Part shown: in pieces, positions 1 through 53,027 of the stretch
Numbering within the stretch: the stretch's first letter is position 1
Layout of the letters: each line of letters starts with the position of its first letter
Source: Crocinitomicaceae bacterium
GTDB taxonomy: Bacteria; Bacteroidota; Bacteroidia; Flavobacteriales_D; Crocinitomicaceae
Assembly (NCBI GenBank): GCA_014762645.1
Contig: JABURP010000045.1
Coordinates: 1 to 53,027 of the forward strand
Length of the DNA stretch: 53,027 nt
Direction of reading: 5' to 3'
Notes under the pieces: generated by a model
Told to the model about the DNA's origin: nothing
Seen by the model: only the letters and a program-made list of their open reading frames with translations
The model's database searches: none
Program-made: the position numbers and the translations under genes

Positions 1-224
1 CTGTGAAGTGCAAAACCGTTGATTTGTTTTGAACCTGTGGGGACTATGGCCGGACCTAAGAATTCTTCGTACGTCTCCTTGTAATTCGGCGAAGAAAAAT
101 ACCCTTGTACATTAGGTGATATAACATGCACTTCATGCCCCAACTTTGCCAGGAATTTGGGAAGGCAATTGGTAATATAGCCCATGTTTTCAGAAAATGA
201 CTGACAGACAAATGCAATTTTCAT
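1..224 (-). CDS. Glycosyltransferase, N-terminal part (cut by window edge)
   Basis: Only the first 74 codons are in the window; the gene runs off the left edge. The start is the ATG at 222-224 (minus strand). The translation begins MKIAFVCQSFSEN and continues with LPKFLAKLGHEVHVISP, the first beta strand, helix and second strand of a GT-B fold glycosyltransferase (GT4-like N-terminal domain). Such enzymes move a sugar from a nucleotide donor to a lipid-linked or other acceptor at the cytoplasmic face of the membrane. The flippase and methyltransferase genes beside it on the same strand suggest a surface polysaccharide cluster. The catalytic C-terminal half is not visible, so the sugar cannot be named. 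Confidence 0.75.
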   Translation of the reverse strand, partial: MKIAFVCQSFSENMGYITNCLPKFLAKLGHEVHVISPNVQGYFSSPNYKETYEEFLGPAIVPTGSKQINGFALH

Positions 225-265
225 GAAGGTGTACAAGTTATTCGGGTGTTAAATCTAAACATCTT

Positions 266-1708
266 CTATCGAACCTTAAGTTTTCTGAGAATGAATTTGC
301 GTAATCTATCATAATCGAAGATATCAAACCGAATAAGAAAGATCAAAAACAGGGCAATTAAAGCTATTTTAATTACCAACTCAATGAAATAATTCTCAAA
401 TGAAAAATATTTAAAAAGTAGTACTGAGCCAAAGCAAATTGCAGCCGTGATAAGGATCTTCAAATAATTTAAATCAATTTTATAGTATTTCTGAGAAAAT
501 AAAAACAAGGTTGAATGTTGGCCTATAGTAGCTATTAAGGTTGCTACTGCCGCTCCTTCAATACTATATTTTGGAATCAATATAAAATTCAGCAGAACAT
601 TTAAAGAGGCAAAAATAACGGTAATTGTAGCCATTATTCCAGTACGTTTTTCAATATATAGTCCATGAGAAAACATATTCAACCCAACAAAAATTGCTGT
701 AAAATACATGAAAGGCATTACTGCATTGGCATCATAATAATGTTCATTGGTTAAAATGACGAGTGTTTCTTTCGAAAACAAGGAGAGCGTTAAAAAGCCC
801 ATGGTACCTACAGAGAAAAATAAATAGAATATTTTTTTAAGCTCAACCTTAGTCTGTTCGTCCGTATGGCGTTGAAAGACTAAAGGCGCTATAGCCATAG
901 AAAATCCACCAATCACAACCGCGATAATCAGACTAAACTTGGCCCCTACCGCATAAATACCCAGCGAGTCAAGTCCTTCATAATACTTGATGAACAATCG
1001 GTCCGTGAAATTCATCACTGTTGTTGCTATTGTGAGTGGAATTAAAGGCAAACTATAAACCAACAACTTTTTAATCTTATCCTTTTTTATTGTCAGTTTA
1101 ATTCTATGTCGTAACAAGTATAACTGAGTAATAATCAGCAGTGGCGTAACACTAAGAAATGAAAAATAAATACTCTCTATTCCCAATTTAAAATACCCCA
1201 CTAATAACCATGTCAATAAAATACTGAAAAGCGCATGCAAAAACGAAAGCAAGGAGAAGACAGTAGTCATTCTAATAAACCTAAAGTAAACGCCAATAAA
1301 AAGAAAAAATGCATTCACAATAATTGAAGTCACTGCTAGTGTATACAGTTCAACATCTACCGTTCCTGGTTCAAATAGTACATTAATAAAAAATGAGGAC
1401 AATACTGTCAGAAGCACAAATGCAGCCATTAAAGAAAGACCTGAGAACCAAATAGCAGTACTTGCAAATTCAATTCTTTCTTTTCTTTTTAGTGTGGATT
1501 CGGCAACATATCTTGCTAAGCCCTGACTTAATTGCAGAGTCATAACGCCCGTTATGAAGAAACCAAAAACAGTGAACATATCAATCACACCGAAGTCAGA
1601 AGGACTAAAATAGGCGGTGTAAAAAGGAATCAGAAACAAGCTTATACCTTTAGTCAAAAAATTGGCTAACGTATATAGTCCTCCTTCTCTAATTAAATCC
1701 CTAAGCAT
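266..1708 (-). CDS. Polysaccharide flippase, Wzx/PST family
   Basis: A 480-residue, strongly hydrophobic protein with about 12-14 predicted membrane segments spread over the whole length. The N-terminus (MLRDLIREGGLYTLANFLTK followed by a Leu/Ile/Phe-rich helix and YFSPSDFGVIDM) is typical of the oligosaccharide flippases of the MOP exporter superfamily. These move undecaprenyl-linked repeat units across the inner membrane. The start ATG lies at 1706-1708. The gene sits 8 bp downstream of the methyltransferase-like gene and 41 bp upstream of the glycosyltransferase, all on the minus strand, so they probably form one operon. The substrate cannot be read from the sequence. Confidence 0.85.
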   Translation of the reverse strand: MLRDLIREGGLYTLANFLTKGISLFLIPFYTAYFSPSDFGVIDMFTVFGFFITGVMTLQLSQGLARYVAESTLKRKERIEFASTAIWFSGLSLMAAFVLLTVLSSFFINVLFEPGTVDVELYTLAVTSIIVNAFFLFIGVYFRFIRMTTVFSLLSFLHALFSILLTWLLVGYFKLGIESIYFSFLSVTPLLIITQLYLLRHRIKLTIKKDKIKKLLVYSLPLIPLTIATTVMNFTDRLFIKYYEGLDSLGIYAVGAKFSLIIAVVIGGFSMAIAPLVFQRHTDEQTKVELKKIFYLFFSVGTMGFLTLSLFSKETLVILTNEHYYDANAVMPFMYFTAIFVGLNMFSHGLYIEKRTGIMATITVIFASLNVLLNFILIPKYSIEGAAVATLIATIGQHSTLFLFSQKYYKIDLNYLKILITAAICFGSVLLFKYFSFENYFIELVIKIALIALFLIFLIRFDIFDYDRLRKFILRKLKVR

Positions 1709-1716
1709 AGTTCATT

Positions 1717-2349
1717 TTAAATATCCAGGCAATTACCTGAACGATAAAATACAGTAGTAGCAGTGGCCAGTTCAACTATAGGTGTCATTCCGTGAAAATC
1801 TAATCGTTTAAATCCATTTTCAAGTAAAAACTGATAGCCCGGTTCATATTCTTCACGCACACTGTCATCCCAAATTATAATACCACGTTCACTTAAATTA
1901 TTGAGGCAGTTGAATGCACATTCAAGCCTGCTCATTCCATCAATGATTATAATATCATATTTATGGTTGTCTTCTGATATACAGTTAATGTAGTCACTAC
2001 CTTCGGGTCTTAATTTCAAAGAAAAATTGTCTTTGGCTTTTGCTGTCATTTTATCGTACCATCCCTCGTGATGTTCACAGGCTGTAATGTTCTTTACATA
2101 TTGCTGAAACCATAAGCTTGAATTTCCGCATCCGTATTCAAATACCTCCATGGAATCATTTAAACGTGGGGCCAGGAAATCTAAAAAAGGATATGAATAC
2201 CACGGAATTGGATTCCCTTCTTTATCCACTGATTCTTTTTCTTTGAAAGATCTGAACCATCCCTTGTCTTTGAGGTATCCGGATTTTGTTAAAGTATAGA
2301 ATACCAGAAACCCCATTTTACGATAAAGGTATTTGCCAGCTTTTTTCAT
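1717..2349 (-). CDS. SAM-dependent methyltransferase-like protein
   Basis: A 210-residue soluble protein. A Rossmann-type motif I, FEYGCGNSS, occurs near residue 69 and is followed by an acidic loop (ACEHHEGWYDKM). A strand with DIIIIDGMSR near residue 133 and GIIIWDDS near residue 157 complete the class I methyltransferase pattern. It probably modifies a sugar or small acceptor for the polysaccharide made by the neighbouring genes; that role is inferred from position. It is the first visible gene of the minus-strand glycan group, and the flippase follows after 8 bp. The acceptor is unknown, and transfer of a group other than methyl cannot be excluded. Confidence 0.6.
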   Translation of the reverse strand: MKKAGKYLYRKMGFLVFYTLTKSGYLKDKGWFRSFKEKESVDKEGNPIPWYSYPFLDFLAPRLNDSMEVFEYGCGNSSLWFQQYVKNITACEHHEGWYDKMTAKAKDNFSLKLRPEGSDYINCISEDNHKYDIIIIDGMSRLECAFNCLNNLSERGIIIWDDSVREEYEPGYQFLLENGFKRLDFHGMTPIVELATATTVFYRSGNCLDI

Positions 2350-2380
2350 GAGTGAATGTACGGGTTGGATACAGTAAGAA

Positions 2381-2409
2381 TTGCGCTAATTTAGAATAAA
2401 GTAGTTTTG
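2381..2409 (+). promoter_or_regulatory. Bacteroidota-type promoter of rdgB
   Basis: A TTG (2381-2383) lies 18 nt upstream of TAGTTTTG (2402-2409), matching the TTTG / TAnnTTTG consensus of the Bacteroidota primary sigma factor. A TTG codon in frame with rdgB falls inside the -7 box, so translation must begin downstream, at the ATG at 2476. Confidence 0.6.
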
Positions 2410-2475
2410 TCAACTAAATTAAGCCAATTTTATTGCTCACATTATTATTTTTCGACTAATTGTACACAGCCTATT

Positions 2476-3054
2476 ATGAAACTCATCTTTGCTACACAAA
2501 ACCAGCACAAAGCAAAAGAAATCCAACAAATGATGCCAGTGGGTATTGAAATAAAGACCTTACGGGATATAGGTTGTCACGAAGATATTCCGGAAACAGC
2601 TGATACGCTGGAAGGTAATGCCGCTATGAAAGCTCAGTATGTGGTGGATCATTATAAAGTAAATTGCTTTGCGGATGATACAGGCCTGGAAATTGACTCG
2701 CTCAATGGCGAACCTGGTGTGTATTCCGCTCGGTATGCCGGTGAGGAGAAAAATGCCGAAAACAACATGGATTTAGTCCTGAAAAAGTTGAATGGGGTTC
2801 AAAACAGAAAAGCACGCTTCAGAACTGTCATCTCATTAATGTTAGATGGTGAGGAGCATCAGTTTGAAGGAATTGTCAATGGAACGATTCGGCAAGAGCG
2901 ATCAGGTACTGAGGGGTTTGGCTATGATCCCATTTTTCAGCCGGATGGCTACACGCAAACCTTCTCTGAAATGAGCATGGAAGAGAAAAATAAGATTTCC
3001 CACCGCGGGAGAGCCATTCAAAAACTGGTGAAATATTTATCGTCCTTGAGCTGA
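2476..3054 (+). CDS. rdgB: Non-canonical purine NTP pyrophosphatase (RdgB/HAM1)
   Basis: Hydrolyses dITP, XTP and related damaged purine triphosphates to the monophosphate, keeping them out of DNA and RNA. The protein starts MKLIFATQNQHKAKEI, the family N-terminal nucleotide-binding strand and loop. It contains FADDTGLEIDSLNGEPGVYSAR-type residues (written here in shortened form; positions about 67-88) and EGFGYDPIF with a later SHRGRA near the C-terminus, all signatures of the HAM1 family. The length of 192 residues is normal. A longer frame opens at a TTG at 2407, but that codon is within the promoter -7 box, so the ATG at 2476 was chosen. It is transcribed alone and faces the nuclease gene tail to tail. 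Confidence 0.93.
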   Translation: MKLIFATQNQHKAKEIQQMMPVGIEIKTLRDIGCHEDIPETADTLEGNAAMKAQYVVDHYKVNCFADDTGLEIDSLNGEPGVYSARYAGEEKNAENNMDLVLKKLNGVQNRKARFRTVISLMLDGEEHQFEGIVNGTIRQERSGTEGFGYDPIFQPDGYTQTFSEMSMEEKNKISHRGRAIQKLVKYLSSLS

Positions 3055-3069
3055 GGAAAAATGTTGATG

Positions 3070-4014
3070 TCAGAAATCTGAATAACTGCTACTGTATCCG
3101 TGACTGAACATTCCTGAGAACAAATGACCCGAATAGAGATTCCCCTCAATCTTTTTCTGTTTTCTTCGTGCTACATAGAAATTTGTAGATGTCAGCAGTT
3201 CTAACTCATCTATGGATTTTAAATTCTCTAATAGTTCATTTTCAAAATCCCGGATTTCAGCTCTGACATCATCATTTTTCACGTAAAATACCCAGTAATA
3301 CCAGTTTCCTGATGTTGATTGAAAGAAAAATATCTTGTAAAACCAGGATGGAACAGCAACCTTATCGTAAATATATTTCGGGTTTTCATCAACTACAGAT
3401 CCGGTGATCATATACGCTCTCTTAACACTATCCTGTCTACTCACGCCATTCACATAGCTTTCAATTGTTCTCCATTCCTGCCTGTTCATGTATCCACATT
3501 GGGGAGCCATATTACTCATCACAAATGAATTGAGATGCTCCACCAGGTTCTTCTTAGAATCATCAGCAGGCTTTAAATGACCACGATCAAATCCACTTCG
3601 TGTATAATCGGCGTGGGAAATTTGTTGGTTTGCCGGCAATCTTGGATCAGGTCTGAAACAATCAACCCGGGTTAATTCATTATCCCGTTCACTGCTGTTA
3701 GACATTTTATACTGTACCCAAATTGGAACGTGAAAAACAGTGTCATATCCACAGACATAATGGGGTGCATACAAAATCACCACATGCGGATTTTTAGATG
3801 TAGGTAAACCAAACGGCGCATGTACTTTTTGAAGTGAATCCTTCCAATAGAGCTGGGCAGATATTAGCATAGAATCAGCTAACGACGCATCTTCTATGCA
3901 ACAATCATTACCACCTGCACCTACTCTTTTTCGGGTGAGTTTTTTGCAATTTTCCTGACCTTCAAGTTGAACGGTGAACAGAAATAAAATGCCGGTTACC
4001 AGATACTTTATCAT
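3070..4014 (-). CDS. Secreted DNA/RNA non-specific endonuclease (NucA/EndA family)
   Basis: A 314-residue protein with an N-terminal signal peptide (MIKYLVTGILFLFTVQLEGQ). The catalytic motif DRGHLKPADD lies near residue 143, and the downstream Asn-containing segment SNMAPQCGYMNRQEW near residue 167 carries the metal-binding asparagine of the beta-beta-alpha-metal nucleases. These enzymes cut single- and double-stranded DNA and RNA without sequence preference, usually outside the cytoplasm. The start ATG overlaps the stop of the upstream membrane-protein gene by 4 bp (ATGA), so the two are translationally coupled. There is no T9SS sorting domain, so the protein is probably periplasmic or secreted by another route. 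Several cysteines suggest disulfides. Confidence 0.88.
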   Translation of the reverse strand: MIKYLVTGILFLFTVQLEGQENCKKLTRKRVGAGGNDCCIEDASLADSMLISAQLYWKDSLQKVHAPFGLPTSKNPHVVILYAPHYVCGYDTVFHVPIWVQYKMSNSSERDNELTRVDCFRPDPRLPANQQISHADYTRSGFDRGHLKPADDSKKNLVEHLNSFVMSNMAPQCGYMNRQEWRTIESYVNGVSRQDSVKRAYMITGSVVDENPKYIYDKVAVPSWFYKIFFFQSTSGNWYYWVFYVKNDDVRAEIRDFENELLENLKSIDELELLTSTNFYVARRKQKKIEGNLYSGHLFSGMFSHGYSSSYSDF

Positions 4015-4769
4015 GAGAATTGATCCAGGTAATCTTTTGAAATCACATCTCTTTCAGCCAATTCTTTGAGCAATGGCAAAGCATGATCATAGCGCATAAC
4101 CACTTTTGATTTTTTCCCTTTTCCAATAAATACTGCTTTGAGCACTCCAGTTTGAGAAAAACTATTTTGATCGAATACATTGATACGCGTAAAGGCAATA
4201 TCCTCCAATTCATTCCAGGCAAAAAATTTGCTCCTGAGCTTTTTAAAAGTAATTCCTTCATTATTCGTATAGATTCTGTATCCGCCTGTAGCCAAAATAT
4301 AAATGTAGAAAAACAATGGAATAACCAAAACCGCCAGGCATATTAGGTATAGCCATAACTGTACACTGCGCGCTAATCCGGCTCCTGCATATCCAAATGG
4401 TAAGTATTGCAAATCATAGACATTTCTTCCTTCGTCATCTACGGCAGTTGAAGTTTCTCTTTTATCTTCCCAAATTACCGTGGCAGGAACTCGTTGCTTG
4501 AGGTCATTTAAAAAATCTCCGGTTGACGGACTCGTAACCTTGGCCTGTATCCATGGAAACTTCATCTCCTTTCCGTTTTCAGAAAAATGGATGCGAAATG
4601 AAATTTCATCTCCTAAACCCATTGGTGTTTTTTTTATGGCAACTTTGGTTACTTGAGTGAGTGGAGTTTCCTTAATTCTCCGCATTAAGTGGCAATACAC
4701 ATTTCCAGACTCAAATCCGACCTCATAACTCACCACAGAACTTTTTATACTGTAAACTTTATCTTCCAT
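4011..4769 (-). CDS. Membrane protein of unknown function, upstream partner of the nuclease
   Basis: A 252-residue protein I do not recognise as a named family. The first 125 or so residues are soluble and beta-rich. One strong hydrophobic segment, LWLYLICLAVLVIPLFFYIY, lies at about 139-158. The C-terminal 90 residues (YRIYTNNEGITF, then a Trp-Asn-Glu-Leu-Glu-Asp turn) resemble a bacterial PH-like domain, as in many small membrane-anchored Bacteroidota proteins. Its stop codon overlaps the start of the NucA-type nuclease by 4 bp, so the two are made together. A role in handling or protecting against the nuclease is possible but has no direct sequence support. Confidence 0.6.
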   Translation of the reverse strand: MEDKVYSIKSSVVSYEVGFESGNVYCHLMRRIKETPLTQVTKVAIKKTPMGLGDEISFRIHFSENGKEMKFPWIQAKVTSPSTGDFLNDLKQRVPATVIWEDKRETSTAVDDEGRNVYDLQYLPFGYAGAGLARSVQLWLYLICLAVLVIPLFFYIYILATGGYRIYTNNEGITFKKLRSKFFAWNELEDIAFTRINVFDQNSFSQTGVLKAVFIGKGKKSKVVMRYDHALPLLKELAERDVISKDYLDQFS

Positions 4770-4812
4770 ATATTTATTTGACTGGTCTCCAATTTATAAA
4801 TAAAAAATTACG

Positions 4813-4841
4813 TTTGCCCTGCGCGCATTCACTTATCTTTG
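4813..4841 (+). promoter_or_regulatory. Bacteroidota-type promoter of the DUF4293-uup unit
   Basis: TTTG at 4813-4816 and TATCTTTG at 4834-4841 are separated by 17 nt. The latter is an exact TAnnTTTG match, 17 nt before the ATG at 4859. Confidence 0.6.
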
Positions 4842-4858
4842 CCTAAAAATTTTAAACT

Positions 4859-5344
4859 ATGATCCAACGCAAACAGACCATTTATCTGGCACTAGCCTTT
4901 ATTTGTGTCACACTTGTTTTGTTTTTTCCGATCTACAACATATCTGCGGAAAGTTCTGGTGAAGTTTACCACGGTGCATTGAGCGTGCATGGAATAGAAG
5001 GTGAAGATTATGCACAAGCATTTCCACTCTACCTGGTAATAGCCGTGATGTTATTGTTGTCCGCTGTCGGAATTGCTCTGTATAAAAATCGCCCACGGCA
5101 ATTAATGATATGTAGGATTAACCTGATCATTCATTTTCTGGTAGCAATTACGCTAACAACATTCTACTATGTCGGGAAAGGAATGATTATAGAACAACTA
5201 GCCGAAAACGGATACACCAATCCTGAATTTAGTGTAGGCATTGGATATTTTTTACTCATTGCAGCAATTCCGTTTATATTACTGGCTATCCGTGGTATTC
5301 GAGCAGATGAGCAATTATTGAAATCTATCGATCGTATTCGATAA
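4859..5344 (+). CDS. DUF4293 family membrane protein
   Basis: A 161-residue inner-membrane protein with four hydrophobic segments (about residues 7-27, 57-77, 83-107 and 127-145). The opening MIQRKQTIYLALAFI is the hallmark of DUF4293, a Bacteroidota family with no assigned biochemistry. The loop between segments 1 and 2 is probably periplasmic. The gene has its own promoter and is followed after 24 bp by uup, so the two are probably co-transcribed. Nothing in the sequence indicates a catalytic role. Confidence 0.8.
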   Translation: MIQRKQTIYLALAFICVTLVLFFPIYNISAESSGEVYHGALSVHGIEGEDYAQAFPLYLVIAVMLLLSAVGIALYKNRPRQLMICRINLIIHFLVAITLTTFYYVGKGMIIEQLAENGYTNPEFSVGIGYFLLIAAIPFILLAIRGIRADEQLLKSIDRIR

Positions 5345-5368
5345 AAACATAGCTATACAACCTTTATC

Positions 5369-7237
5369 ATGAATTATCTATCCGTAGAAAATCTTACCAA
5401 ATCATTTGGAGATCGCGTCATCTTCAAAGACTTGACATTTGGTATTGACAAAGGTGATAAGGTTGCCATTGTTGCGAAAAACGGAGCTGGTAAATCAACC
5501 CTGCTAAAGATATTATGCGGAGATGAAACGGAAGATTCCGGCCGTATCGTGTACCGTAACGAAGTTCGCGTAGATTATCTGGAACAAGCTGAAAAATTTG
5601 ATGGGAATAAAACGGTTTTTGATGAAGTTCTTGATACCGATACCCAAGAAACAGAAGCCATAAAAAATTATTCCAAAGCATTAAAAAACCCAGAAGACAC
5701 GGCTTTCTATGAAAAGGCGTTTGAACAAATGAACATTACCAATGCCTGGGATTATGAGGTGCGGGTAAATACCATTTTATCACAGCTCAAACTGGAGGAT
5801 CACTATCAAAAATTAGGAGAACTCTCTGGTGGTCAAAAAAAGCGGGTGGCACTGGCTAAAATTTTAATTAATGAGCCAGACATCATGATCCTTGATGAGC
5901 CAACTAACCACCTGGATCTGGACATGATTGAATGGTTGGAAGAACATCTTTCACAGACCCAGGCCACTATTATCATGGTAACGCACGACCGCTATTTTCT
6001 GGAGGTAATTTGTACTACCATTTTTGAGCTGGAAGATCAGACTTTGTATAAGTACGAAGGCAATTTTTCCTACTATCTGGAGAAAAAAGCAGAACGCCAG
6101 GAAATCCTGGAGGCAACAATTGGTAAAGCCAAAAATCTCATGCGCACTGAGTTAGACTGGATTCGTCGACAGCCGAAAGCAAGAGGAACCAAACAAAAAG
6201 CTCGGGTAGATGCATTTCAGGGCCTTAAAAAAGTAGCCACTCAGAAGATTCAAAAGGACGAATTAACGATCAAGGTACAGATGAATCGCCTGGGGTCAAA
6301 GATCGTAGAATTACACCGTCTGGGTAAATGGTTTGATGATAAGAAGCTCATCAATGATTTTAGTTATGTCTTCAAAAAAGGGGAAAAAGTTGGGATTGTG
6401 GGACCCAATGGTTCAGGGAAATCTACTTTCCTGAATATGCTGACTGGCTCTGAAGAACCGAGCAAAGGAAAAATCGTAATTGGTGAAACCGTTGTCATGG
6501 GTTATTATCACCAGGATGGAATGAAATTCAAACCGGACAAAAGGGTTATTGAAATCATTAGGGATATTGCGGAGTATATTCCGCTTGCAAAAGGAAGAAA
6601 GTTGACGGCCGCTCAATTTTTGGAGATGTTTCTGTTTCCCAGAGATATGCACTTCAATTATGTCGAGAAATTAAGTGGGGGTGAAAAGAAACGCCTTTAC
6701 CTCATGACTATCCTGATGAAAAACCCCAATTTTTTAATTCTGGATGAGCCAACAAATGACCTGGACATATTTACCTTAAGTGTATTGGAAGATTATCTGC
6801 AAGAATTTGAAGGTTGCTTGTTGATTGTTAGCCACGACCGATATTTTCTGGACAAATTGGTAGATCATACTTTCTATTTTAAGGGGGACGGCGAGATCAA
6901 AGATGTACTTGGTAATTACACCGCTTACCGTGAATTTTTAAAAAAAGAGGTTTCTGATGAACGGGAAAAGACGAAAAAAGAAAAAATTTCCGCCGGCTCA
7001 TCTCAAAATCAGGACAAAGAAAAATCAAAATTAACCTACAAGGAAAAACAAGAGTTTGAAGCCCTTGAAAGTGAAATTTCCGCCCTGGAAAATGAACGTG
7101 ACCAATTAATGGAAAAAATGAATTCCGGAGAAGAAGATTCGCAATCCGTAAACCAAATGGCCATTCGTTTAAGTGAAATTGGTGCATTAATTGAACAAAA
7201 AGAAATGCGCTGGTTGGAATTGTCCGAATACGTATAA
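5369..7237 (+). CDS. uup: ABC-F ATPase, Uup type
   Basis: A soluble 622-residue protein with two ABC ATPase domains and no membrane segment, as expected for the ABC-F family, which acts on ribosomes or DNA structures rather than in transport. NBD1 has a Walker A at residues 36-44 (AKNGAGKST, with Ala in place of the usual first Gly), signature LSGGQKKR and Walker B IMILDEPTNHLD. NBD2 has GPNGSGKST, LSGGEKKRLYLM and FLILDEPTNDLD. After about residue 540 a charged linker leads to a coiled coil starting KLTYKEKQEFEALE, which is the Uup C-terminal domain. That domain favours Uup over EttA- or antibiotic-resistance-type ABC-F proteins. It follows the DUF4293 gene by 24 bp. Confidence 0.85.
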   Translation: MNYLSVENLTKSFGDRVIFKDLTFGIDKGDKVAIVAKNGAGKSTLLKILCGDETEDSGRIVYRNEVRVDYLEQAEKFDGNKTVFDEVLDTDTQETEAIKNYSKALKNPEDTAFYEKAFEQMNITNAWDYEVRVNTILSQLKLEDHYQKLGELSGGQKKRVALAKILINEPDIMILDEPTNHLDLDMIEWLEEHLSQTQATIIMVTHDRYFLEVICTTIFELEDQTLYKYEGNFSYYLEKKAERQEILEATIGKAKNLMRTELDWIRRQPKARGTKQKARVDAFQGLKKVATQKIQKDELTIKVQMNRLGSKIVELHRLGKWFDDKKLINDFSYVFKKGEKVGIVGPNGSGKSTFLNMLTGSEEPSKGKIVIGETVVMGYYHQDGMKFKPDKRVIEIIRDIAEYIPLAKGRKLTAAQFLEMFLFPRDMHFNYVEKLSGGEKKRLYLMTILMKNPNFLILDEPTNDLDIFTLSVLEDYLQEFEGCLLIVSHDRYFLDKLVDHTFYFKGDGEIKDVLGNYTAYREFLKKEVSDEREKTKKEKISAGSSQNQDKEKSKLTYKEKQEFEALESEISALENERDQLMEKMNSGEEDSQSVNQMAIRLSEIGALIEQKEMRWLELSEYV

Positions 7238-7286
7238 TTCCTATATTTAGGTATCCCTCCCATTTGTACCCCTAATACGTATTACT

Positions 7287-8393
7287 ATGAAAAATTTATC
7301 AGTATTGGTACTCTGTTGCATTGTTTTGTTCTCCTGTAAAAAGGATAAAATTGACTTTGACGAAGATCTTGTCTCTTCTGTTGAAACCTTTGCCAGCAAT
7401 GGTGGCAGATGTGACTGGAGCGTTACAACAAATAAAATAGTGTATGATGCAGAGATTGACGATCACTGGGACATAATTATAAGCAACCCAGACAAAACTG
7501 GGCAGTTTAATCTGACGGAAGACATGAGTAATCAGGTTATTGAGGGGCAAATGATCGAATCATGGCATTATCGCGGACAACCTGCATTTGATAAATCCGG
7601 GCAGTATATTTTATTTCAGGTACACAATGAACACGCCTCTTCCAGTCATCCTTCCGAAGAACATCTTTCTCTTGGTGTAAATCAGGACTTATGGTATATG
7701 ACCGCTGATGGAAGCATTAAACAAAAACTAACAGATAACTCAGCCGGAATGTCGGTTCTACATCCTAAATTCTCCCACGACGGTACCAAGATTATGTGGG
7801 CAGAAAAATACAGTGAAAATGAAAACGCCAGTATTTTTGGTGCATGGCGTATTCGAATTGCAGATGTTTCTATTGATGCCAATGATAGCATTCAGGTTCT
7901 GGCGTCGAACACCTACCAACCTTGTGGTGAAAAATGGTATGAAACGCATGCCTTTTCTGATGATGATCAGGGCATCTATTTCAGTTGTAATTACGAAACA
8001 GATTTTAAAGCCAGTGACTTATTTAAGTACGATTTGAACACACAAACACTTACCAACATTACGAATAACCCTACTGAATGGGAGGAAATGTATAACCCCA
8101 ACCCAGCTAACCCAAACGAGTATTCATTCATTTCATCCAGGTTCTTTGATTGGAACAATTCCCTGGGATGGGCAACATTGAGAACGGAGTTGTACCTAAA
8201 TACGAATGGTGAAATAAAACAATTGACCTATTATAATCAGCTGCGCAAGAAAAATGGCAAACGACTTACCAAGGAACATTATTTCATTGGTGACCATTGT
8301 TGGGCACCTGACGGCAAGTCCATCCTGGCAATTTTAGCTTCTGCTAAAATCGGTTCAACGAATACGACTCTACTCAAGATTAACCTGAATTAA
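7287..8393 (+). CDS. Lipoprotein with TolB-like beta-propeller repeats
   Basis: A 368-residue exported lipoprotein. The N-terminus MKNLSVLVLCCIVLFSCKKD has a type II signal peptide with the lipobox cysteine at residue 17. The body holds repeated blade-like motifs of the PD40/TolB type: DIIISNPDKTGQFNLT, DLWYMTADGSIKQKLT, HPKFSHDGTKIMW, DLFKYDLNTQTLTNIT and CWAPDGKSILAILA. Such propellers usually bind protein or glycan partners at the envelope. The gene follows uup by 49 bp on the same strand; whether it shares the transcript is unclear. The ligand is unknown. Confidence 0.75.
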   Translation: MKNLSVLVLCCIVLFSCKKDKIDFDEDLVSSVETFASNGGRCDWSVTTNKIVYDAEIDDHWDIIISNPDKTGQFNLTEDMSNQVIEGQMIESWHYRGQPAFDKSGQYILFQVHNEHASSSHPSEEHLSLGVNQDLWYMTADGSIKQKLTDNSAGMSVLHPKFSHDGTKIMWAEKYSENENASIFGAWRIRIADVSIDANDSIQVLASNTYQPCGEKWYETHAFSDDDQGIYFSCNYETDFKASDLFKYDLNTQTLTNITNNPTEWEEMYNPNPANPNEYSFISSRFFDWNNSLGWATLRTELYLNTNGEIKQLTYYNQLRKKNGKRLTKEHYFIGDHCWAPDGKSILAILASAKIGSTNTTLLKINLN

Positions 8394-8424
8394 AAGTAAT
8401 CGACAGATTCTTTAACAAATATTA

Positions 8425-8442
8425 ATATACCAATCGGTATAT
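8425..8442. promoter_or_regulatory. Operator upstream of the TetR gene
   Basis: A perfect inverted repeat, ATATACC-AATC-GGTATAT, lies between the likely -33 region and the -7 box (TACCTTTG, 8449-8456) of the regulator gene, so binding there would block its transcription. A reverse-complement version of the same site (9078-9095) precedes the hydrolase gene. Palindrome size and position fit a TetR dimer site. Confidence 0.75.
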
Positions 8443-8448
8443 TTTTAC

Positions 8449-8456
8449 TACCTTTG
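8449..8456 (+). promoter_or_regulatory. Promoter -7 box of the TetR gene
   Basis: TACCTTTG is an exact TAnnTTTG match 8 nt before the start codon at 8465. The -33 region is covered by the palindromic operator, and no clear TTTG is seen there. Confidence 0.5.
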
Positions 8457-8464
8457 TTGTAATT

Positions 8465-9061
8465 ATGGCAACAAAAGCCGAGCAAACTGCCGAATATATC
8501 GTTCAAAAAGTAGCACCCATATTCAATAAACATGGGTATTCAGGCACCTCTATGTCTGCATTGACCAATGCAACAGGATTAACCAAAGGTGCCATTTACG
8601 GCAATTTTAAAAATAAAGAAGAACTTGCCTTTACAGCATTCAAATACAATGTGGACAGAGTGGTCAATCGCATTAGAGAAGAACTGGAGCAAATTAAATC
8701 TCCCCTTCAACAGTTATATGGATTAACCAACTTTTATAGGAAATATAAAACCTACACCATTGAAATAGGTGGATGTCCCATTGTAAACATTGGTGTTGAT
8801 GCCAATCACGATAATCCTCAACTGCTTAAAAAGGTCCAGGAGGTGATTGCAAAATTACAGTACTACATTACCAAAATGATTCAAAACGGTATTGATGAAG
8901 GAGAAATCAAACGAACTATAAATGCTGAAAAGTATGGACGCTTGTTCTTCACCATGATAGAAGGTGCTGTGTTCATGACCGTGACAATGAATGACGAATC
9001 ATACCTACAACAAGTCATGAATAACATTGACGATATAATTGTAAGAGAATTGGCAGTTTAA
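8465..9061 (+). CDS. TetR/AcrR family transcriptional regulator
   Basis: A 198-residue repressor-type protein. The N-terminal TetR DNA-binding domain is clear: IFNKHGYSGTSMSALTNA followed by GLTKGAIYGNFKNKEEL at about residues 19-54, containing the helix-turn-helix and the conserved YxxFxxKEEL. The C-terminal ligand and dimer domain contains GGCPIVN near residue 104, seen in several TetR subfamilies that sense small organic molecules. An identical palindrome lies before this gene and before the hydrolase gene that starts 46 bp downstream, so the protein probably represses both itself and the hydrolase. The inducer is unknown. Confidence 0.92.
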   Translation: MATKAEQTAEYIVQKVAPIFNKHGYSGTSMSALTNATGLTKGAIYGNFKNKEELAFTAFKYNVDRVVNRIREELEQIKSPLQQLYGLTNFYRKYKTYTIEIGGCPIVNIGVDANHDNPQLLKKVQEVIAKLQYYITKMIQNGIDEGEIKRTINAEKYGRLFFTMIEGAVFMTVTMNDESYLQQVMNNIDDIIVRELAV

Positions 9062-9077
9062 AATTTTTTAACCTAAA

Positions 9078-9095
9078 ATATACCGATTGGTATAA
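9078..9095. promoter_or_regulatory. Second TetR operator, upstream of the hydrolase gene
   Basis: ATATACC-GATT-GGTATAA matches the reverse complement of the operator at 8425-8442 in the 12-bp core TACCGATTGGTA. It sits 12 bp before the hydrolase ATG at 9108 and 16 bp after the regulator stop codon. Confidence 0.75.
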
Positions 9096-9107
9096 AAAAG
9101 AAACAAA

Positions 9108-9962
9108 ATGAATATGAAGTTAATGATGATAAGAACCTACTTCGGGATTAGTTCAATGCTGAATCCTGAAAAAGCTGCACGTAAGAGTTTCAACATCTTT
9201 CAGAAAGTGCGAAAAAAAGGAATAAGAGACCGCGAAGTTCCATTTTACCAGGACGCCCGAAAATTTAAGGTTCAAAGTGCAAATGAAGCGATAGACTGTT
9301 TTGAATTGGGCGATCCCAACGGCGGACTAGTTATACTTGTGCATGGATGGGATTCCAATGCGGGTAGTATGTCTAAACTGGCTGTAAAATTTGCCACAAA
9401 AGGATTTAGAGTAATCTCATTTAATTTACCTGGTCATGCTTTTTACAAATCTTCCTCTACCAACTTGTTGGAATGTAAGAATGCAATGATAGATCTTTTG
9501 AACTTCATTGGTCCAAAAGAACCTGTATCAGTTGTCGCTCATTCTTTTGGAGCTGCAGTAGTGGCCAACGCCCTTTCGGAGTCTGGTTATGCAGCAGATC
9601 GTATGGTGTTTTTGACGAACCCCAACAAAATGGAAGATATTTTCACCGAGTTTAAGGAAATTATTGGCTTAAGACAAAAAGCTTACCGCGCATTAGTGCG
9701 ACATACTTCTCAACTGCTGGGTGCGCCTATCCAAACACTGGATGTATCTGCCAACCTGAAGAAAGTAAAGTTTGATAAACTCTTGTTAATTCATGATCAG
9801 CATGATCAGGTTTTACCGCATACCAACTCTTTTGAGATCAATTCGGACCACAAAAACGTTCAGTTGATCACAATGGAAAAAGTAGGGCATTACCGCATGC
9901 TGTGGAACGAAGAGGTGACCAACAGGTCAGTGGCATTTGTGGAAGGGAAAGAGGTATTGTGA
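9108..9962 (+). CDS. Alpha/beta hydrolase under TetR control
   Basis: A 284-residue alpha/beta-hydrolase fold protein. An oxyanion-hole strand VILVHGWDSNAG occurs near residue 75, the nucleophile elbow AHSFG near residue 146, an acid-bearing LLIHDQHDQVLP near residue 225 and the catalytic His in EKVGHYRMLW near residue 263. The substrate is probably an ester, lactone or related small molecule; nothing seen narrows this. There is no signal peptide, so it is likely cytoplasmic, although the N-terminus is basic and somewhat hydrophobic. The upstream palindrome shared with the TetR gene suggests induction by the substrate or a related compound. Confidence 0.85.
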   Translation: MNMKLMMIRTYFGISSMLNPEKAARKSFNIFQKVRKKGIRDREVPFYQDARKFKVQSANEAIDCFELGDPNGGLVILVHGWDSNAGSMSKLAVKFATKGFRVISFNLPGHAFYKSSSTNLLECKNAMIDLLNFIGPKEPVSVVAHSFGAAVVANALSESGYAADRMVFLTNPNKMEDIFTEFKEIIGLRQKAYRALVRHTSQLLGAPIQTLDVSANLKKVKFDKLLLIHDQHDQVLPHTNSFEINSDHKNVQLITMEKVGHYRMLWNEEVTNRSVAFVEGKEVL

Positions 9963-9964
9963 TA

Positions 9965-9990
9965 CTAGACGCTAGATGCTAGACGTTAGA
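9965..9990. repeat. Short tandem repeat of a CTAGACG-like unit
   Basis: Three degenerate copies of CTAGACG / CTAGATG / CTAGACG follow the hydrolase stop codon directly, and a small perfect inverted repeat TCGGA-AG-TCCGA follows at 9993-10004. It resembles the simple intergenic repeats seen in other Bacteroidota genomes. No function is evident. Confidence 0.5.
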
Positions 9991-10058
9991 ACTCGGAAGT
10001 CCGACTGAAATTATATGAGCTGTTGGTCAATCACAACTCACTATTCTGTTGATCGTGG

Positions 10059-12491
10059 TTATTTAACAATCACCCGTTTGGAGCCGTATCGTTTGTTGGC
10101 CCCATCAGTTAAGATCATCAAATAAGTTCCGGCACCAAGCTCTTTTACGGAGAAGTGGTTAACACTTGCTCCATTAAGGGTTTGTTTCTTCATAAACTGA
10201 CCATTGATGGCATATATTTCAACAGCATATTTACCTTCTTTCCAGTTGGTAAGATCTATGAAGATTGAATCATCAGAAGGATTAGGATAAATTGAGTATT
10301 CTGATGCTGTATATGATAGCTCTTCAACACTCACAGAGTGCACTCTGTATCCAAAACAGTATTGTCCGGGCATAAAAATATTGGTTTCACACCATCCTTT
10401 TTTATCCACAGGTGACCCCAGTGTATTCAGTGAATAATCCGGGTGTATCTGCCAGTCAGATTGGGCATTTGGGCGATACAACAGCACAACACTGTCTTCT
10501 TGAAATGCTTGTCCACCTACTGCTTGTAAAATTGAATGATCGAGATCACCTGTAGTGTTATTTTGAGCATTGAATTCAAACCGTAACTCACCTTGTACAT
10601 TATCCAGATCTATCCCATGAATGTTCCAATACCTGTCCTGAGATACCACTACATTGGTGAGATTTGTCGTTCCATCTGCGTACACCCAGTTATGTTCAAC
10701 CCTCAAATATGCAGAATCAGTGATGGAGGTTGTAAATAACCTCATATTGGCATAGGTAAAGGTTTTAATTCCTGCTGCTGTCAGCACTTCATTTTGAGCG
10801 GTTACGGCGTCATTTATTTTTTCATCCATATTCAAAGCAGCAAAAACCGGTTCAAAAGGCACACTAAAAGTAAATGAGGCAAAGTCGCCACTCATGGTGA
10901 TCATATCCGTATGTTCATTCCATCCGGCATCCATAAAGGTTACCTGAAGCGGAACATCTGTATGATTGTTTGCTGCTCCTTTTAGTTTCTGGTCAACAAC
11001 AATCGTGACATCATAATTACCTCCATTTTGAGTAGAAGTCATATTTGTTATGGCAAATTGCGAGTATCCTGGTTGAAAGATCCAATCGTCAAAAAACTGA
11101 GTAACGTCAACACCTGCTACGCTATTCATTGCGTCTCTGAATTGTGCACTGGAAATACTTCCTCCCCCATAGGTATTTTGAACTGCTTTAAGTCCTGCAA
11201 AAAAGTTAGCATCTCCCAAATACCCTCTCAGTGTATGCACCACATCTGCTCCTTTGCGATAACTGTGTTCACCGTACGTCCATTTTAACGGAACAGCATT
11301 GAGTGCATAATGTCCACTATCATCAACATGAGCCCGGTGAAGCACGTTATAGTGGTTATCTCTGACAGCTGTCATGTAGGTGTCATAATCATAAACATTT
11401 TCTAAAAAAATATGTTCTGAATAGACCGCCATACCTTCATTGATCCACATTTCTTCAGCCGTTTCACACGTCACCCAATCACCCCACCAGTGGTGTGAGA
11501 GTTCATGGGCCATTAACGTTTCATAAGTAAGCAATCCATTAGCTGTTAACAAAGGATAAGCAATATTCGTGGCATGCTCCATAGCTCCTGAACTGAACGG
11601 TACAAGCACAAACCCCACCCTTTCCCAAACATAAGGCCCATATTGCGCTTCGAAAGCAGCTATGGCGTTATGAAGGTTGAGAAAAGAGTTTTTAAGATTG
11701 GTCGTGTCCGCGTCTCTCGCCGTCAACCATACTGGAATCGAAATTCCCTGAAGACTTGAAAAATATGGATCGCTCACATGGACGTATTCTCCTACTGCAA
11801 CAGATGCCAGGTATGATGGTATTGGTTCAGAAAGCACCCAGGAAGTCAATAAACTGTCCGTGCCGACAGTTTGCACATTAGTGCGGGTACCGTTACAATA
11901 AGCCGTAAAGTTGTTAGCTGTTAATACCTGATAATCGTACGTGGCCCGCTCTACAAAATTATCAAAGCAAGGGTGCCATGCTCTTCCAAAATTGTGGGGT
12001 ATGGACTCAAAACCCACACCCAGATTATAAAAATGTGTGAGTTGCATATAAAATCCACCCCAACCGGAAGGGTCCATCTGTGGAACTCCACCATAATAAA
12101 CTGTTAAACTGTCAATTGATCCGGTTGTTACGGTACCTCCAAAATTTGCAACGATTAAGGTATCATTGTATGAAAACGGAACCTGATTCCCCTGAAAAAC
12201 GATTGAATCTATGTTTAACTGAAGTAGATCAAGACTAAGGGTATTGATATCCATCAAGGCTTTAAATTTCACCTCACAGGCCCCATAAAGTAAGTTAGAG
12301 GGTGCTTGTGTGAAATCCAGAAAAATGGAATAATTTAAAACATCTACCGTGTCACTTCTCAAGCTTTCATCACCCGATTTATATTTTTTCAAATGGAGGT
12401 CATCCAGTAATTGATGTTTAAGTTGACAGGTGGGTTGACCATAAGAAAATATCCCCAAAAGCAGAGTGAAAAGTAATAAGCTTCGTTTCAT
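10059..12491 (-). CDS. T9SS-exported M1 family metallopeptidase
   Basis: An 810-residue secreted aminopeptidase-like enzyme. A signal peptide (MKRSLLLFTLLLGIFSYGQ) is followed by the N-terminal beta domain of M1 peptidases. The substrate-binding motif appears as GAMEH near residue 300 (GAMEN in classical members). The zinc site HELSHHWWGDW with a downstream INEGMAVY glutamate lies near residues 328-352, so HExxH(18)E is intact. The C-terminal 80 residues (YPNPSDDSIFIDL, then GTYLMILTDG and KRVIVK) form a type A T9SS sorting domain, so the enzyme is sent to the cell surface or medium. It probably trims peptides for nutrition. It appears monocistronic, and the next minus-strand gene lies 45 bp upstream... 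that is, nearer the window start side the hydrolase converges on it. Confidence 0.92.
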   Translation of the reverse strand: MKRSLLLFTLLLGIFSYGQPTCQLKHQLLDDLHLKKYKSGDESLRSDTVDVLNYSIFLDFTQAPSNLLYGACEVKFKALMDINTLSLDLLQLNIDSIVFQGNQVPFSYNDTLIVANFGGTVTTGSIDSLTVYYGGVPQMDPSGWGGFYMQLTHFYNLGVGFESIPHNFGRAWHPCFDNFVERATYDYQVLTANNFTAYCNGTRTNVQTVGTDSLLTSWVLSEPIPSYLASVAVGEYVHVSDPYFSSLQGISIPVWLTARDADTTNLKNSFLNLHNAIAAFEAQYGPYVWERVGFVLVPFSSGAMEHATNIAYPLLTANGLLTYETLMAHELSHHWWGDWVTCETAEEMWINEGMAVYSEHIFLENVYDYDTYMTAVRDNHYNVLHRAHVDDSGHYALNAVPLKWTYGEHSYRKGADVVHTLRGYLGDANFFAGLKAVQNTYGGGSISSAQFRDAMNSVAGVDVTQFFDDWIFQPGYSQFAITNMTSTQNGGNYDVTIVVDQKLKGAANNHTDVPLQVTFMDAGWNEHTDMITMSGDFASFTFSVPFEPVFAALNMDEKINDAVTAQNEVLTAAGIKTFTYANMRLFTTSITDSAYLRVEHNWVYADGTTNLTNVVVSQDRYWNIHGIDLDNVQGELRFEFNAQNNTTGDLDHSILQAVGGQAFQEDSVVLLYRPNAQSDWQIHPDYSLNTLGSPVDKKGWCETNIFMPGQYCFGYRVHSVSVEELSYTASEYSIYPNPSDDSIFIDLTNWKEGKYAVEIYAINGQFMKKQTLNGASVNHFSVKELGAGTYLMILTDGANKRYGSKRVIVK

Positions 12492-12536
12492 TTCAATAAA
12501 TTGATCAATAAAGTTACGAAAAAGAGGAGACTGTGC

Positions 12537-13022
12537 CTAACCTATAGGTTCACTTCCACCAAGAAATTCAGACAGTGCAATAATCGATTTGATCAGGCCA
12601 TCCACCATAAGAACTGTTAAAAATCCAATTTCAATTTGGTACGTTCGAATTTCTTTTGTGATGACAAAAACATAGATTCCAACAGTAATTAAGCAGGCTA
12701 ATGAAAGTATATCCGCACCTGGCCACTGCTGTAGCCAAAATAGTGTAGCAAATAATTGAATTCCTGCCATAACGATAAGTAAAGACTTCTTTACTGTACC
12801 AAAAGAATTGTCCGAAAAGGTGTAAAGTATTACCAGCAAGCATCCAATTAAGAAAAGGTAATATCCATCAATGGCTACTGCCGGAACGGGTATCATAGTA
12901 ACACCAAGTGCCACCGCAAATACACCATTTATAACACGGCTAAATGTATCTTTTACACGAAAAACCTGAATGAGTGCAAAAAGTCCTGCCAGGATGATCA
13001 GAATAATAAAAAGTTCTCTCAC
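12537..13022 (-). CDS. Small multi-pass membrane protein, unknown
   Basis: A 161-residue protein with five predicted membrane helices and short polar loops. I do not recognise the family. Translation appears to start at a GTG (13020-13022) that shares its first base with the last base of the upstream GNAT stop codon (TAG/GTG). No ATG occurs before about residue 42, which supports the GTG start. It is the last gene of the minus-strand group DinB-like, GNAT, membrane protein. No function can be assigned. Confidence 0.6.
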   Translation of the reverse strand: MRELFIILIILAGLFALIQVFRVKDTFSRVINGVFAVALGVTMIPVPAVAIDGYYLFLIGCLLVILYTFSDNSFGTVKKSLLIVMAGIQLFATLFWLQQWPGADILSLACLITVGIYVFVITKEIRTYQIEIGFLTVLMVDGLIKSIIALSEFLGGSEPIG

Positions 13023-13627
13023 TATCGTTTATAATTAGGGTTTTCCCAGGCCATCAATACCTGATCATAAAACTCACCGTCCATACCTCTTACCCGTTCT
13101 TTGATGATGGCTTCTGTTTTGAATCCAGTGCCTTCAAACAATTTTATCCTGTCAGGGTCATAATTGACTTCCATCTCTAAACGCTTTATGTCATGTCTGT
13201 ACTTTGCCAGATAATCCAGGAATCCCATAAATATTCCACGGCCCACACCTTTATCCTGATAATCGGGTCTCACAGCAATCGTATAATTTGTCAAAATATG
13301 GTCATATACGGCAAGGCCAATTTTCTCTGCATGACCGAATCCAATGATTTCACTATCGTCATTTTCTACCACCAAAAAAATACAACTATCTTCTGGTTTA
13401 TTGAGCAGTGAAAAGATATAGGTTTGTGTGATTTCTTCTGGGCGTCTGGTAATGCCACGCACGTTCCCGGCTACCTTTGCATAAATGTTTGCAATGGCCA
13501 TACGATCGGTCCTATGCGCTTTTCTGATGTTCACGTTAGAAATATACTTAAAAATCCGATATTGAGTGCGATTCAGGTATTTTTTGGAGCCGTTAATAGC
13601 TACTATTTGTTCTGAAAATTTCTGCAA
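13022..13627 (-). CDS. GNAT family N-acetyltransferase
   Basis: A protein of up to 201 residues with one GNAT domain from about residue 33 (VNIRKAHRTDRMAIANIY). Its acetyl-CoA-binding motif A is YQDKGVGRGIFMGFL near residue 141 (Q-x-x-G-x-G/A pattern). Such enzymes move an acetyl group from acetyl-CoA to an amine; the acceptor is unknown. The start is uncertain. The frame opens at a TTG (13625-13627), and a GTG at residue 32 (13534) directly precedes the first domain strand. The first ATG lies at residue 43, too late for an intact domain. It lies 9 bp after the DinB-like gene, with a one-base overlap to the next gene. Confidence 0.8.
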   Translation of the reverse strand: MQKFSEQIVAINGSKKYLNRTQYRIFKYISNVNIRKAHRTDRMAIANIYAKVAGNVRGITRRPEEITQTYIFSLLNKPEDSCIFLVVENDDSEIIGFGHAEKIGLAVYDHILTNYTIAVRPDYQDKGVGRGIFMGFLDYLAKYRHDIKRLEMEVNYDPDRIKLFEGTGFKTEAIIKERVRGMDGEFYDQVLMAWENPNYKR

Positions 13628-13636
13628 TAGAATCGG

Positions 13637-14206
13637 CTATTGTTCTTCGTCTTTCCGATTAAACAATTCCAACACCTCACTTGCCTGATTAAAGTGCCTT
13701 TTTTCATGCTCGATAATAATATCAAAGGCGGTATCCAGGCGGTACACAATCATTCGATTCGCAGGGCTGGAAATTTTTTTCCGTGCTTTTATTTGAGCGT
13801 CAAGGTCCTCATAGTAGCGAAGAAGTTTTTCCTGAACATCCTGAAATTCATCCGGAACATTACCTGAAATATTACTGACATCAGGCTGCCAGAGATCAAA
13901 GGTTTTCATCTTTTTCCTTCGGTCGGCTGATACCCCTTTGAGAATCATTTTTTCATTTAAACGTACAAATGGTATAAGTGAAAACAACCAGGGTGTTTTG
14001 TACCTGCTTCCGCTTAGAAGTTTATCAAATATTTCGAAATAAGTTCTACCCACAACATTGAGGTGCTCCAATACCTCAGCGATACTCCATTTGTCAGAAT
14101 TTGGCTTCCAGTTAAGAACTTCCGGGGATAACTTACCAAACGACTTTTGCACCTGCTCGTTAATTGATCTTAATTGTTGAACCCTATCATTTTCAGGTAT
14201 AACCAT
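13637..14206 (-). CDS. DinB-like (DinB/YfiT superfamily) protein
   Basis: A 189-residue four-helix-bundle protein of the DinB/YfiT superfamily. It contains SDKWSIAEVLEHLNVVG near residue 49 and HEKRHFNQASEVLE near residue 168, which supply the histidines of the usual metal site. Members are often metal-dependent thiol-handling enzymes; the reaction here is unknown. The frame extends upstream to a TTG at 14239, but that codon is part of a TTTG -33 box, so the ATG at 14204-14206 was chosen. That ATG lies only 3 nt after the -7 box, so the message may be leaderless. It heads the group with the GNAT and membrane-protein genes. Confidence 0.78.
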   Translation of the reverse strand: MVIPENDRVQQLRSINEQVQKSFGKLSPEVLNWKPNSDKWSIAEVLEHLNVVGRTYFEIFDKLLSGSRYKTPWLFSLIPFVRLNEKMILKGVSADRRKKMKTFDLWQPDVSNISGNVPDEFQDVQEKLLRYYEDLDAQIKARKKISSPANRMIVYRLDTAFDIIIEHEKRHFNQASEVLELFNRKDEEQ

Positions 14207-14209
14207 ACT

Positions 14210-14240
14210 CAAATATACCGGATTAGATCGTTTATTCAAA
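14210..14240 (-). promoter_or_regulatory. Promoter of the DinB-like/GNAT group
   Basis: On the minus strand TTTG (14240-14237) and TATATTTG (14217-14210) are separated by 19 nt, a full match to the Bacteroidota consensus. The predicted transcription start coincides with, or nearly with, the A of the ATG at 14206. Confidence 0.6.
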
Positions 14241-14400
14241 AACGACTTAATATAAGTTGAAAAATCACGATTACACCAGTGTTTATCCTAATCTCAAACC
14301 TTTTTAGTTAATCAAGATTTAACTGTGAACAACTCTATTCATCTGTTACCTTTTAGCAGAATCATTGCTATATCTTTATAAGTTGATACAAAGGTTGGTT

Positions 14401-15399
14401 ATGGAAATGCTAAGGGTTGAAAATATCGTTAAGCAATACAGCGGACATACCGCATTAGACGATATTTCAATTACTACAAAACGAGGAGAAATCTTTGGCC
14501 TTTTAGGTCCTAATGGAGCAGGTAAAACGAGTTTGATTCGAATCATTAATCAAATTACCGGTCCTGATGTTGGAAAGATCTTTATCGAAGGCCGCGAACT
14601 CAAGCGTTCAGATATTGAGCATATTGGTTATCTCCCTGAAGAAAGAGGTCTTTATAAAAAGATGAAGGTAAAGGACCAGGTAATGTACTTTGCCCGGTTA
14701 AAAGGACTTTCAAAGTCTGAAGCAAAGCGCAAAATGAACGAGTGGTTTGAAAAGTTCGAAATTACTTCGTGGTACGACAAGAAAGTAGAAGAACTTTCAA
14801 AGGGTATGGCGCAAAAAATCCAGTTCATTATTACCGTGATCCACGAACCCAAAATATTGATTCTTGATGAGCCGTTTAGTGGTTTTGACCCCATAAACAC
14901 AGAGCTTATTAAACAAGAGATCCTGAGTCTTAAGAAAAAAGGCACCTCTATCATGATTTCTACGCACAACATGAATTCTGTGGAGGAAATCTGTGATTCT
15001 ATTGCGCTCATCAATAAAGCCAAGTTAGTATTAGACGGTAAGTTAAGTGACGTCAAAAACAAATTTCGTTCAAACACTTACGCCATTCAGTTTAAAGGGA
15101 TGATGTTTGCGTTTGCCAACGCATTATTCGCGAGTTTTTCCCTTGAGCATTCTGAACAAATTGACGAAGACCGGGCAATTGCACACGTCAAGCTGCTCAA
15201 AGGAAATACGTTGAATGACCTGCTAAAAACGGTTATACCAGTAGTAGAAATTGAAGCCGTTCACGAGATTGTACCTTCCATGAATGATATTTTTATTGAG
15301 GCGGTTACCGGTGCTAAAAAAAGCAATGAATACCTAAAAAATGACGAAACCCCTGAAGAAGGTGGTAACAAAGCAGAGGAAGGAGGGTCAGATGAGTAA
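14401..15399 (+). CDS. ABC transporter ATPase, NatA-like
   Basis: ATP-binding subunit of an ABC-2 exporter whose permease is the next gene. The start ATG at 14401 (MEMLRVENIVKQYSG) was chosen over an ATG at 14365 because the ABC fold begins there. Walker A GPNGAGKT lies at residues 36-43, the signature is the variant LSKGMAQKIQF near residue 132, and Walker B plus D-loop is ILILDEPFSGFDP. The last 100 residues contain a DUF4162-type domain followed by an acidic tail (PEEGGNKAEEGGSDE). The stop codon overlaps the permease start by 8 bp. NatA/NatB systems export Na+ in Bacillus; that substrate is only a guess here. Confidence 0.88.
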   Translation: MEMLRVENIVKQYSGHTALDDISITTKRGEIFGLLGPNGAGKTSLIRIINQITGPDVGKIFIEGRELKRSDIEHIGYLPEERGLYKKMKVKDQVMYFARLKGLSKSEAKRKMNEWFEKFEITSWYDKKVEELSKGMAQKIQFIITVIHEPKILILDEPFSGFDPINTELIKQEILSLKKKGTSIMISTHNMNSVEEICDSIALINKAKLVLDGKLSDVKNKFRSNTYAIQFKGMMFAFANALFASFSLEHSEQIDEDRAIAHVKLLKGNTLNDLLKTVIPVVEIEAVHEIVPSMNDIFIEAVTGAKKSNEYLKNDETPEEGGNKAEEGGSDE

Positions 15400-16741
15400 G
15401 GTCGGATTAGTAATAGCACGGGAATATTCTACACGGGTTAAGAAGAGATCATTCTTTGTTTTGACGTTGTTAATTCCCATTTTAATGGCTCTGGTAGGGA
15501 TTGCAGCAATTTGGTTCACCATAGAAAAGGAAAAACATTATAAAGTGCTGATCTCAGATCCCGAAAATATTACAGAATCTAAGATTTTTGTGAGTCATGA
15601 CGATAGTGACCCACCTGCTACCTTTTATTTTACCGAACAAGAGCTAGGCCCGGATGATTACAGCCGTGAGGACCTGAAGGACTTTGATATATTTATCGGT
15701 GTTGGTCGAAATACCTTTACCAACAAAACGATAAAGGGAATTTACCGGGAAGAACCATCTAAATACGCTCGAAACTATATCCTTGACAAACTTGAAACGC
15801 GTCTGGAGGAATATTGGGCGGTTGATCATGGTATACCATTACAAACCTACCGGGAAATTGATCAAAACTTCAAGTTTGATCTGCATGATGTTGAGGATGT
15901 GGGTCTTTCTGAAGGTGAACTCAGCAAGAAAGATACACGTGAGGAGAAAACCAAAAAACAGGGCGTGGGATTTGGTTTTTCAATATTGATTTTTGTGTTT
16001 TTAATGGTATATGCTGGTCAAGTTATGCGCGGGGTTCTCGAAGAAAAAACAAGTCGGGTTGTTGAAATAGTCGTTTCATCTGTAAAGCCTTTTGAGCTGA
16101 TGATGGGAAAGATAATAGCCATAGGCCTGGTTGGGCTAACCCAGTTTCTTATGTGGGTGGTGCTATTAACTATTATAATGGCTGGTGTACAAGCCCTTTT
16201 CATTTCCGACTTGGACCCTGAAACACTTCAGGCACTGGGAGATATGCAAATGAACCCTGGAGAGTCAGGTAAAATATCAGAAAGTGAAAGTACGGCAGCA
16301 ATACTCTTCTTCCAGGAAATAAAATGGGGAATTCTGATTCCACTGTTTTTTGTTTATTTTATCGGAGGTTACCTACTCTATGCCAGTATTTTTGCCATAG
16401 TTGGTGCAGCTGCCGACTCTGAAACAGACACACAGCAGCTGATCATACCCGTAATGATTCCGTTGATGTTTGTTTATATTGTGTCCATTTCAATTCTTGG
16501 TAGTCCGGATAGTTCTGCAGCAATAATAGGATCTTATGTGCCGTTTTCATCACCTATCATTATGTTACAAAGGGTAGCGGCCGGAACTGTCGCTTTTTGG
16601 GAAGTCATACTTTCCTTACTCATTTTAATCGGAACATTTGTTTTAACCACATACTTAGCTGGCAAAGTTTACAGAACAGGTATTCTCATGTATGGTAAAA
16701 AAGCCAGTTGGAAGGAAATTATTAAATGGCTCAGACACTAA
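15392..16741 (+). CDS. ABC-2 type permease, NatB-like
   Basis: A 449-residue membrane permease paired with the NatA-like ATPase. It starts MSKVGLVIAREYSTRVKKRSF, then a first membrane segment at about 21-43, a large extracytoplasmic domain of roughly 170 residues, and five or six further helices in the C-terminal half. Typical ABC-2 family landmarks include VMRGVLEEKTSRVVEIVVSS before the second segment. The ATG at 15392 lies inside the end of the upstream gene and is preceded by AGGAGG with 5-nt spacing. That is a strong Shine-Dalgarno sequence for this phylum, although it also encodes the Glu-Gly-Gly tail of the ATPase. Confidence 0.87.
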   Translation: MSKVGLVIAREYSTRVKKRSFFVLTLLIPILMALVGIAAIWFTIEKEKHYKVLISDPENITESKIFVSHDDSDPPATFYFTEQELGPDDYSREDLKDFDIFIGVGRNTFTNKTIKGIYREEPSKYARNYILDKLETRLEEYWAVDHGIPLQTYREIDQNFKFDLHDVEDVGLSEGELSKKDTREEKTKKQGVGFGFSILIFVFLMVYAGQVMRGVLEEKTSRVVEIVVSSVKPFELMMGKIIAIGLVGLTQFLMWVVLLTIIMAGVQALFISDLDPETLQALGDMQMNPGESGKISESESTAAILFFQEIKWGILIPLFFVYFIGGYLLYASIFAIVGAAADSETDTQQLIIPVMIPLMFVYIVSISILGSPDSSAAIIGSYVPFSSPIIMLQRVAAGTVAFWEVILSLLILIGTFVLTTYLAGKVYRTGILMYGKKASWKEIIKWLRH

Positions 16742-16751
16742 ACTAAAAACG

Positions 16752-17648
16752 TTGAAAACAAACCGCATTGCGATAATTGATCTTGGTACGAACACCTTCA
16801 ATCTACTGATAGTGGACAAAAAGGATAACGGTTTCGATAAAGTATACAGCACCAAGATTGGCGTTGGCCTTGGGTTGGGAGGAATAAACAACCGTACAAT
16901 TGCTCCGGATGCCATGGAAAGAGGACTAGACGCGGTTGAACAATTTCTAAAAAAATGCCATGAACTGGAGGTATCCCGTATAAAAGCATTTGGTACTTCT
17001 GCCATCAGAGATGCTCAAAACAAAACGGAATTTTTATCGAAATTGAAACGACAATTTGATCTTGAAACTGAGGTTATCACAGGAAATCGTGAAGCGCAAT
17101 TGATTTATGAAGGAGTGAAAATAGGATATCCTTTTGAGCAACCCACGCTCATCATGGATATAGGTGGAGGGAGCACTGAATTTATTTATGCAGACAAGTC
17201 TGATGTTATAAAATCTGCCAGCTTTGATATTGGTACTGCAAGAATCTATCAAAGCTTCAAATTGTCCGACCCATACAGTTTAGATGATGTTCAGGAAGTA
17301 ATTGCGTATCTTGAAGAAAGAACTCATAATTTCTTTGATGATATTAAGACAGATATACTGATTGGAGCTAGTGGTTCATTCGAAACGTTTTACGCAATCC
17401 TAAACAAAGCGGATTATCCAGAAAATGAATTTGAAGATCTCGATACTCAAAAATTGTGGAAAATATTAGACGATATGATCCACTCAACATTTGAAGAACG
17501 CATGGCAAATCCGTATATTATCCCTATCAGAAAGAAAATGGCCCCAATTGCTGCCATAAAAATTAAATGGATCCTGGAAAAACTCGATATTAAAACACTT
17601 ACCATCTCCCCTTATGCCATGAAAGAAGGGGTAATAGAATTGATATAA
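16752..17648 (+). CDS. Ppx/GppA-family phosphatase
   Basis: A protein of about 298 residues of the ASKHA-fold exopolyphosphatase/pppGpp phosphohydrolase family. It shows RIAIIDLGTNTFNLLIVD at the N-terminus (phosphate 1 motif), the catalytic-glutamate region, DIGGGSTEFIY near residue 136 (phosphate 2) and GASGSFETF near residue 205. Only the catalytic two-domain core is present, as in the short Ppx forms. I place the start at the TTG at 16752, 10 bp after the permease stop. The only in-frame ATG (16692) would make a 20-residue extension inside the permease gene. The substrate (polyphosphate or pppGpp) cannot be decided from sequence. It is the third gene of a packed unit. Confidence 0.82.
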   Translation: MKTNRIAIIDLGTNTFNLLIVDKKDNGFDKVYSTKIGVGLGLGGINNRTIAPDAMERGLDAVEQFLKKCHELEVSRIKAFGTSAIRDAQNKTEFLSKLKRQFDLETEVITGNREAQLIYEGVKIGYPFEQPTLIMDIGGGSTEFIYADKSDVIKSASFDIGTARIYQSFKLSDPYSLDDVQEVIAYLEERTHNFFDDIKTDILIGASGSFETFYAILNKADYPENEFEDLDTQKLWKILDDMIHSTFEERMANPYIIPIRKKMAPIAAIKIKWILEKLDIKTLTISPYAMKEGVIELI

Positions 17649-17649
17649 A

Positions 17650-18132
17650 ATGTTAGACTTAGCACCACATTCACGAGTATGGATATTTCAGGCCAACAGG
17701 TTTTTGAAAGAAAGCGAAGTGACTTTCGTAAAAAATGAAATGCTCCCATTTGTCAAGCAATGGGCTTCACACGGAAACGAGCTGTACGGAGACTTTACCG
17801 TACAAAACGATCTTTTTTTAATTGTTGCAGTAGATGAACAAAGAGCTCCTGCTTCAGGTTGCTCAATAGATACACTCATGCGTAAAATACAGGAAATCGG
17901 TGACGAATTGGGGGTAGATTTTACTGATCGATTAAAGGTAGCTTATGAAGATAATGCCACCAACATCCATCTGGTTACCATGGGCGAGTTTAAACAATTA
18001 ATGAAAAAAGATGAAGTAACCGGCCAAACTACGGTATACAATAATCTCATTGAAAATGTAGGAGATCTAAATGATAAATGGCGAACCAAAGTTGCGGATT
18101 CATGGCATAAAAACCTAGTAGAGGTGTTGTGA
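17650..18132 (+). CDS. Conserved Bacteroidota protein of unknown function
   Basis: A 160-residue soluble protein beginning MLDLAPHSRVWIFQANR and containing FVKQWASHGNEL, ASGCSIDTLM and TVYNNLIENVGD; it ends with WHKNLVEVL. I recognise it as a widely conserved Bacteroidota family that databases often label ABC transporter ATPase. It has no Walker A, signature or Walker B motif, so that label is not supported. The conserved Cys in GCSID and the SHG and WH residues may form a site. The start follows the phosphatase stop by 1 bp, and the stop overlaps the next start by 4 bp (GTGA). Function unknown. Confidence 0.7.
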   Translation: MLDLAPHSRVWIFQANRFLKESEVTFVKNEMLPFVKQWASHGNELYGDFTVQNDLFLIVAVDEQRAPASGCSIDTLMRKIQEIGDELGVDFTDRLKVAYEDNATNIHLVTMGEFKQLMKKDEVTGQTTVYNNLIENVGDLNDKWRTKVADSWHKNLVEVL

Positions 18133-20465
18133 GAATAGTACTCTTCATATCAATTTTTGTTACGGCGAACTCCTGGGCGCAGGAGGTGATCGATCCCAAA
18201 AACTTTGATGTGGAGCTGTTCAATAAGTATATGCTTGAAGAAGCCAATAAACTTAGAAAACGTAACAGGGTTGACACGCTAACTTATGATCACTCTCTGG
18301 ACCAAGCAGCCCAAAACCATGTGGACTACATGGCCGAAAATAAAAGCCTGACTCACTTTCAAAAGGATAAAATTCTCTATAGTCCGTATGATCGGGTGAA
18401 GCATTTTGGTGGAACTCATAATAAAGTAGCAGAAAACATACAACTCATCCCACTCGCCTATAAAGTTGATAAATCAAAAAACAGATTGACCTACCAAAAA
18501 CTGGCAAAAGAAGTCATAGGCACCTGGAAAAAATCGTCCGCTCATTATGAAAATATGATGAACCCAAATTACACAGGTGTTTCGCATACGTATGCGATAG
18601 ATGGAGATGTTCTTTACTGTGTTCAGCTTTTGGCTTCTGCTCCATTTGAAGAAAAATATGCGTTTGAAAAAGGAGACGAGCTCTTAGTAAAAGATAAAAA
18701 GGAGTGTGGAAATTGTAAACGCTATAGAAAAAAAGTGGATAAAGACCAGGGGCATCTAGGTTGGTATTCGGTTTCCAACGATTCTATTTATTATCACAAC
18801 ACAGATATACTATCAGGTTCAAAGAAACGGTTACGAAAAGGAAATTTAAAGCGGTTGTTTTCGGCTAACGGAGCAATTGCTGTAGATGTCATTCATCAGG
18901 AACAATACAGCTGTAGTGGCAATCCAAGTTTCCATAATTCACTCTATTACGACGGGTATTACATAGGTTATGTCAGTAAAGCAAAGCTCAAGAATGATAT
19001 TGACCCCAACCCTGCCCTTGTAAAGATTTTTGTAGGGATGAAGCCAGCCTTTGTAGACACATTTTACCAGGTAGATTTTCACCTTATAAAAAAATGGCGG
19101 CCATGCATGACAGGAATGACCATTTATGTCAATCCGGATTTTTTACAGCCGGAGGAATACTTCCAAATCCCCAAGCCTTCTATTGTTTCCGAAAGTATTG
19201 TAATCAAAGATTCTATTGAAGTTAAAATCCCATTTGAAAGTGGCCAAACGGACGAAGACACTTCCATCTTTCACCCTCTGATCACAATGTTGGACAGCCT
19301 TGAAAAAGAAAAATATAATATCAATTCCATATACTTTGACGGCGTCGCTTCTATTGAAGGTACAGAACAAGGGAATGAACTTCTGTTTCAACGCAGAGGA
19401 GAAATTATTAAAGAATATTTAAAGCGCTATTACCCAAATTACGATTTGAACAGTGAGTTTTATGAAAACTTTGATGATTTCAGAACAGGCCTCGTCAGTA
19501 TGGGAGTGCCAGGGGCCATGAATATGTCTGAAGACAGTCTCCGTCTTTATGCTAATAAACATAGCAATGAGCATGCAGTGGCAAATTTGTTGGATGAAAC
19601 TCGGTACTCGTCCGTGCGGATTGTTTATCAGGATGCTATTCCACTGGAACGTGGAGGTTATGGTTTATCTGTGCAACGTATTCAAGATATGATTAACCAT
19701 AAAGATTATCGGGAAATGATCCCGCTTTATGAACTTCTTGCGAACCAAATTCTTGAAGGAAATCTCGCTAAAAAAGACTCATTACTTGCTCTCGAAATTC
19801 CGGAATCGCCACCTTACGCCAAATTAAACTGGTATGACTTTGTTCTACGTCTTAGTGTTGAGAACGAGCGAGTCACAGAAGAAAAGCTAAGCCAGCTTAA
19901 AGAAATTGGTGCCATAGCCTCAGATGCAGATTATCTGGAGTACCGACTTTTATTTAACATATTCAATGGTGATGAAGCAATAGACGTAAGTGATTTTGCA
20001 GAGGTACACAGTACTATACGCCGTAAACGTCAAAAAGCCTGGATAGAATGTCTGGAGCTGATAATGGGTGTTGAAAACATGCGATATTCAGATGCCATGG
20101 CGGCCCCTATACTGCTTCAAGTAGCATTGAAAAAGAAATTTGACGTCAAGAAAACGTACTTTCTATGTCAGTACCTGATCAAATGGGGGTATACCACAGA
20201 GCCTTACATATTGCTTTCCAAATATGCAAGACGAGGCGGACAAATATCAAAACTCTATAAACAATACCTTAAACTAGCTTATTTCCTTGGACAATTTGAA
20301 CAAAAGAAAGAATGGAAGAGAATACGACATGTGTTCAGGAATCTAGCCGACAATCACCCCGAAGATTTTTGTGATCTCTTCAAATGGCATCAAATGGGTG
20401 TCCGCGCGCTCAACATCCCTGAAATTGCCGAATTGTTTTGTGAAAAATGTCGGGAAGCTCAGTAA
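18129..20465 (+). CDS. Secreted CAP-domain protein with OmpA-like domain and helical C-terminus
   Basis: A 778-residue exported protein starting at a GTG overlapping the previous stop (GTGA). The signal peptide is MRIVLFISIFVTANSWAQ. Residues about 30-180 form a CAP (SCP/PR-1) domain: AQNHVDYMAENKSLTHFQ, NKVAENIQL and GVSHTYAIDGDVLYCVQL. A middle region carries a CxxC (KECGNCKRY). Residues about 357-440 look like an OmpA-C peptidoglycan-binding fold, with IPFESGQTDED, a central helix and NELLFQRRGEIIKEYLK. The last 280 residues are mostly helical and end in a second CxxC (FCEKCREAQ). No T9SS tail is present. It may sit in the periplasm on peptidoglycan; its activity is unknown. Confidence 0.75.
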   Translation: MRIVLFISIFVTANSWAQEVIDPKNFDVELFNKYMLEEANKLRKRNRVDTLTYDHSLDQAAQNHVDYMAENKSLTHFQKDKILYSPYDRVKHFGGTHNKVAENIQLIPLAYKVDKSKNRLTYQKLAKEVIGTWKKSSAHYENMMNPNYTGVSHTYAIDGDVLYCVQLLASAPFEEKYAFEKGDELLVKDKKECGNCKRYRKKVDKDQGHLGWYSVSNDSIYYHNTDILSGSKKRLRKGNLKRLFSANGAIAVDVIHQEQYSCSGNPSFHNSLYYDGYYIGYVSKAKLKNDIDPNPALVKIFVGMKPAFVDTFYQVDFHLIKKWRPCMTGMTIYVNPDFLQPEEYFQIPKPSIVSESIVIKDSIEVKIPFESGQTDEDTSIFHPLITMLDSLEKEKYNINSIYFDGVASIEGTEQGNELLFQRRGEIIKEYLKRYYPNYDLNSEFYENFDDFRTGLVSMGVPGAMNMSEDSLRLYANKHSNEHAVANLLDETRYSSVRIVYQDAIPLERGGYGLSVQRIQDMINHKDYREMIPLYELLANQILEGNLAKKDSLLALEIPESPPYAKLNWYDFVLRLSVENERVTEEKLSQLKEIGAIASDADYLEYRLLFNIFNGDEAIDVSDFAEVHSTIRRKRQKAWIECLELIMGVENMRYSDAMAAPILLQVALKKKFDVKKTYFLCQYLIKWGYTTEPYILLSKYARRGGQISKLYKQYLKLAYFLGQFEQKKEWKRIRHVFRNLADNHPEDFCDLFKWHQMGVRALNIPEIAELFCEKCREAQ

Positions 20466-20519
20466 ATTCAATAGCTTCCTATATCTAGATTTTCTTAATG
20501 AGATTTTCACGCGTTGTCG

Positions 20520-20549
20520 TTGGGTGTTAATCAGTAATTTTTAGTTTTG
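20520..20549 (+). promoter_or_regulatory. Promoter of the first MscS-type channel gene
   Basis: TTG at 20520-20522 and TAGTTTTG at 20542-20549 are spaced by 19 nt. The -7 box forms the left arm of a perfect 15-nt palindrome (AGTTTTG-T-CAAAACT, 20543-20557). Confidence 0.6.
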
Positions 20550-20563
20550 TCAAAACTTTCACT

Positions 20564-21727
20564 ATGGAATTTTGGGAAACAGAATATTACGGGAATACAG
20601 TTTTAGAATATGCTATCTGCCTGGGAATCATACTGGGTTCGGTAATTGCAGCAAAAATTCTCTATTGGTTGTCCAGCAATGTTATCAAAAAATTAACCAA
20701 GAAAACCAAAACAAAATTAGACGACATCATTGTCGATAAAATAGAAGAGCCCGTAATGTTCGGACTCGTATTGGCGGCTTCCTGGTATGCTTTGCTTAAC
20801 TTGAATTACCCAATAACAACCGTTGTAGGAATCCATCATGAGACAGGAGACTGGGTAAAATGGAAAGAAATTTCACCTGCTGAAATGGCAGATTATGCCA
20901 AACATTCCTACTCATGGGTAAGAAACTTTATTCGTAACCTCTTTAATTTTTTAATTGTCATCAATGTTACCTGGCTAATTGCCCGACTGCTGGATGCATT
21001 GATTGAAGAATATATAGTTCCAATTACAGAAAAGTCAAAATCTGATCTTGATGACCAGTTGCTCCCAATTGTAAGAAAAGGATTAAAAATAATCATCTGG
21101 ACACTTGGTATCGTAGTTGGACTAAATAATGCCGGTTATAATGTTGGAGCAGTAATTGCCGGACTTGGTATTGGTGGTTTAGCATTTGCACTGGCTGCTC
21201 AGGATACCGTTAAAAATTTCTTTGGAGGAATTATGATCTTCGCAGACAAACCGTTTCAAGTTGGTGAACGGATTCAAATCGGAGGTATTGATGGTACCGT
21301 GAAAGAAATTGGTATACGAAGCACACGGATTGAAACCCTTGCCGGACGTATCGTAACGGTTCCAAACTCTAAATTCTCGGATGACGCCGTTGAAAACGTA
21401 GATCTTGAACCAACGCGTAAAGTGGTTTTGAATCTTGGTTTAATCTATGATACTACTGCCGAACAAATGGAACAGGCTATGCAGATTTTACGAGAGATTC
21501 ATACAGAACACAAAAACAATGATTTTGTCACAGAAGACATGCACATGGGGTTCAATTCCTTTGGAGATTTTTCACTGGGAATTATCGTGATCTATTATAT
21601 TAAAAAAGGAGCTGATATTCTGGAAACACAAACCAAAATGAACCTTACCATTTTAAAACGCTTTAATGAAGCAGGTTTAGAAATGGCCTTTCCTACTCAG
21701 ACAATTTATCATCAACAAATGAAATAG
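20564..21727 (+). CDS. MscS-family mechanosensitive channel (387 residues)
   Basis: Opens under membrane tension to release solutes on hypo-osmotic shock. Four hydrophobic segments occur at about 13-35, 63-80, 123-145 and 168-190. The last runs into the pore helix with Gly/Ala packing (AVIAGLGIGGLAFALAAQDTVKNFFGG), the MscS signature. It is followed by the beta domain (FQVGERIQIGGIDGTVKEIG) and VPNSKFSDDAVEN, then the cytoplasmic C-terminal vestibule. One more helix than E. coli MscS is present. It is monocistronic, with its own promoter and a strong terminator directly after the stop. It is distinct in sequence from the two other channels in the window. Confidence 0.92.
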   Translation: MEFWETEYYGNTVLEYAICLGIILGSVIAAKILYWLSSNVIKKLTKKTKTKLDDIIVDKIEEPVMFGLVLAASWYALLNLNYPITTVVGIHHETGDWVKWKEISPAEMADYAKHSYSWVRNFIRNLFNFLIVINVTWLIARLLDALIEEYIVPITEKSKSDLDDQLLPIVRKGLKIIIWTLGIVVGLNNAGYNVGAVIAGLGIGGLAFALAAQDTVKNFFGGIMIFADKPFQVGERIQIGGIDGTVKEIGIRSTRIETLAGRIVTVPNSKFSDDAVENVDLEPTRKVVLNLGLIYDTTAEQMEQAMQILREIHTEHKNNDFVTEDMHMGFNSFGDFSLGIIVIYYIKKGADILETQTKMNLTILKRFNEAGLEMAFPTQTIYHQQMK

Positions 21728-21731
21728 ATAC

Positions 21732-21766
21732 AAAAAAGCCGCCGGAACCATCCAGCGGCTTTTTTT
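21732..21766. terminator. Bidirectional Rho-independent terminator
   Basis: The inverted repeat AAAAAAGCCGC / GCGGCTTTTTT (11 bp, 12-nt loop) lies between the converging MscS and DUF2541-like genes. It gives a U-run on both strands. Confidence 0.9.
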
Positions 21767-21789
21767 CAATTGTTAATTTATTATGGGTA

Positions 21790-22218
21790 TTAATGTTTTC
21801 CAAATAGCGTTACTACCGCCCGGCCTTTTCCTACTGGTACTGATTTATAATTCAGCTTTACTTTTTTAATGATTCTTTTATTTCCTGGCAGGTCTATAAT
21901 TCTGGTAAATGTTCCCGGTGCAAACTTCTTATTAAACACTACATTCTTATTGGTTCCATTTCCGAATATGATGTTAATGTTTAGTAAGTGTATCGGCGCC
22001 TTCATAACCTTAAGTCTTAACTTGGTAAATGCCCCTTTTGTAACGGTAACAATGATTTCATCATGTTCAGCTTGCATATTAACAACGCGCGAACCAAGCT
22101 GTACCCAGTCATCTTTCGGTTGAAACCGCAATCCGTCTTCATGAAGGTCTTGTGACGCAAAAGAAATGCCACTTAACATCAAAATAAGGCTCAGGGTTAA
22201 CATTTTAAATGCTTTCAT
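21790..22218 (-). CDS. Secreted DUF2541-like protein
   Basis: A 142-residue exported protein with signal peptide MKAFKMLTLSLILMLSGISFAS. The mature part is all-beta: WVQLGSRVVN, HDEIIVTVTKGAFTKLRLKV, IIFGNGTNKN, RIIDLPGNKRIIKKV and AVVTLFGKH. The WVxLG, FGNG and IDLPGxxRxI patterns resemble DUF2541, a periplasmic family without known activity. It is transcribed alone, converging on the MscS gene with a shared terminator between them. The basic mature protein (many Lys and Arg) might bind anionic polymers, which is only a suggestion. Confidence 0.65.
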   Translation of the reverse strand: MKAFKMLTLSLILMLSGISFASQDLHEDGLRFQPKDDWVQLGSRVVNMQAEHDEIIVTVTKGAFTKLRLKVMKAPIHLLNINIIFGNGTNKNVVFNKKFAPGTFTRIIDLPGNKRIIKKVKLNYKSVPVGKGRAVVTLFGKH

Positions 22219-22610
22219 AATATAGGTGTTTATAGTTCTTTAATCTTTATTGAATCATACCAATATACAAATTTCGTGGATACAGATTTACAAACTTCAG
22301 AGCCTGTAACCGTCTACCCGACACAGGTTATACCACATAAATCAGGCCACTTTTGGTAAAGAACAATATTTACCCTTTTAGACTAAATTAATTCAGAAAG
22401 GTTTAAGTAGACATATAAAACAATGGATTACGCAGTTTTTTCAGTGGTTTATAGAAGAAATAAATAAAGACACCACTCAAATGAAGTTAGACACATTTAA
22501 TTATTTATAATTTTTAACTTTTTTAACGGTGTGGGGATTTCTTAATTTGTAATTTTGAACGCTATACTATACAGGTAGTATCAAATCTCGTCACTTGTCG
22601 GGAATTAAAT
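22219..22610. other. Intergenic region before gldF
   Basis: 392 bp of AT-rich DNA between the divergent DUF2541-like and gldF genes. I find no credible coding frame or RNA gene. It holds a -7 box TAATTTTG (22550-22557) 53 nt before the gldF ATG, without an obvious -33 TTTG. Just after the likely transcription start is a small perfect hairpin, ATACTA-TACAGG-TAGTAT (22564-22581). Confidence 0.5.
22550..22557 (+). promoter_or_regulatory. Promoter -7 box of gldF
   Basis: TAATTTTG is an exact TAnnTTTG match. No clear -33 element is seen 17-20 nt upstream. A 6-bp hairpin follows at the predicted 5' end of the transcript. Confidence 0.45.
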
Positions 22611-23342
22611 ATGAGAGCACTCTATTTAAAAGAAATACGCAGTTTTTTAAGTTCGATAATCGGCTATATTTTTATCGCCATTTATTTGATCTTGAATTCG
22701 CTATTCCTATGGGTATTTTCCTACGAAACAAATATTTTACAAGGCGGAACAGCGGATCTTTTTCCCTTTTTCACCATAAGTCCAATCATCTTTATCATAC
22801 TAATTCCGGCAATTACCATGCGGTCATTCTCTGAAGAGAAACGTACCGGTACAATTGAATTGCTTTTTACACGACCTATTTCAGACGTGACGATTATTCT
22901 GGCTAAATATCTTGCTGGATTGACCCTGGTACTGATTTCGATCTTACCTACTCTAATATATTACTACACGGTTCATGCATTAGGGGATCCTGTAGGCATT
23001 GTAGATGATGGAGCAACGATCACTTCATATATTGGTTTGTTTTTCGTTGGTGCTTGCCTGGTGGCCGTTGGCATCTTTTCATCAAGTGTTACCAATAGCC
23101 AAATAGTATCCTTCATTCTTGCCATGTTTATGTCATGGTTCTTGTTTTTAGGTCTTGACTTACTCGCAGTTTACAGTCAATTTGGTGGCTTGGATTACTT
23201 TATAAGAAATCTAGGCATAATGGAACACTACGAGTCCATTCAGCGAGGTGTTCTCGACACGCGGGATATACTGTATTTTATTAGTTTCACCTTGGTGTTT
23301 TTAATCTTAACCAAACTTGTACTACACGCAAGAAAATGGTAA
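22611..23342 (+). CDS. gldF: Gliding motility ABC transporter permease GldF
   Basis: A 243-residue ABC-2 type permease with six membrane segments. Landmarks are the N-terminal MRALYLKEIRSFLSS, AITMRSFSEEKRTGTIELLF between segments 2 and 3, and NSQIVSFILAMFMSW. This pattern with gldG immediately downstream (1-bp gap) identifies GldF. In Flavobacterium johnsoniae, GldA, GldF and GldG form an ABC transporter needed for gliding in some backgrounds, but its substrate is unknown. The ATPase partner GldA is not in this window; the NatA-like ATPase at 14401 has its own permease and is not an obvious partner. Confidence 0.88.
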   Translation: MRALYLKEIRSFLSSIIGYIFIAIYLILNSLFLWVFSYETNILQGGTADLFPFFTISPIIFIILIPAITMRSFSEEKRTGTIELLFTRPISDVTIILAKYLAGLTLVLISILPTLIYYYTVHALGDPVGIVDDGATITSYIGLFFVGACLVAVGIFSSSVTNSQIVSFILAMFMSWFLFLGLDLLAVYSQFGGLDYFIRNLGIMEHYESIQRGVLDTRDILYFISFTLVFLILTKLVLHARKW

Positions 23343-23343
23343 A

Positions 23344-25110
23344 ATGACAGACGAAAAAAAGAAAAAATATAATCCGTCTACTGATATACTAACTCATGTT
23401 GGTGTAATCGCCATTATCTTTTTGGTGAACTACATTCTTTCATTTTCATTTGGAAGATTTGACCTCACTGAAGACAAACGTTATTCCCTGTCAGATCAAA
23501 CTATTGACCTCTTGCAAAATGAAGAACGAATCAACGACCGGATTTTCTTTAAAGTTTATTTAGACGGAGATCTACCTGCGGATATCAAAAAAATCAGGAA
23601 TTCCATCCAGGAAATGCTGGATGAGTTTATCGTGTATGCCGGGGATAACATTCAATACGAGTTTATTGATCCTGACGGAACAGATGATGAAGATTACAAT
23701 CTGGAGGTTCAGAATCAACTGGCGCAACAAGGCTTGCAATGGTGTGAAATTGACTTGATGAGTTCCAGTGAGCGGAAACAACAAATTATATGGCCGGGTG
23801 CTATTATTGAATACAAGGGCACCACTATGGAGACCGTTCAATTTTTCCGAGGAGGAAAGATCACAAACGAACAACAGTTAAGACAACTGGCTAGAAAAAC
23901 AATCTCTAAACTTGAGTATACACTGGTGTCTGCCATTCGACGAGTTACGGCAAAAGCTAAAAAAACGATTTCCTTTTTACACGGACATGGAGAATTACAC
24001 GAACACGAAACTAAGGATGTTCGAAAAGATCTCGGTGAATATTATATGATTGATGAAGTAGAAATCAACGGTCAAATACATGCACTTGACAATACGGATG
24101 CTTTAATTATTGCACAGCCAAAGAGACGATTCTCTGAGAAGGACAAGTTCGTTATTGATCAGTACATTATGCGCGGAGGAAGAGTGTTGTGGTTTGTAGA
24201 CCCCCTCACAGTCCCAAGAGATTCTCTGTATAAAACCGGCCAAACCTTAGGTCTTTCATCTAATCTCAATATTGAAAAAGATATGATCTACAAGTACGGT
24301 GTCCGCCTCAATACTGATGTCATAGTAGATGAAAAATGCGGTCCGCTTTATATTCCTCAAAGCAAAGAAATTGTGGATTGGTACTTTTATCCGTTATTAG
24401 AAAGAGAAGAACACCTCATCACCAGTAATATTGACCCTGTGCGAGGACAATACAGTAGCTCCCTTGACATTGTCAACGAATCAGATAAAGATGTAACTAA
24501 GACCGTAATCCTAAAATCATCCTATAACTCACGTATATTCAAGGCTCCGGCGCGAATTAATTATATGATTACTTCCGCCAAACCGGATTTTTACGATCCA
24601 ACCCAGGGTGATTTCCCGGTGGCAGTTCTATTAGAAGGAAAATTCACTTCGGCATTTGAAAACAGACCTATTTCACAAGCTTTCTTGAATTCCCCGGACT
24701 ATAACACCAAGTTTAAAAGTGATTCAACCAAAATGCTGGTTGTAGCTGACGGAGATATTATTCGCAATGATGTATTGGATTCAATGTGGACCGGAGATCG
24801 TTGGATTTATCAATTTGTGCCAATTCATGCTGATATGTACGGTGTAACTGAACCAGACGGCACTCCGAAGTATGCTTATGGAAACAAAGACTTTGTTTTA
24901 AATGCCGTGGATTATTTACTCGACGACTACTCTCTGATTGATATACGCACAAAATCCATTACGCTAAGGAAACTTAACGACGCTAAGATTGTCGAGGAAA
25001 AAGAGCTTTGGAGGTTTATCAATATCGCCATTCCATTGTTTGCTTTACTTATACTGGCAGGCATTATGCTTATACTGCGCAAACGAAAATATGCTACTGG
25101 CAGGGTATAA
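23344..25110 (+). CDS. gldG: Gliding motility ABC transporter auxiliary protein GldG
   Basis: A 588-residue protein anchored at both ends. A cytoplasmic N-tail (MTDEKKKKYNPS) precedes a membrane helix at about 14-34. A large extracytoplasmic region contains FDLTEDKRYSLSDQT, the conserved start of the Gldg domain, and FLHGHGELHEHE. A C-terminal helix (INIAIPLFALLILAGIMLIL) is followed by a basic tail. The start was set at the ATG at 23344, 1 bp after the gldF stop, because the frame upstream lies inside gldF. It is associated with the GldF permease. Possibly a sugar-binding-like or GATase-like fold; the substrate is not known. Confidence 0.88.
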   Translation: MTDEKKKKYNPSTDILTHVGVIAIIFLVNYILSFSFGRFDLTEDKRYSLSDQTIDLLQNEERINDRIFFKVYLDGDLPADIKKIRNSIQEMLDEFIVYAGDNIQYEFIDPDGTDDEDYNLEVQNQLAQQGLQWCEIDLMSSSERKQQIIWPGAIIEYKGTTMETVQFFRGGKITNEQQLRQLARKTISKLEYTLVSAIRRVTAKAKKTISFLHGHGELHEHETKDVRKDLGEYYMIDEVEINGQIHALDNTDALIIAQPKRRFSEKDKFVIDQYIMRGGRVLWFVDPLTVPRDSLYKTGQTLGLSSNLNIEKDMIYKYGVRLNTDVIVDEKCGPLYIPQSKEIVDWYFYPLLEREEHLITSNIDPVRGQYSSSLDIVNESDKDVTKTVILKSSYNSRIFKAPARINYMITSAKPDFYDPTQGDFPVAVLLEGKFTSAFENRPISQAFLNSPDYNTKFKSDSTKMLVVADGDIIRNDVLDSMWTGDRWIYQFVPIHADMYGVTEPDGTPKYAYGNKDFVLNAVDYLLDDYSLIDIRTKSITLRKLNDAKIVEEKELWRFINIAIPLFALLILAGIMLILRKRKYATGRV

Positions 25111-25125
25111 AAAAGTCAAAATCAC

Positions 25126-26163
25126 ATGAAGAATTTTAAAGTAATTATTGTCATTCTTATTGCAGGAGGATTAGGTCTTTGGGCATTTATGCTGGCCAAT
25201 AAAGAGGACAGTTCATCCAAAATGTCAGATGAAGCATTATCTGATTTTGCCATTGAGGATACGGCTAGTATTGATAAACTGATCCTCACAGATACAGAAG
25301 GAAACAAAGGAGTGACATTGATTCGCCAGGGAGTTGAATGGACAACCGAAGATGGAGAGTGCGTACAGCAACATCTGGTTCAAACAATCCTGATGACCAT
25401 TAAAAGGATCATGGTAAAATCTCCGGTTCCTAAAAGCAGTATTGAAACGGTAAATAAAAACCTCACTACGCACCACCGTAAAGTACAGATTTATCAAAAT
25501 GGCGAGCTGAAAAAGACGTGGTACGTGGGACAACCAACACAGGATCAATACGGTACTTACATGCTTTTGAAAGACCCAGAAAAAGGAAAATCACCGGAAC
25601 CATTTATTATGCATTTACCAAATATGCACGGCAACCTGGAAACACGCTTCATTACTAATCCTTTAGAATTTGAATGTACGGATGTATTTGTTTACAATCC
25701 GCTGGAGATAAAAACCATTGATGTACAATTGCCAGATTCTTCCCAGTATAATTTTAAGATTACAGCACTTGGAAAAAATGAATTTAACTTAAGCTCAAAT
25801 GGAAAATCCATTCCAAATTTTGATACAGTGAACGTGCGTAACTATATTTTAGGATTCAAGAAAATCCATTTCGAGCAACATAATTATCTCATCAACCAAA
25901 AATCAGCTGACAGCTTAAAAAGCACTACTCCCTGGTATATCATTGAGGTAACAGATAAAGAAGGAGAATCCAGACGTATACGTTGCTTCCGTAAAAAAAT
26001 GACATACGAACGTTACGATTATGACGGCAATCTTATCATTTATGACAGGGATCGACTATGGGTAGAACTTAGTGACGGTAGACTGGTTGTTGGTCAATTC
26101 TATGTTTTTGATAAGATTTTAAGGGATCTTCGTTATTTTTTAAAGTCTAAACAACCGTCATAA
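25126..26163 (+). CDS. DUF4340 protein of the gldFG operon
   Basis: A 345-residue protein with a single N-terminal membrane anchor (FKVIIVILIAGGLGLWAFML, residues 3-22) and a large extracytoplasmic part. The DUF4340 pattern is visible: an IDKLILTDTEGNKGVTLIR strand pair, GVEWTTEDGECV, and a repeat of similar beta-rich units with WYVGQPTQDQYGTYMLL. DUF4340 proteins commonly follow Gldg-family genes in ABC export loci, and here the gene starts 15 bp after gldG. It is therefore likely the third subunit of the transporter, contributing a periplasmic domain. No enzymatic motif is seen. Confidence 0.8.
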   Translation: MKNFKVIIVILIAGGLGLWAFMLANKEDSSSKMSDEALSDFAIEDTASIDKLILTDTEGNKGVTLIRQGVEWTTEDGECVQQHLVQTILMTIKRIMVKSPVPKSSIETVNKNLTTHHRKVQIYQNGELKKTWYVGQPTQDQYGTYMLLKDPEKGKSPEPFIMHLPNMHGNLETRFITNPLEFECTDVFVYNPLEIKTIDVQLPDSSQYNFKITALGKNEFNLSSNGKSIPNFDTVNVRNYILGFKKIHFEQHNYLINQKSADSLKSTTPWYIIEVTDKEGESRRIRCFRKKMTYERYDYDGNLIIYDRDRLWVELSDGRLVVGQFYVFDKILRDLRYFLKSKQPS

Positions 26164-26209
26164 TCTTGGAATCCAAAAATTAAAAAAATCGCGGTACAAT
26201 CTGTAAACA

Positions 26210-26240
26210 TTGGGTTATTCACTCGATTTACGTACTTTTG
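26210..26240 (+). promoter_or_regulatory. Promoter of the cysteine desulfurase gene
   Basis: TTG (26210-26212) and TACTTTTG (26233-26240) are spaced by 20 nt, and the ATG follows 17 nt later at 26258. The longer frame beginning at 26210 starts in the -33 box, so that start is rejected. Confidence 0.6.
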
Positions 26241-26257
26241 CCAATCAAATTCTGACT

Positions 26258-27391
26258 ATGAAGGTTTATCTCGATAATGCTGCCACTACCCCTATGGCAC
26301 CTGAAGTTATTGAACGAATGGTGGACGTAATGAAGAATCATTATGGTAATCCATCTTCAATTCATGGCTTCGGTAGAGATGCTAAAGCGGTCATTGAAAT
26401 AGCCCGACGAGAAGTTGGAAAGTTGATCAATGCTGAACCCAAGGAAATAGTTTTTACATCTGGCGGTACTGAAGCCGATAATATGGCTATTACCTGCGCT
26501 GTGAAGGACCTGAGTGTTACACGTATTATTTCATCCCCCATTGAACACCACGCCGTTGTACACTCGATTGAAAACATGAATGGTGTGAAATTAGAGCACG
26601 TCCGTTTATCACAAACCGGAGTAGTAGATTTGGCCCATCTTGAAGAATTATTGGACTCAGACGAAAAGACGTTGGTTACACTAATGCACGCCAATAATGA
26701 GATTGGAACTTTACTTGATATTAAAGCTGTAAGTAAGCTTTGTAAAAAGTACAATGCTCTTTTTCATTCCGATACGGTTCAAACCATGGGACACTATAAA
26801 ATTGACGTTAAAGAAATTGACGCAGATTTTATCACCTGTGGTGCACACAAGTTCCATGGGCCCAAAGGTGTGGGTTTTCTATACGTGAATAAAGAGATTA
26901 ATTTATCACCACTTATTCAGGGAGGATCGCAAGAGCGGGGGCTTCGTGGAGGAACGGAAAACATTACCGGTATTGCCGGATTAGCTGAAGCACTTAAATT
27001 AGCAAATAGTGATATCGAAGAGCATATTTCACATGTTCAGGGACTAAAGACCTACATGATTGCTGAGTTAAAAAAGAAAGTTCCGGGTGTAGAGTTCCAT
27101 GGTGAAACTGATCCCGAAAAAAGTTTATACACCGTGCTCAATGTGTGTTTCCCTGATTTTGAGAACAAATCTATGCTACTTTTTCTATTAGATCTTGATG
27201 GAATTGCGTGTTCAGGAGGGTCTGCCTGCACTTCAGGTTCCAATACGGGCTCACATGTGCTAAGGGGAATAAAAGCAGATACGAATAGGCCAAACGCGCG
27301 TTTTTCTTTTAGCCGATACACTACCAAAAAAGAAGTTGATTACGCCTTGAGCGTGATTGAAAAAGTGGTGGTTGGTGCTCTGGTACAATAA
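26258..27391 (+). CDS. Cysteine desulfurase, NifS/IscS class
   Basis: A PLP enzyme of 377 residues that removes sulfur from cysteine to give alanine and an enzyme persulfide, for Fe-S cluster or tRNA thiolation. It starts MKVYLDNAATTPMAPEV, the class V aminotransferase N-terminus. The PLP lysine is in CGAHKFHGPKGVGFLYV near residue 200. HANNEIGT and HSDTVQTMG are also present. The catalytic loop GGSACTSGSNTGSHVLRGI near residue 326 holds the persulfide cysteine, and its length places it with the NifS/IscS (class I) type. No iscU or other suf/isc gene is adjacent, so a tRNA-thiolation role is as likely as cluster assembly. Confidence 0.92.
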   Translation: MKVYLDNAATTPMAPEVIERMVDVMKNHYGNPSSIHGFGRDAKAVIEIARREVGKLINAEPKEIVFTSGGTEADNMAITCAVKDLSVTRIISSPIEHHAVVHSIENMNGVKLEHVRLSQTGVVDLAHLEELLDSDEKTLVTLMHANNEIGTLLDIKAVSKLCKKYNALFHSDTVQTMGHYKIDVKEIDADFITCGAHKFHGPKGVGFLYVNKEINLSPLIQGGSQERGLRGGTENITGIAGLAEALKLANSDIEEHISHVQGLKTYMIAELKKKVPGVEFHGETDPEKSLYTVLNVCFPDFENKSMLLFLLDLDGIACSGGSACTSGSNTGSHVLRGIKADTNRPNARFSFSRYTTKKEVDYALSVIEKVVVGALVQ

Positions 27392-27486
27392 GCCCGAATT
27401 ACTTGATTTTCCGGGAAATTTATCGTAAATTATAAACAATCGGTTCGTTCTATTGTTCATATAATTAGAACCTTAAATTATTTAAC

Positions 27487-28377
27487 ATGATTGATACAAT
27501 TTTAGATAAATTACATGCGTGGTGGGATGCGTTTGTTTCTATGCTTCCCAACTTTGTACTTTCTCTGATTGTACTGGTCTTGTTTATTTTTCTGGCTCGA
27601 TATGCCCGCAAGGGACTGTGTAAAATTCTTGACAAAACCTATAAAAATAAAGAGTTGACCAGAGTACTGGGAAAAGTATTTTATGTGACGGTGATCGTCA
27701 CAGGCTTAATGTTTGCACTATCTATCTTGAAACTTGATAAAACGGTGACTTCAGTTCTGGCTGGTGCCGGTATTATTGGTATTGCACTTAGTTTTGCCTT
27801 TCAAGATATGGCAGCCAACCTAATCTCCGGATTCGTTATGGCAGCTAAAAACCCATTTGCTATAGGTGACGTTATTGAAATTGATGATATTACCGGAAAA
27901 GTAAAAGATATACAACTGAGAAGCACCTTAATCACCACACTTGACGGAAATGAAGTACGAATACCAAACCGTATTCTGTTCGAAAACCCATTAACCAATT
28001 ATTTTCAAACAAAAACCCGAAGGGTATCACTGGGTGTAGGTGTCTCTTATGCCGAAGACCTTGAAAAGGTTGAAAAAGTGACCATTGATGCAATTAAAGA
28101 GGTGGAGAATCAAGTAGAAGGTGAAGAAATACAGCTTATTTACACCGAATTCGGAGACAGTTCCATTAACCTGGAAGTGAGATACTGGGTACATTTTAAC
28201 AGTAATTTTGATTTTCTCAAGGCTACCAGTGATGGAATTAAAGCCATTAAACGTAAATATGATGAAGAAGGAATTCTCATCCCTTTCCCAATTCGAACTT
28301 TGGATTTTGGTATTAAAGGCGGGAAGGCACTTGAACAGTCACTGGAAGCATCAAACGGACACAAAAAAGAAGCATAA
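27487..28377 (+). CDS. MscS-type small-conductance mechanosensitive channel (296 residues)
   Basis: Closest in size and layout to E. coli MscS. There are three membrane helices (about 18-38, 62-84 and 90-118), with the pore helix VTSVLAGAGIIGIALSFAFQDMAANLISG. The beta domain is FAIGDVIEIDDITGKVKDI, followed by the nucleotide-fold-like LDGNEVRIPNRILFENP and the alpha/beta C-terminal domain with FGDSSINLEVRYWV. It forms a homoheptamer in known members and protects against hypo-osmotic shock. It lies 95 bp after the cysteine desulfurase gene. I see no strong promoter box in the gap, so read-through is possible. Confidence 0.93.
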   Translation: MIDTILDKLHAWWDAFVSMLPNFVLSLIVLVLFIFLARYARKGLCKILDKTYKNKELTRVLGKVFYVTVIVTGLMFALSILKLDKTVTSVLAGAGIIGIALSFAFQDMAANLISGFVMAAKNPFAIGDVIEIDDITGKVKDIQLRSTLITTLDGNEVRIPNRILFENPLTNYFQTKTRRVSLGVGVSYAEDLEKVEKVTIDAIKEVENQVEGEEIQLIYTEFGDSSINLEVRYWVHFNSNFDFLKATSDGIKAIKRKYDEEGILIPFPIRTLDFGIKGGKALEQSLEASNGHKKEA

Positions 28378-28483
28378 ATTCTATCGTGCTTGTAGACCAT
28401 TTAGATTACTGATTTAAAACGTATTAGAATGGTTGTTTCAGCTAACAATTGGAATATATTTATAACAATCCGTTAAATTCTAA

Positions 28484-28514
28484 TTGCTAAATCACAGGAT
28501 ATGTAATACCTTTG
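28484..28514 (+). promoter_or_regulatory. Promoter of the small secreted protein and adhesin operon
   Basis: TTG (28484-28486) and TACCTTTG (28507-28514) are separated by 20 nt, fitting the Bacteroidota consensus. The transcript would start near 28520, just before a perfect 7-bp hairpin. Confidence 0.6.
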
Positions 28515-28522
28515 GTGGAATC

Positions 28523-28542
28523 TGAGAGGAGAAGACCTCTCA
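28523..28542 (+). promoter_or_regulatory. 5' leader hairpin of the adhesin operon
   Basis: TGAGAGG-AGAAGA-CCTCTCA, a perfect 7-bp stem with a 6-nt loop, lies within a few bases of the predicted transcript 5' end and 14 nt before the start codon at 28557. It could stabilise the mRNA or act as an operator. Confidence 0.45.
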
Positions 28543-28556
28543 TTTAATACCTCATT

Positions 28557-29063
28557 ATGAAAAAATATCTATTGCTCATTTTCCCTGTTTTTATAGGGTC
28601 ATGGTCAACGTTCTCTCAAGAAATTCTGGATATTGCCGCCAAAACGCCTGATTATAACCAACAAGGTGATCCCGTTAACAACATTACTGACCCGGATGGA
28701 GCTAGACAGGGTGATTGGTATTATGTAGATTCAAATAATGATGCTGTCGTACTTAAGAAATTTACAGATCACTCGTGTGTTGATACCTACTTCAAGTTAG
28801 ATGATAAATGGATTTCTTCCAAAGAGTTTGCTTCAAATGAATCTATAGAAAACTCTGTGGCTACTGAACTTCATAATCAGGGTATTGAACTTGATGCTAA
28901 TCAACAAGTTTTAATAATATTAAATGAGTCAGGTCAAGTAGTTACCTTATTTACACTTGGAAACTGGAGTGAATCAGACAGTAATATTATCCGTGACATT
29001 ATTCAAAATTATTTTCAATCACATCCAACGTTAATTCCTGGAAAAACTTACCTCCTACTTTAA
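28557..29063 (+). CDS. Small secreted protein upstream of the adhesin
   Basis: A 168-residue protein with signal peptide MKKYLLLIFPVFIGSWSTFSQ. I do not recognise a family. The mature part is acidic and contains DPDGARQGDWYYVDSNNDAVVLKKF near the N-terminus (shown as the region of residues 46-70, rich in Asp, Gly and Trp/Tyr), one Cys (DHSCVDTYF) and an amphipathic segment before the C-terminal TYLLL. The Gly-Asp-Trp-Tyr-rich start resembles the repeat found in some Bacteroidota outer-membrane proteins of the MORN-like kind, but only one copy is seen. It ends 3 bp before the adhesin start, so it may be a dedicated partner or chaperone. Confidence 0.6.
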   Translation: MKKYLLLIFPVFIGSWSTFSQEILDIAAKTPDYNQQGDPVNNITDPDGARQGDWYYVDSNNDAVVLKKFTDHSCVDTYFKLDDKWISSKEFASNESIENSVATELHNQGIELDANQQVLIILNESGQVVTLFTLGNWSESDSNIIRDIIQNYFQSHPTLIPGKTYLLL

Positions 29064-29066
29064 GCT

Positions 29067-32000
29067 ATGCATTACTTCAAAAATATTAGTGTAGTATTTG
29101 CCTTGGTTTTAGGCTTTACTGCCAATGGTCAAAATTTGGTATTGAATCCAAGTTTTGAAAGTGTAAATACCGGTAGTCTTCAATGCTCCTGGTATACAAC
29201 TCAAGGTCAATTTAATAATGCAATAAATAACTGGACCTGTCCAACTGGTGGGTCAACGGATATTTTTAACACTGCGCTGGCAACTTCTTGTTATTGTAGC
29301 CCCTTTTCTACACACGCATCAAATCCCGGTCAGCAGGCACCACGCACAGGAAATGGGTATGTTAATATTGTTGTATACGGAAATGGTGGATGTACACCCT
29401 GGAGGGAATATATTCAAGGGGAATTGTCTTCACCGTTAGTTGTTGGCACCACCTATGAGGTATCTTTTTATGTATCCCTGGCAGATAAAATGGCCGTCGG
29501 GACGAACAACATTGGTGTAAAATTTGAGCAGGGGGCATATAATCAGGGAAGTAACTGTCCATATTACACAACTCCAGATTTGAATTATACCGGCCCAATC
29601 ATCCTGGATAAAAATAACTGGACTCAAATCTCGTTTTGTTATACCCCTACACAATCAGGTATTACACATTTCATTATTGGTAATTTTTACAATGATGCGG
29701 CTACTACCACAGCTCCTGCAAGTGGTGTCACAACTGGAAATACGATCAGATATTACGTAGAGGATGTAATGATACAGCCAGTTGCTTTAGCCGGTGGTAA
29801 CCCTGGCACAAATGGAAGCACATCCATTTGTCCTACAGATCCTCCGATTAATTTATTTTCATTTCTTGGAGGAACACCAGATACTGGTGGCACATGGACA
29901 GGACCTTCTGTCTTAAGCGGCGGATATTTAGGAACTTATGATCCAGCTGTAAATACTCCAGGAACATATACGTATGAAGTAACTGGTTCAGGACTTTGTG
30001 CTCCTGCCACTCCAGCTACTGCTACGGTAACCGTCACTGCCGGAAGTGCTGACGCTACGATAACACCAGCAGGTCCGTTTTGTGATAATGCGACACCAGT
30101 CACACTTTCCGCCGCTACTGGTGGAGGAACATGGTCAGGAACGGGGATTACGAATGCTTCAACCGGAACATTTGATCCTATAGTTGCTGGTCCAGGAACA
30201 CACACAATAACATATACAATTACGGGTGCCTGTACAGGTACGGATACTGAAAATATTATTGTCAATGCCTCGGCAAATGCCACCATTACTCCGGCAGGAC
30301 CATTTTGCAATACAGATCCTGCAATTACACTTTCAGCGGTTGATCCTGGTGGAACTTGGTCCGGGACCGGTATAACAAATACCACAACCGGGACTTTTAA
30401 TCCAGCTACAGCTGGTACTGGAACACATACAGTTACCTACACTATTGGAGGTGCCTGTGGTGATATACAAACCTCTAGCATTATTGTAAATAATGCAGCA
30501 AACGCCACAATTACACCTGTTGGTCCATTTTGTGACTCTGATCCTGCTGTGGTATTGACAGCAGTTGATCCTGGTGGAACTTGGTCAGGATCGGGAATAA
30601 CCAACACTACAAACGGAGACTTTGACCCTGTTACTGCAGGAGTTGGAACACACACCATTACCTATACTATTGCCGGAGCATGTGGTGATGTTCAAACGAC
30701 TGATATTATCGTAAATAATACAGCTAATGCAACCGTTACACCTGCAGGACCTTTCTGTGATTCAGATCCTGCTGTAGTACTGACCGCGGTAGATCCCGGT
30801 GGAACTTGGTCTGGAACAGGTATTACAAACGCGACAAATGGAGACTTTGATCCAATTGCAGCAGGCCCTGGTACGCACACGATTACCTACACTATTGCAG
30901 GAGCTTGCGGAGATGTTCAGACTACGGATATAATCGTAAATAACACAGCAAACGCAGCCATTACTCCGGTAGGTCCTTTCTGTGACTCAGACCCAGTTGT
31001 TGTACTTACGGGAGCAGATCCTGGTGGAACGTGGTCTGGAACAGGTATTACAAATACCACAAATGGTGACTTTGACCCTGTTACTGCAGGAGTTGGAACA
31101 CACACCATTACCTATACTATTGCCGGAGCATGTGGTGATGTTCAAACGACTGATATTATCGTAAATAATACAGCTAATGCAACCGTTACACCTGCAGGAC
31201 CTTTCTGTGATTCAGATCCTGCTGTAGTACTGACCGCGGTAGATCCCGGTGGAACTTGGTCTGGAACAGGTATTACAAACGCGACAAATGGAGACTTTGA
31301 TCCAATTGCAGCAGGCCCTGGTACGCACACGATTACCTACACTATTGCAGGAGCTTGCGGAGATGTTCAGACTACGGATATAATCGTAAATAACACAGCA
31401 AACGCAGCCATTACTCCGGTAGGTCCTTTCTGTGACTCAGACCCAGTTGTTGTACTTACGGGAGCAGATCCTGGTGGAACGTGGTCTGGAACAGGTATTA
31501 CAAATACCACAAATGGTGACTTTGACCCTACTACTGCAGGAGTAGGAACACATACAATCACATATACCATTTCCGGTGCTTGTGGTGATGTACAAACAAC
31601 GAACATTATTGTCAACCAATTGATGGATGCAACGATTTCAGCAGCCGGTCCATTTTGTGATGGAGATGCCGCTGTTAATCTGAATGCTGTTGATCCAGGC
31701 GGAACATGGTCAGGAACGGGAATTACGGACCCTAATAGCGGAAGCTTTGATCCGGTTACCGCAGGAGTTGGTACGCATACCGTTACTTATACCATTGCAG
31801 GATCGTGCGGTAGTACAGACACGGAGAATATTGTTGTCAATGCTATTGATGATGCTACGATTAATCCTGCCGGACCATTTTGTCTGGTAACTAATCCACA
31901 AACATTAACAGCTGTAACGCCTGGTGGAACATGGTCGGGTAATGGAGTTTCAAATGCTACAACTGGTGAGTTTATACCTTTTGATGCCGGTGAGGGCGTT

Positions 32001-33104
32001 CACACAATTACCTATACAACTTCAGGAGTTTGTCCTTCAACAAGTACGGCCAGTATTGAAGTTCTGGGTCCTTTAACGGTAACAGCATTACAAGACGGAT
32101 CAATTTGTGAAGGAGACACCTGGGATTTATCTGCACAAGGAAATGGAGGAGACGGAAATATTACTATAACCTGGACAGATGATCAGGGAAATAATTTAGG
32201 AACAAATTCTAATATCACTGTTACGCCAACTCAAACAACAATTTATACGGCAACAGTGACAGATGGCTGTTCTACAGCTCCTCAATCTGACCAGGTAACC
32301 GTTGTGGTAAACCCACTTCCGGTTATTCAGTTTGTACCACAGAATCCTTCCGGATGTGTACCATTTACAGCAAACTTCACAAACGCAACATCTCCTATTG
32401 GAACAAGTTGTACATGGGATTTTGGTGATGGCAGTACTTCAAATGTTTGTGGTGATGTTTCACACACCTACACAACACCGGGTTGCTATGATGTTACCTT
32501 AACAGCAACTGAAGGAAGTTGTACAAGTACTCAGACCGTAACGAACATAGTTTGTGTATCGGACTATGCGCAGGCGTCGTTTACCATGTCACCACAAGAA
32601 GTAGATATAATGAATCCGACTGTAGAATTCAGCAATCAATCTACCAATGCCACAAGTTATGAATGGACCTTTGGAGATAATACATCTTCATTTGAAACAA
32701 ATCCTTCTCATAATTTTCCTGATGACGGGGCTGACACTTATGAGGTGTGCTTAAGTGCAATAAATGCTGCAGGTTGCAATGATGTTATCTGTAATACCGT
32801 TACCGTTACAGAAGAACTGATCTTTTATATTCCTAATGTGATTACACCTGATGGTGATATGTTCAACGAACTCTTTATGCCGATATTCGTTTCGGGATTT
32901 GATCCGTATGATTATCACTTTACGATATTTAATCGTTGGGGAGAGATTATCTGGGAATCCTATGATCCATCAGTCGGTTGGAATGGGCACTACGGTGATG
33001 GTGGATTGGTTGAAGACGGTGTCTATGTATGGCAGGTTGATTTCAAATCAAACCAGTCGGACCAAAGATTTTTACGCAGAGGCCACGTAACAGTATTGAA
33101 ATAA
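29067..33104 (+). CDS. Giant T9SS-exported repeat adhesin with PKD domains and type B sorting domain
   Basis: A 1345-residue surface protein. The signal peptide is MHYFKNISVVFALVLGFTANGQ. Residues about 23-240 form a jelly-roll-like N-domain (NLVLNPSFESVNTGSL, then GEYSQ-like strands and YYVEDVMIQPV), seen in secreted Bacteroidota proteins. After one degenerate unit come nine 75-residue beta repeats (residues 330-1002), each with GPFC, PGGTWSGTGIT and TITYTI-GACG. An Ig-like domain follows, then two PKD domains (CTWDFGDGSTSNV and YEWTFGDNTSSF). The C-terminus VITPDGDMFNELF...FNRWGEIIWES is the gliding-motility-associated type B sorting domain (CHU_C). Paired cysteines in every repeat may form disulfides. 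It is likely an adhesin or matrix protein; the ligand is unknown. Confidence 0.9.
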   Translation: MHYFKNISVVFALVLGFTANGQNLVLNPSFESVNTGSLQCSWYTTQGQFNNAINNWTCPTGGSTDIFNTALATSCYCSPFSTHASNPGQQAPRTGNGYVNIVVYGNGGCTPWREYIQGELSSPLVVGTTYEVSFYVSLADKMAVGTNNIGVKFEQGAYNQGSNCPYYTTPDLNYTGPIILDKNNWTQISFCYTPTQSGITHFIIGNFYNDAATTTAPASGVTTGNTIRYYVEDVMIQPVALAGGNPGTNGSTSICPTDPPINLFSFLGGTPDTGGTWTGPSVLSGGYLGTYDPAVNTPGTYTYEVTGSGLCAPATPATATVTVTAGSADATITPAGPFCDNATPVTLSAATGGGTWSGTGITNASTGTFDPIVAGPGTHTITYTITGACTGTDTENIIVNASANATITPAGPFCNTDPAITLSAVDPGGTWSGTGITNTTTGTFNPATAGTGTHTVTYTIGGACGDIQTSSIIVNNAANATITPVGPFCDSDPAVVLTAVDPGGTWSGSGITNTTNGDFDPVTAGVGTHTITYTIAGACGDVQTTDIIVNNTANATVTPAGPFCDSDPAVVLTAVDPGGTWSGTGITNATNGDFDPIAAGPGTHTITYTIAGACGDVQTTDIIVNNTANAAITPVGPFCDSDPVVVLTGADPGGTWSGTGITNTTNGDFDPVTAGVGTHTITYTIAGACGDVQTTDIIVNNTANATVTPAGPFCDSDPAVVLTAVDPGGTWSGTGITNATNGDFDPIAAGPGTHTITYTIAGACGDVQTTDIIVNNTANAAITPVGPFCDSDPVVVLTGADPGGTWSGTGITNTTNGDFDPTTAGVGTHTITYTISGACGDVQTTNIIVNQLMDATISAAGPFCDGDAAVNLNAVDPGGTWSGTGITDPNSGSFDPVTAGVGTHTVTYTIAGSCGSTDTENIVVNAIDDATINPAGPFCLVTNPQTLTAVTPGGTWSGNGVSNATTGEFIPFDAGEGVHTITYTTSGVCPSTSTASIEVLGPLTVTALQDGSICEGDTWDLSAQGNGGDGNITITWTDDQGNNLGTNSNITVTPTQTTIYTATVTDGCSTAPQSDQVTVVVNPLPVIQFVPQNPSGCVPFTANFTNATSPIGTSCTWDFGDGSTSNVCGDVSHTYTTPGCYDVTLTATEGSCTSTQTVTNIVCVSDYAQASFTMSPQEVDIMNPTVEFSNQSTNATSYEWTFGDNTSSFETNPSHNFPDDGADTYEVCLSAINAAGCNDVICNTVTVTEELIFYIPNVITPDGDMFNELFMPIFVSGFDPYDYHFTIFNRWGEIIWESYDPSVGWNGHYGDGGLVEDGVYVWQVDFKSNQSDQRFLRRGHVTVLK
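30054..32072 (+). repeat. Nine tandem 225-bp (75-residue) repeats in the adhesin
   Basis: Units start at 30054, 30279, 30504, 30729, 30954, 31179, 31404, 31629 and 31854. All but the last are exactly 75 codons. Units 3-7 are closest to each other; units 1, 2, 8 and 9 are more diverged. Confidence 0.95.
30618..31529 (+). repeat. Exact 450-bp tandem duplication within the repeat array
   Basis: Bases 30618-31079 are identical to 31068-31529, an offset of 450 bp (two 75-residue units). I compared the 462 bases line by line and saw no mismatch. Identity at every silent position points to a recent duplication or gene conversion. Confidence 0.95.
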
Positions 33105-33155
33105 TCGTTATCCTACTTTGGGATTTTACATTCCTCAGGCCTCAGGCTGAAGGTA

Positions 33156-36100
33156 TTACTGGATTACAATTCGCTTGGTAGCTACCTGCTGATCAGAAAC
33201 TACCTGAACCATGTAAATTCCTTTTGGGAGATTGCTCAAATTCAATTCATGCTGATAAAATCCTTCTACATTGTTATCCGATATTTTTTCGGAGTGTACA
33301 ATAGAACCGGTTTCACTGTAAATGGTCAGTTGAACAAAATCTCCTTTGAAGTTATCCAAAGTCAGATTAAAAATTCCTGTGGATGGATTAGGATATATGT
33401 CCAGTCCATAATTTAAGACTTGCTCTTCATTATCTAGCGCAAAACCTACCGTAAAACTGTGACTTACGTAGTTACCAAAGTCGTTATCAGCTATCCAAAG
33501 GATTTGTGTTGGATTAATTTGGCGCAAACGCAAGAATCCAGCCGTTTCACCCTCCACCTGACTAGAATACCAAAAGCTTAAACCGTCGTTATCTGAATCC
33601 GTCACTTCCAGCGTATAACACCCTTGTGGAAGGTACATAGTGTCTTTATACTCTGTATTATTCGTTAGACTTGTTCGGGAGAAAATTACATTCCCGTCTT
33701 CATCTTTCAAGTAAAGTTTGTTTTCAAATGCTTTGTTATTCGTTTTAAACCAAATATAAAATGGTTCATTATACACAGGTGTAGCCTCAAAAGGCACAGT
33801 ATATTCACTATTTGGTGGATACTCATCTGGAACGTTATTTGGCAACTCTACTTTAGCCGTAAAGGTCATTTTTCCCTGGAAATCATACCACCAGTCGTCT
33901 GTTATCGGTATTTCAACTACTTCTTGCTCAAGGAACTCCAAATTACCCGTCCAGTCGTAGGAAATTACATTGTCAAATCCACCAACCCAAATAAAAATAG
34001 TGCAGGATGTAAGCGTATTTGAACCTGTATTTTTCAATATCACCCGTGGATTACTACAGGTAGGATTCCATTTGCTATAATATTCCCAACTGTTTGGGTT
34101 CAACACATCCACTATGGCAGCATCATTAGCAAAATTTGGAGCACCATAAGAAACCAGATGCATTGCCATGTTGTAGTTACCATTTCCCTGTGCGGGATCT
34201 CCTACCGGAACATCAGTAATATCATAATCTAAACTCACCGTTGAACCTGCAGTAACATAAGGTGTCAATTCAAATTCAAATTCGGGCACAATATCTCCCG
34301 GACACCAACCTTCACGTGCATAAGGCCATGTTCCACCCTGACCTGTATTGGGATTATCACCACAAGCCGTTTCCCTGAAAATCTCCCATGTAAAGCGTGG
34401 TGTACCATCTACTAATATTTCATGATTTCTTCCCTGGCCCCACTCACAACAGTTATTGGAACCGTTATGTCCATGTCCGGTAATTCGCGTTCTGATCTTA
34501 TACGTACTTGCATTCGGATCCAGATCTATATCAACGGCAGGTAAAGAAACATCATTATCCAGGTTATTGTAGCTGTGGCTTCCATGGTTCCCCCAAATCT
34601 TCTCAACCTTAACGAGATCTCTTGGTGGAGTACCTACAATAAACTTGAATTTAATATCTATTAATTCTTGTGTATTATGGGCTTGAAAGTCAACATCTCC
34701 TTGCAAATAATCCTGATAATCTGTTACATCATACACATAGGTAAATCCGTTCGGTCCCAGGTCAAAACCAATACCGTAAGGGGTGATATACCTACCAATT
34801 TCAATTGGATCAATAACTTCAAATGGCTCTTGGTAATAGAAAATACTATCATTTGCAAAACTGACATCTGCTCCGTGATATGTTGAATCTATTATATTTC
34901 CCAGCGGATCATACGTATATCCATATCCAACCGGGTAAACATGATCTATGGAGTTGATCACGAATTTTCTTCCATCCACCTGATATTCTGCCACATCTAC
35001 TTTCTCAACTTCTACAGAATCTGTCACCATTACCGAATCAATTACTACCGTAAAAGCTCCCTGGACGAAAGTAATATCAGGCCGTATATCGGTAACATTA
35101 TGTCCAGCCTTTGATTCAGCATACTGTGCGACCATTCCGGAGGTAGTTTGCATTCCATCCATACCGTTTCCAGACTTATCCACCACTGCATTTTCTCCGT
35201 CAAAATCATAATACAGCACCAAGTCTGCATAATTAGGGTGTGAAGGAGTTACTTTTTGATCCATCCAACTGGAAATCTCTGTTTGTGATAATTCCACATC
35301 CCAAACCCGGAATTCATCCATTTTCCCTGGCCATCCATTACCTTCATTTCGGTTTGCACCAATTTTAAAGGTATTTACAACGCCTACCAATCGATCCTTT
35401 CCTGTTCCATTTAACCACAACACACCATCTTTATAGATATTCATTTCACCAGTTGTTTTATTCTTGGTGAATGCCCAGTGGTGCCATTCGTCTCCGATCT
35501 CTTGTGCTGTAGCGGGCTGGTTGATACGATCGTAACCATTGCCTTCACCCGCATCCCAGTAATGCTCACCATTGCTCCATGGGAAATGGATGTTTAAGAT
35601 TCTGTTGTTCAGGCTATCCCCAGCTTCAATTATAGATGTATTTACCGGTAAAATTCCACCGTCACCATTGGCCCAAAACGAAATGGTAATTTCATTTTGG
35701 AAGTCGTAATCTGACATAGCTATCTCAACAAAATCATTCTGTGGCACATTCAAATAACCTAATTTTTCATTGGTATAAACAACTGTATTGTTACTTGTTT
35801 GAGTGGCTGCGACCTGGTTGTCAAGATTGATTCCAGTATTTTCAAATGAAATATCGATTAGAATTCCTGATGCACCGTCATAATTGAACGGCGTGGTCAA
35901 ATTCAAGGTGTTTGAGCCGGCTCCCGAAAAATTCGTGTTTTTGTGATATACGGTCGACCATCCTGATTCATCAAAAGCTGTTATGACGGTATCAGTGGTG
36001 TGTTTCATTTTAATCGTTAAGTTACCCATACCACCACCTAGTGCCTGAATATCGAACTTTAATTTACTGATGTCGCCTGCTATAATTCCCGTGCCCGTTA

Positions 36101-36605
36101 ATTCATCTGCTGTATACAGAAATTGTGTTCGCTGGTAATTATTAGATGCCCCGAATGCTGCAAAAGAAGTTGTTGATCCGTTCCCTATGGGGTAATCGAG
36201 ATCTGCTCCCACATAAGTAGCATTATACTGATAATTCTGGCTGTAATTATAATAGGCGTTAGCTACATACTCAACCGTAACAGGCCATTGATTATTTACC
36301 AGATATTGAGGTCCTTCAACTAATGTAGAATCGTACAAACCCGTGTGATCGAAGACTTTGGCATGAGCAAGATAATCCCATTCACCACAGTTATAAGAAT
36401 CCCAAGGAGTAAGAGGATCACACTTGAGGTTATAATACATCAGTACTTTCTCAAACTGTTTCCCTTGCAATTCTGCTGGAAATGTAAAGATCGCCCGCCT
36501 CGTTGAAATAGAATCATACGTAAAAGTTTGAACTGTGATCGTATCTTGTTGTCCCCATAACAGCCATGGACATAACAGACCAAAAATAACCAGTAGATTT
36601 TTCAT
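33156..36605 (-). CDS. T9SS cargo with PNGase F-like and LamG domains
   Basis: A 1149-residue secreted protein. The ATG at 36605 (MKNLLVIFGLLCPWLLWGQ, a signal peptide) is preferred over an in-frame GTG at 36635, which falls in the -7 box of the promoter. An N-terminal domain like that of peptide:N-glycosidase F includes CDPLTPWDSYNCGEWDYLAH. A LamG/laminin-G-like lectin domain follows at about 290-510, with WHHWAFTKNKTTGEMNIYKDG in its core. The PNGase F C-terminal-like domain has ITGHGHNGSNNCCEWGQG and QGGTWPYAREGWCPGD. The end is a type A T9SS sorting domain (YPNPSTGIFNLTL to TKRIVIQ). Possible N-glycan deglycosylation; catalytic residues were not verified. It converges tail to tail with the adhesin. 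Confidence 0.82.
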   Translation of the reverse strand: MKNLLVIFGLLCPWLLWGQQDTITVQTFTYDSISTRRAIFTFPAELQGKQFEKVLMYYNLKCDPLTPWDSYNCGEWDYLAHAKVFDHTGLYDSTLVEGPQYLVNNQWPVTVEYVANAYYNYSQNYQYNATYVGADLDYPIGNGSTTSFAAFGASNNYQRTQFLYTADELTGTGIIAGDISKLKFDIQALGGGMGNLTIKMKHTTDTVITAFDESGWSTVYHKNTNFSGAGSNTLNLTTPFNYDGASGILIDISFENTGINLDNQVAATQTSNNTVVYTNEKLGYLNVPQNDFVEIAMSDYDFQNEITISFWANGDGGILPVNTSIIEAGDSLNNRILNIHFPWSNGEHYWDAGEGNGYDRINQPATAQEIGDEWHHWAFTKNKTTGEMNIYKDGVLWLNGTGKDRLVGVVNTFKIGANRNEGNGWPGKMDEFRVWDVELSQTEISSWMDQKVTPSHPNYADLVLYYDFDGENAVVDKSGNGMDGMQTTSGMVAQYAESKAGHNVTDIRPDITFVQGAFTVVIDSVMVTDSVEVEKVDVAEYQVDGRKFVINSIDHVYPVGYGYTYDPLGNIIDSTYHGADVSFANDSIFYYQEPFEVIDPIEIGRYITPYGIGFDLGPNGFTYVYDVTDYQDYLQGDVDFQAHNTQELIDIKFKFIVGTPPRDLVKVEKIWGNHGSHSYNNLDNDVSLPAVDIDLDPNASTYKIRTRITGHGHNGSNNCCEWGQGRNHEILVDGTPRFTWEIFRETACGDNPNTGQGGTWPYAREGWCPGDIVPEFEFELTPYVTAGSTVSLDYDITDVPVGDPAQGNGNYNMAMHLVSYGAPNFANDAAIVDVLNPNSWEYYSKWNPTCSNPRVILKNTGSNTLTSCTIFIWVGGFDNVISYDWTGNLEFLEQEVVEIPITDDWWYDFQGKMTFTAKVELPNNVPDEYPPNSEYTVPFEATPVYNEPFYIWFKTNNKAFENKLYLKDEDGNVIFSRTSLTNNTEYKDTMYLPQGCYTLEVTDSDNDGLSFWYSSQVEGETAGFLRLRQINPTQILWIADNDFGNYVSHSFTVGFALDNEEQVLNYGLDIYPNPSTGIFNLTLDNFKGDFVQLTIYSETGSIVHSEKISDNNVEGFYQHELNLSNLPKGIYMVQVVSDQQVATKRIVIQ

Positions 36606-36923
36606 TATAACCCTCTTTTTAAAACGATTTAGCACAAAGTTAAAGATTTAACACACATGAGAAAAGCATAAACGCTATTTATCCTTGTAATGCTACACGT
36701 ATTTAAGTATGAAGGCGTTGAGATCATTTCAGAAATTCAAAAGAATCAAACATTATTTGGCAGCCATTCTGCGCAACTTTTTTATCAAAATCGGATTTTT
36801 TGGCAGTGGCACTAATCTCAAAATAATGTTTAAAACAATGATTTCTCTACTCTCAGTTCATGTATAGATATTAACTAAGTTCGAGGAGGAATTTATCTGT
36901 ATATTGGTATTTAATAATGTGAT
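36606..36923. other. Intergenic region between the PNGase-like gene and the next plus-strand gene
   Basis: 318 bp, AT-rich. It contains a minus-strand -7 box TAACTTTG (36642-36635) for the PNGase-like gene and a doubtful 52-codon frame at 36709-36867 (plus). A purine-rich GAGGAGGA at 36883-36890 is not followed by a suitable start codon. No RNA gene was seen. Confidence 0.4.
36635..36642 (-). promoter_or_regulatory. Promoter -7 box of the PNGase-like gene
   Basis: On the minus strand TAACTTTG matches TAnnTTTG exactly and lies 29 nt before the ATG at 36605. A -33 TTTG is not evident. Confidence 0.45.
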
Positions 36924-37424
36924 ATGTGTAAGTCTGTAGTTTTATTTTTTGCCTTCATTTTGCTCATCTCAACCTCTTTGCTTGCCCAGGAAACCTCCAG
37001 AGGCGTTATCGTTGAGAATAAAGATGAGAATATATCACTGTTTATTGCTGAAGAAACAAAAGTAAAGGCGTTTACCCAAAAAGGAGAAAAGCTGAAGGGC
37101 AGGCTCTACATTTCTACAGAAGAATTTATAGAGATTGGTTCAGATGAAATCGCATTAGATGATTTGAGTGAAATTCGGGGAAATGACGTTAACAAACTCA
37201 AAAAGGTAAGAACAACCATATACGTTGCGACAGGACTTTGGATTGTTTCTGCAGCTACAATCATTTATGCTTTAGCAACTGCCACATTTGATGGGCTAGT
37301 CTCCGCCTTTTTCATTACAATTCCGGCTGCTAGTATAGTAACAATAGGTGCAGCGGGGGCTTATTTCGATAAAAAGAACTTCAAAAGATCAGAGGGATGG
37401 ACATTCAAAGCTAAACTGAAGTAG
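36924..37424 (+). CDS. Small envelope protein of unknown function
   Basis: A 166-residue protein with a signal peptide or first helix (MCKSVVLFFAFILLISTSLLAQ). A polar stretch with KVKAFTQKGEKLKGRLYISTEEFIEI and LDDLSEIRGNDVNKL follows. Two hydrophobic segments (about 97-119 and 123-145) and a basic tail complete it. The layout, a small beta domain plus a C-terminal hairpin of helices, occurs in Bacteroidota membrane proteins of unknown role. I do not recognise a family. It has no obvious operon partner; the next gene converges on it. Confidence 0.6.
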   Translation: MCKSVVLFFAFILLISTSLLAQETSRGVIVENKDENISLFIAEETKVKAFTQKGEKLKGRLYISTEEFIEIGSDEIALDDLSEIRGNDVNKLKKVRTTIYVATGLWIVSAATIIYALATATFDGLVSAFFITIPAASIVTIGAAGAYFDKKNFKRSEGWTFKAKLK

Positions 37425-37536
37425 CATCCCCAAAAACTTCTTCCATTTATGTAGGAAATTTGCTTCTTACCGGGGTAGCTTTGTTCTGGGGCTAACAGTA
37501 CAAGCAAGAGCATAAATACAATCAAAGAAAACTTTG

Positions 37537-37926
37537 TTATGAGTTAGTTTTGGGGCTTCTCAACAAGTTATAGATAAGAATTACCCATGAAACGATCATG
37601 AGTGTCCCCCCAATCGGTACTATGGCTCCCAGAAAATTTAACCCGTGAAATTCTTTAAAAGCAAGTACATAAAGTAATCCGGAGAAAATAAGAACACCCC
37701 CAAATCCAAATCGAAAGAACCACTTTAGTTGAAAAACGAATTTATCTGCATTCAACCCCACTGCAAGTAGGCCCAAGCCCATGTACATTTGATAGTTAAC
37801 ACCGGTTTTAAAGATATCTAACCCGTCTGAATCTACCATTTTCTTTACACTATGTGCGCCGATTGCTCCAAGCACAATAGCTAAGCAAATGAGGATTGCG
37901 GCGGTCGTTACGATTGTTTTATTCAT
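37537..37926 (-). CDS. DUF423 membrane protein
   Basis: A 129-residue protein with four membrane helices. The conserved AIVLGAIGAHSVKKM near the first helix and FSGLLYVLAF with GAIVPIGGTLMIVSW in the last two are the DUF423 (YgdD/TMEM256-like) pattern. The family is widespread and lacks a known function. Its ATG immediately follows the stop codon of the upstream lipoprotein gene (0 bp gap), so it is probably translated with it. No promoter of its own is seen. Confidence 0.88.
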   Translation of the reverse strand: MNKTIVTTAAILICLAIVLGAIGAHSVKKMVDSDGLDIFKTGVNYQMYMGLGLLAVGLNADKFVFQLKWFFRFGFGGVLIFSGLLYVLAFKEFHGLNFLGAIVPIGGTLMIVSWVILIYNLLRSPKTNS

Positions 37927-39261
37927 TTATTGAACTAGTTTAGGTCCAAGTTCTTCCAAAGTAATATCATCAGCAATTTTTTTAAGTTTAAAATTGAAGT
38001 GATCGTTCTTAAATGCGTTTTCGCACTCTTTTACAGTCGCAATATAAACCCCATCTTCACGTTTCGAAAAAAGCGCATAATCGTTGTATGGGTCTATGCC
38101 TATTTTTCCTCCATAGATGCAGGGATATTTGGCAGGAATTGTAAAATCAACACAGTAAACATTCCAATCGGCGCTTTGTTCTCCATTTATTTCGTAAGTA
38201 AAATCTGCGAATTGAACACGAGAAGCTCTATCACAATTGAAAATTCCGAATGACGCGATCTCGAATGACCTTAGATATAAATTCTTCTTTCTTTTAAGTT
38301 TGTCCCTGGCTTTTTCAAGTGAACGTTGAAGTCTTCTTTTTTTCCAGTATTTCTTTTTCCATTCCTCGTACACTTTAGCGTGATTTTTAGAATCATAAAC
38401 GCGGATAACAGGTAAATCCATTGGTTCATTTCCCCACTCAGTAATTGTGAGTATATAATCATGACCTCTTACGTGTTTAACAGAAATATCACTAATATAT
38501 CTGCTCCAAAGTTTGTTAGATTTATCCATATCTAAAGGCAGAAATTCGTAACCTCTCCATTTTTCCAGTGATGGCTTTGAGTCCACCGTTTCATCAGAAA
38601 TAGTAAACAGTCTGAGACTTCCTGTATTTAATACTGGGGCAGACGGTATTCTCTCCTGGGCCAATTCATCCATATCCTCTTCGTTCATAAGATCCAAACT
38701 ATCCGGATCTGACCAGCCTTCTTCTTCTTCAAATTTATAGAGTGGGTAGTTGCCATCTACATTAGACCCCATTCCAATTAAAACTGGGTTGTCTTCGTTT
38801 GGGAAAACGGGCTTTCCATCAGCTGTTGCATTGATCTCAATCATTCCTGCACTTTCAAATATTTCCACACCATTTTCATCTCCACTCAGAGCCATTGGTA
38901 TTCCCGAAACTAAAAATTCTGTCGGATCATGAAATTCTCGGTATTGCAACTTAACAGGACTAGTAATAAGCTCTCCGTTTTCATCTACAAAGGCATCTTT
39001 TGGAATATCAATAAAAGAACCAGACTCCATAACAACTTGATACTCCTGATCATTATTCACTTCCATTTCTTCCACCGGAACATTAGCATTTTCTAAAGGA
39101 GGATGGATGGATTTCAATGGATATATTTCAGAGAAATCATACGTAAAATCAGTATTTACTTGTTCTCCATCACCAGTATCTTCTTCACTCTCGCCACTAC
39201 AAAATGTAAATAGACCAATTGTAAAGATCGGTAATAACAACTGTAAAACTCTTGGGATCAT
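37927..39261 (-). CDS. Lipoprotein with Bacteroidota-type extracellular domain
   Basis: A 444-residue exported lipoprotein. MIPRVLQLLLPIFTIGLFTFCSGE has a lipobox with the cysteine at residue 21. The first part contains the conserved run SGSFIDIPKDAFVDENGELI, a PVKLQYREF segment and SGIPMALSGDENGVEIFESAGM, seen in a family of large Bacteroidota lipoproteins of unknown role. A Lys/Arg-rich helix (KVYEEWKKKYWKKRRLQRSL) precedes the C-terminal half, which has FGIFNCDRASRV. The strongly basic helix is unusual in an otherwise acidic protein. It is followed directly by the DUF423 gene. Binding partner unknown. Confidence 0.7.
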   Translation of the reverse strand: MIPRVLQLLLPIFTIGLFTFCSGESEEDTGDGEQVNTDFTYDFSEIYPLKSIHPPLENANVPVEEMEVNNDQEYQVVMESGSFIDIPKDAFVDENGELITSPVKLQYREFHDPTEFLVSGIPMALSGDENGVEIFESAGMIEINATADGKPVFPNEDNPVLIGMGSNVDGNYPLYKFEEEEGWSDPDSLDLMNEEDMDELAQERIPSAPVLNTGSLRLFTISDETVDSKPSLEKWRGYEFLPLDMDKSNKLWSRYISDISVKHVRGHDYILTITEWGNEPMDLPVIRVYDSKNHAKVYEEWKKKYWKKRRLQRSLEKARDKLKRKKNLYLRSFEIASFGIFNCDRASRVQFADFTYEINGEQSADWNVYCVDFTIPAKYPCIYGGKIGIDPYNDYALFSKREDGVYIATVKECENAFKNDHFNFKLKKIADDITLEELGPKLVQ

Positions 39262-39286
39262 AGTCTTCTAATTAGTTTTTGAATAT

Positions 39287-39320
39287 AAAAAAATCCCCTT
39301 AGATTGCTAAGAGGATTTTT
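39287..39320 (-). terminator. Rho-independent terminator of the DUF4476 gene
   Basis: On the minus strand AAAAATCCTCTTAG-CAAT-CTAAGGGGATTTTTTT forms a long stem with one mismatch and ends in a T-run, directly after the DUF4476 stop codon. Confidence 0.85.
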
Positions 39321-39337
39321 GTAGAAAAGTAAATATC

Positions 39338-40510
39338 TTATTTTGTGCTATTGATATACTTCTGAAGCTCTTCCTTATCTGTTGAATAAGTTAACGTCTC
39401 CATTACTTTATAGTAATTCGACTTATCAGGACAGTTGTCATAGGCTTTTTTAAGGAACTCCAGTTTGCTGTCCTCAAAAGTAAAAGCATTTGCCACACGC
39501 ATAATTTGATCCGTGTTCATACATTTATTTTCAGCTGCCATATTCCCAATTCTCGACTGATCATCAGAAAAAGATTCATTTTTAATCTGATCTGCGATTC
39601 CTTTTACCTCATCATCTGTTGCGTTACAATTGCTTTCCATAGTAACAGTCATATCATCATCCTGATAAATATTTCCTTCATTAGCAGTTGTTGCATTCAC
39701 ACCATTACCTGAACTTGTTGTTGTGGTAGTGGTCGTTGTTTGCTGGTGATACGTATTACCATCTCCTGTAGAAGTGGTTGTAGTTGTTGTTGTTGATTCT
39801 TCGTAATAAGTAGAACCATTTGTAGATGAAGATGTAGTGGTGGACGAATTAGTCGAGTTAACATCTGAGCTAGTAGTTGTCTCTACATTTTCTTCCATTC
39901 CGGTTCCCGAGACGGACATATTCACATCTGCACCCTGACCATTTTCGGAAATGCTCATATTGATATTTACCGTTTCCGTTCCATTGCCAGCATTGACATT
40001 TGAGTTAGTATTCAAATTTTCAGAAGTTGAAGTGGTATTGCTGGTTGTTGTTGTAGTCGTGGCATTTGTTCCTTCATTCACGTTGACATTTGAAGATACA
40101 TTTACATTTTCAGTATTTGAATTGTCCGTGGGAGTTTCTGTACTATGGTATGTTACCACGGTTTGATCAGGCTGTGCTGTTGCCGTTCCCAACGGAGTTT
40201 CAGAGAAAAAACGCATTTTATATTTACCTTTTTTCTCAACAATACGATACGTAATCAAAGTATCGTACTTAACCATTATTTTCTTATCAATGGTGAAATT
40301 ATTGTTGGCAGACATGATCTTGCATTCATACCACTGGTTCGTCAAACCGGTCACCTTTACGTTTGTTTCAGGTGCATTGTTTTGTCGGATCCCATTTAGT
40401 ACAACATAGAATTTGTTTCCAGTATTGGAGTAAATGGTGACATCTCCCATTCCCTGGGAAAATGTAATTGATCCAATAAATAGGGTCATTAAGAGTATTA
40501 AGTGTTTCAT
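39338..40510 (-). CDS. Secreted DUF4476 protein with Thr/Ser/Asn-rich low-complexity region
   Basis: A 390-residue exported protein (signal peptide MKHLILLMTLFIGSITFSQG). An N-terminal beta domain (residues about 20-105, with VTIYSNTGNKFYVVLNG) is followed by about 170 residues made almost only of Thr, Ser, Asn, Gly and Val with several runs of 7-8 threonines. The C-terminal 95 residues, DDEVKGIADQIKNESFSDDQ and NAFTFEDSKLEFLKKAYDNC, are the DUF4476 helical domain. Two Cys there (NCPD and KCMN) may pair. The linker looks like a flexible spacer or O-glycosylation region. Function unknown; it is transcribed alone with its own terminator. Confidence 0.82.
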   Translation of the reverse strand: MKHLILLMTLFIGSITFSQGMGDVTIYSNTGNKFYVVLNGIRQNNAPETNVKVTGLTNQWYECKIMSANNNFTIDKKIMVKYDTLITYRIVEKKGKYKMRFFSETPLGTATAQPDQTVVTYHSTETPTDNSNTENVNVSSNVNVNEGTNATTTTTTSNTTSTSENLNTNSNVNAGNGTETVNINMSISENGQGADVNMSVSGTGMEENVETTTSSDVNSTNSSTTTSSSTNGSTYYEESTTTTTTTSTGDGNTYHQQTTTTTTTTSSGNGVNATTANEGNIYQDDDMTVTMESNCNATDDEVKGIADQIKNESFSDDQSRIGNMAAENKCMNTDQIMRVANAFTFEDSKLEFLKKAYDNCPDKSNYYKVMETLTYSTDKEELQKYINSTK

Positions 40511-40598
40511 AATTCAAATTTTCGTTTCTGTAAGATATTCACTACTTGTTATAAAATCTTACAATCATTAATAATATATTATTCATTCAATTAGTCTG

Positions 40599-40624
40599 TT
40601 GGCAACAGGCAAGTGCTGTGCCAA
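40599..40624 (-). other. Hairpin downstream of recN
   Basis: TTGGCA / TGCCAA plus CAG / CTG pair with one bulged base around a 7-nt loop, 11 bp after the recN stop codon on the minus strand. No T-run follows, so it may be an mRNA 3' stabiliser rather than a terminator. Confidence 0.35.
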
Positions 40625-40634
40625 GATTGGTCTG

Positions 40635-42293
40635 TTAATGAATATTTAACAAATGAACGGCGTTTTCGCGTGCTGCGGCCGTTACTTTGGTTCCGCTAAT
40701 CATTTTGGCCAATTCATTTATACGATCATCACCTTCTAATTCAACTACAGAAGTAATGGTCTTTTGATCATTTGCTGATTTAGATACGTGGTAATGTGCT
40801 TTTCCTCTTGCCGCCACTTGTGGAAGATGTGTAATAGCAATCAATTGAATCTTATCTCCCATCTTTTCAAATTCACCGGCCATGCGTGATGCTACCTCTC
40901 CTGAAACTCCGGTATCTATTTCGTCAAATATGAGCGTAGGAAGATTTTTATGGCGGGACATCAATGATAAAATGGACAGCATCAGCCTTGAAAGTTCACC
41001 ACCTGAAGCCACTTTTTTAATCGGTAAAAATGATCCTCCTTTATTTGTTTTAAACTCAAATTCAATCTCATCCAAACCAAAAGGCCCTAATCTTTCAACC
41101 TTATTGAAGCTAATTTGAAGATCTGCATTTTCCATAGCTAATTGATCCAGTGCGCTACCAATTTCCTTACATAATTTTGGTGCTACTTCCTTTCTCTGTT
41201 TAGAAAGTTTCTCGGCGCGTATCTTAAGGTCCTTCTTCAAGGCTTCGATCTCCGTTTCTAAATTATTCATCCGGTCTTCTACGGTGTCGATTGCTTCCAA
41301 CTTTGATTCAAGTTCATCCAGAAGCGTTTTGAGTTCAGCTATTTCTGTTAAATTGTGTTTAAAGGTAAGTGAATTGAGAAGATCCATTTTTTCTTTCACT
41401 TCCTGCGCTTCACTTTCAGAAAGGTCAGCATCCGAATCCAGGTTATCAACTTCATTGGATAAATCATCCAATTCAATTTTCAAACTCAACAAACGGGCAT
41501 GGATATCTGCAAATTTAGGATCAAACCCCTTCAATTCTTCAAAGGCTTCAATAAGTGTTTTGATTCCCACATGGGGGCCATACGTATCATTTTCAAACAC
41601 GGAGCGTGCTAAACTTAGCTGTTCGGCAATCTTTTCGGCATTTTCAACTTTATCACTTTGAGACCTTAACTCATCCAGATTGGTGTTATCCAAGTCTGCC
41701 ATTCGCAGTTCATTGATTAAAAAGGACAGGTAATCTTTCTCTTTGCGGTTCTCCATCTCCTGAACTTTCAATTCAATGTGTTTATTTACTTTCTTGCGAT
41801 AGATCTGATAAAGGTTGCGGTAATCCAATACATCCTGTTCATGTCCGGCAAAGGCATCCAAAACTTCCATTTGAAACTCTGCGTTAAACAGTTCAAGCGT
41901 TTGGTGCTGGGAATGGATGGCTATCAGTTTCTCTCCCAGTTCTTTTATTTGCGCCATTTGAACGGGTGTATCATTGATAAACCCTCTCGATTTTCCTGAT
42001 GCTGTAAATTCTCTGCGAATAATGCACTGATCGTCATAATCCAATTCGTGTTCGTCAAAAAAAGACTTTAACGACAACTTTTTCACGTCAAAAATAGCTT
42101 CCAACACACATTTTTTCTCTGATTGTTTCAACACACTGGTATCTGCCCTGTCTCCCAACAGCAGGGCCAGTGCTTTTAACAAGATTGATTTACCTGCACC
42201 AGTTTCACCGGTAATCACAGAAAAACCGTTATCTAAATGCAAGGTTACATTTTCGATTAAGGCGTAATTGGAAATTTCAAGTTTTGACAGCAT
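40635..42293 (-). CDS. recN: DNA repair protein RecN
   Basis: An SMC-like ATPase of 552 residues for double-strand-break repair. The start is MLSKLEISNYALIENVTLHL, followed by Walker A GETGAGKSILLKAL at about residues 30-43. Long coiled-coil arms (about 150-365) are followed by Walker B and D-loop PTLIFDEIDTGVSGEVAS. The signature region is GGELSRLMLSIL. Length is normal for Bacteroidota RecN. It is the last gene of the bamD-rpoZ-coaBC-DUF4835-recN order, 24 bp after the DUF4835 gene. Cells with damaged DNA would use it with RecA; no LexA-like box was looked for successfully. Confidence 0.95.
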   Translation of the reverse strand: MLSKLEISNYALIENVTLHLDNGFSVITGETGAGKSILLKALALLLGDRADTSVLKQSEKKCVLEAIFDVKKLSLKSFFDEHELDYDDQCIIRREFTASGKSRGFINDTPVQMAQIKELGEKLIAIHSQHQTLELFNAEFQMEVLDAFAGHEQDVLDYRNLYQIYRKKVNKHIELKVQEMENRKEKDYLSFLINELRMADLDNTNLDELRSQSDKVENAEKIAEQLSLARSVFENDTYGPHVGIKTLIEAFEELKGFDPKFADIHARLLSLKIELDDLSNEVDNLDSDADLSESEAQEVKEKMDLLNSLTFKHNLTEIAELKTLLDELESKLEAIDTVEDRMNNLETEIEALKKDLKIRAEKLSKQRKEVAPKLCKEIGSALDQLAMENADLQISFNKVERLGPFGLDEIEFEFKTNKGGSFLPIKKVASGGELSRLMLSILSLMSRHKNLPTLIFDEIDTGVSGEVASRMAGEFEKMGDKIQLIAITHLPQVAARGKAHYHVSKSANDQKTITSVVELEGDDRINELAKMISGTKVTAAARENAVHLLNIH

Positions 42294-42317
42294 TAAGGGT
42301 TGGATTTTGTCTTAATG

Positions 42318-43217
42318 CTAATTTAGTATTTCTTGGTATTTTGACGAGTTTGCCGGGTCTAATCTTTTCAAGATACTCACCGCCTGATTTTTCTCCTGCA
42401 TTTCTGCTTGAGAAAAAAGATCGATTAATTCAGATGATTTTGCAGTAAGAAATATTTGCAGGTTCAGAGATCCAGGCCTGGATCGTTGAATTGGCGCCAG
42501 TGCTTCCATACTTTCCAAAACTACTTTTCGCGCACCTGTCATGTCATTATACATAACATCAAATCCCAATCGGTGATAATTGTAATACGTTGTTCTCAAG
42601 GGTTTAAATACGGACTGAAGCGCATTATCAACCAACCAGTAACGGTTATTTTTCTTCCCGGCAGGTTCCCATCCTCTATCACCTGTGTTTTTTGCGTTAT
42701 TAACGATAATCTGAGCTTTATTAAAGTATTGTGTACCTCCTTCTAGTGAAAAGCTATCATAATCATAAGCAATTACCATATATGCATAATATGCAAGGAT
42801 AGACGTCAGGTTACTTCTGTGTTGATCAATAGAAAATAACAAGGCCGTATTTCGAGCATAATTGATCTTGAAATTTTCATCTACAAAATTAAAGAGTGTC
42901 GTGTTGTAAGCTGTATTAAATACCGGTCGTGTAGATTGCACCTGAATTTTTCCTTCAAAAGACGAAGTTGAAGGAATGTCCGTAATCGTAATTAATATGG
43001 ATACATTGATCCTCTCTTCAATCTCAAAAACATCTTTCGTCCAACGGGTATTGTTCATGAAGTCATAGATAGATCCTTCCAGTTCAGAAAAAATCTCTTT
43101 TTCAACCGGACCAACCTGTAAAGCCGGAGCACTGATAACACTCACCTCACAGTTTAACTCCTGGGCATTTAACTGACACCCAAGCACTACAAACAATATG
43201 CTAAATACGCGTTTCAT
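42318..43217 (-). CDS. DUF4835 protein (T9SS-associated PorD in some annotations)
   Basis: A 299-residue exported protein (signal peptide MKRVFSILFVVLGCQLNAQ). The mature start ELNCEVSVISAPALQVG, the WTKDVFEIEERINVSILI strand pair and the TRPVFNTAYNTTLFNFVDENF segment are typical of DUF4835, found across Bacteroidota. From memory some pipelines name this family PorD and connect it to Type IX secretion; I cannot confirm that here. The position between coaBC and recN, 36 bp after coaBC, is conserved in the phylum. It is probably periplasmic. Confidence 0.85.
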   Translation of the reverse strand: MKRVFSILFVVLGCQLNAQELNCEVSVISAPALQVGPVEKEIFSELEGSIYDFMNNTRWTKDVFEIEERINVSILITITDIPSTSSFEGKIQVQSTRPVFNTAYNTTLFNFVDENFKINYARNTALLFSIDQHRSNLTSILAYYAYMVIAYDYDSFSLEGGTQYFNKAQIIVNNAKNTGDRGWEPAGKKNNRYWLVDNALQSVFKPLRTTYYNYHRLGFDVMYNDMTGARKVVLESMEALAPIQRSRPGSLNLQIFLTAKSSELIDLFSQAEMQEKNQAVSILKRLDPANSSKYQEILN

Positions 43218-43253
43218 GTCTCTGCAAAGTTACGCAGATAAATCGTGAACAAT

Positions 43254-44462
43254 TTAAGCAGATTTTAAATCCGCCTCAATTTCATTTACGATATCCCTCA
43301 TAACTTCTGTCTTTTCCTTTAACTCAAAACTCTGAATATTATTGCCTTTTTTGAGAAAACTTACTTTGTTTGTATCATGACCAAACCCGGCACCCTCATC
43401 CCGAAGTGAATTGAGCACCAGCAGATCAAGATTCTTTTTTTCGAGTTTTTTAAATCCGTTAACTTCTTCGTTTTCGGTTTCAAGCGCAAACCCTACCAGG
43501 TACTGACCTGATTTCTTATGTTGTCCTGCCCACATTAAAATGTCCGGATTCTTGACCAATTTTATAGTAAGTGAATCATCTGTTTTCTTAATTTTTTCAC
43601 CGGCTGCTACCTCTGGCCGATAATCAGATACGGCAGCAGAAAAGATTCCAATATCCTGAGCAGCCCATACTTTTTCTACTTCTCGCATCATATCCTCCGC
43701 TGAATGCACCCGAACAACAGTTATATTAGGGTCCTTTACTTTCTTATTTGTAGGCCCCGTAATCAGGATCACTTCAGCTCCTCTTTTGGCACATTCATCT
43801 GCAAGTAACACCCCCGTTTTACCACTTGAATGGTTGCCGACAAACCTTACCGGGTCAATCGCTTCATAGGTTGGACCTCCGGTAATCAATACTTTTTTCC
43901 CTCTCAGTACAGAGTCTTTCATGAAAAACTCATGGATTTTTTGAGCGATCACCTGTGGTTCTTCCATTCTACCCTTCCCTTCCAGGCCACTGGCTAGCTC
44001 ACCAGAAGTCGGCTCAATGATGTGAACACCTTTTGCTACTAACTTCTCCAGGTTTTCTTTGGTGCTGAAATGTTTGAACATATCCAAATCCATTGCAGGC
44101 GCGATAAAAACAGGACATTTTGCGCTTAAATAAGTGGCTATTAGTAAGTTGTCAGCATTTCCTGAAACGAGTTTAGACAAACTGTTGGCTGAAGCAGGAG
44201 CGATAACGAAGAGATCCGCCCAAAGTCCCAATTCTACATGATTCTCCCATTCTCCTGTTTCCTCATCTTTTACAAAATCAATGGCAACAGGGTTTTTAGA
44301 GAGGGTAGATAACGTTAGCGGTGATATAAAATCAGAAGAGGCCTTGGTCATAACAACTTTGACCTCGGCCTCTAATTTTATTAATTCTCTTATCAGGTAT
44401 GCTGTCTTATAGGCAGCAATGCTCCCGGTAACTCCTATTAAGATTTTTTTCCCGGAAAGCAT
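43254..44462 (-). CDS. coaBC: Bifunctional CoaBC (phosphopantothenoylcysteine synthetase/decarboxylase)
   Basis: Catalyses two steps of coenzyme A synthesis: joining 4'-phosphopantothenate with cysteine, then decarboxylation. The N-terminal CoaC flavoprotein part has GVTGSIAAYKTAYLIR, the active histidine in ENHVELGLWADLFVIAPAS, and APAMDLDMF. The C-terminal CoaB part has ITGGPTYEAIDPVRFVGNHS and a Lys-rich KKSGQYLVGFALETEN loop. The length of 402 residues is normal. It lies 9 bp after rpoZ, in the bamD-rpoZ-coaBC-DUF4835-recN operon. Confidence 0.96.
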   Translation of the reverse strand: MLSGKKILIGVTGSIAAYKTAYLIRELIKLEAEVKVVMTKASSDFISPLTLSTLSKNPVAIDFVKDEETGEWENHVELGLWADLFVIAPASANSLSKLVSGNADNLLIATYLSAKCPVFIAPAMDLDMFKHFSTKENLEKLVAKGVHIIEPTSGELASGLEGKGRMEEPQVIAQKIHEFFMKDSVLRGKKVLITGGPTYEAIDPVRFVGNHSSGKTGVLLADECAKRGAEVILITGPTNKKVKDPNITVVRVHSAEDMMREVEKVWAAQDIGIFSAAVSDYRPEVAAGEKIKKTDDSLTIKLVKNPDILMWAGQHKKSGQYLVGFALETENEEVNGFKKLEKKNLDLLVLNSLRDEGAGFGHDTNKVSFLKKGNNIQSFELKEKTEVMRDIVNEIEADLKSA

Positions 44463-44471
44463 GTAGTACTT

Positions 44472-44819
44472 TTAGTCTTCTTCTTCTTCCTGTACTTCTT
44501 CAGATGCATCTCTCAGGTAAACTTTATCCTCAAGATACTCCTGAATTGCAATTGCCACCGGCTTAGGAAGACTTTCATAAAATTTTGAAATCTCAATTTG
44601 CTCTCTGTTCTCAAAAATTTCCTCGAGATTATCTGTAGATGAAGCAAATTCAGCTAACTTTTTTGTCAGCTCGTCTTTCATCTCAGCAGAAATCTGATTT
44701 GATCTTTTTGCAATAGCGATCAATGACTTATAGATATTTCCCGACTTTTCTGAGAAATCACTGACATCTCTGGTAACAGTGGTTCTCTCTGCATTCGTGT
44801 TTTTGTAGTTTATGCTCAT
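44472..44819 (-). CDS. rpoZ: RNA polymerase omega subunit (Bacteroidota type)
   Basis: A 115-residue omega subunit that helps RNA polymerase assembly. The family core is clear: RDVSDFSEKSGNIYKSLIAI, AKRSNQISAEMKDELTKKL, ENREQIEISKFYESLPKP and an acidic tail. The SGNIYKS and KRSNQI region contacts the beta' subunit. It is placed between bamD (14 bp upstream) and coaBC (9 bp downstream) and is surely co-transcribed with them. It is somewhat longer than E. coli omega, as is usual in this phylum. Confidence 0.92.
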   Translation of the reverse strand: MSINYKNTNAERTTVTRDVSDFSEKSGNIYKSLIAIAKRSNQISAEMKDELTKKLAEFASSTDNLEEIFENREQIEISKFYESLPKPVAIAIQEYLEDKVYLRDASEEVQEEEED

Positions 44820-44833
44820 TTTTCCCAGTTTAT

Positions 44834-45649
44834 CTATTGTGCATTTGCGGTCATGGCTTCCAATTCCTTTTTGGTTTTTTCCTGGATGTTGTCAGCATCA
44901 CTGCGCCAATTGGATTCCGGAAATGCGGCTACAAAGGTACTATAACTTTTTAATGTGGCCTCCAGTCGTTCCTTCTTTTTAGATTCAATGCTGTTTATAG
45001 CCAAAAAATAGCGGCTTTTTACAATACGGTAAAGGATCTCCTCTTTAAATACTGATTCGGGGTAGGCATCCAGTGTACTTTCCAAGGCCACAACTGCTGC
45101 CTTATAGTCCTCCGTCCGGTAGTAAAGCATAGAATTCTCAAATTTTTTCTTCTCCAATTTGAGATTCAATTTGTCCATAATCAGGTTGCAGGTATCAATT
45201 CTGTTACTATTTGGATAGAGATCAATGAAGATTTGTAATTCGTCCAGAGCATTAAGTGTTTCCGTTTGGTCCAACCGATATTCGGGTGAATTATTTACTG
45301 CGCACATGGCACTCATATAAGTTGCTTCTTCAGCGTGCTTTGAAGTTGGGTATTGCCGAATAAAGCGTTTGTAATAATAACCAGCTAAATAATAATCACC
45401 TAGATTATAGTTTGCCTGACAGTACAGAAAGTACAACTTTTCACCATCAGGTGTAAGCTTATAGTAGGGAATGATTTCTTCCAGAAGTGTGATACTTTTA
45501 ATCCACTCTTCCTGTTCATACATCTGAATAGCATAGTTTTTTTTACGCTCGTTATCTCCGCTCTTAAGAACTTTACTGTATTCTGAGCATGAGAATAGCA
45601 CACAAGCGCACAGTGCAACCCAGAAAAAATTAAGAAATCTTATCTTCAT
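44834..45649 (-). CDS. bamD: Outer-membrane assembly lipoprotein BamD
   Basis: A 271-residue lipoprotein of the BAM complex, which inserts beta-barrels into the outer membrane. MKIRFLNFFWVALCACVLFSCSEY has a lipobox with Cys at residue 21. The remainder is TPR-like helical repeats with the BamD/YfiO patterns SGDNERKKNYAIQMYEQEEW, YNLGDYYLAGYYYKRFIRQYP and PNSNRIDTC. It is the first gene of the operon and has a -7 box 21 bp upstream of the ATG. Essential in most Gram-negative bacteria. Confidence 0.93.
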   Translation of the reverse strand: MKIRFLNFFWVALCACVLFSCSEYSKVLKSGDNERKKNYAIQMYEQEEWIKSITLLEEIIPYYKLTPDGEKLYFLYCQANYNLGDYYLAGYYYKRFIRQYPTSKHAEEATYMSAMCAVNNSPEYRLDQTETLNALDELQIFIDLYPNSNRIDTCNLIMDKLNLKLEKKKFENSMLYYRTEDYKAAVVALESTLDAYPESVFKEEILYRIVKSRYFLAINSIESKKKERLEATLKSYSTFVAAFPESNWRSDADNIQEKTKKELEAMTANAQ

Positions 45650-45669
45650 TTCAATTGTTTAAATCCCCG

Positions 45670-45677
45670 CAAAGATA
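45670..45677 (-). promoter_or_regulatory. Promoter -7 box of the bamD operon
   Basis: On the minus strand TATCTTTG matches TAnnTTTG exactly, giving a short leader of about 15 nt before bamD. The nearest TTTG (24 nt upstream) is more distant than usual. Confidence 0.55.
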
Positions 45678-45795
45678 ATGGATGTTATTGTTAAAAAATG
45701 TCAAATCTGTTGAATGCAAACGCATAAATGTGAATAAAATTTCACGAAAGTGGCCCTTTTTCTCATTTTTCGGCCTAATTTCGCAGTGAATATTG

Positions 45796-45816
45796 TATTC
45801 CCAAATTTTGGGAATA
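45796..45816. promoter_or_regulatory. 21-nt perfect palindrome before the alpha-oxoamine synthase gene
   Basis: TATTCCCAAA-T-TTTGGGAATA lies 14 nt before the ATG at 45831 and follows a near-consensus -7 box TAATTTCG (45776-45783). It could be an operator for a dimeric repressor or an mRNA hairpin that controls translation. Confidence 0.6.
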
Positions 45817-45830
45817 AGGAATTTGAAATT

Positions 45831-47096
45831 ATGGCGTTAGATATTTTTGAGAAGATTAAGGCAAACAGAGGACCAATTGGTCAGCATGCCAAAGGGGTAC
45901 ACGGATATTTCACTTTTCCTAAACTGGAAGGCGAGATCTCGAATAAGATGACATTCCGGGGAAAAGAGTGTTTGATTTGGAGTGTGAACAATTATTTGGG
46001 ATTGGCAAATCACCCTGAAGTAAGAAAAGCAGATGCGGATGCGGCTGCAAAGTGGGGAATGGCTTATCCAATGGGATCAAGAATGATGACAGGCCAGACA
46101 GCTGAGCACGAAGCTCTGGAGAACGAACTCTCTGAATTTATGGAGAAAGAAGACACCATTCTCCTGAACTTTGGATATCAGGGCATGGTATCGGCTATTG
46201 ATTGTTTGGTAGACAGAAAAGATGTCATTGTTTACGACAGTGAATCACATGCGTGTATCATTGATGGAGTTAGACTTCATGCCGGAAAAAGATTTGTATT
46301 CCAGCACAATGACATGAAAAGCTTTGATAAGCAGATGGAACGAGCTACCAACCTGGTTAAAGAAACTGGTGGCGGAATCATGGTGATTACAGAAGGCGTT
46401 TTTGGAATGGCTGGTGATCAGGGCTTGTTGAAAGATATTATTGAATTCAGAAAATCAGGTAAATATAACTTCAGGTTGTTTGTAGATGACGCACATGGAT
46501 TCGGAACAATGGGAAAAACTGGAATGGGAACTGGAGAAGAACAAGGTTGTCATGATGGTATTGACATCTATTTCGGAACATTTGCAAAATCTATGGCATC
46601 TATCGGAGCGTTTATTTCTTCAACGGAAGATGTTGTGGAATTCCTTCGTTACAATATGCGTTCGCAAATGTTCGCTAAATCTCTCCCTATGCCTTTGGTT
46701 GTTGGAGCGAGAAAACGACTTGAGATGTTAAGAACTCAGCCGGAACACAAAGAAAACCTTTGGAAAGTAGCTACAGCGCTTCAAACCGGTTTGACAAAAG
46801 CAGGATTTGATATTGGAAGGACGAATTCAGCAGTAACACCTGTATTTTTAACGGGAACACTGGGAGAAGCTACCAATATTACATTTGATTTGAGAGAAAA
46901 CTACAATATATTCTGCTCAATTGTCGTATACCCGGTAGTACCAAAAGATGTGATCATGCTGAGAATGATTCCTACGGCTATTCATACATTGGAAGATGTA
47001 GAATATACGATTGAGACCTTCAAGAAAATACAGGGAGGACTAAAATCAGGAGCCTACAAGGCAGATCAACTCAAAGAAGTAGAGACAGACAAATAG
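45831..47096 (+). CDS. Alpha-oxoamine synthase (serine palmitoyltransferase-like)
   Basis: A PLP-dependent 421-residue enzyme of the family that condenses an amino acid with an acyl-CoA or acyl-ACP. The stacking histidine lies in SESHACIIDGVRLHAG, the aspartate in FVDDAHGFGTMG, and the PLP lysine in GTFAKSMASIGAF. ENYNIFCSIVVYPVVPKDV lies near the C-terminus. The ATG at 45831 was chosen because the upstream extension has no similarity and overlaps the promoter and palindrome. In Bacteroidota, members make 3-ketosphinganine from serine or a sulfonolipid precursor from cysteate; which of the two cannot be told. 2-amino-3-ketobutyrate CoA ligase is less likely. Confidence 0.85.
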   Translation: MALDIFEKIKANRGPIGQHAKGVHGYFTFPKLEGEISNKMTFRGKECLIWSVNNYLGLANHPEVRKADADAAAKWGMAYPMGSRMMTGQTAEHEALENELSEFMEKEDTILLNFGYQGMVSAIDCLVDRKDVIVYDSESHACIIDGVRLHAGKRFVFQHNDMKSFDKQMERATNLVKETGGGIMVITEGVFGMAGDQGLLKDIIEFRKSGKYNFRLFVDDAHGFGTMGKTGMGTGEEQGCHDGIDIYFGTFAKSMASIGAFISSTEDVVEFLRYNMRSQMFAKSLPMPLVVGARKRLEMLRTQPEHKENLWKVATALQTGLTKAGFDIGRTNSAVTPVFLTGTLGEATNITFDLRENYNIFCSIVVYPVVPKDVIMLRMIPTAIHTLEDVEYTIETFKKIQGGLKSGAYKADQLKEVETDK

Positions 47097-47132
47097 TCTT
47101 CACAATAATAAAAGTCGCACGTGCTGTGTGCA

Positions 47133-47194
47133 TCCCGGATGTTTCCGGGAAAAAAGAAACCCCTTAGAAATGTTGTCCTAAGGGGTTTCGCTTT
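47133..47194. terminator. Tandem hairpin terminator
   Basis: The first stem is TCCCGGA / TCCGGGA (47133-47150) followed by an A-run. A second stem GAAACCCCTTAG / CTAAGGGGTTTC (47156-47189) is followed by GCTTTT on the plus strand, with AAAA-rich flanks giving U-runs on the minus strand. It lies between converging genes. Confidence 0.85.
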
Positions 47195-47215
47195 TATGTT
47201 AGTTTAATCAGCGTT

Positions 47216-47689
47216 CTATTTCAATGCTTTTTGGCCAAAGGCTATTAATTGTTTAGCATCTTGATAGCCTAGTGTCGTTAAGACTACATTTTCATTTTCA
47301 TCTACAAAATAAAGTGTTGGATATGCCTTTAATGCATATTTCTTACTCAATCTCGGTCCTTCCGGGTGTTTCTCCATATCCATTTTATAATTAATGAAGT
47401 TTGCATTAAAAAAACTACCTACCCGGCTGTCGGTGAACGTATTTCTAGACATAAGTTTACATGGTCCGCACCAACTTGCGTAAGCATCTAAAAAGATGAG
47501 TTTGTCTTCTTTATCTGATTTTTTTAAGGCTTCTTTCCAGGTTCCATGAAAAAAGTCTATCCCATCTTCAAGATCTCCGGGAAGGTTTACGGAACACTTT
47601 GCTAATTGAACTGTAGCGTTCTTTCCATGCATTGCAAACCCCAGCAATCCGGTGGTTACAAAAATTAAAGCCATTATTATCTTTTTCAT
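47216..47689 (-). CDS. Secreted thioredoxin-fold protein
   Basis: A 157-residue exported thioredoxin-like protein (signal peptide MKKIIMALIFVTTGLLGFAM). The active site is ASWCGPCKLM at about residues 71-80, preceded by KLIFLDAYA and followed by the cis-proline region LKAYPTLYFVD. Such proteins reduce or isomerise disulfides in periplasmic partners, or take part in cytochrome c maturation. The Cys-rich repeats of the adhesin and the CAP protein are possible clients; this is only a suggestion. An extra Cys occurs near residue 32. The gene is convergent with the alpha-oxoamine synthase and divergent from menE. Confidence 0.88.
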   Translation of the reverse strand: MKKIIMALIFVTTGLLGFAMHGKNATVQLAKCSVNLPGDLEDGIDFFHGTWKEALKKSDKEDKLIFLDAYASWCGPCKLMSRNTFTDSRVGSFFNANFINYKMDMEKHPEGPRLSKKYALKAYPTLYFVDENENVVLTTLGYQDAKQLIAFGQKALK

Positions 47690-47768
47690 TCTTCTTGTTA
47701 TTATCTGTTATCTTTATAATACGATCGATACAATTTAAGTTACTTAAAGACTACCAAAAATCGTTCCA

Positions 47769-48764
47769 ATGCTTAATGATTTGATACTTATAGACGGCGT
47801 TTCTAAAGACTTCTTACGAGAGGTGAAAAACTTCATTGAAGAATGGCTCAATGAATCAGAGAGCATTGAGGTTACTACGTCGGGATCCACAGGCACTCCA
47901 AAAACTATCAAACTTGAAAAGGATAGAATCAGAGCTTCGGCAAAATCTACCGGTGAGTTTTTCCAATTTGAAAAAGGACAGGTCGCTCTTTTGAATTTAT
48001 CTCCACAATATATCGCCGGTAAATTAATGATTGTAAGGGCGGTTGAACATGAAATGAAATTAGCTATTGCGCCCTTGCAAGCTAATCCATTGGAAAATAT
48101 TCCAGATGATCTAAACATAGACTTTGGAGCATTCGTTCCTTCCCAAATCGCTGCCATATTGAAAAACCCTAAGAGTACGGAAGCTCTTGGTAGAATAAAA
48201 AATGTCATCATAGGAGGTGCTCCACTGCATTCTAACCTTGAAAATGAGCTAACACAGTTACCTGTTAACATATACGCGTCGTTTGGTATGACAGAGACGA
48301 TTACCCATTTTGCCTTACGTAAGCTTGGAACTCCTATTTACCGCTGTCTTAACGGATTCAGTGTTGGAATTGACAACCGATCGTGTTTGGTGGTTCACGA
48401 AAACGAAATTGTAAAGCGAATGCTCGTCACTAATGACGTGGTGGATATTATTGACCACATGACCTTTAAATGGAAAGGTAGATACGACAACGTGATTAAC
48501 TCAGGTGGCGTTAAAATTTATCCGGAACGGGTTGAAAAAATGATTGCTCATTTATTGCCGGAGAATCGCTTTTATGTGACATCCAAACAAGATGATAAGT
48601 ATGGTGAAGTAGCCGTTCTGGTCGTTGAAGGTGACGTTGAAAATGAAGCCATTTTATCTGATGCCAAGGCTTCCCTCCCCAGACATCATGCACCAAAAGA
48701 GTTGATCGTTGAAGATCAGTTAGAAGAGACACCAACCAACAAGATCATCCGCAAAAAATTTTAG
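47769..48764 (+). CDS. menE: O-succinylbenzoate-CoA ligase, short form (MenE)
   Basis: An acyl-adenylating enzyme of 331 residues in menaquinone synthesis, converting o-succinylbenzoate to its CoA ester. The P-loop-like motif TTSGSTGTPKTIKLEKD lies near residue 37, followed by FGMTETITHFA. The hinge and C-terminal domain are WKGRYDNVINSGGVKIYPERVE, and the catalytic lysine is in ETPTNKIIRKKF. The family in Bacteroidota often lacks a full N-terminal subdomain, as here. Its stop overlaps the stop of the CPBP gene by 4 bp, tail to tail. No other men gene is in the window. Confidence 0.85.
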   Translation: MLNDLILIDGVSKDFLREVKNFIEEWLNESESIEVTTSGSTGTPKTIKLEKDRIRASAKSTGEFFQFEKGQVALLNLSPQYIAGKLMIVRAVEHEMKLAIAPLQANPLENIPDDLNIDFGAFVPSQIAAILKNPKSTEALGRIKNVIIGGAPLHSNLENELTQLPVNIYASFGMTETITHFALRKLGTPIYRCLNGFSVGIDNRSCLVVHENEIVKRMLVTNDVVDIIDHMTFKWKGRYDNVINSGGVKIYPERVEKMIAHLLPENRFYVTSKQDDKYGEVAVLVVEGDVENEAILSDAKASLPRHHAPKELIVEDQLEETPTNKIIRKKF

Positions 48765-49312
48765 GAGTTTTTGCGGTAATACGCTAACAGTACCAGGTCA
48801 TACGAAAAGTGACCGGCAATGGCGTGATAGATGGTAAACTCTCGTGCTGCCCATCCCAGAAAAATGATAAAAAGTGTCAGTAAGGATGCAAAAATGTTTA
48901 CCCGTGGGTGTTTAAATGAAAAATAGCCATGTATAGCCACGAATAAAAATGCAGTTGCAATGATTCCTAACACCGGTTGAACTGCTCCTCTGAAAAATAT
49001 CTCCTCTCCCACCCCAGCACAAATAGATAAGAAAACTACCTGAAATCGGTTCAACTTAAAATTACTCAGGAGGTTTTTATACTTTGACAGTGACTCCTCA
49101 AAATATTCCAGCTCGGTCATCCAAATGACAATCAATCCAAATATAATTCCGGCTGAGAGAAAATTGGGAATGCTATATAACTGTTGCTGCTCTACAATAA
49201 ATACCTCTTCTAATGAGATATCCATGAAATACCAAATCGGAAGTGCCAAAAGAGGAAACACGATTAGTGTAGCCAGACCAAGTATCCACAATGAGGTAAA
49301 CCATTTACGCAT
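48761..49312 (-). CDS. CPBP family intramembrane metalloprotease
   Basis: A 183-residue membrane protein with about five helices. GVGEEIFFRGAVQPVLG near residue 103 carries the EExxxR motif of the CAAX-protease/bacteriocin-processing (CPBP) family. A His occurs in FVAIHGYFSF and another in HAIAGHFSYDL near the C-terminus, completing the metal site. Members cleave membrane peptides or are involved in bacteriocin immunity. No bacteriocin gene is visible near it. The gene is transcribed alone, ends over the menE stop codon and starts divergently from the cysteine-dioxygenase-like gene. Confidence 0.85.
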   Translation of the reverse strand: MRKWFTSLWILGLATLIVFPLLALPIWYFMDISLEEVFIVEQQQLYSIPNFLSAGIIFGLIVIWMTELEYFEESLSKYKNLLSNFKLNRFQVVFLSICAGVGEEIFFRGAVQPVLGIIATAFLFVAIHGYFSFKHPRVNIFASLLTLFIIFLGWAAREFTIYHAIAGHFSYDLVLLAYYRKNS

Positions 49313-49453
49313 GAAACAAAGATGGGAATAAGTTTGAGTTTAATCACTCATAGCAACAAGGTGACATAGATCATTTCAAATAATGAAAAGCATCACAACC
49401 CGCTCAATAAACACTTCCTACTTTTATGCATGATTTACTTCAATTAATTGATT

Positions 49454-49996
49454 ATGGATACCATACCAACCATACATTCAATGAAAGAACTCATCAAAAA
49501 TCTCACTTATGGAGGTGGATATGATGGTTATCAAGGGATTTTAAATTCGTTAGATCTCGATAAAAACGAAATTCATGAACTCACTGAGTGGAGCAATGAA
49601 CATTATACACGGATTTGCTTAGCGAAGCTGGACGTACTTGAGTTATATCTGATTTGTTGGGAAAACGACCACAAAACACCAATTTATGACTTAAATAATG
49701 TAAATGCCTGGATTTATATCATAGAAGGGGAATTAACAGAAGAAGTGTACCATAAACCATCTGGAAATAACCCCCCGAATTTAAAAGATACTAATAAGCT
49801 TAAACAAGGAGATTTTACAGAAACCACTGATTCAACGAATATGCACAGGCTCGTCAACTCATATCCGGGACGCACGATTAGCCTGCATATTTTCATGGAT
49901 AACATGGACAAGTGGCATGTTTATGACCCCAAGAAACAAAGCATGCGGGAAGAAACCTTCAATGCTCATCACACAAGAGATTTGACACTGCAATAA
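49454..49996 (+). CDS. Cysteine-dioxygenase-like cupin lacking two iron-binding histidines
   Basis: A 180-residue protein that aligns from memory with cysteine dioxygenase type I. HYTRICLAKLDVLELYLICW (residues 50-69), IIEGELTEEVYHKP, MHRLVNSYPGRTISLHIF (residues 130-147) and DKWHVYDPKKQSM match the enzyme segments YTRN, ILCW, LQGNLKE, LHRVEN and SLHLY. The HDH pair that binds iron in the enzyme is replaced by Tyr78-Asp79-Leu80, so two of the three ligands are missing; the third (His131) remains. The Cys-Tyr crosslink residues are also absent (Ala, Phe). An active dioxygenase is unlikely. It is transcribed alone, with a strong terminator. The start is the ATG at 49454, not the in-frame TTG 6 bp earlier. 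Confidence 0.72.
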   Translation: MDTIPTIHSMKELIKNLTYGGGYDGYQGILNSLDLDKNEIHELTEWSNEHYTRICLAKLDVLELYLICWENDHKTPIYDLNNVNAWIYIIEGELTEEVYHKPSGNNPPNLKDTNKLKQGDFTETTDSTNMHRLVNSYPGRTISLHIFMDNMDKWHVYDPKKQSMREETFNAHHTRDLTLQ

Positions 49997-50025
49997 ATAC
50001 ATTTACTACGGTAAATATTTCTTCA

Positions 50026-50067
50026 AAAAATCCTGTAGGAATTTATCCCTGCAGGATTTTTATTTTT
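50026..50067 (+). terminator. Rho-independent terminator after the cupin gene
   Basis: AAAAATCCTGTAGG pairs with CCTGCAGGATTTTT (one G-T pair), with an 8-nt loop and trailing TATTTTT. Confidence 0.88.
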
Positions 50068-50169
50068 CCTCATTTTTGGTTAATTTATAAAGTAACATAC
50101 TAGATGCCCGAAGATTAACCCTTGAGGGCCCAAAAATGACATATACATAAATTAAAACAAACCAGAATT

Positions 50170-50607
50170 ATGAAACTTACACACACTAGAAAACTATTTG
50201 GCCTGGTATTTTTGATTGGTATTTTTATATCCTGTCAAAAATATGATGATGGCGAAGTTATTAAGAACACATATACAGGCGGTATTTTTGTCAATACCGT
50301 GAGCGAACACCCGGAAGGTGAATTTATTGGTGATTTTGACACCGGTGAATATATTTTTGCCTGGGACAATAAGGAAAAAAGAGCCGAGGCACAATTACAA
50401 TTGGAAGATGCAACTTCTGGTTCCGTCCAAATGATCATTCGCGACAAGCAAAATCGCGTTATGTTAGATGAAACCTTACTATCAACTGATGGTCCAAGTT
50501 CATTCAATTTGATCACCGGATCAGGAACTCCAGGCGTTTGGGAGGTCAGCTTAGTACTGATTAGTTACTCCGGTGAAGGCAGTTACGCCGTTGAACCAGA
50601 GGACTAA
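50170..50607 (+). CDS. Small lipoprotein of unknown function
   Basis: A 145-residue exported lipoprotein. MKLTHTRKLFGLVFLIGIFISCQK has a lipobox with Cys at residue 22. The mature domain is short, acidic and beta-rich (FVNTVSEHPEGEFIGDFD, AEAQLQLEDATSGSVQMII, SFNLITGSGTPGVWEVSLVL). I do not recognise the family. It lies between the cupin terminator and the VanW gene and seems to be its own unit. No catalytic residues stand out. Confidence 0.6.
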   Translation: MKLTHTRKLFGLVFLIGIFISCQKYDDGEVIKNTYTGGIFVNTVSEHPEGEFIGDFDTGEYIFAWDNKEKRAEAQLQLEDATSGSVQMIIRDKQNRVMLDETLLSTDGPSSFNLITGSGTPGVWEVSLVLISYSGEGSYAVEPED

Positions 50608-50731
50608 AATTGATTCGACATATTGCGAATAATCAGTTTTGCAGTTCGGTAAATAAATGAACTGATGGAAGTTGCATGTATCACGTGCAAACGACATTTG
50701 AAATCTATATTTTGGTTTCAAATGATAAGAC

Positions 50732-51550
50732 GTGGTACGCGTAGATAAACCCAAATACAGATCACAACTTAGGAAAAAGGCAGGCAAGGAATTTTATTGC
50801 ATCAAGCAACGATTCCAATGGTGGACAGGTCCGGAAATATTTGCAAGGGATATTGACCTGTCCCCATTGCCAAACCAATTGATTAAACACCAATCCATCT
50901 TGTTGAGGCCTCTTAAGGGTGTAGATTTATATCTGCAACACAACAAGATTGTGAATTTGCGACTCGCTATTGCGAAGATCAACGGTATTATCATTGAGCC
51001 CGGACAAACTTTTTCATTCTGGAAGTTGGTCGGTCGGCCAACACGGGCAAAAGGTTATCTTGAGGGGATGACCTTGAGTAACGGTAATGTAACCAAAGGA
51101 GTTGGTGGTGGACTCTGTCAACTGGGAAATTTGATTTACTGGATGAGTTTACACACTCCTTTGACCGTTACCAAAAGATGGCGGCACAGCTATGACGTAT
51201 TTCCGGATGTAAACCGAAAATTACCTTTTGGATGTGGAGCCACACTGTCCTACAATTATATTGATCTGCAACTGCGAAATGATACCAATACAGTATTTCA
51301 AATCAACCTTTCGCTAACTAAAACTCATTTGCAGGGAAATATTTGTAGCGGACACCCAATTCATGTAGAATACAAGGTTTTTGAACGTAATCCTAAATTT
51401 GAACTTCAGTGGTGGGGTGGCTACACAAGGCATAATCAACTTTGGCGAACGATTATCAACAAAACCAATCAGAAAGAATCAGAGGAACTGATCTGTGAAA
51501 ATCATGCAATAATGATGTATAATCCACTACTAGAAACTGGTCAGACCTAA
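50732..51550 (+). CDS. VanW family protein
   Basis: A 272-residue soluble protein. The conserved VanW core is present: QTFSFWKLVGRPTRAKGY and the signature GGGLCQLGNLIYWMSLH near residue 124, followed by HSYDVFP and GCGATLSYNYIDLQLRN. The family is named from vancomycin-resistance clusters but occurs widely, and its function is not established; no vanA/vanX genes are nearby. The start is a GTG at 50732, since no in-frame ATG exists upstream of the domain. Many Trp and Tyr residues and no signal peptide suggest a cytoplasmic enzyme. It is 59 bp before the MscS-type gene but that gene has its own -7 box. Confidence 0.82.
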   Translation: MVRVDKPKYRSQLRKKAGKEFYCIKQRFQWWTGPEIFARDIDLSPLPNQLIKHQSILLRPLKGVDLYLQHNKIVNLRLAIAKINGIIIEPGQTFSFWKLVGRPTRAKGYLEGMTLSNGNVTKGVGGGLCQLGNLIYWMSLHTPLTVTKRWRHSYDVFPDVNRKLPFGCGATLSYNYIDLQLRNDTNTVFQINLSLTKTHLQGNICSGHPIHVEYKVFERNPKFELQWWGGYTRHNQLWRTIINKTNQKESEELICENHAIMMYNPLLETGQT

Positions 51551-51558
51551 AATCTTTA

Positions 51559-51566
51559 TAATTTTG
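51559..51566 (+). promoter_or_regulatory. Promoter -7 box of the third MscS-type gene
   Basis: TAATTTTG matches TAnnTTTG and lies 43 nt before the ATG at 51610. No TTTG is found at the expected -33 position. Confidence 0.4.
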
Positions 51567-51609
51567 ATCTTGCATTAGTTGAAAACGAAACAAGACAAAA
51601 CCAAAAATT

Positions 51610-52938
51610 ATGGCCATTCTTCAGGACGACCTTGATCCATTAGACATTCCAAAAAAGAAAATAAATCTTGGTAAAAGTGAAGTCGTTGAGCAATGCAACG
51701 AATGGCTCTCAATGACAGGCCTTGAAGGAGATGCTCTTATCTACACAAGAACAGTTCTACTACTCGTTCTTTTGGTTGGTATCAGTTTTCTTATTTGGTG
51801 GCTAGCACGAAATATCCTTTTGCAGGTAATTCATTCTTTTGCTGCCAAGACAAAAACTAAGTGGGATGATTATTTGGTAGAAGAAAAGTTCTTTTCTGCA
51901 CTTGCGCACCTGGTACCACTTTTATTGATGGATTACTTCCTCCACATTGTCTTTCACTCCTTTCCAAGGTTAGCTAACTGGATGGTGCGATTGACGGACT
52001 TTGTGATCATCTTTGTCATAATTGTCGTCATGTTCCGGTTTTTGAATACCGCACGTGAAGTATTATCTGAAAAAGAATCACTCAAGGACAAACCCTTGCA
52101 CTCCTTCTTCCAACTGGGTAAAATCATTATCAGTATTGTGCTGGGAGTCGTTATGATTTCCATTGCATTTAATGTTGATTTAGTCGTTGTTCTTACCTCT
52201 ATGGGAGCAATGACCGCAGTGATCCTGTTGGTATTTAAAGACACCATTTTGGGATTTGTGGGAAGTATTCAACTGGCAGCAAATGACATGGTGCGAATTG
52301 GTGATTGGGTAACCATGGAGAAATATGGTGCGGACGGAGATGTTTTGGAGATCACACTGAATACCGTTAAAGTTCGGAATTTTGACATGACAATTACGAC
52401 AATTCCCACATACGCCTTTATCTCAGATTCGTTCAGAAACTGGAGAGGAATGCAGGAATCAGGTGGTAGACGTGCAGTACGTTCCATTAATATCCAGATA
52501 TCGTCTGTCAAATTTTGTACTCCTGAAATGTTGGAGAAATTAGGGGAAATTGAATTAATAAAAGGTTATATCGCAGAAAAAGAAAAGGAAGTATCCGAGT
52601 ATAACGAATCGCATAACATCAATAGAAAAGTACTGATTAACGGTCGTAACCAAACCAATATTGGCGTGTTCAGACACTACATGGAAGAATATCTGAAGAA
52701 AAGCGATCATGTGAAGAAAGATATGACCCTGATGGTCCGTCAATTGGCACCGAGTGAAAAAGGAGTTGCACTGCAGGTTTACTTTTTTACAAAAACGACT
52801 GTATGGGCGGAATATGAGACGGTTTTATCTGATATTTTTGACCATTTTCTGGCAACGCTGGAATATTTTGACCTTGCTGTATTTGAGAATCCAACAGGCA
52901 GAGACTTCAAGCAGTTAGCCAACGTGAATAATGCTTAG
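51610..52938 (+). CDS. MscS-type channel, YbdG-like (442 residues)
   Basis: A larger member of the MscS superfamily, with five hydrophobic segments (about 45-67, 96-114, 125-145, 165-185 and 190-210). The pore segment is VVVLTSMGAMTAVILLVFKDTILGFVGS, and the beta domain is DMVRIGDWVTMEKYGADGDVLEITLNTVKVRNFD. The region after TTIPTYAFISDSFRNW and a C-terminal insertion (about 310-345) resemble the miniconductance YbdG/YnaI-like group. It probably protects against mild osmotic shock. The stop codon overlaps the stop of the next minus-strand gene by 2 bp. Confidence 0.88.
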   Translation: MAILQDDLDPLDIPKKKINLGKSEVVEQCNEWLSMTGLEGDALIYTRTVLLLVLLVGISFLIWWLARNILLQVIHSFAAKTKTKWDDYLVEEKFFSALAHLVPLLLMDYFLHIVFHSFPRLANWMVRLTDFVIIFVIIVVMFRFLNTAREVLSEKESLKDKPLHSFFQLGKIIISIVLGVVMISIAFNVDLVVVLTSMGAMTAVILLVFKDTILGFVGSIQLAANDMVRIGDWVTMEKYGADGDVLEITLNTVKVRNFDMTITTIPTYAFISDSFRNWRGMQESGGRRAVRSINIQISSVKFCTPEMLEKLGEIELIKGYIAEKEKEVSEYNESHNINRKVLINGRNQTNIGVFRHYMEEYLKKSDHVKKDMTLMVRQLAPSEKGVALQVYFFTKTTVWAEYETVLSDIFDHFLATLEYFDLAVFENPTGRDFKQLANVNNA

Positions 52939-53027
52939 TCTTCAAGAGTAAGCCCGGGCTTTGCCTCAATCACTTCAATTTGTTTACCTCGTTTGTACAA
53001 GGCGAGAAACTTGACTTTACCTGATTT
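52935..53027 (-). CDS. C-terminal end of an unidentified gene (cut by window edge)
   Basis: On the minus strand a frame with no stop from the window edge ends at a TAA (52935-52937). The last 30 residues read KSGKVKFLALYKRGKQIEVI then EAKPGLTLED. I cannot name the family. The tail-to-tail overlap with the MscS-type gene and the lack of stops support it being real, but only weakly. Confidence 0.45.
   Translation of the reverse strand, partial: KSGKVKFLALYKRGKQIEVIEAKPGLTLED

Follow-up and report, generated by a model that had tools for sequence, protein, structure and literature searches.

The DNA analyzed here is a 53,027-nucleotide stretch from a Crocinitomicaceae bacterium, and this whole stretch is referred to as the window. 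Near its end lies a gene, P0001, for a protein that resembles cysteine dioxygenase (CDO) but has Tyr and Leu in the place of the His-x-His pair that holds the catalytic iron of CDO. This raises the question of whether P0001 is an enzyme of some kind, a decaying gene copy, or a protein that has kept the CDO fold for another purpose.

The P0001 reading frame was intact. It runs on the + strand from the ATG at 49454 to a stop codon at 49994-49996 and encodes 180 aa, and a TTG located two codons upstream of the ATG is a possible alternative start. The protein matched the Pfam family CDO_I (PF05995) with an E value of 1.4e-12 and 48 bits, which is above the curated cut-off of 23, and mammalian CDO chains matched it in phmmer at E 3e-10. 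No NCBIfam family was found for P0001. The base composition of the gene was similar to that of its neighbors, no sigma-70-type promoter was found in a promoter search at the gene, and a terminator-like hairpin with a T-rich tail begins 30 bases past the stop codon. A preliminary description of this DNA had taken the terminator to mean that the gene was expressed. The hairpin is present as described, but a terminator alone is no proof of expression, and the gene is missing from this locus in two congeners. The features of the locus are listed in Table 1.

Table 1. Positions in the window of P0001, its active-site residues and the flanking features
Feature	Coordinates	Strand	Basis
CDO-like protein P0001, Y-x-L for the H-x-H iron pair	49454..49996	+	Pfam, phmmer, AlphaFold
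Tyr51-Thr-Arg53 (CDO Tyr58/Arg60, substrate carboxylate pair), kept	49604..49612	+	alignment, tally
Tyr78 (TAT) at the position of iron ligand His86	49685..49687	+	alignment, tree, tally
Leu80 (TTA) at the position of iron ligand His88	49691..49693	+	alignment, tally
Ala85 at the position of Cys93 (crosslink)	49706..49708	+	alignment, tally
His131, sole iron ligand kept (CDO His140)	49844..49846	+	alignment, tally
His145 (CDO His155, kept) and Phe147 (CDO Tyr157, changed)	49886..49894	+	alignment, tally
Terminator-like hairpin, T-rich tail	50026..50061	+	1 found vs 0.5 (sd 0.7) in shuffles
Small lipoprotein-like ORF	50170-50607		
Stretch with the P0001 gene and the small lipoprotein-like ORF, absent in two congeners	49313..50731	.	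locus comparison (L272, L273)

The structure of P0001 was modeled with AlphaFold2 by using 48 homologs, and the resulting model had a pLDDT of 94.5 and a pTM of 0.89. Its best solved matches were rat, mouse, and human CDO type 1 (Foldseek TM about 0.87). Compared with mammalian CDO 6u4l, the model gave a VIA Z of 24.2 and an rmsd of 2.1 Å over 174 aligned residues, and the full length was covered. The related cupin thiol dioxygenases were structurally less similar to P0001 than CDO1: 3-mercaptopropionate dioxygenase and other bacterial thiol dioxygenases came next (Z about 20), and B. subtilis YubC (Z about 18), ergothioneine dioxygenase (Z 15.6), and PCO/ADO (Z 14) scored lower. Among these relatives, 3-mercaptopropionate dioxygenase, ergothioneine dioxygenase, and PCO are 3-His metal enzymes. 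Unlike P0001, ADO is also such an enzyme, according to PMC8503633. On this model, the fold of P0001 is the CDO fold, which is more specific than the cupin fold in general; the absence of other folds from the structural matches does not count against those folds. The CDO fold proposed earlier was thus confirmed, and P0001 has both the whole fold and the sequence family in common with CDO1 (PF05995; PDB 2ic1, 4ubg, and 6u4l).

CDO residues were mapped onto P0001 from the phmmer alignment with mammalian CDO. The residue numbers used agree with those in PMC3765361, PMC8503633, and PMC8050391. In CDO, the metal ligands are H86, H88, and H140 (PMC3765361); the substrate is stabilized by Tyr58 and Arg60, and Arg60 makes a salt bridge to the cysteine carboxylate (PMC8503633). 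P0001 also has the Tyr58/Arg60 pair (Tyr51, codon TAT, and Arg53, CGG), His140 (His131, CAC), and His155 (His145, CAT). The three-His iron site is missing, however, because its residues are Tyr78, Leu80, and His131, and the two crosslink residues are changed as well, Cys93 to Ala85 (GCC) and Tyr157 to Phe147 (TTC). A one-base reading error cannot account for Leu80, because its codon, TTA, has no base in common with either His codon at any of the three positions. Three points were as the preliminary description had them: two of three iron ligands lost, the crosslink residues lost, and the substrate-arginine region (YTR) retained.

The changes are not equal in weight. The Ser153-His155-Tyr157 network is incomplete in P0001 (Ser143 and His145 are kept, and Phe147 replaces Tyr157), and PMC8050391 describes this network as not needed for CDO activity. 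The same paper says that bacterial CDOs use an unmodified Tyr at the crosslink, so little can be concluded from a missing C93 by itself; Cys93 was present in 61/61 canonical homologs that we tallied (57 from Bacteroidota), with Cys among the criteria by which they were sorted. Because just one of the three is left, a CDO-type iron site in P0001 is very unlikely, and catalysis of the cysteine dioxygenase reaction is unlikely, judging from the sequence.

To place these losses among relatives, residues were tallied in 146 rows representing 131 distinct sequences, one of which is P0001. Canonical sequences, defined by H88 and C93, numbered 61; another 60 had Tyr or Phe at H88 (the H88-less group), and 9 had H88 but not C93. 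The canonical sequences kept H86, H140, H155, Y157, Y58, and R60 in 61/61 cases. In the H88-less group, position 88 was Tyr in 48 sequences and Phe in 12, and C93 was lost in all 60 (Ala in 45, Gly in 12, Ser in 2, and Leu in 1). H86, H140, and R60 were kept in 60/60 members and Y58 in 54/60, and H155 was Asn in 37. Since two ligands and the arginine were strictly kept while Tyr and Phe exchanged at the third ligand position, the pattern suggests that the site of this group was changed but maintained rather than decayed. In our search of the open-licence PMC literature, no paper described a CDO-like family that lacks iron ligands or connected such a family with two-component systems, and no published name for one was found.

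Some members departed from the group pattern. L102 and L197 belong to the H-D-Y lineage yet have His at position 88 (H-D-H with Ala93 and H-G-H with Thr93, respectively), which is possibly a re-gain of the iron ligand. In L186, L187, and L189, His-x-Arg replaces Tyr-x-Arg. The reading frames of L094 and L197 have long N-terminal extensions that are probably not protein. The first alignment was made without L015, L037, L038, and L040-L042 (all but L015 distant) and L075 was dropped because it is identical to L047; the actinobacterial matches L127-L143 lie outside the alignment, and genome-search matches that were given no locus were aligned in part.

P0001 shares with the H88-less CDO-like proteins of Bacteroidota the loss of H88 and C93 and the retention of Y-T-R and H140 (Leu80, Ala85, Arg53, and His131). 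It differs in having neither the H86 that all 60 keep nor their Tyr or Phe at position 88. P0001 is therefore a diverged relative of the group, not a typical member.

The tally also bears on whether P0001 might be a functional Fe(II) CDO that obtains its ligands from other residues or from a partner subunit, an explanation that we consider highly improbable. The fold is fully kept and His73 lies near the old ligand loop, but His73 aligns with the His five residues before H86 in human CDO, which is not among the ligands named in PMC3765361. In addition, the position is Gln in most homologs (57/60 H88-less and 41/61 canonical), and P0001 is without the decarboxylase or transporter neighbor typical of canonical CDOs. 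On this alignment, His73 was rejected as a likely substitute ligand.

Trees were all built without the ligand columns. The 93-row tree kept 29 canonical rows and left out L064, L212, L213, L191, L197, L073, L018, and L118, and an earlier tree had left out 17 loci as redundant or distant. Position 86 changed once on the 93-row tree, and H86 was lost in P0001 only among the 131 distinct sequences. The preliminary description had considered that the Tyr/Leu pair might be conserved in homologs, which would have supported a new function. This idea failed, as the pair was private to P0001 in this set. The nearest relatives, at most 39% identical over 132 columns, keep His-x-His as His-Asn-His or His-Asp-His, a finding that the same description had associated with a single decayed copy.

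The sister of P0001, with support of 98/94, was a small subfamily of 148-aa CDO-like proteins: L122 (the same as L248), L250, and L253. L122 and P0001 have stretches such as AWxYIxxGELTEEVY and HxLxNSxxGR in common, and the subfamily also has Ala at position 93. In contrast to P0001, it keeps H-N-H or H-D-H, has YSK for YTR (Lys for Arg60), and is missing the C-terminal segment of P0001. The profile match of two sister proteins (G1148 and G1145) extended about 10 codons beyond their stop, so they may have been shortened at the C-terminus only recently. The P0001 branch had a length of 0.66 changes per site. Joining P0001 to the canonical CDOs was not rejected (p-AU 0.253), which leaves its position outside their clade uncertain.

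Closer relatives were sought in several collections. No close orthologue of P0001 was found in viral contigs, and a profile search of 395 genomes of the phylum gave no closer relative, with 148 bits for the best other match when the G1041 and G1081 matches were left out. Three congeners had no match to P0001, and the profile gave distant CDO-like matches only. In two of these congeners (G001 and G003), the flanking gene order is the same as in the window, but P0001 and the small lipoprotein ORF that follows it are missing, and the flanking ORFs are separated by 101 and 121 bases compared with 1,419 in the window. Thus, the copy was either gained here or lost there. A search for repeats and mobile-element ends around this 1.4-kb stretch yielded no convincing repeat. 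In G001 (L272), an ORF that is 33% identical to the lipoprotein-like ORF is located about 7 kb further on.

The strongest rival explanation is that P0001 is a decaying CDO-like copy, laterally gained or left over, that has lost its function and whose reading frame is open by chance or recency. We regard this as unlikely, even though the private ligand losses beside relatives with His-x-His, the empty locus in two congeners, and the absence of the gene linkage described below would all be expected of such a copy. The scarcity of relatives points the same way: among 399 genomes of the order, the best identity besides P0001 itself was 35%, with no close orthologue, and GTDB r220 contigs yielded no relative in a single-protein scan, a method that detects only close ones. 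Decay is countered by a 180-aa frame that has stayed intact on a branch of such length, by the confident predicted fold (pLDDT 94.5), and by the retention of nine core residues that are conserved in homologs (Trp46, Tyr51, Arg53, Glu63, Cys68, Trp86, Gly92, His131, and Asn135, in alignments that include P0001). The composition like that of the neighbors, the terminator-like hairpin, and a Leu80 codon three bases away from any His codon also argue against it.

Gene context was counted at 103 distinct loci, comprising 48 canonical loci (4 of them, L123-L126, not from Bacteroidota), which cover part of the 61 canonical sequences, 50 H88-less loci, among which the window is counted, and 5 others, one of which (L174) had an unusable ORF. 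The counts are descriptive because the reference proteins were picked after the loci had been viewed, and many loci end at contig boundaries. A PLP decarboxylase (CSAD-like) was found within 1.5 kb at 37/48 canonical and 0/50 H88-less loci, and a sodium/solute symporter was found within 4 kb of 28/48 canonical CDO genes. This arrangement of CDO, PLP decarboxylase, and symporter looks like a hypotaurine/taurine module; it was seen in Bacteroidota at L151, L152, L154-L157, and others. The neighbors of canonical Bacteroidota CDO genes thus differ from those of P0001.

At H88-less loci, the neighbors were mostly of another kind. A PAS kinase was located within 1.5 kb at 30/50 loci, a Crp-type regulator within 4 kb at 33/50 (34 by tblastn, which adds L192, without a Crp part), a full-length fusion of a response regulator and Crp (RR-Crp) at 29/50, and ccoN within 1.5 kb at 4/50. 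In contrast, the PAS kinase, Crp-type, and ccoN references had matches at 0/48 canonical loci. Fisher tests gave p values of 2e-14 for the Crp-type regulator and 2e-17 for the decarboxylase, computed with the count of 34 and with relatedness ignored. The H88-less loci are not independent because 28 of the 29 full-length RR-Crp linkages came from one Flavobacteriales lineage.

The order CDO-like gene, PAS kinase, RR-Crp recurred in 28 loci of that lineage, and the trio was also present in G041 (L149). Over the 30 kinase loci, the CDO-like ORF and the start of the tblastn match to the kinase are 0-73 bases apart, and the kinase and regulator domains were confirmed with Pfam on examples. Many Flavobacteriales MAGs (L076-L110; e.g., L083, about 2358-5170) have operon-like runs that combine genes for an H-D-Y CDO-like protein, a PAS histidine kinase, and a 353-aa RR-Crp fusion, and genes for universal stress proteins are often close by. 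At L192 (7092-8183; G403), a protein with a receiver and a histidine-kinase ATPase domain is encoded beside an H-N-Y CDO-like gene.

Other relatives had different neighbors. The ccoN gene of cbb3 oxidase adjoins L147, L148, L193, and L194, as well as L265 and L266, and an Fnr/Crp-type gene lies 2.5-5.4 kb off at the first four of these loci, where measured, and likewise at L265 and L266. The L186 locus contains genes for an MBL-rhodanese protein, TauE, a rhodanese, a thioredoxin, and a Crp regulator; an MBL-rhodanese protein is encoded at L187 and an SQR-like reductase at L189. The CDO-like genes L186, L187, and L189 seem to lie within a sulfide/persulfide oxidation locus. No reference match was obtained at 10/50 H88-less loci, among them the window and the three sulfide-type loci.

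The sister subfamily of P0001 showed linkage as well. In 3/3 distinct genomes (L260, on the contig that also carries L122; L261; and L262), its gene is divergent from a PAS kinase and RR-Crp pair, with the L262 kinase reading as two ORFs. In L262 and L260, the convergent neighbor is a different PLP decarboxylase, split into two ORFs in L260; this arrangement would be compatible with both metabolism and signaling. For P0001 itself, no linked kinase, Crp-type regulator, cbb3, or sulfide gene was found in the window. None of the reference proteins (kinase, RR-Crp, Crp, Fnr, universal stress protein, ccoN, PLP decarboxylase, and symporter) had a match at E 1e-5 in the whole 53 kb, and a Pfam scan of the ten neighbors of P0001 found no kinase, Crp, Fnr, universal stress protein, ccoN, PLP decarboxylase, or symporter.

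The preliminary description had also allowed for an enzyme with another chemistry. Such a protein might handle thiols or persulfides, either metal-free or with a metal held through His131 and other groups. We judge this improbable. Arg53, Tyr51, His145, and His131 do occupy pocket positions by alignment, MBL-rhodanese and SQR-like genes are found at the loci of some relatives, and the convergent decarboxylase of two sister genomes would suit an enzyme, but P0001 shows no new catalytic residue that is conserved, the old site has one His and no acidic pair, and the genes linked to the group are mostly regulators.

In the genome from which the window was taken, no canonical H-x-H/Cys copy of CDO_I was found in the assembly, which is 98.99% complete. 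The other CDO-like copies of P0001's size, L001 and L002 on contigs 9 and 5, are both H88-less proteins of the H-D-F kind, and the fourth CDO_I match in Pfam is a distant 287-aa protein. This 287-aa family (L004 on contig 24 of G000, L041, and L042) is common to the genome and two congeners; its members extend at the C-terminus beyond a single CDO_I-like domain and keep H-N-H. A complete PAS kinase and RR-Crp pair is located on contig 17, where the neighbors are a FixG-type gene, a P-type ATPase gene, and a universal stress protein gene, with no CDO-like gene adjoining. The RR-Crp gene is present in all three congeners (one copy is partial, at a contig end), which are without a P0001-type gene.

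Taken together, these data are best explained by a CDO-fold protein without a catalytic iron site that stands near a probably regulatory, CDO-derived group of Bacteroidia, a reading to which we assign a probability of about 45%. P0001 is probably a diverged relative in a CDO-derived, regulatory, ligand-binding group and probably a sensor rather than an enzyme. The group would have drifted from taurine-pathway enzymes to regulation. Its members would be soluble cupins in which the kept Tyr-Thr-Arg pocket binds a small thiol, persulfide, or amino acid, and they would report this ligand to PAS histidine kinase/RR-Crp systems or to Crp/Fnr regulators of the responses to low oxygen and sulfide. In P0001, the two-His remnant of the group is also gone, and ligand binding would occur without a metal. 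Its partner might be the contig 17 kinase and RR-Crp pair of the same genome, which is a guess.

The thiol or amino acid sensor suggested in the preliminary description thus gains from the related group, which is linked to two-component, Crp-type, cbb3, and sulfide genes, but not from the 53-kb window, where no such match was present. Gene linkage alone is not function. Further findings count against the regulatory reading: P0001 is without a close orthologue (best 39%), so that conservation of its pattern cannot be shown; the sister proteins keep H-x-H and have Lys for Arg60; the convergent decarboxylase of two sister genomes would suit a metabolic role; and the congeners keep RR-Crp without a P0001-type gene.

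A broader reading, which we offer tentatively and hold to be somewhat doubtful, is that former CDOs of Bacteroidota serve as ligand-sensing partners of low-oxygen and sulfide signaling, with P0001 as a metal-free end point. The systems concerned would be the PAS kinase with its RR-Crp fusion, Fnr/cbb3, and persulfide oxidation, and cysteine or persulfide would be read through the old substrate pocket and the two-His remnant. PCO, a thiol dioxygenase of plants, senses oxygen by catalysis. ADO, its animal counterpart in this respect, does so too, according to PMC8503633. If the broader reading is true, a means of sensing thiols or oxygen without catalysis would have arisen from the same ancestor as these catalytic sensors, in a bacterial branch that kept the substrate arginine and two histidines and dropped the third ligand, next to oxygen- and sulfide-response genes. 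Moreover, because Pfam scores the H88-less proteins as CDO_I, the breakdown of cysteine to taurine may be predicted too often in genomes of this kind.
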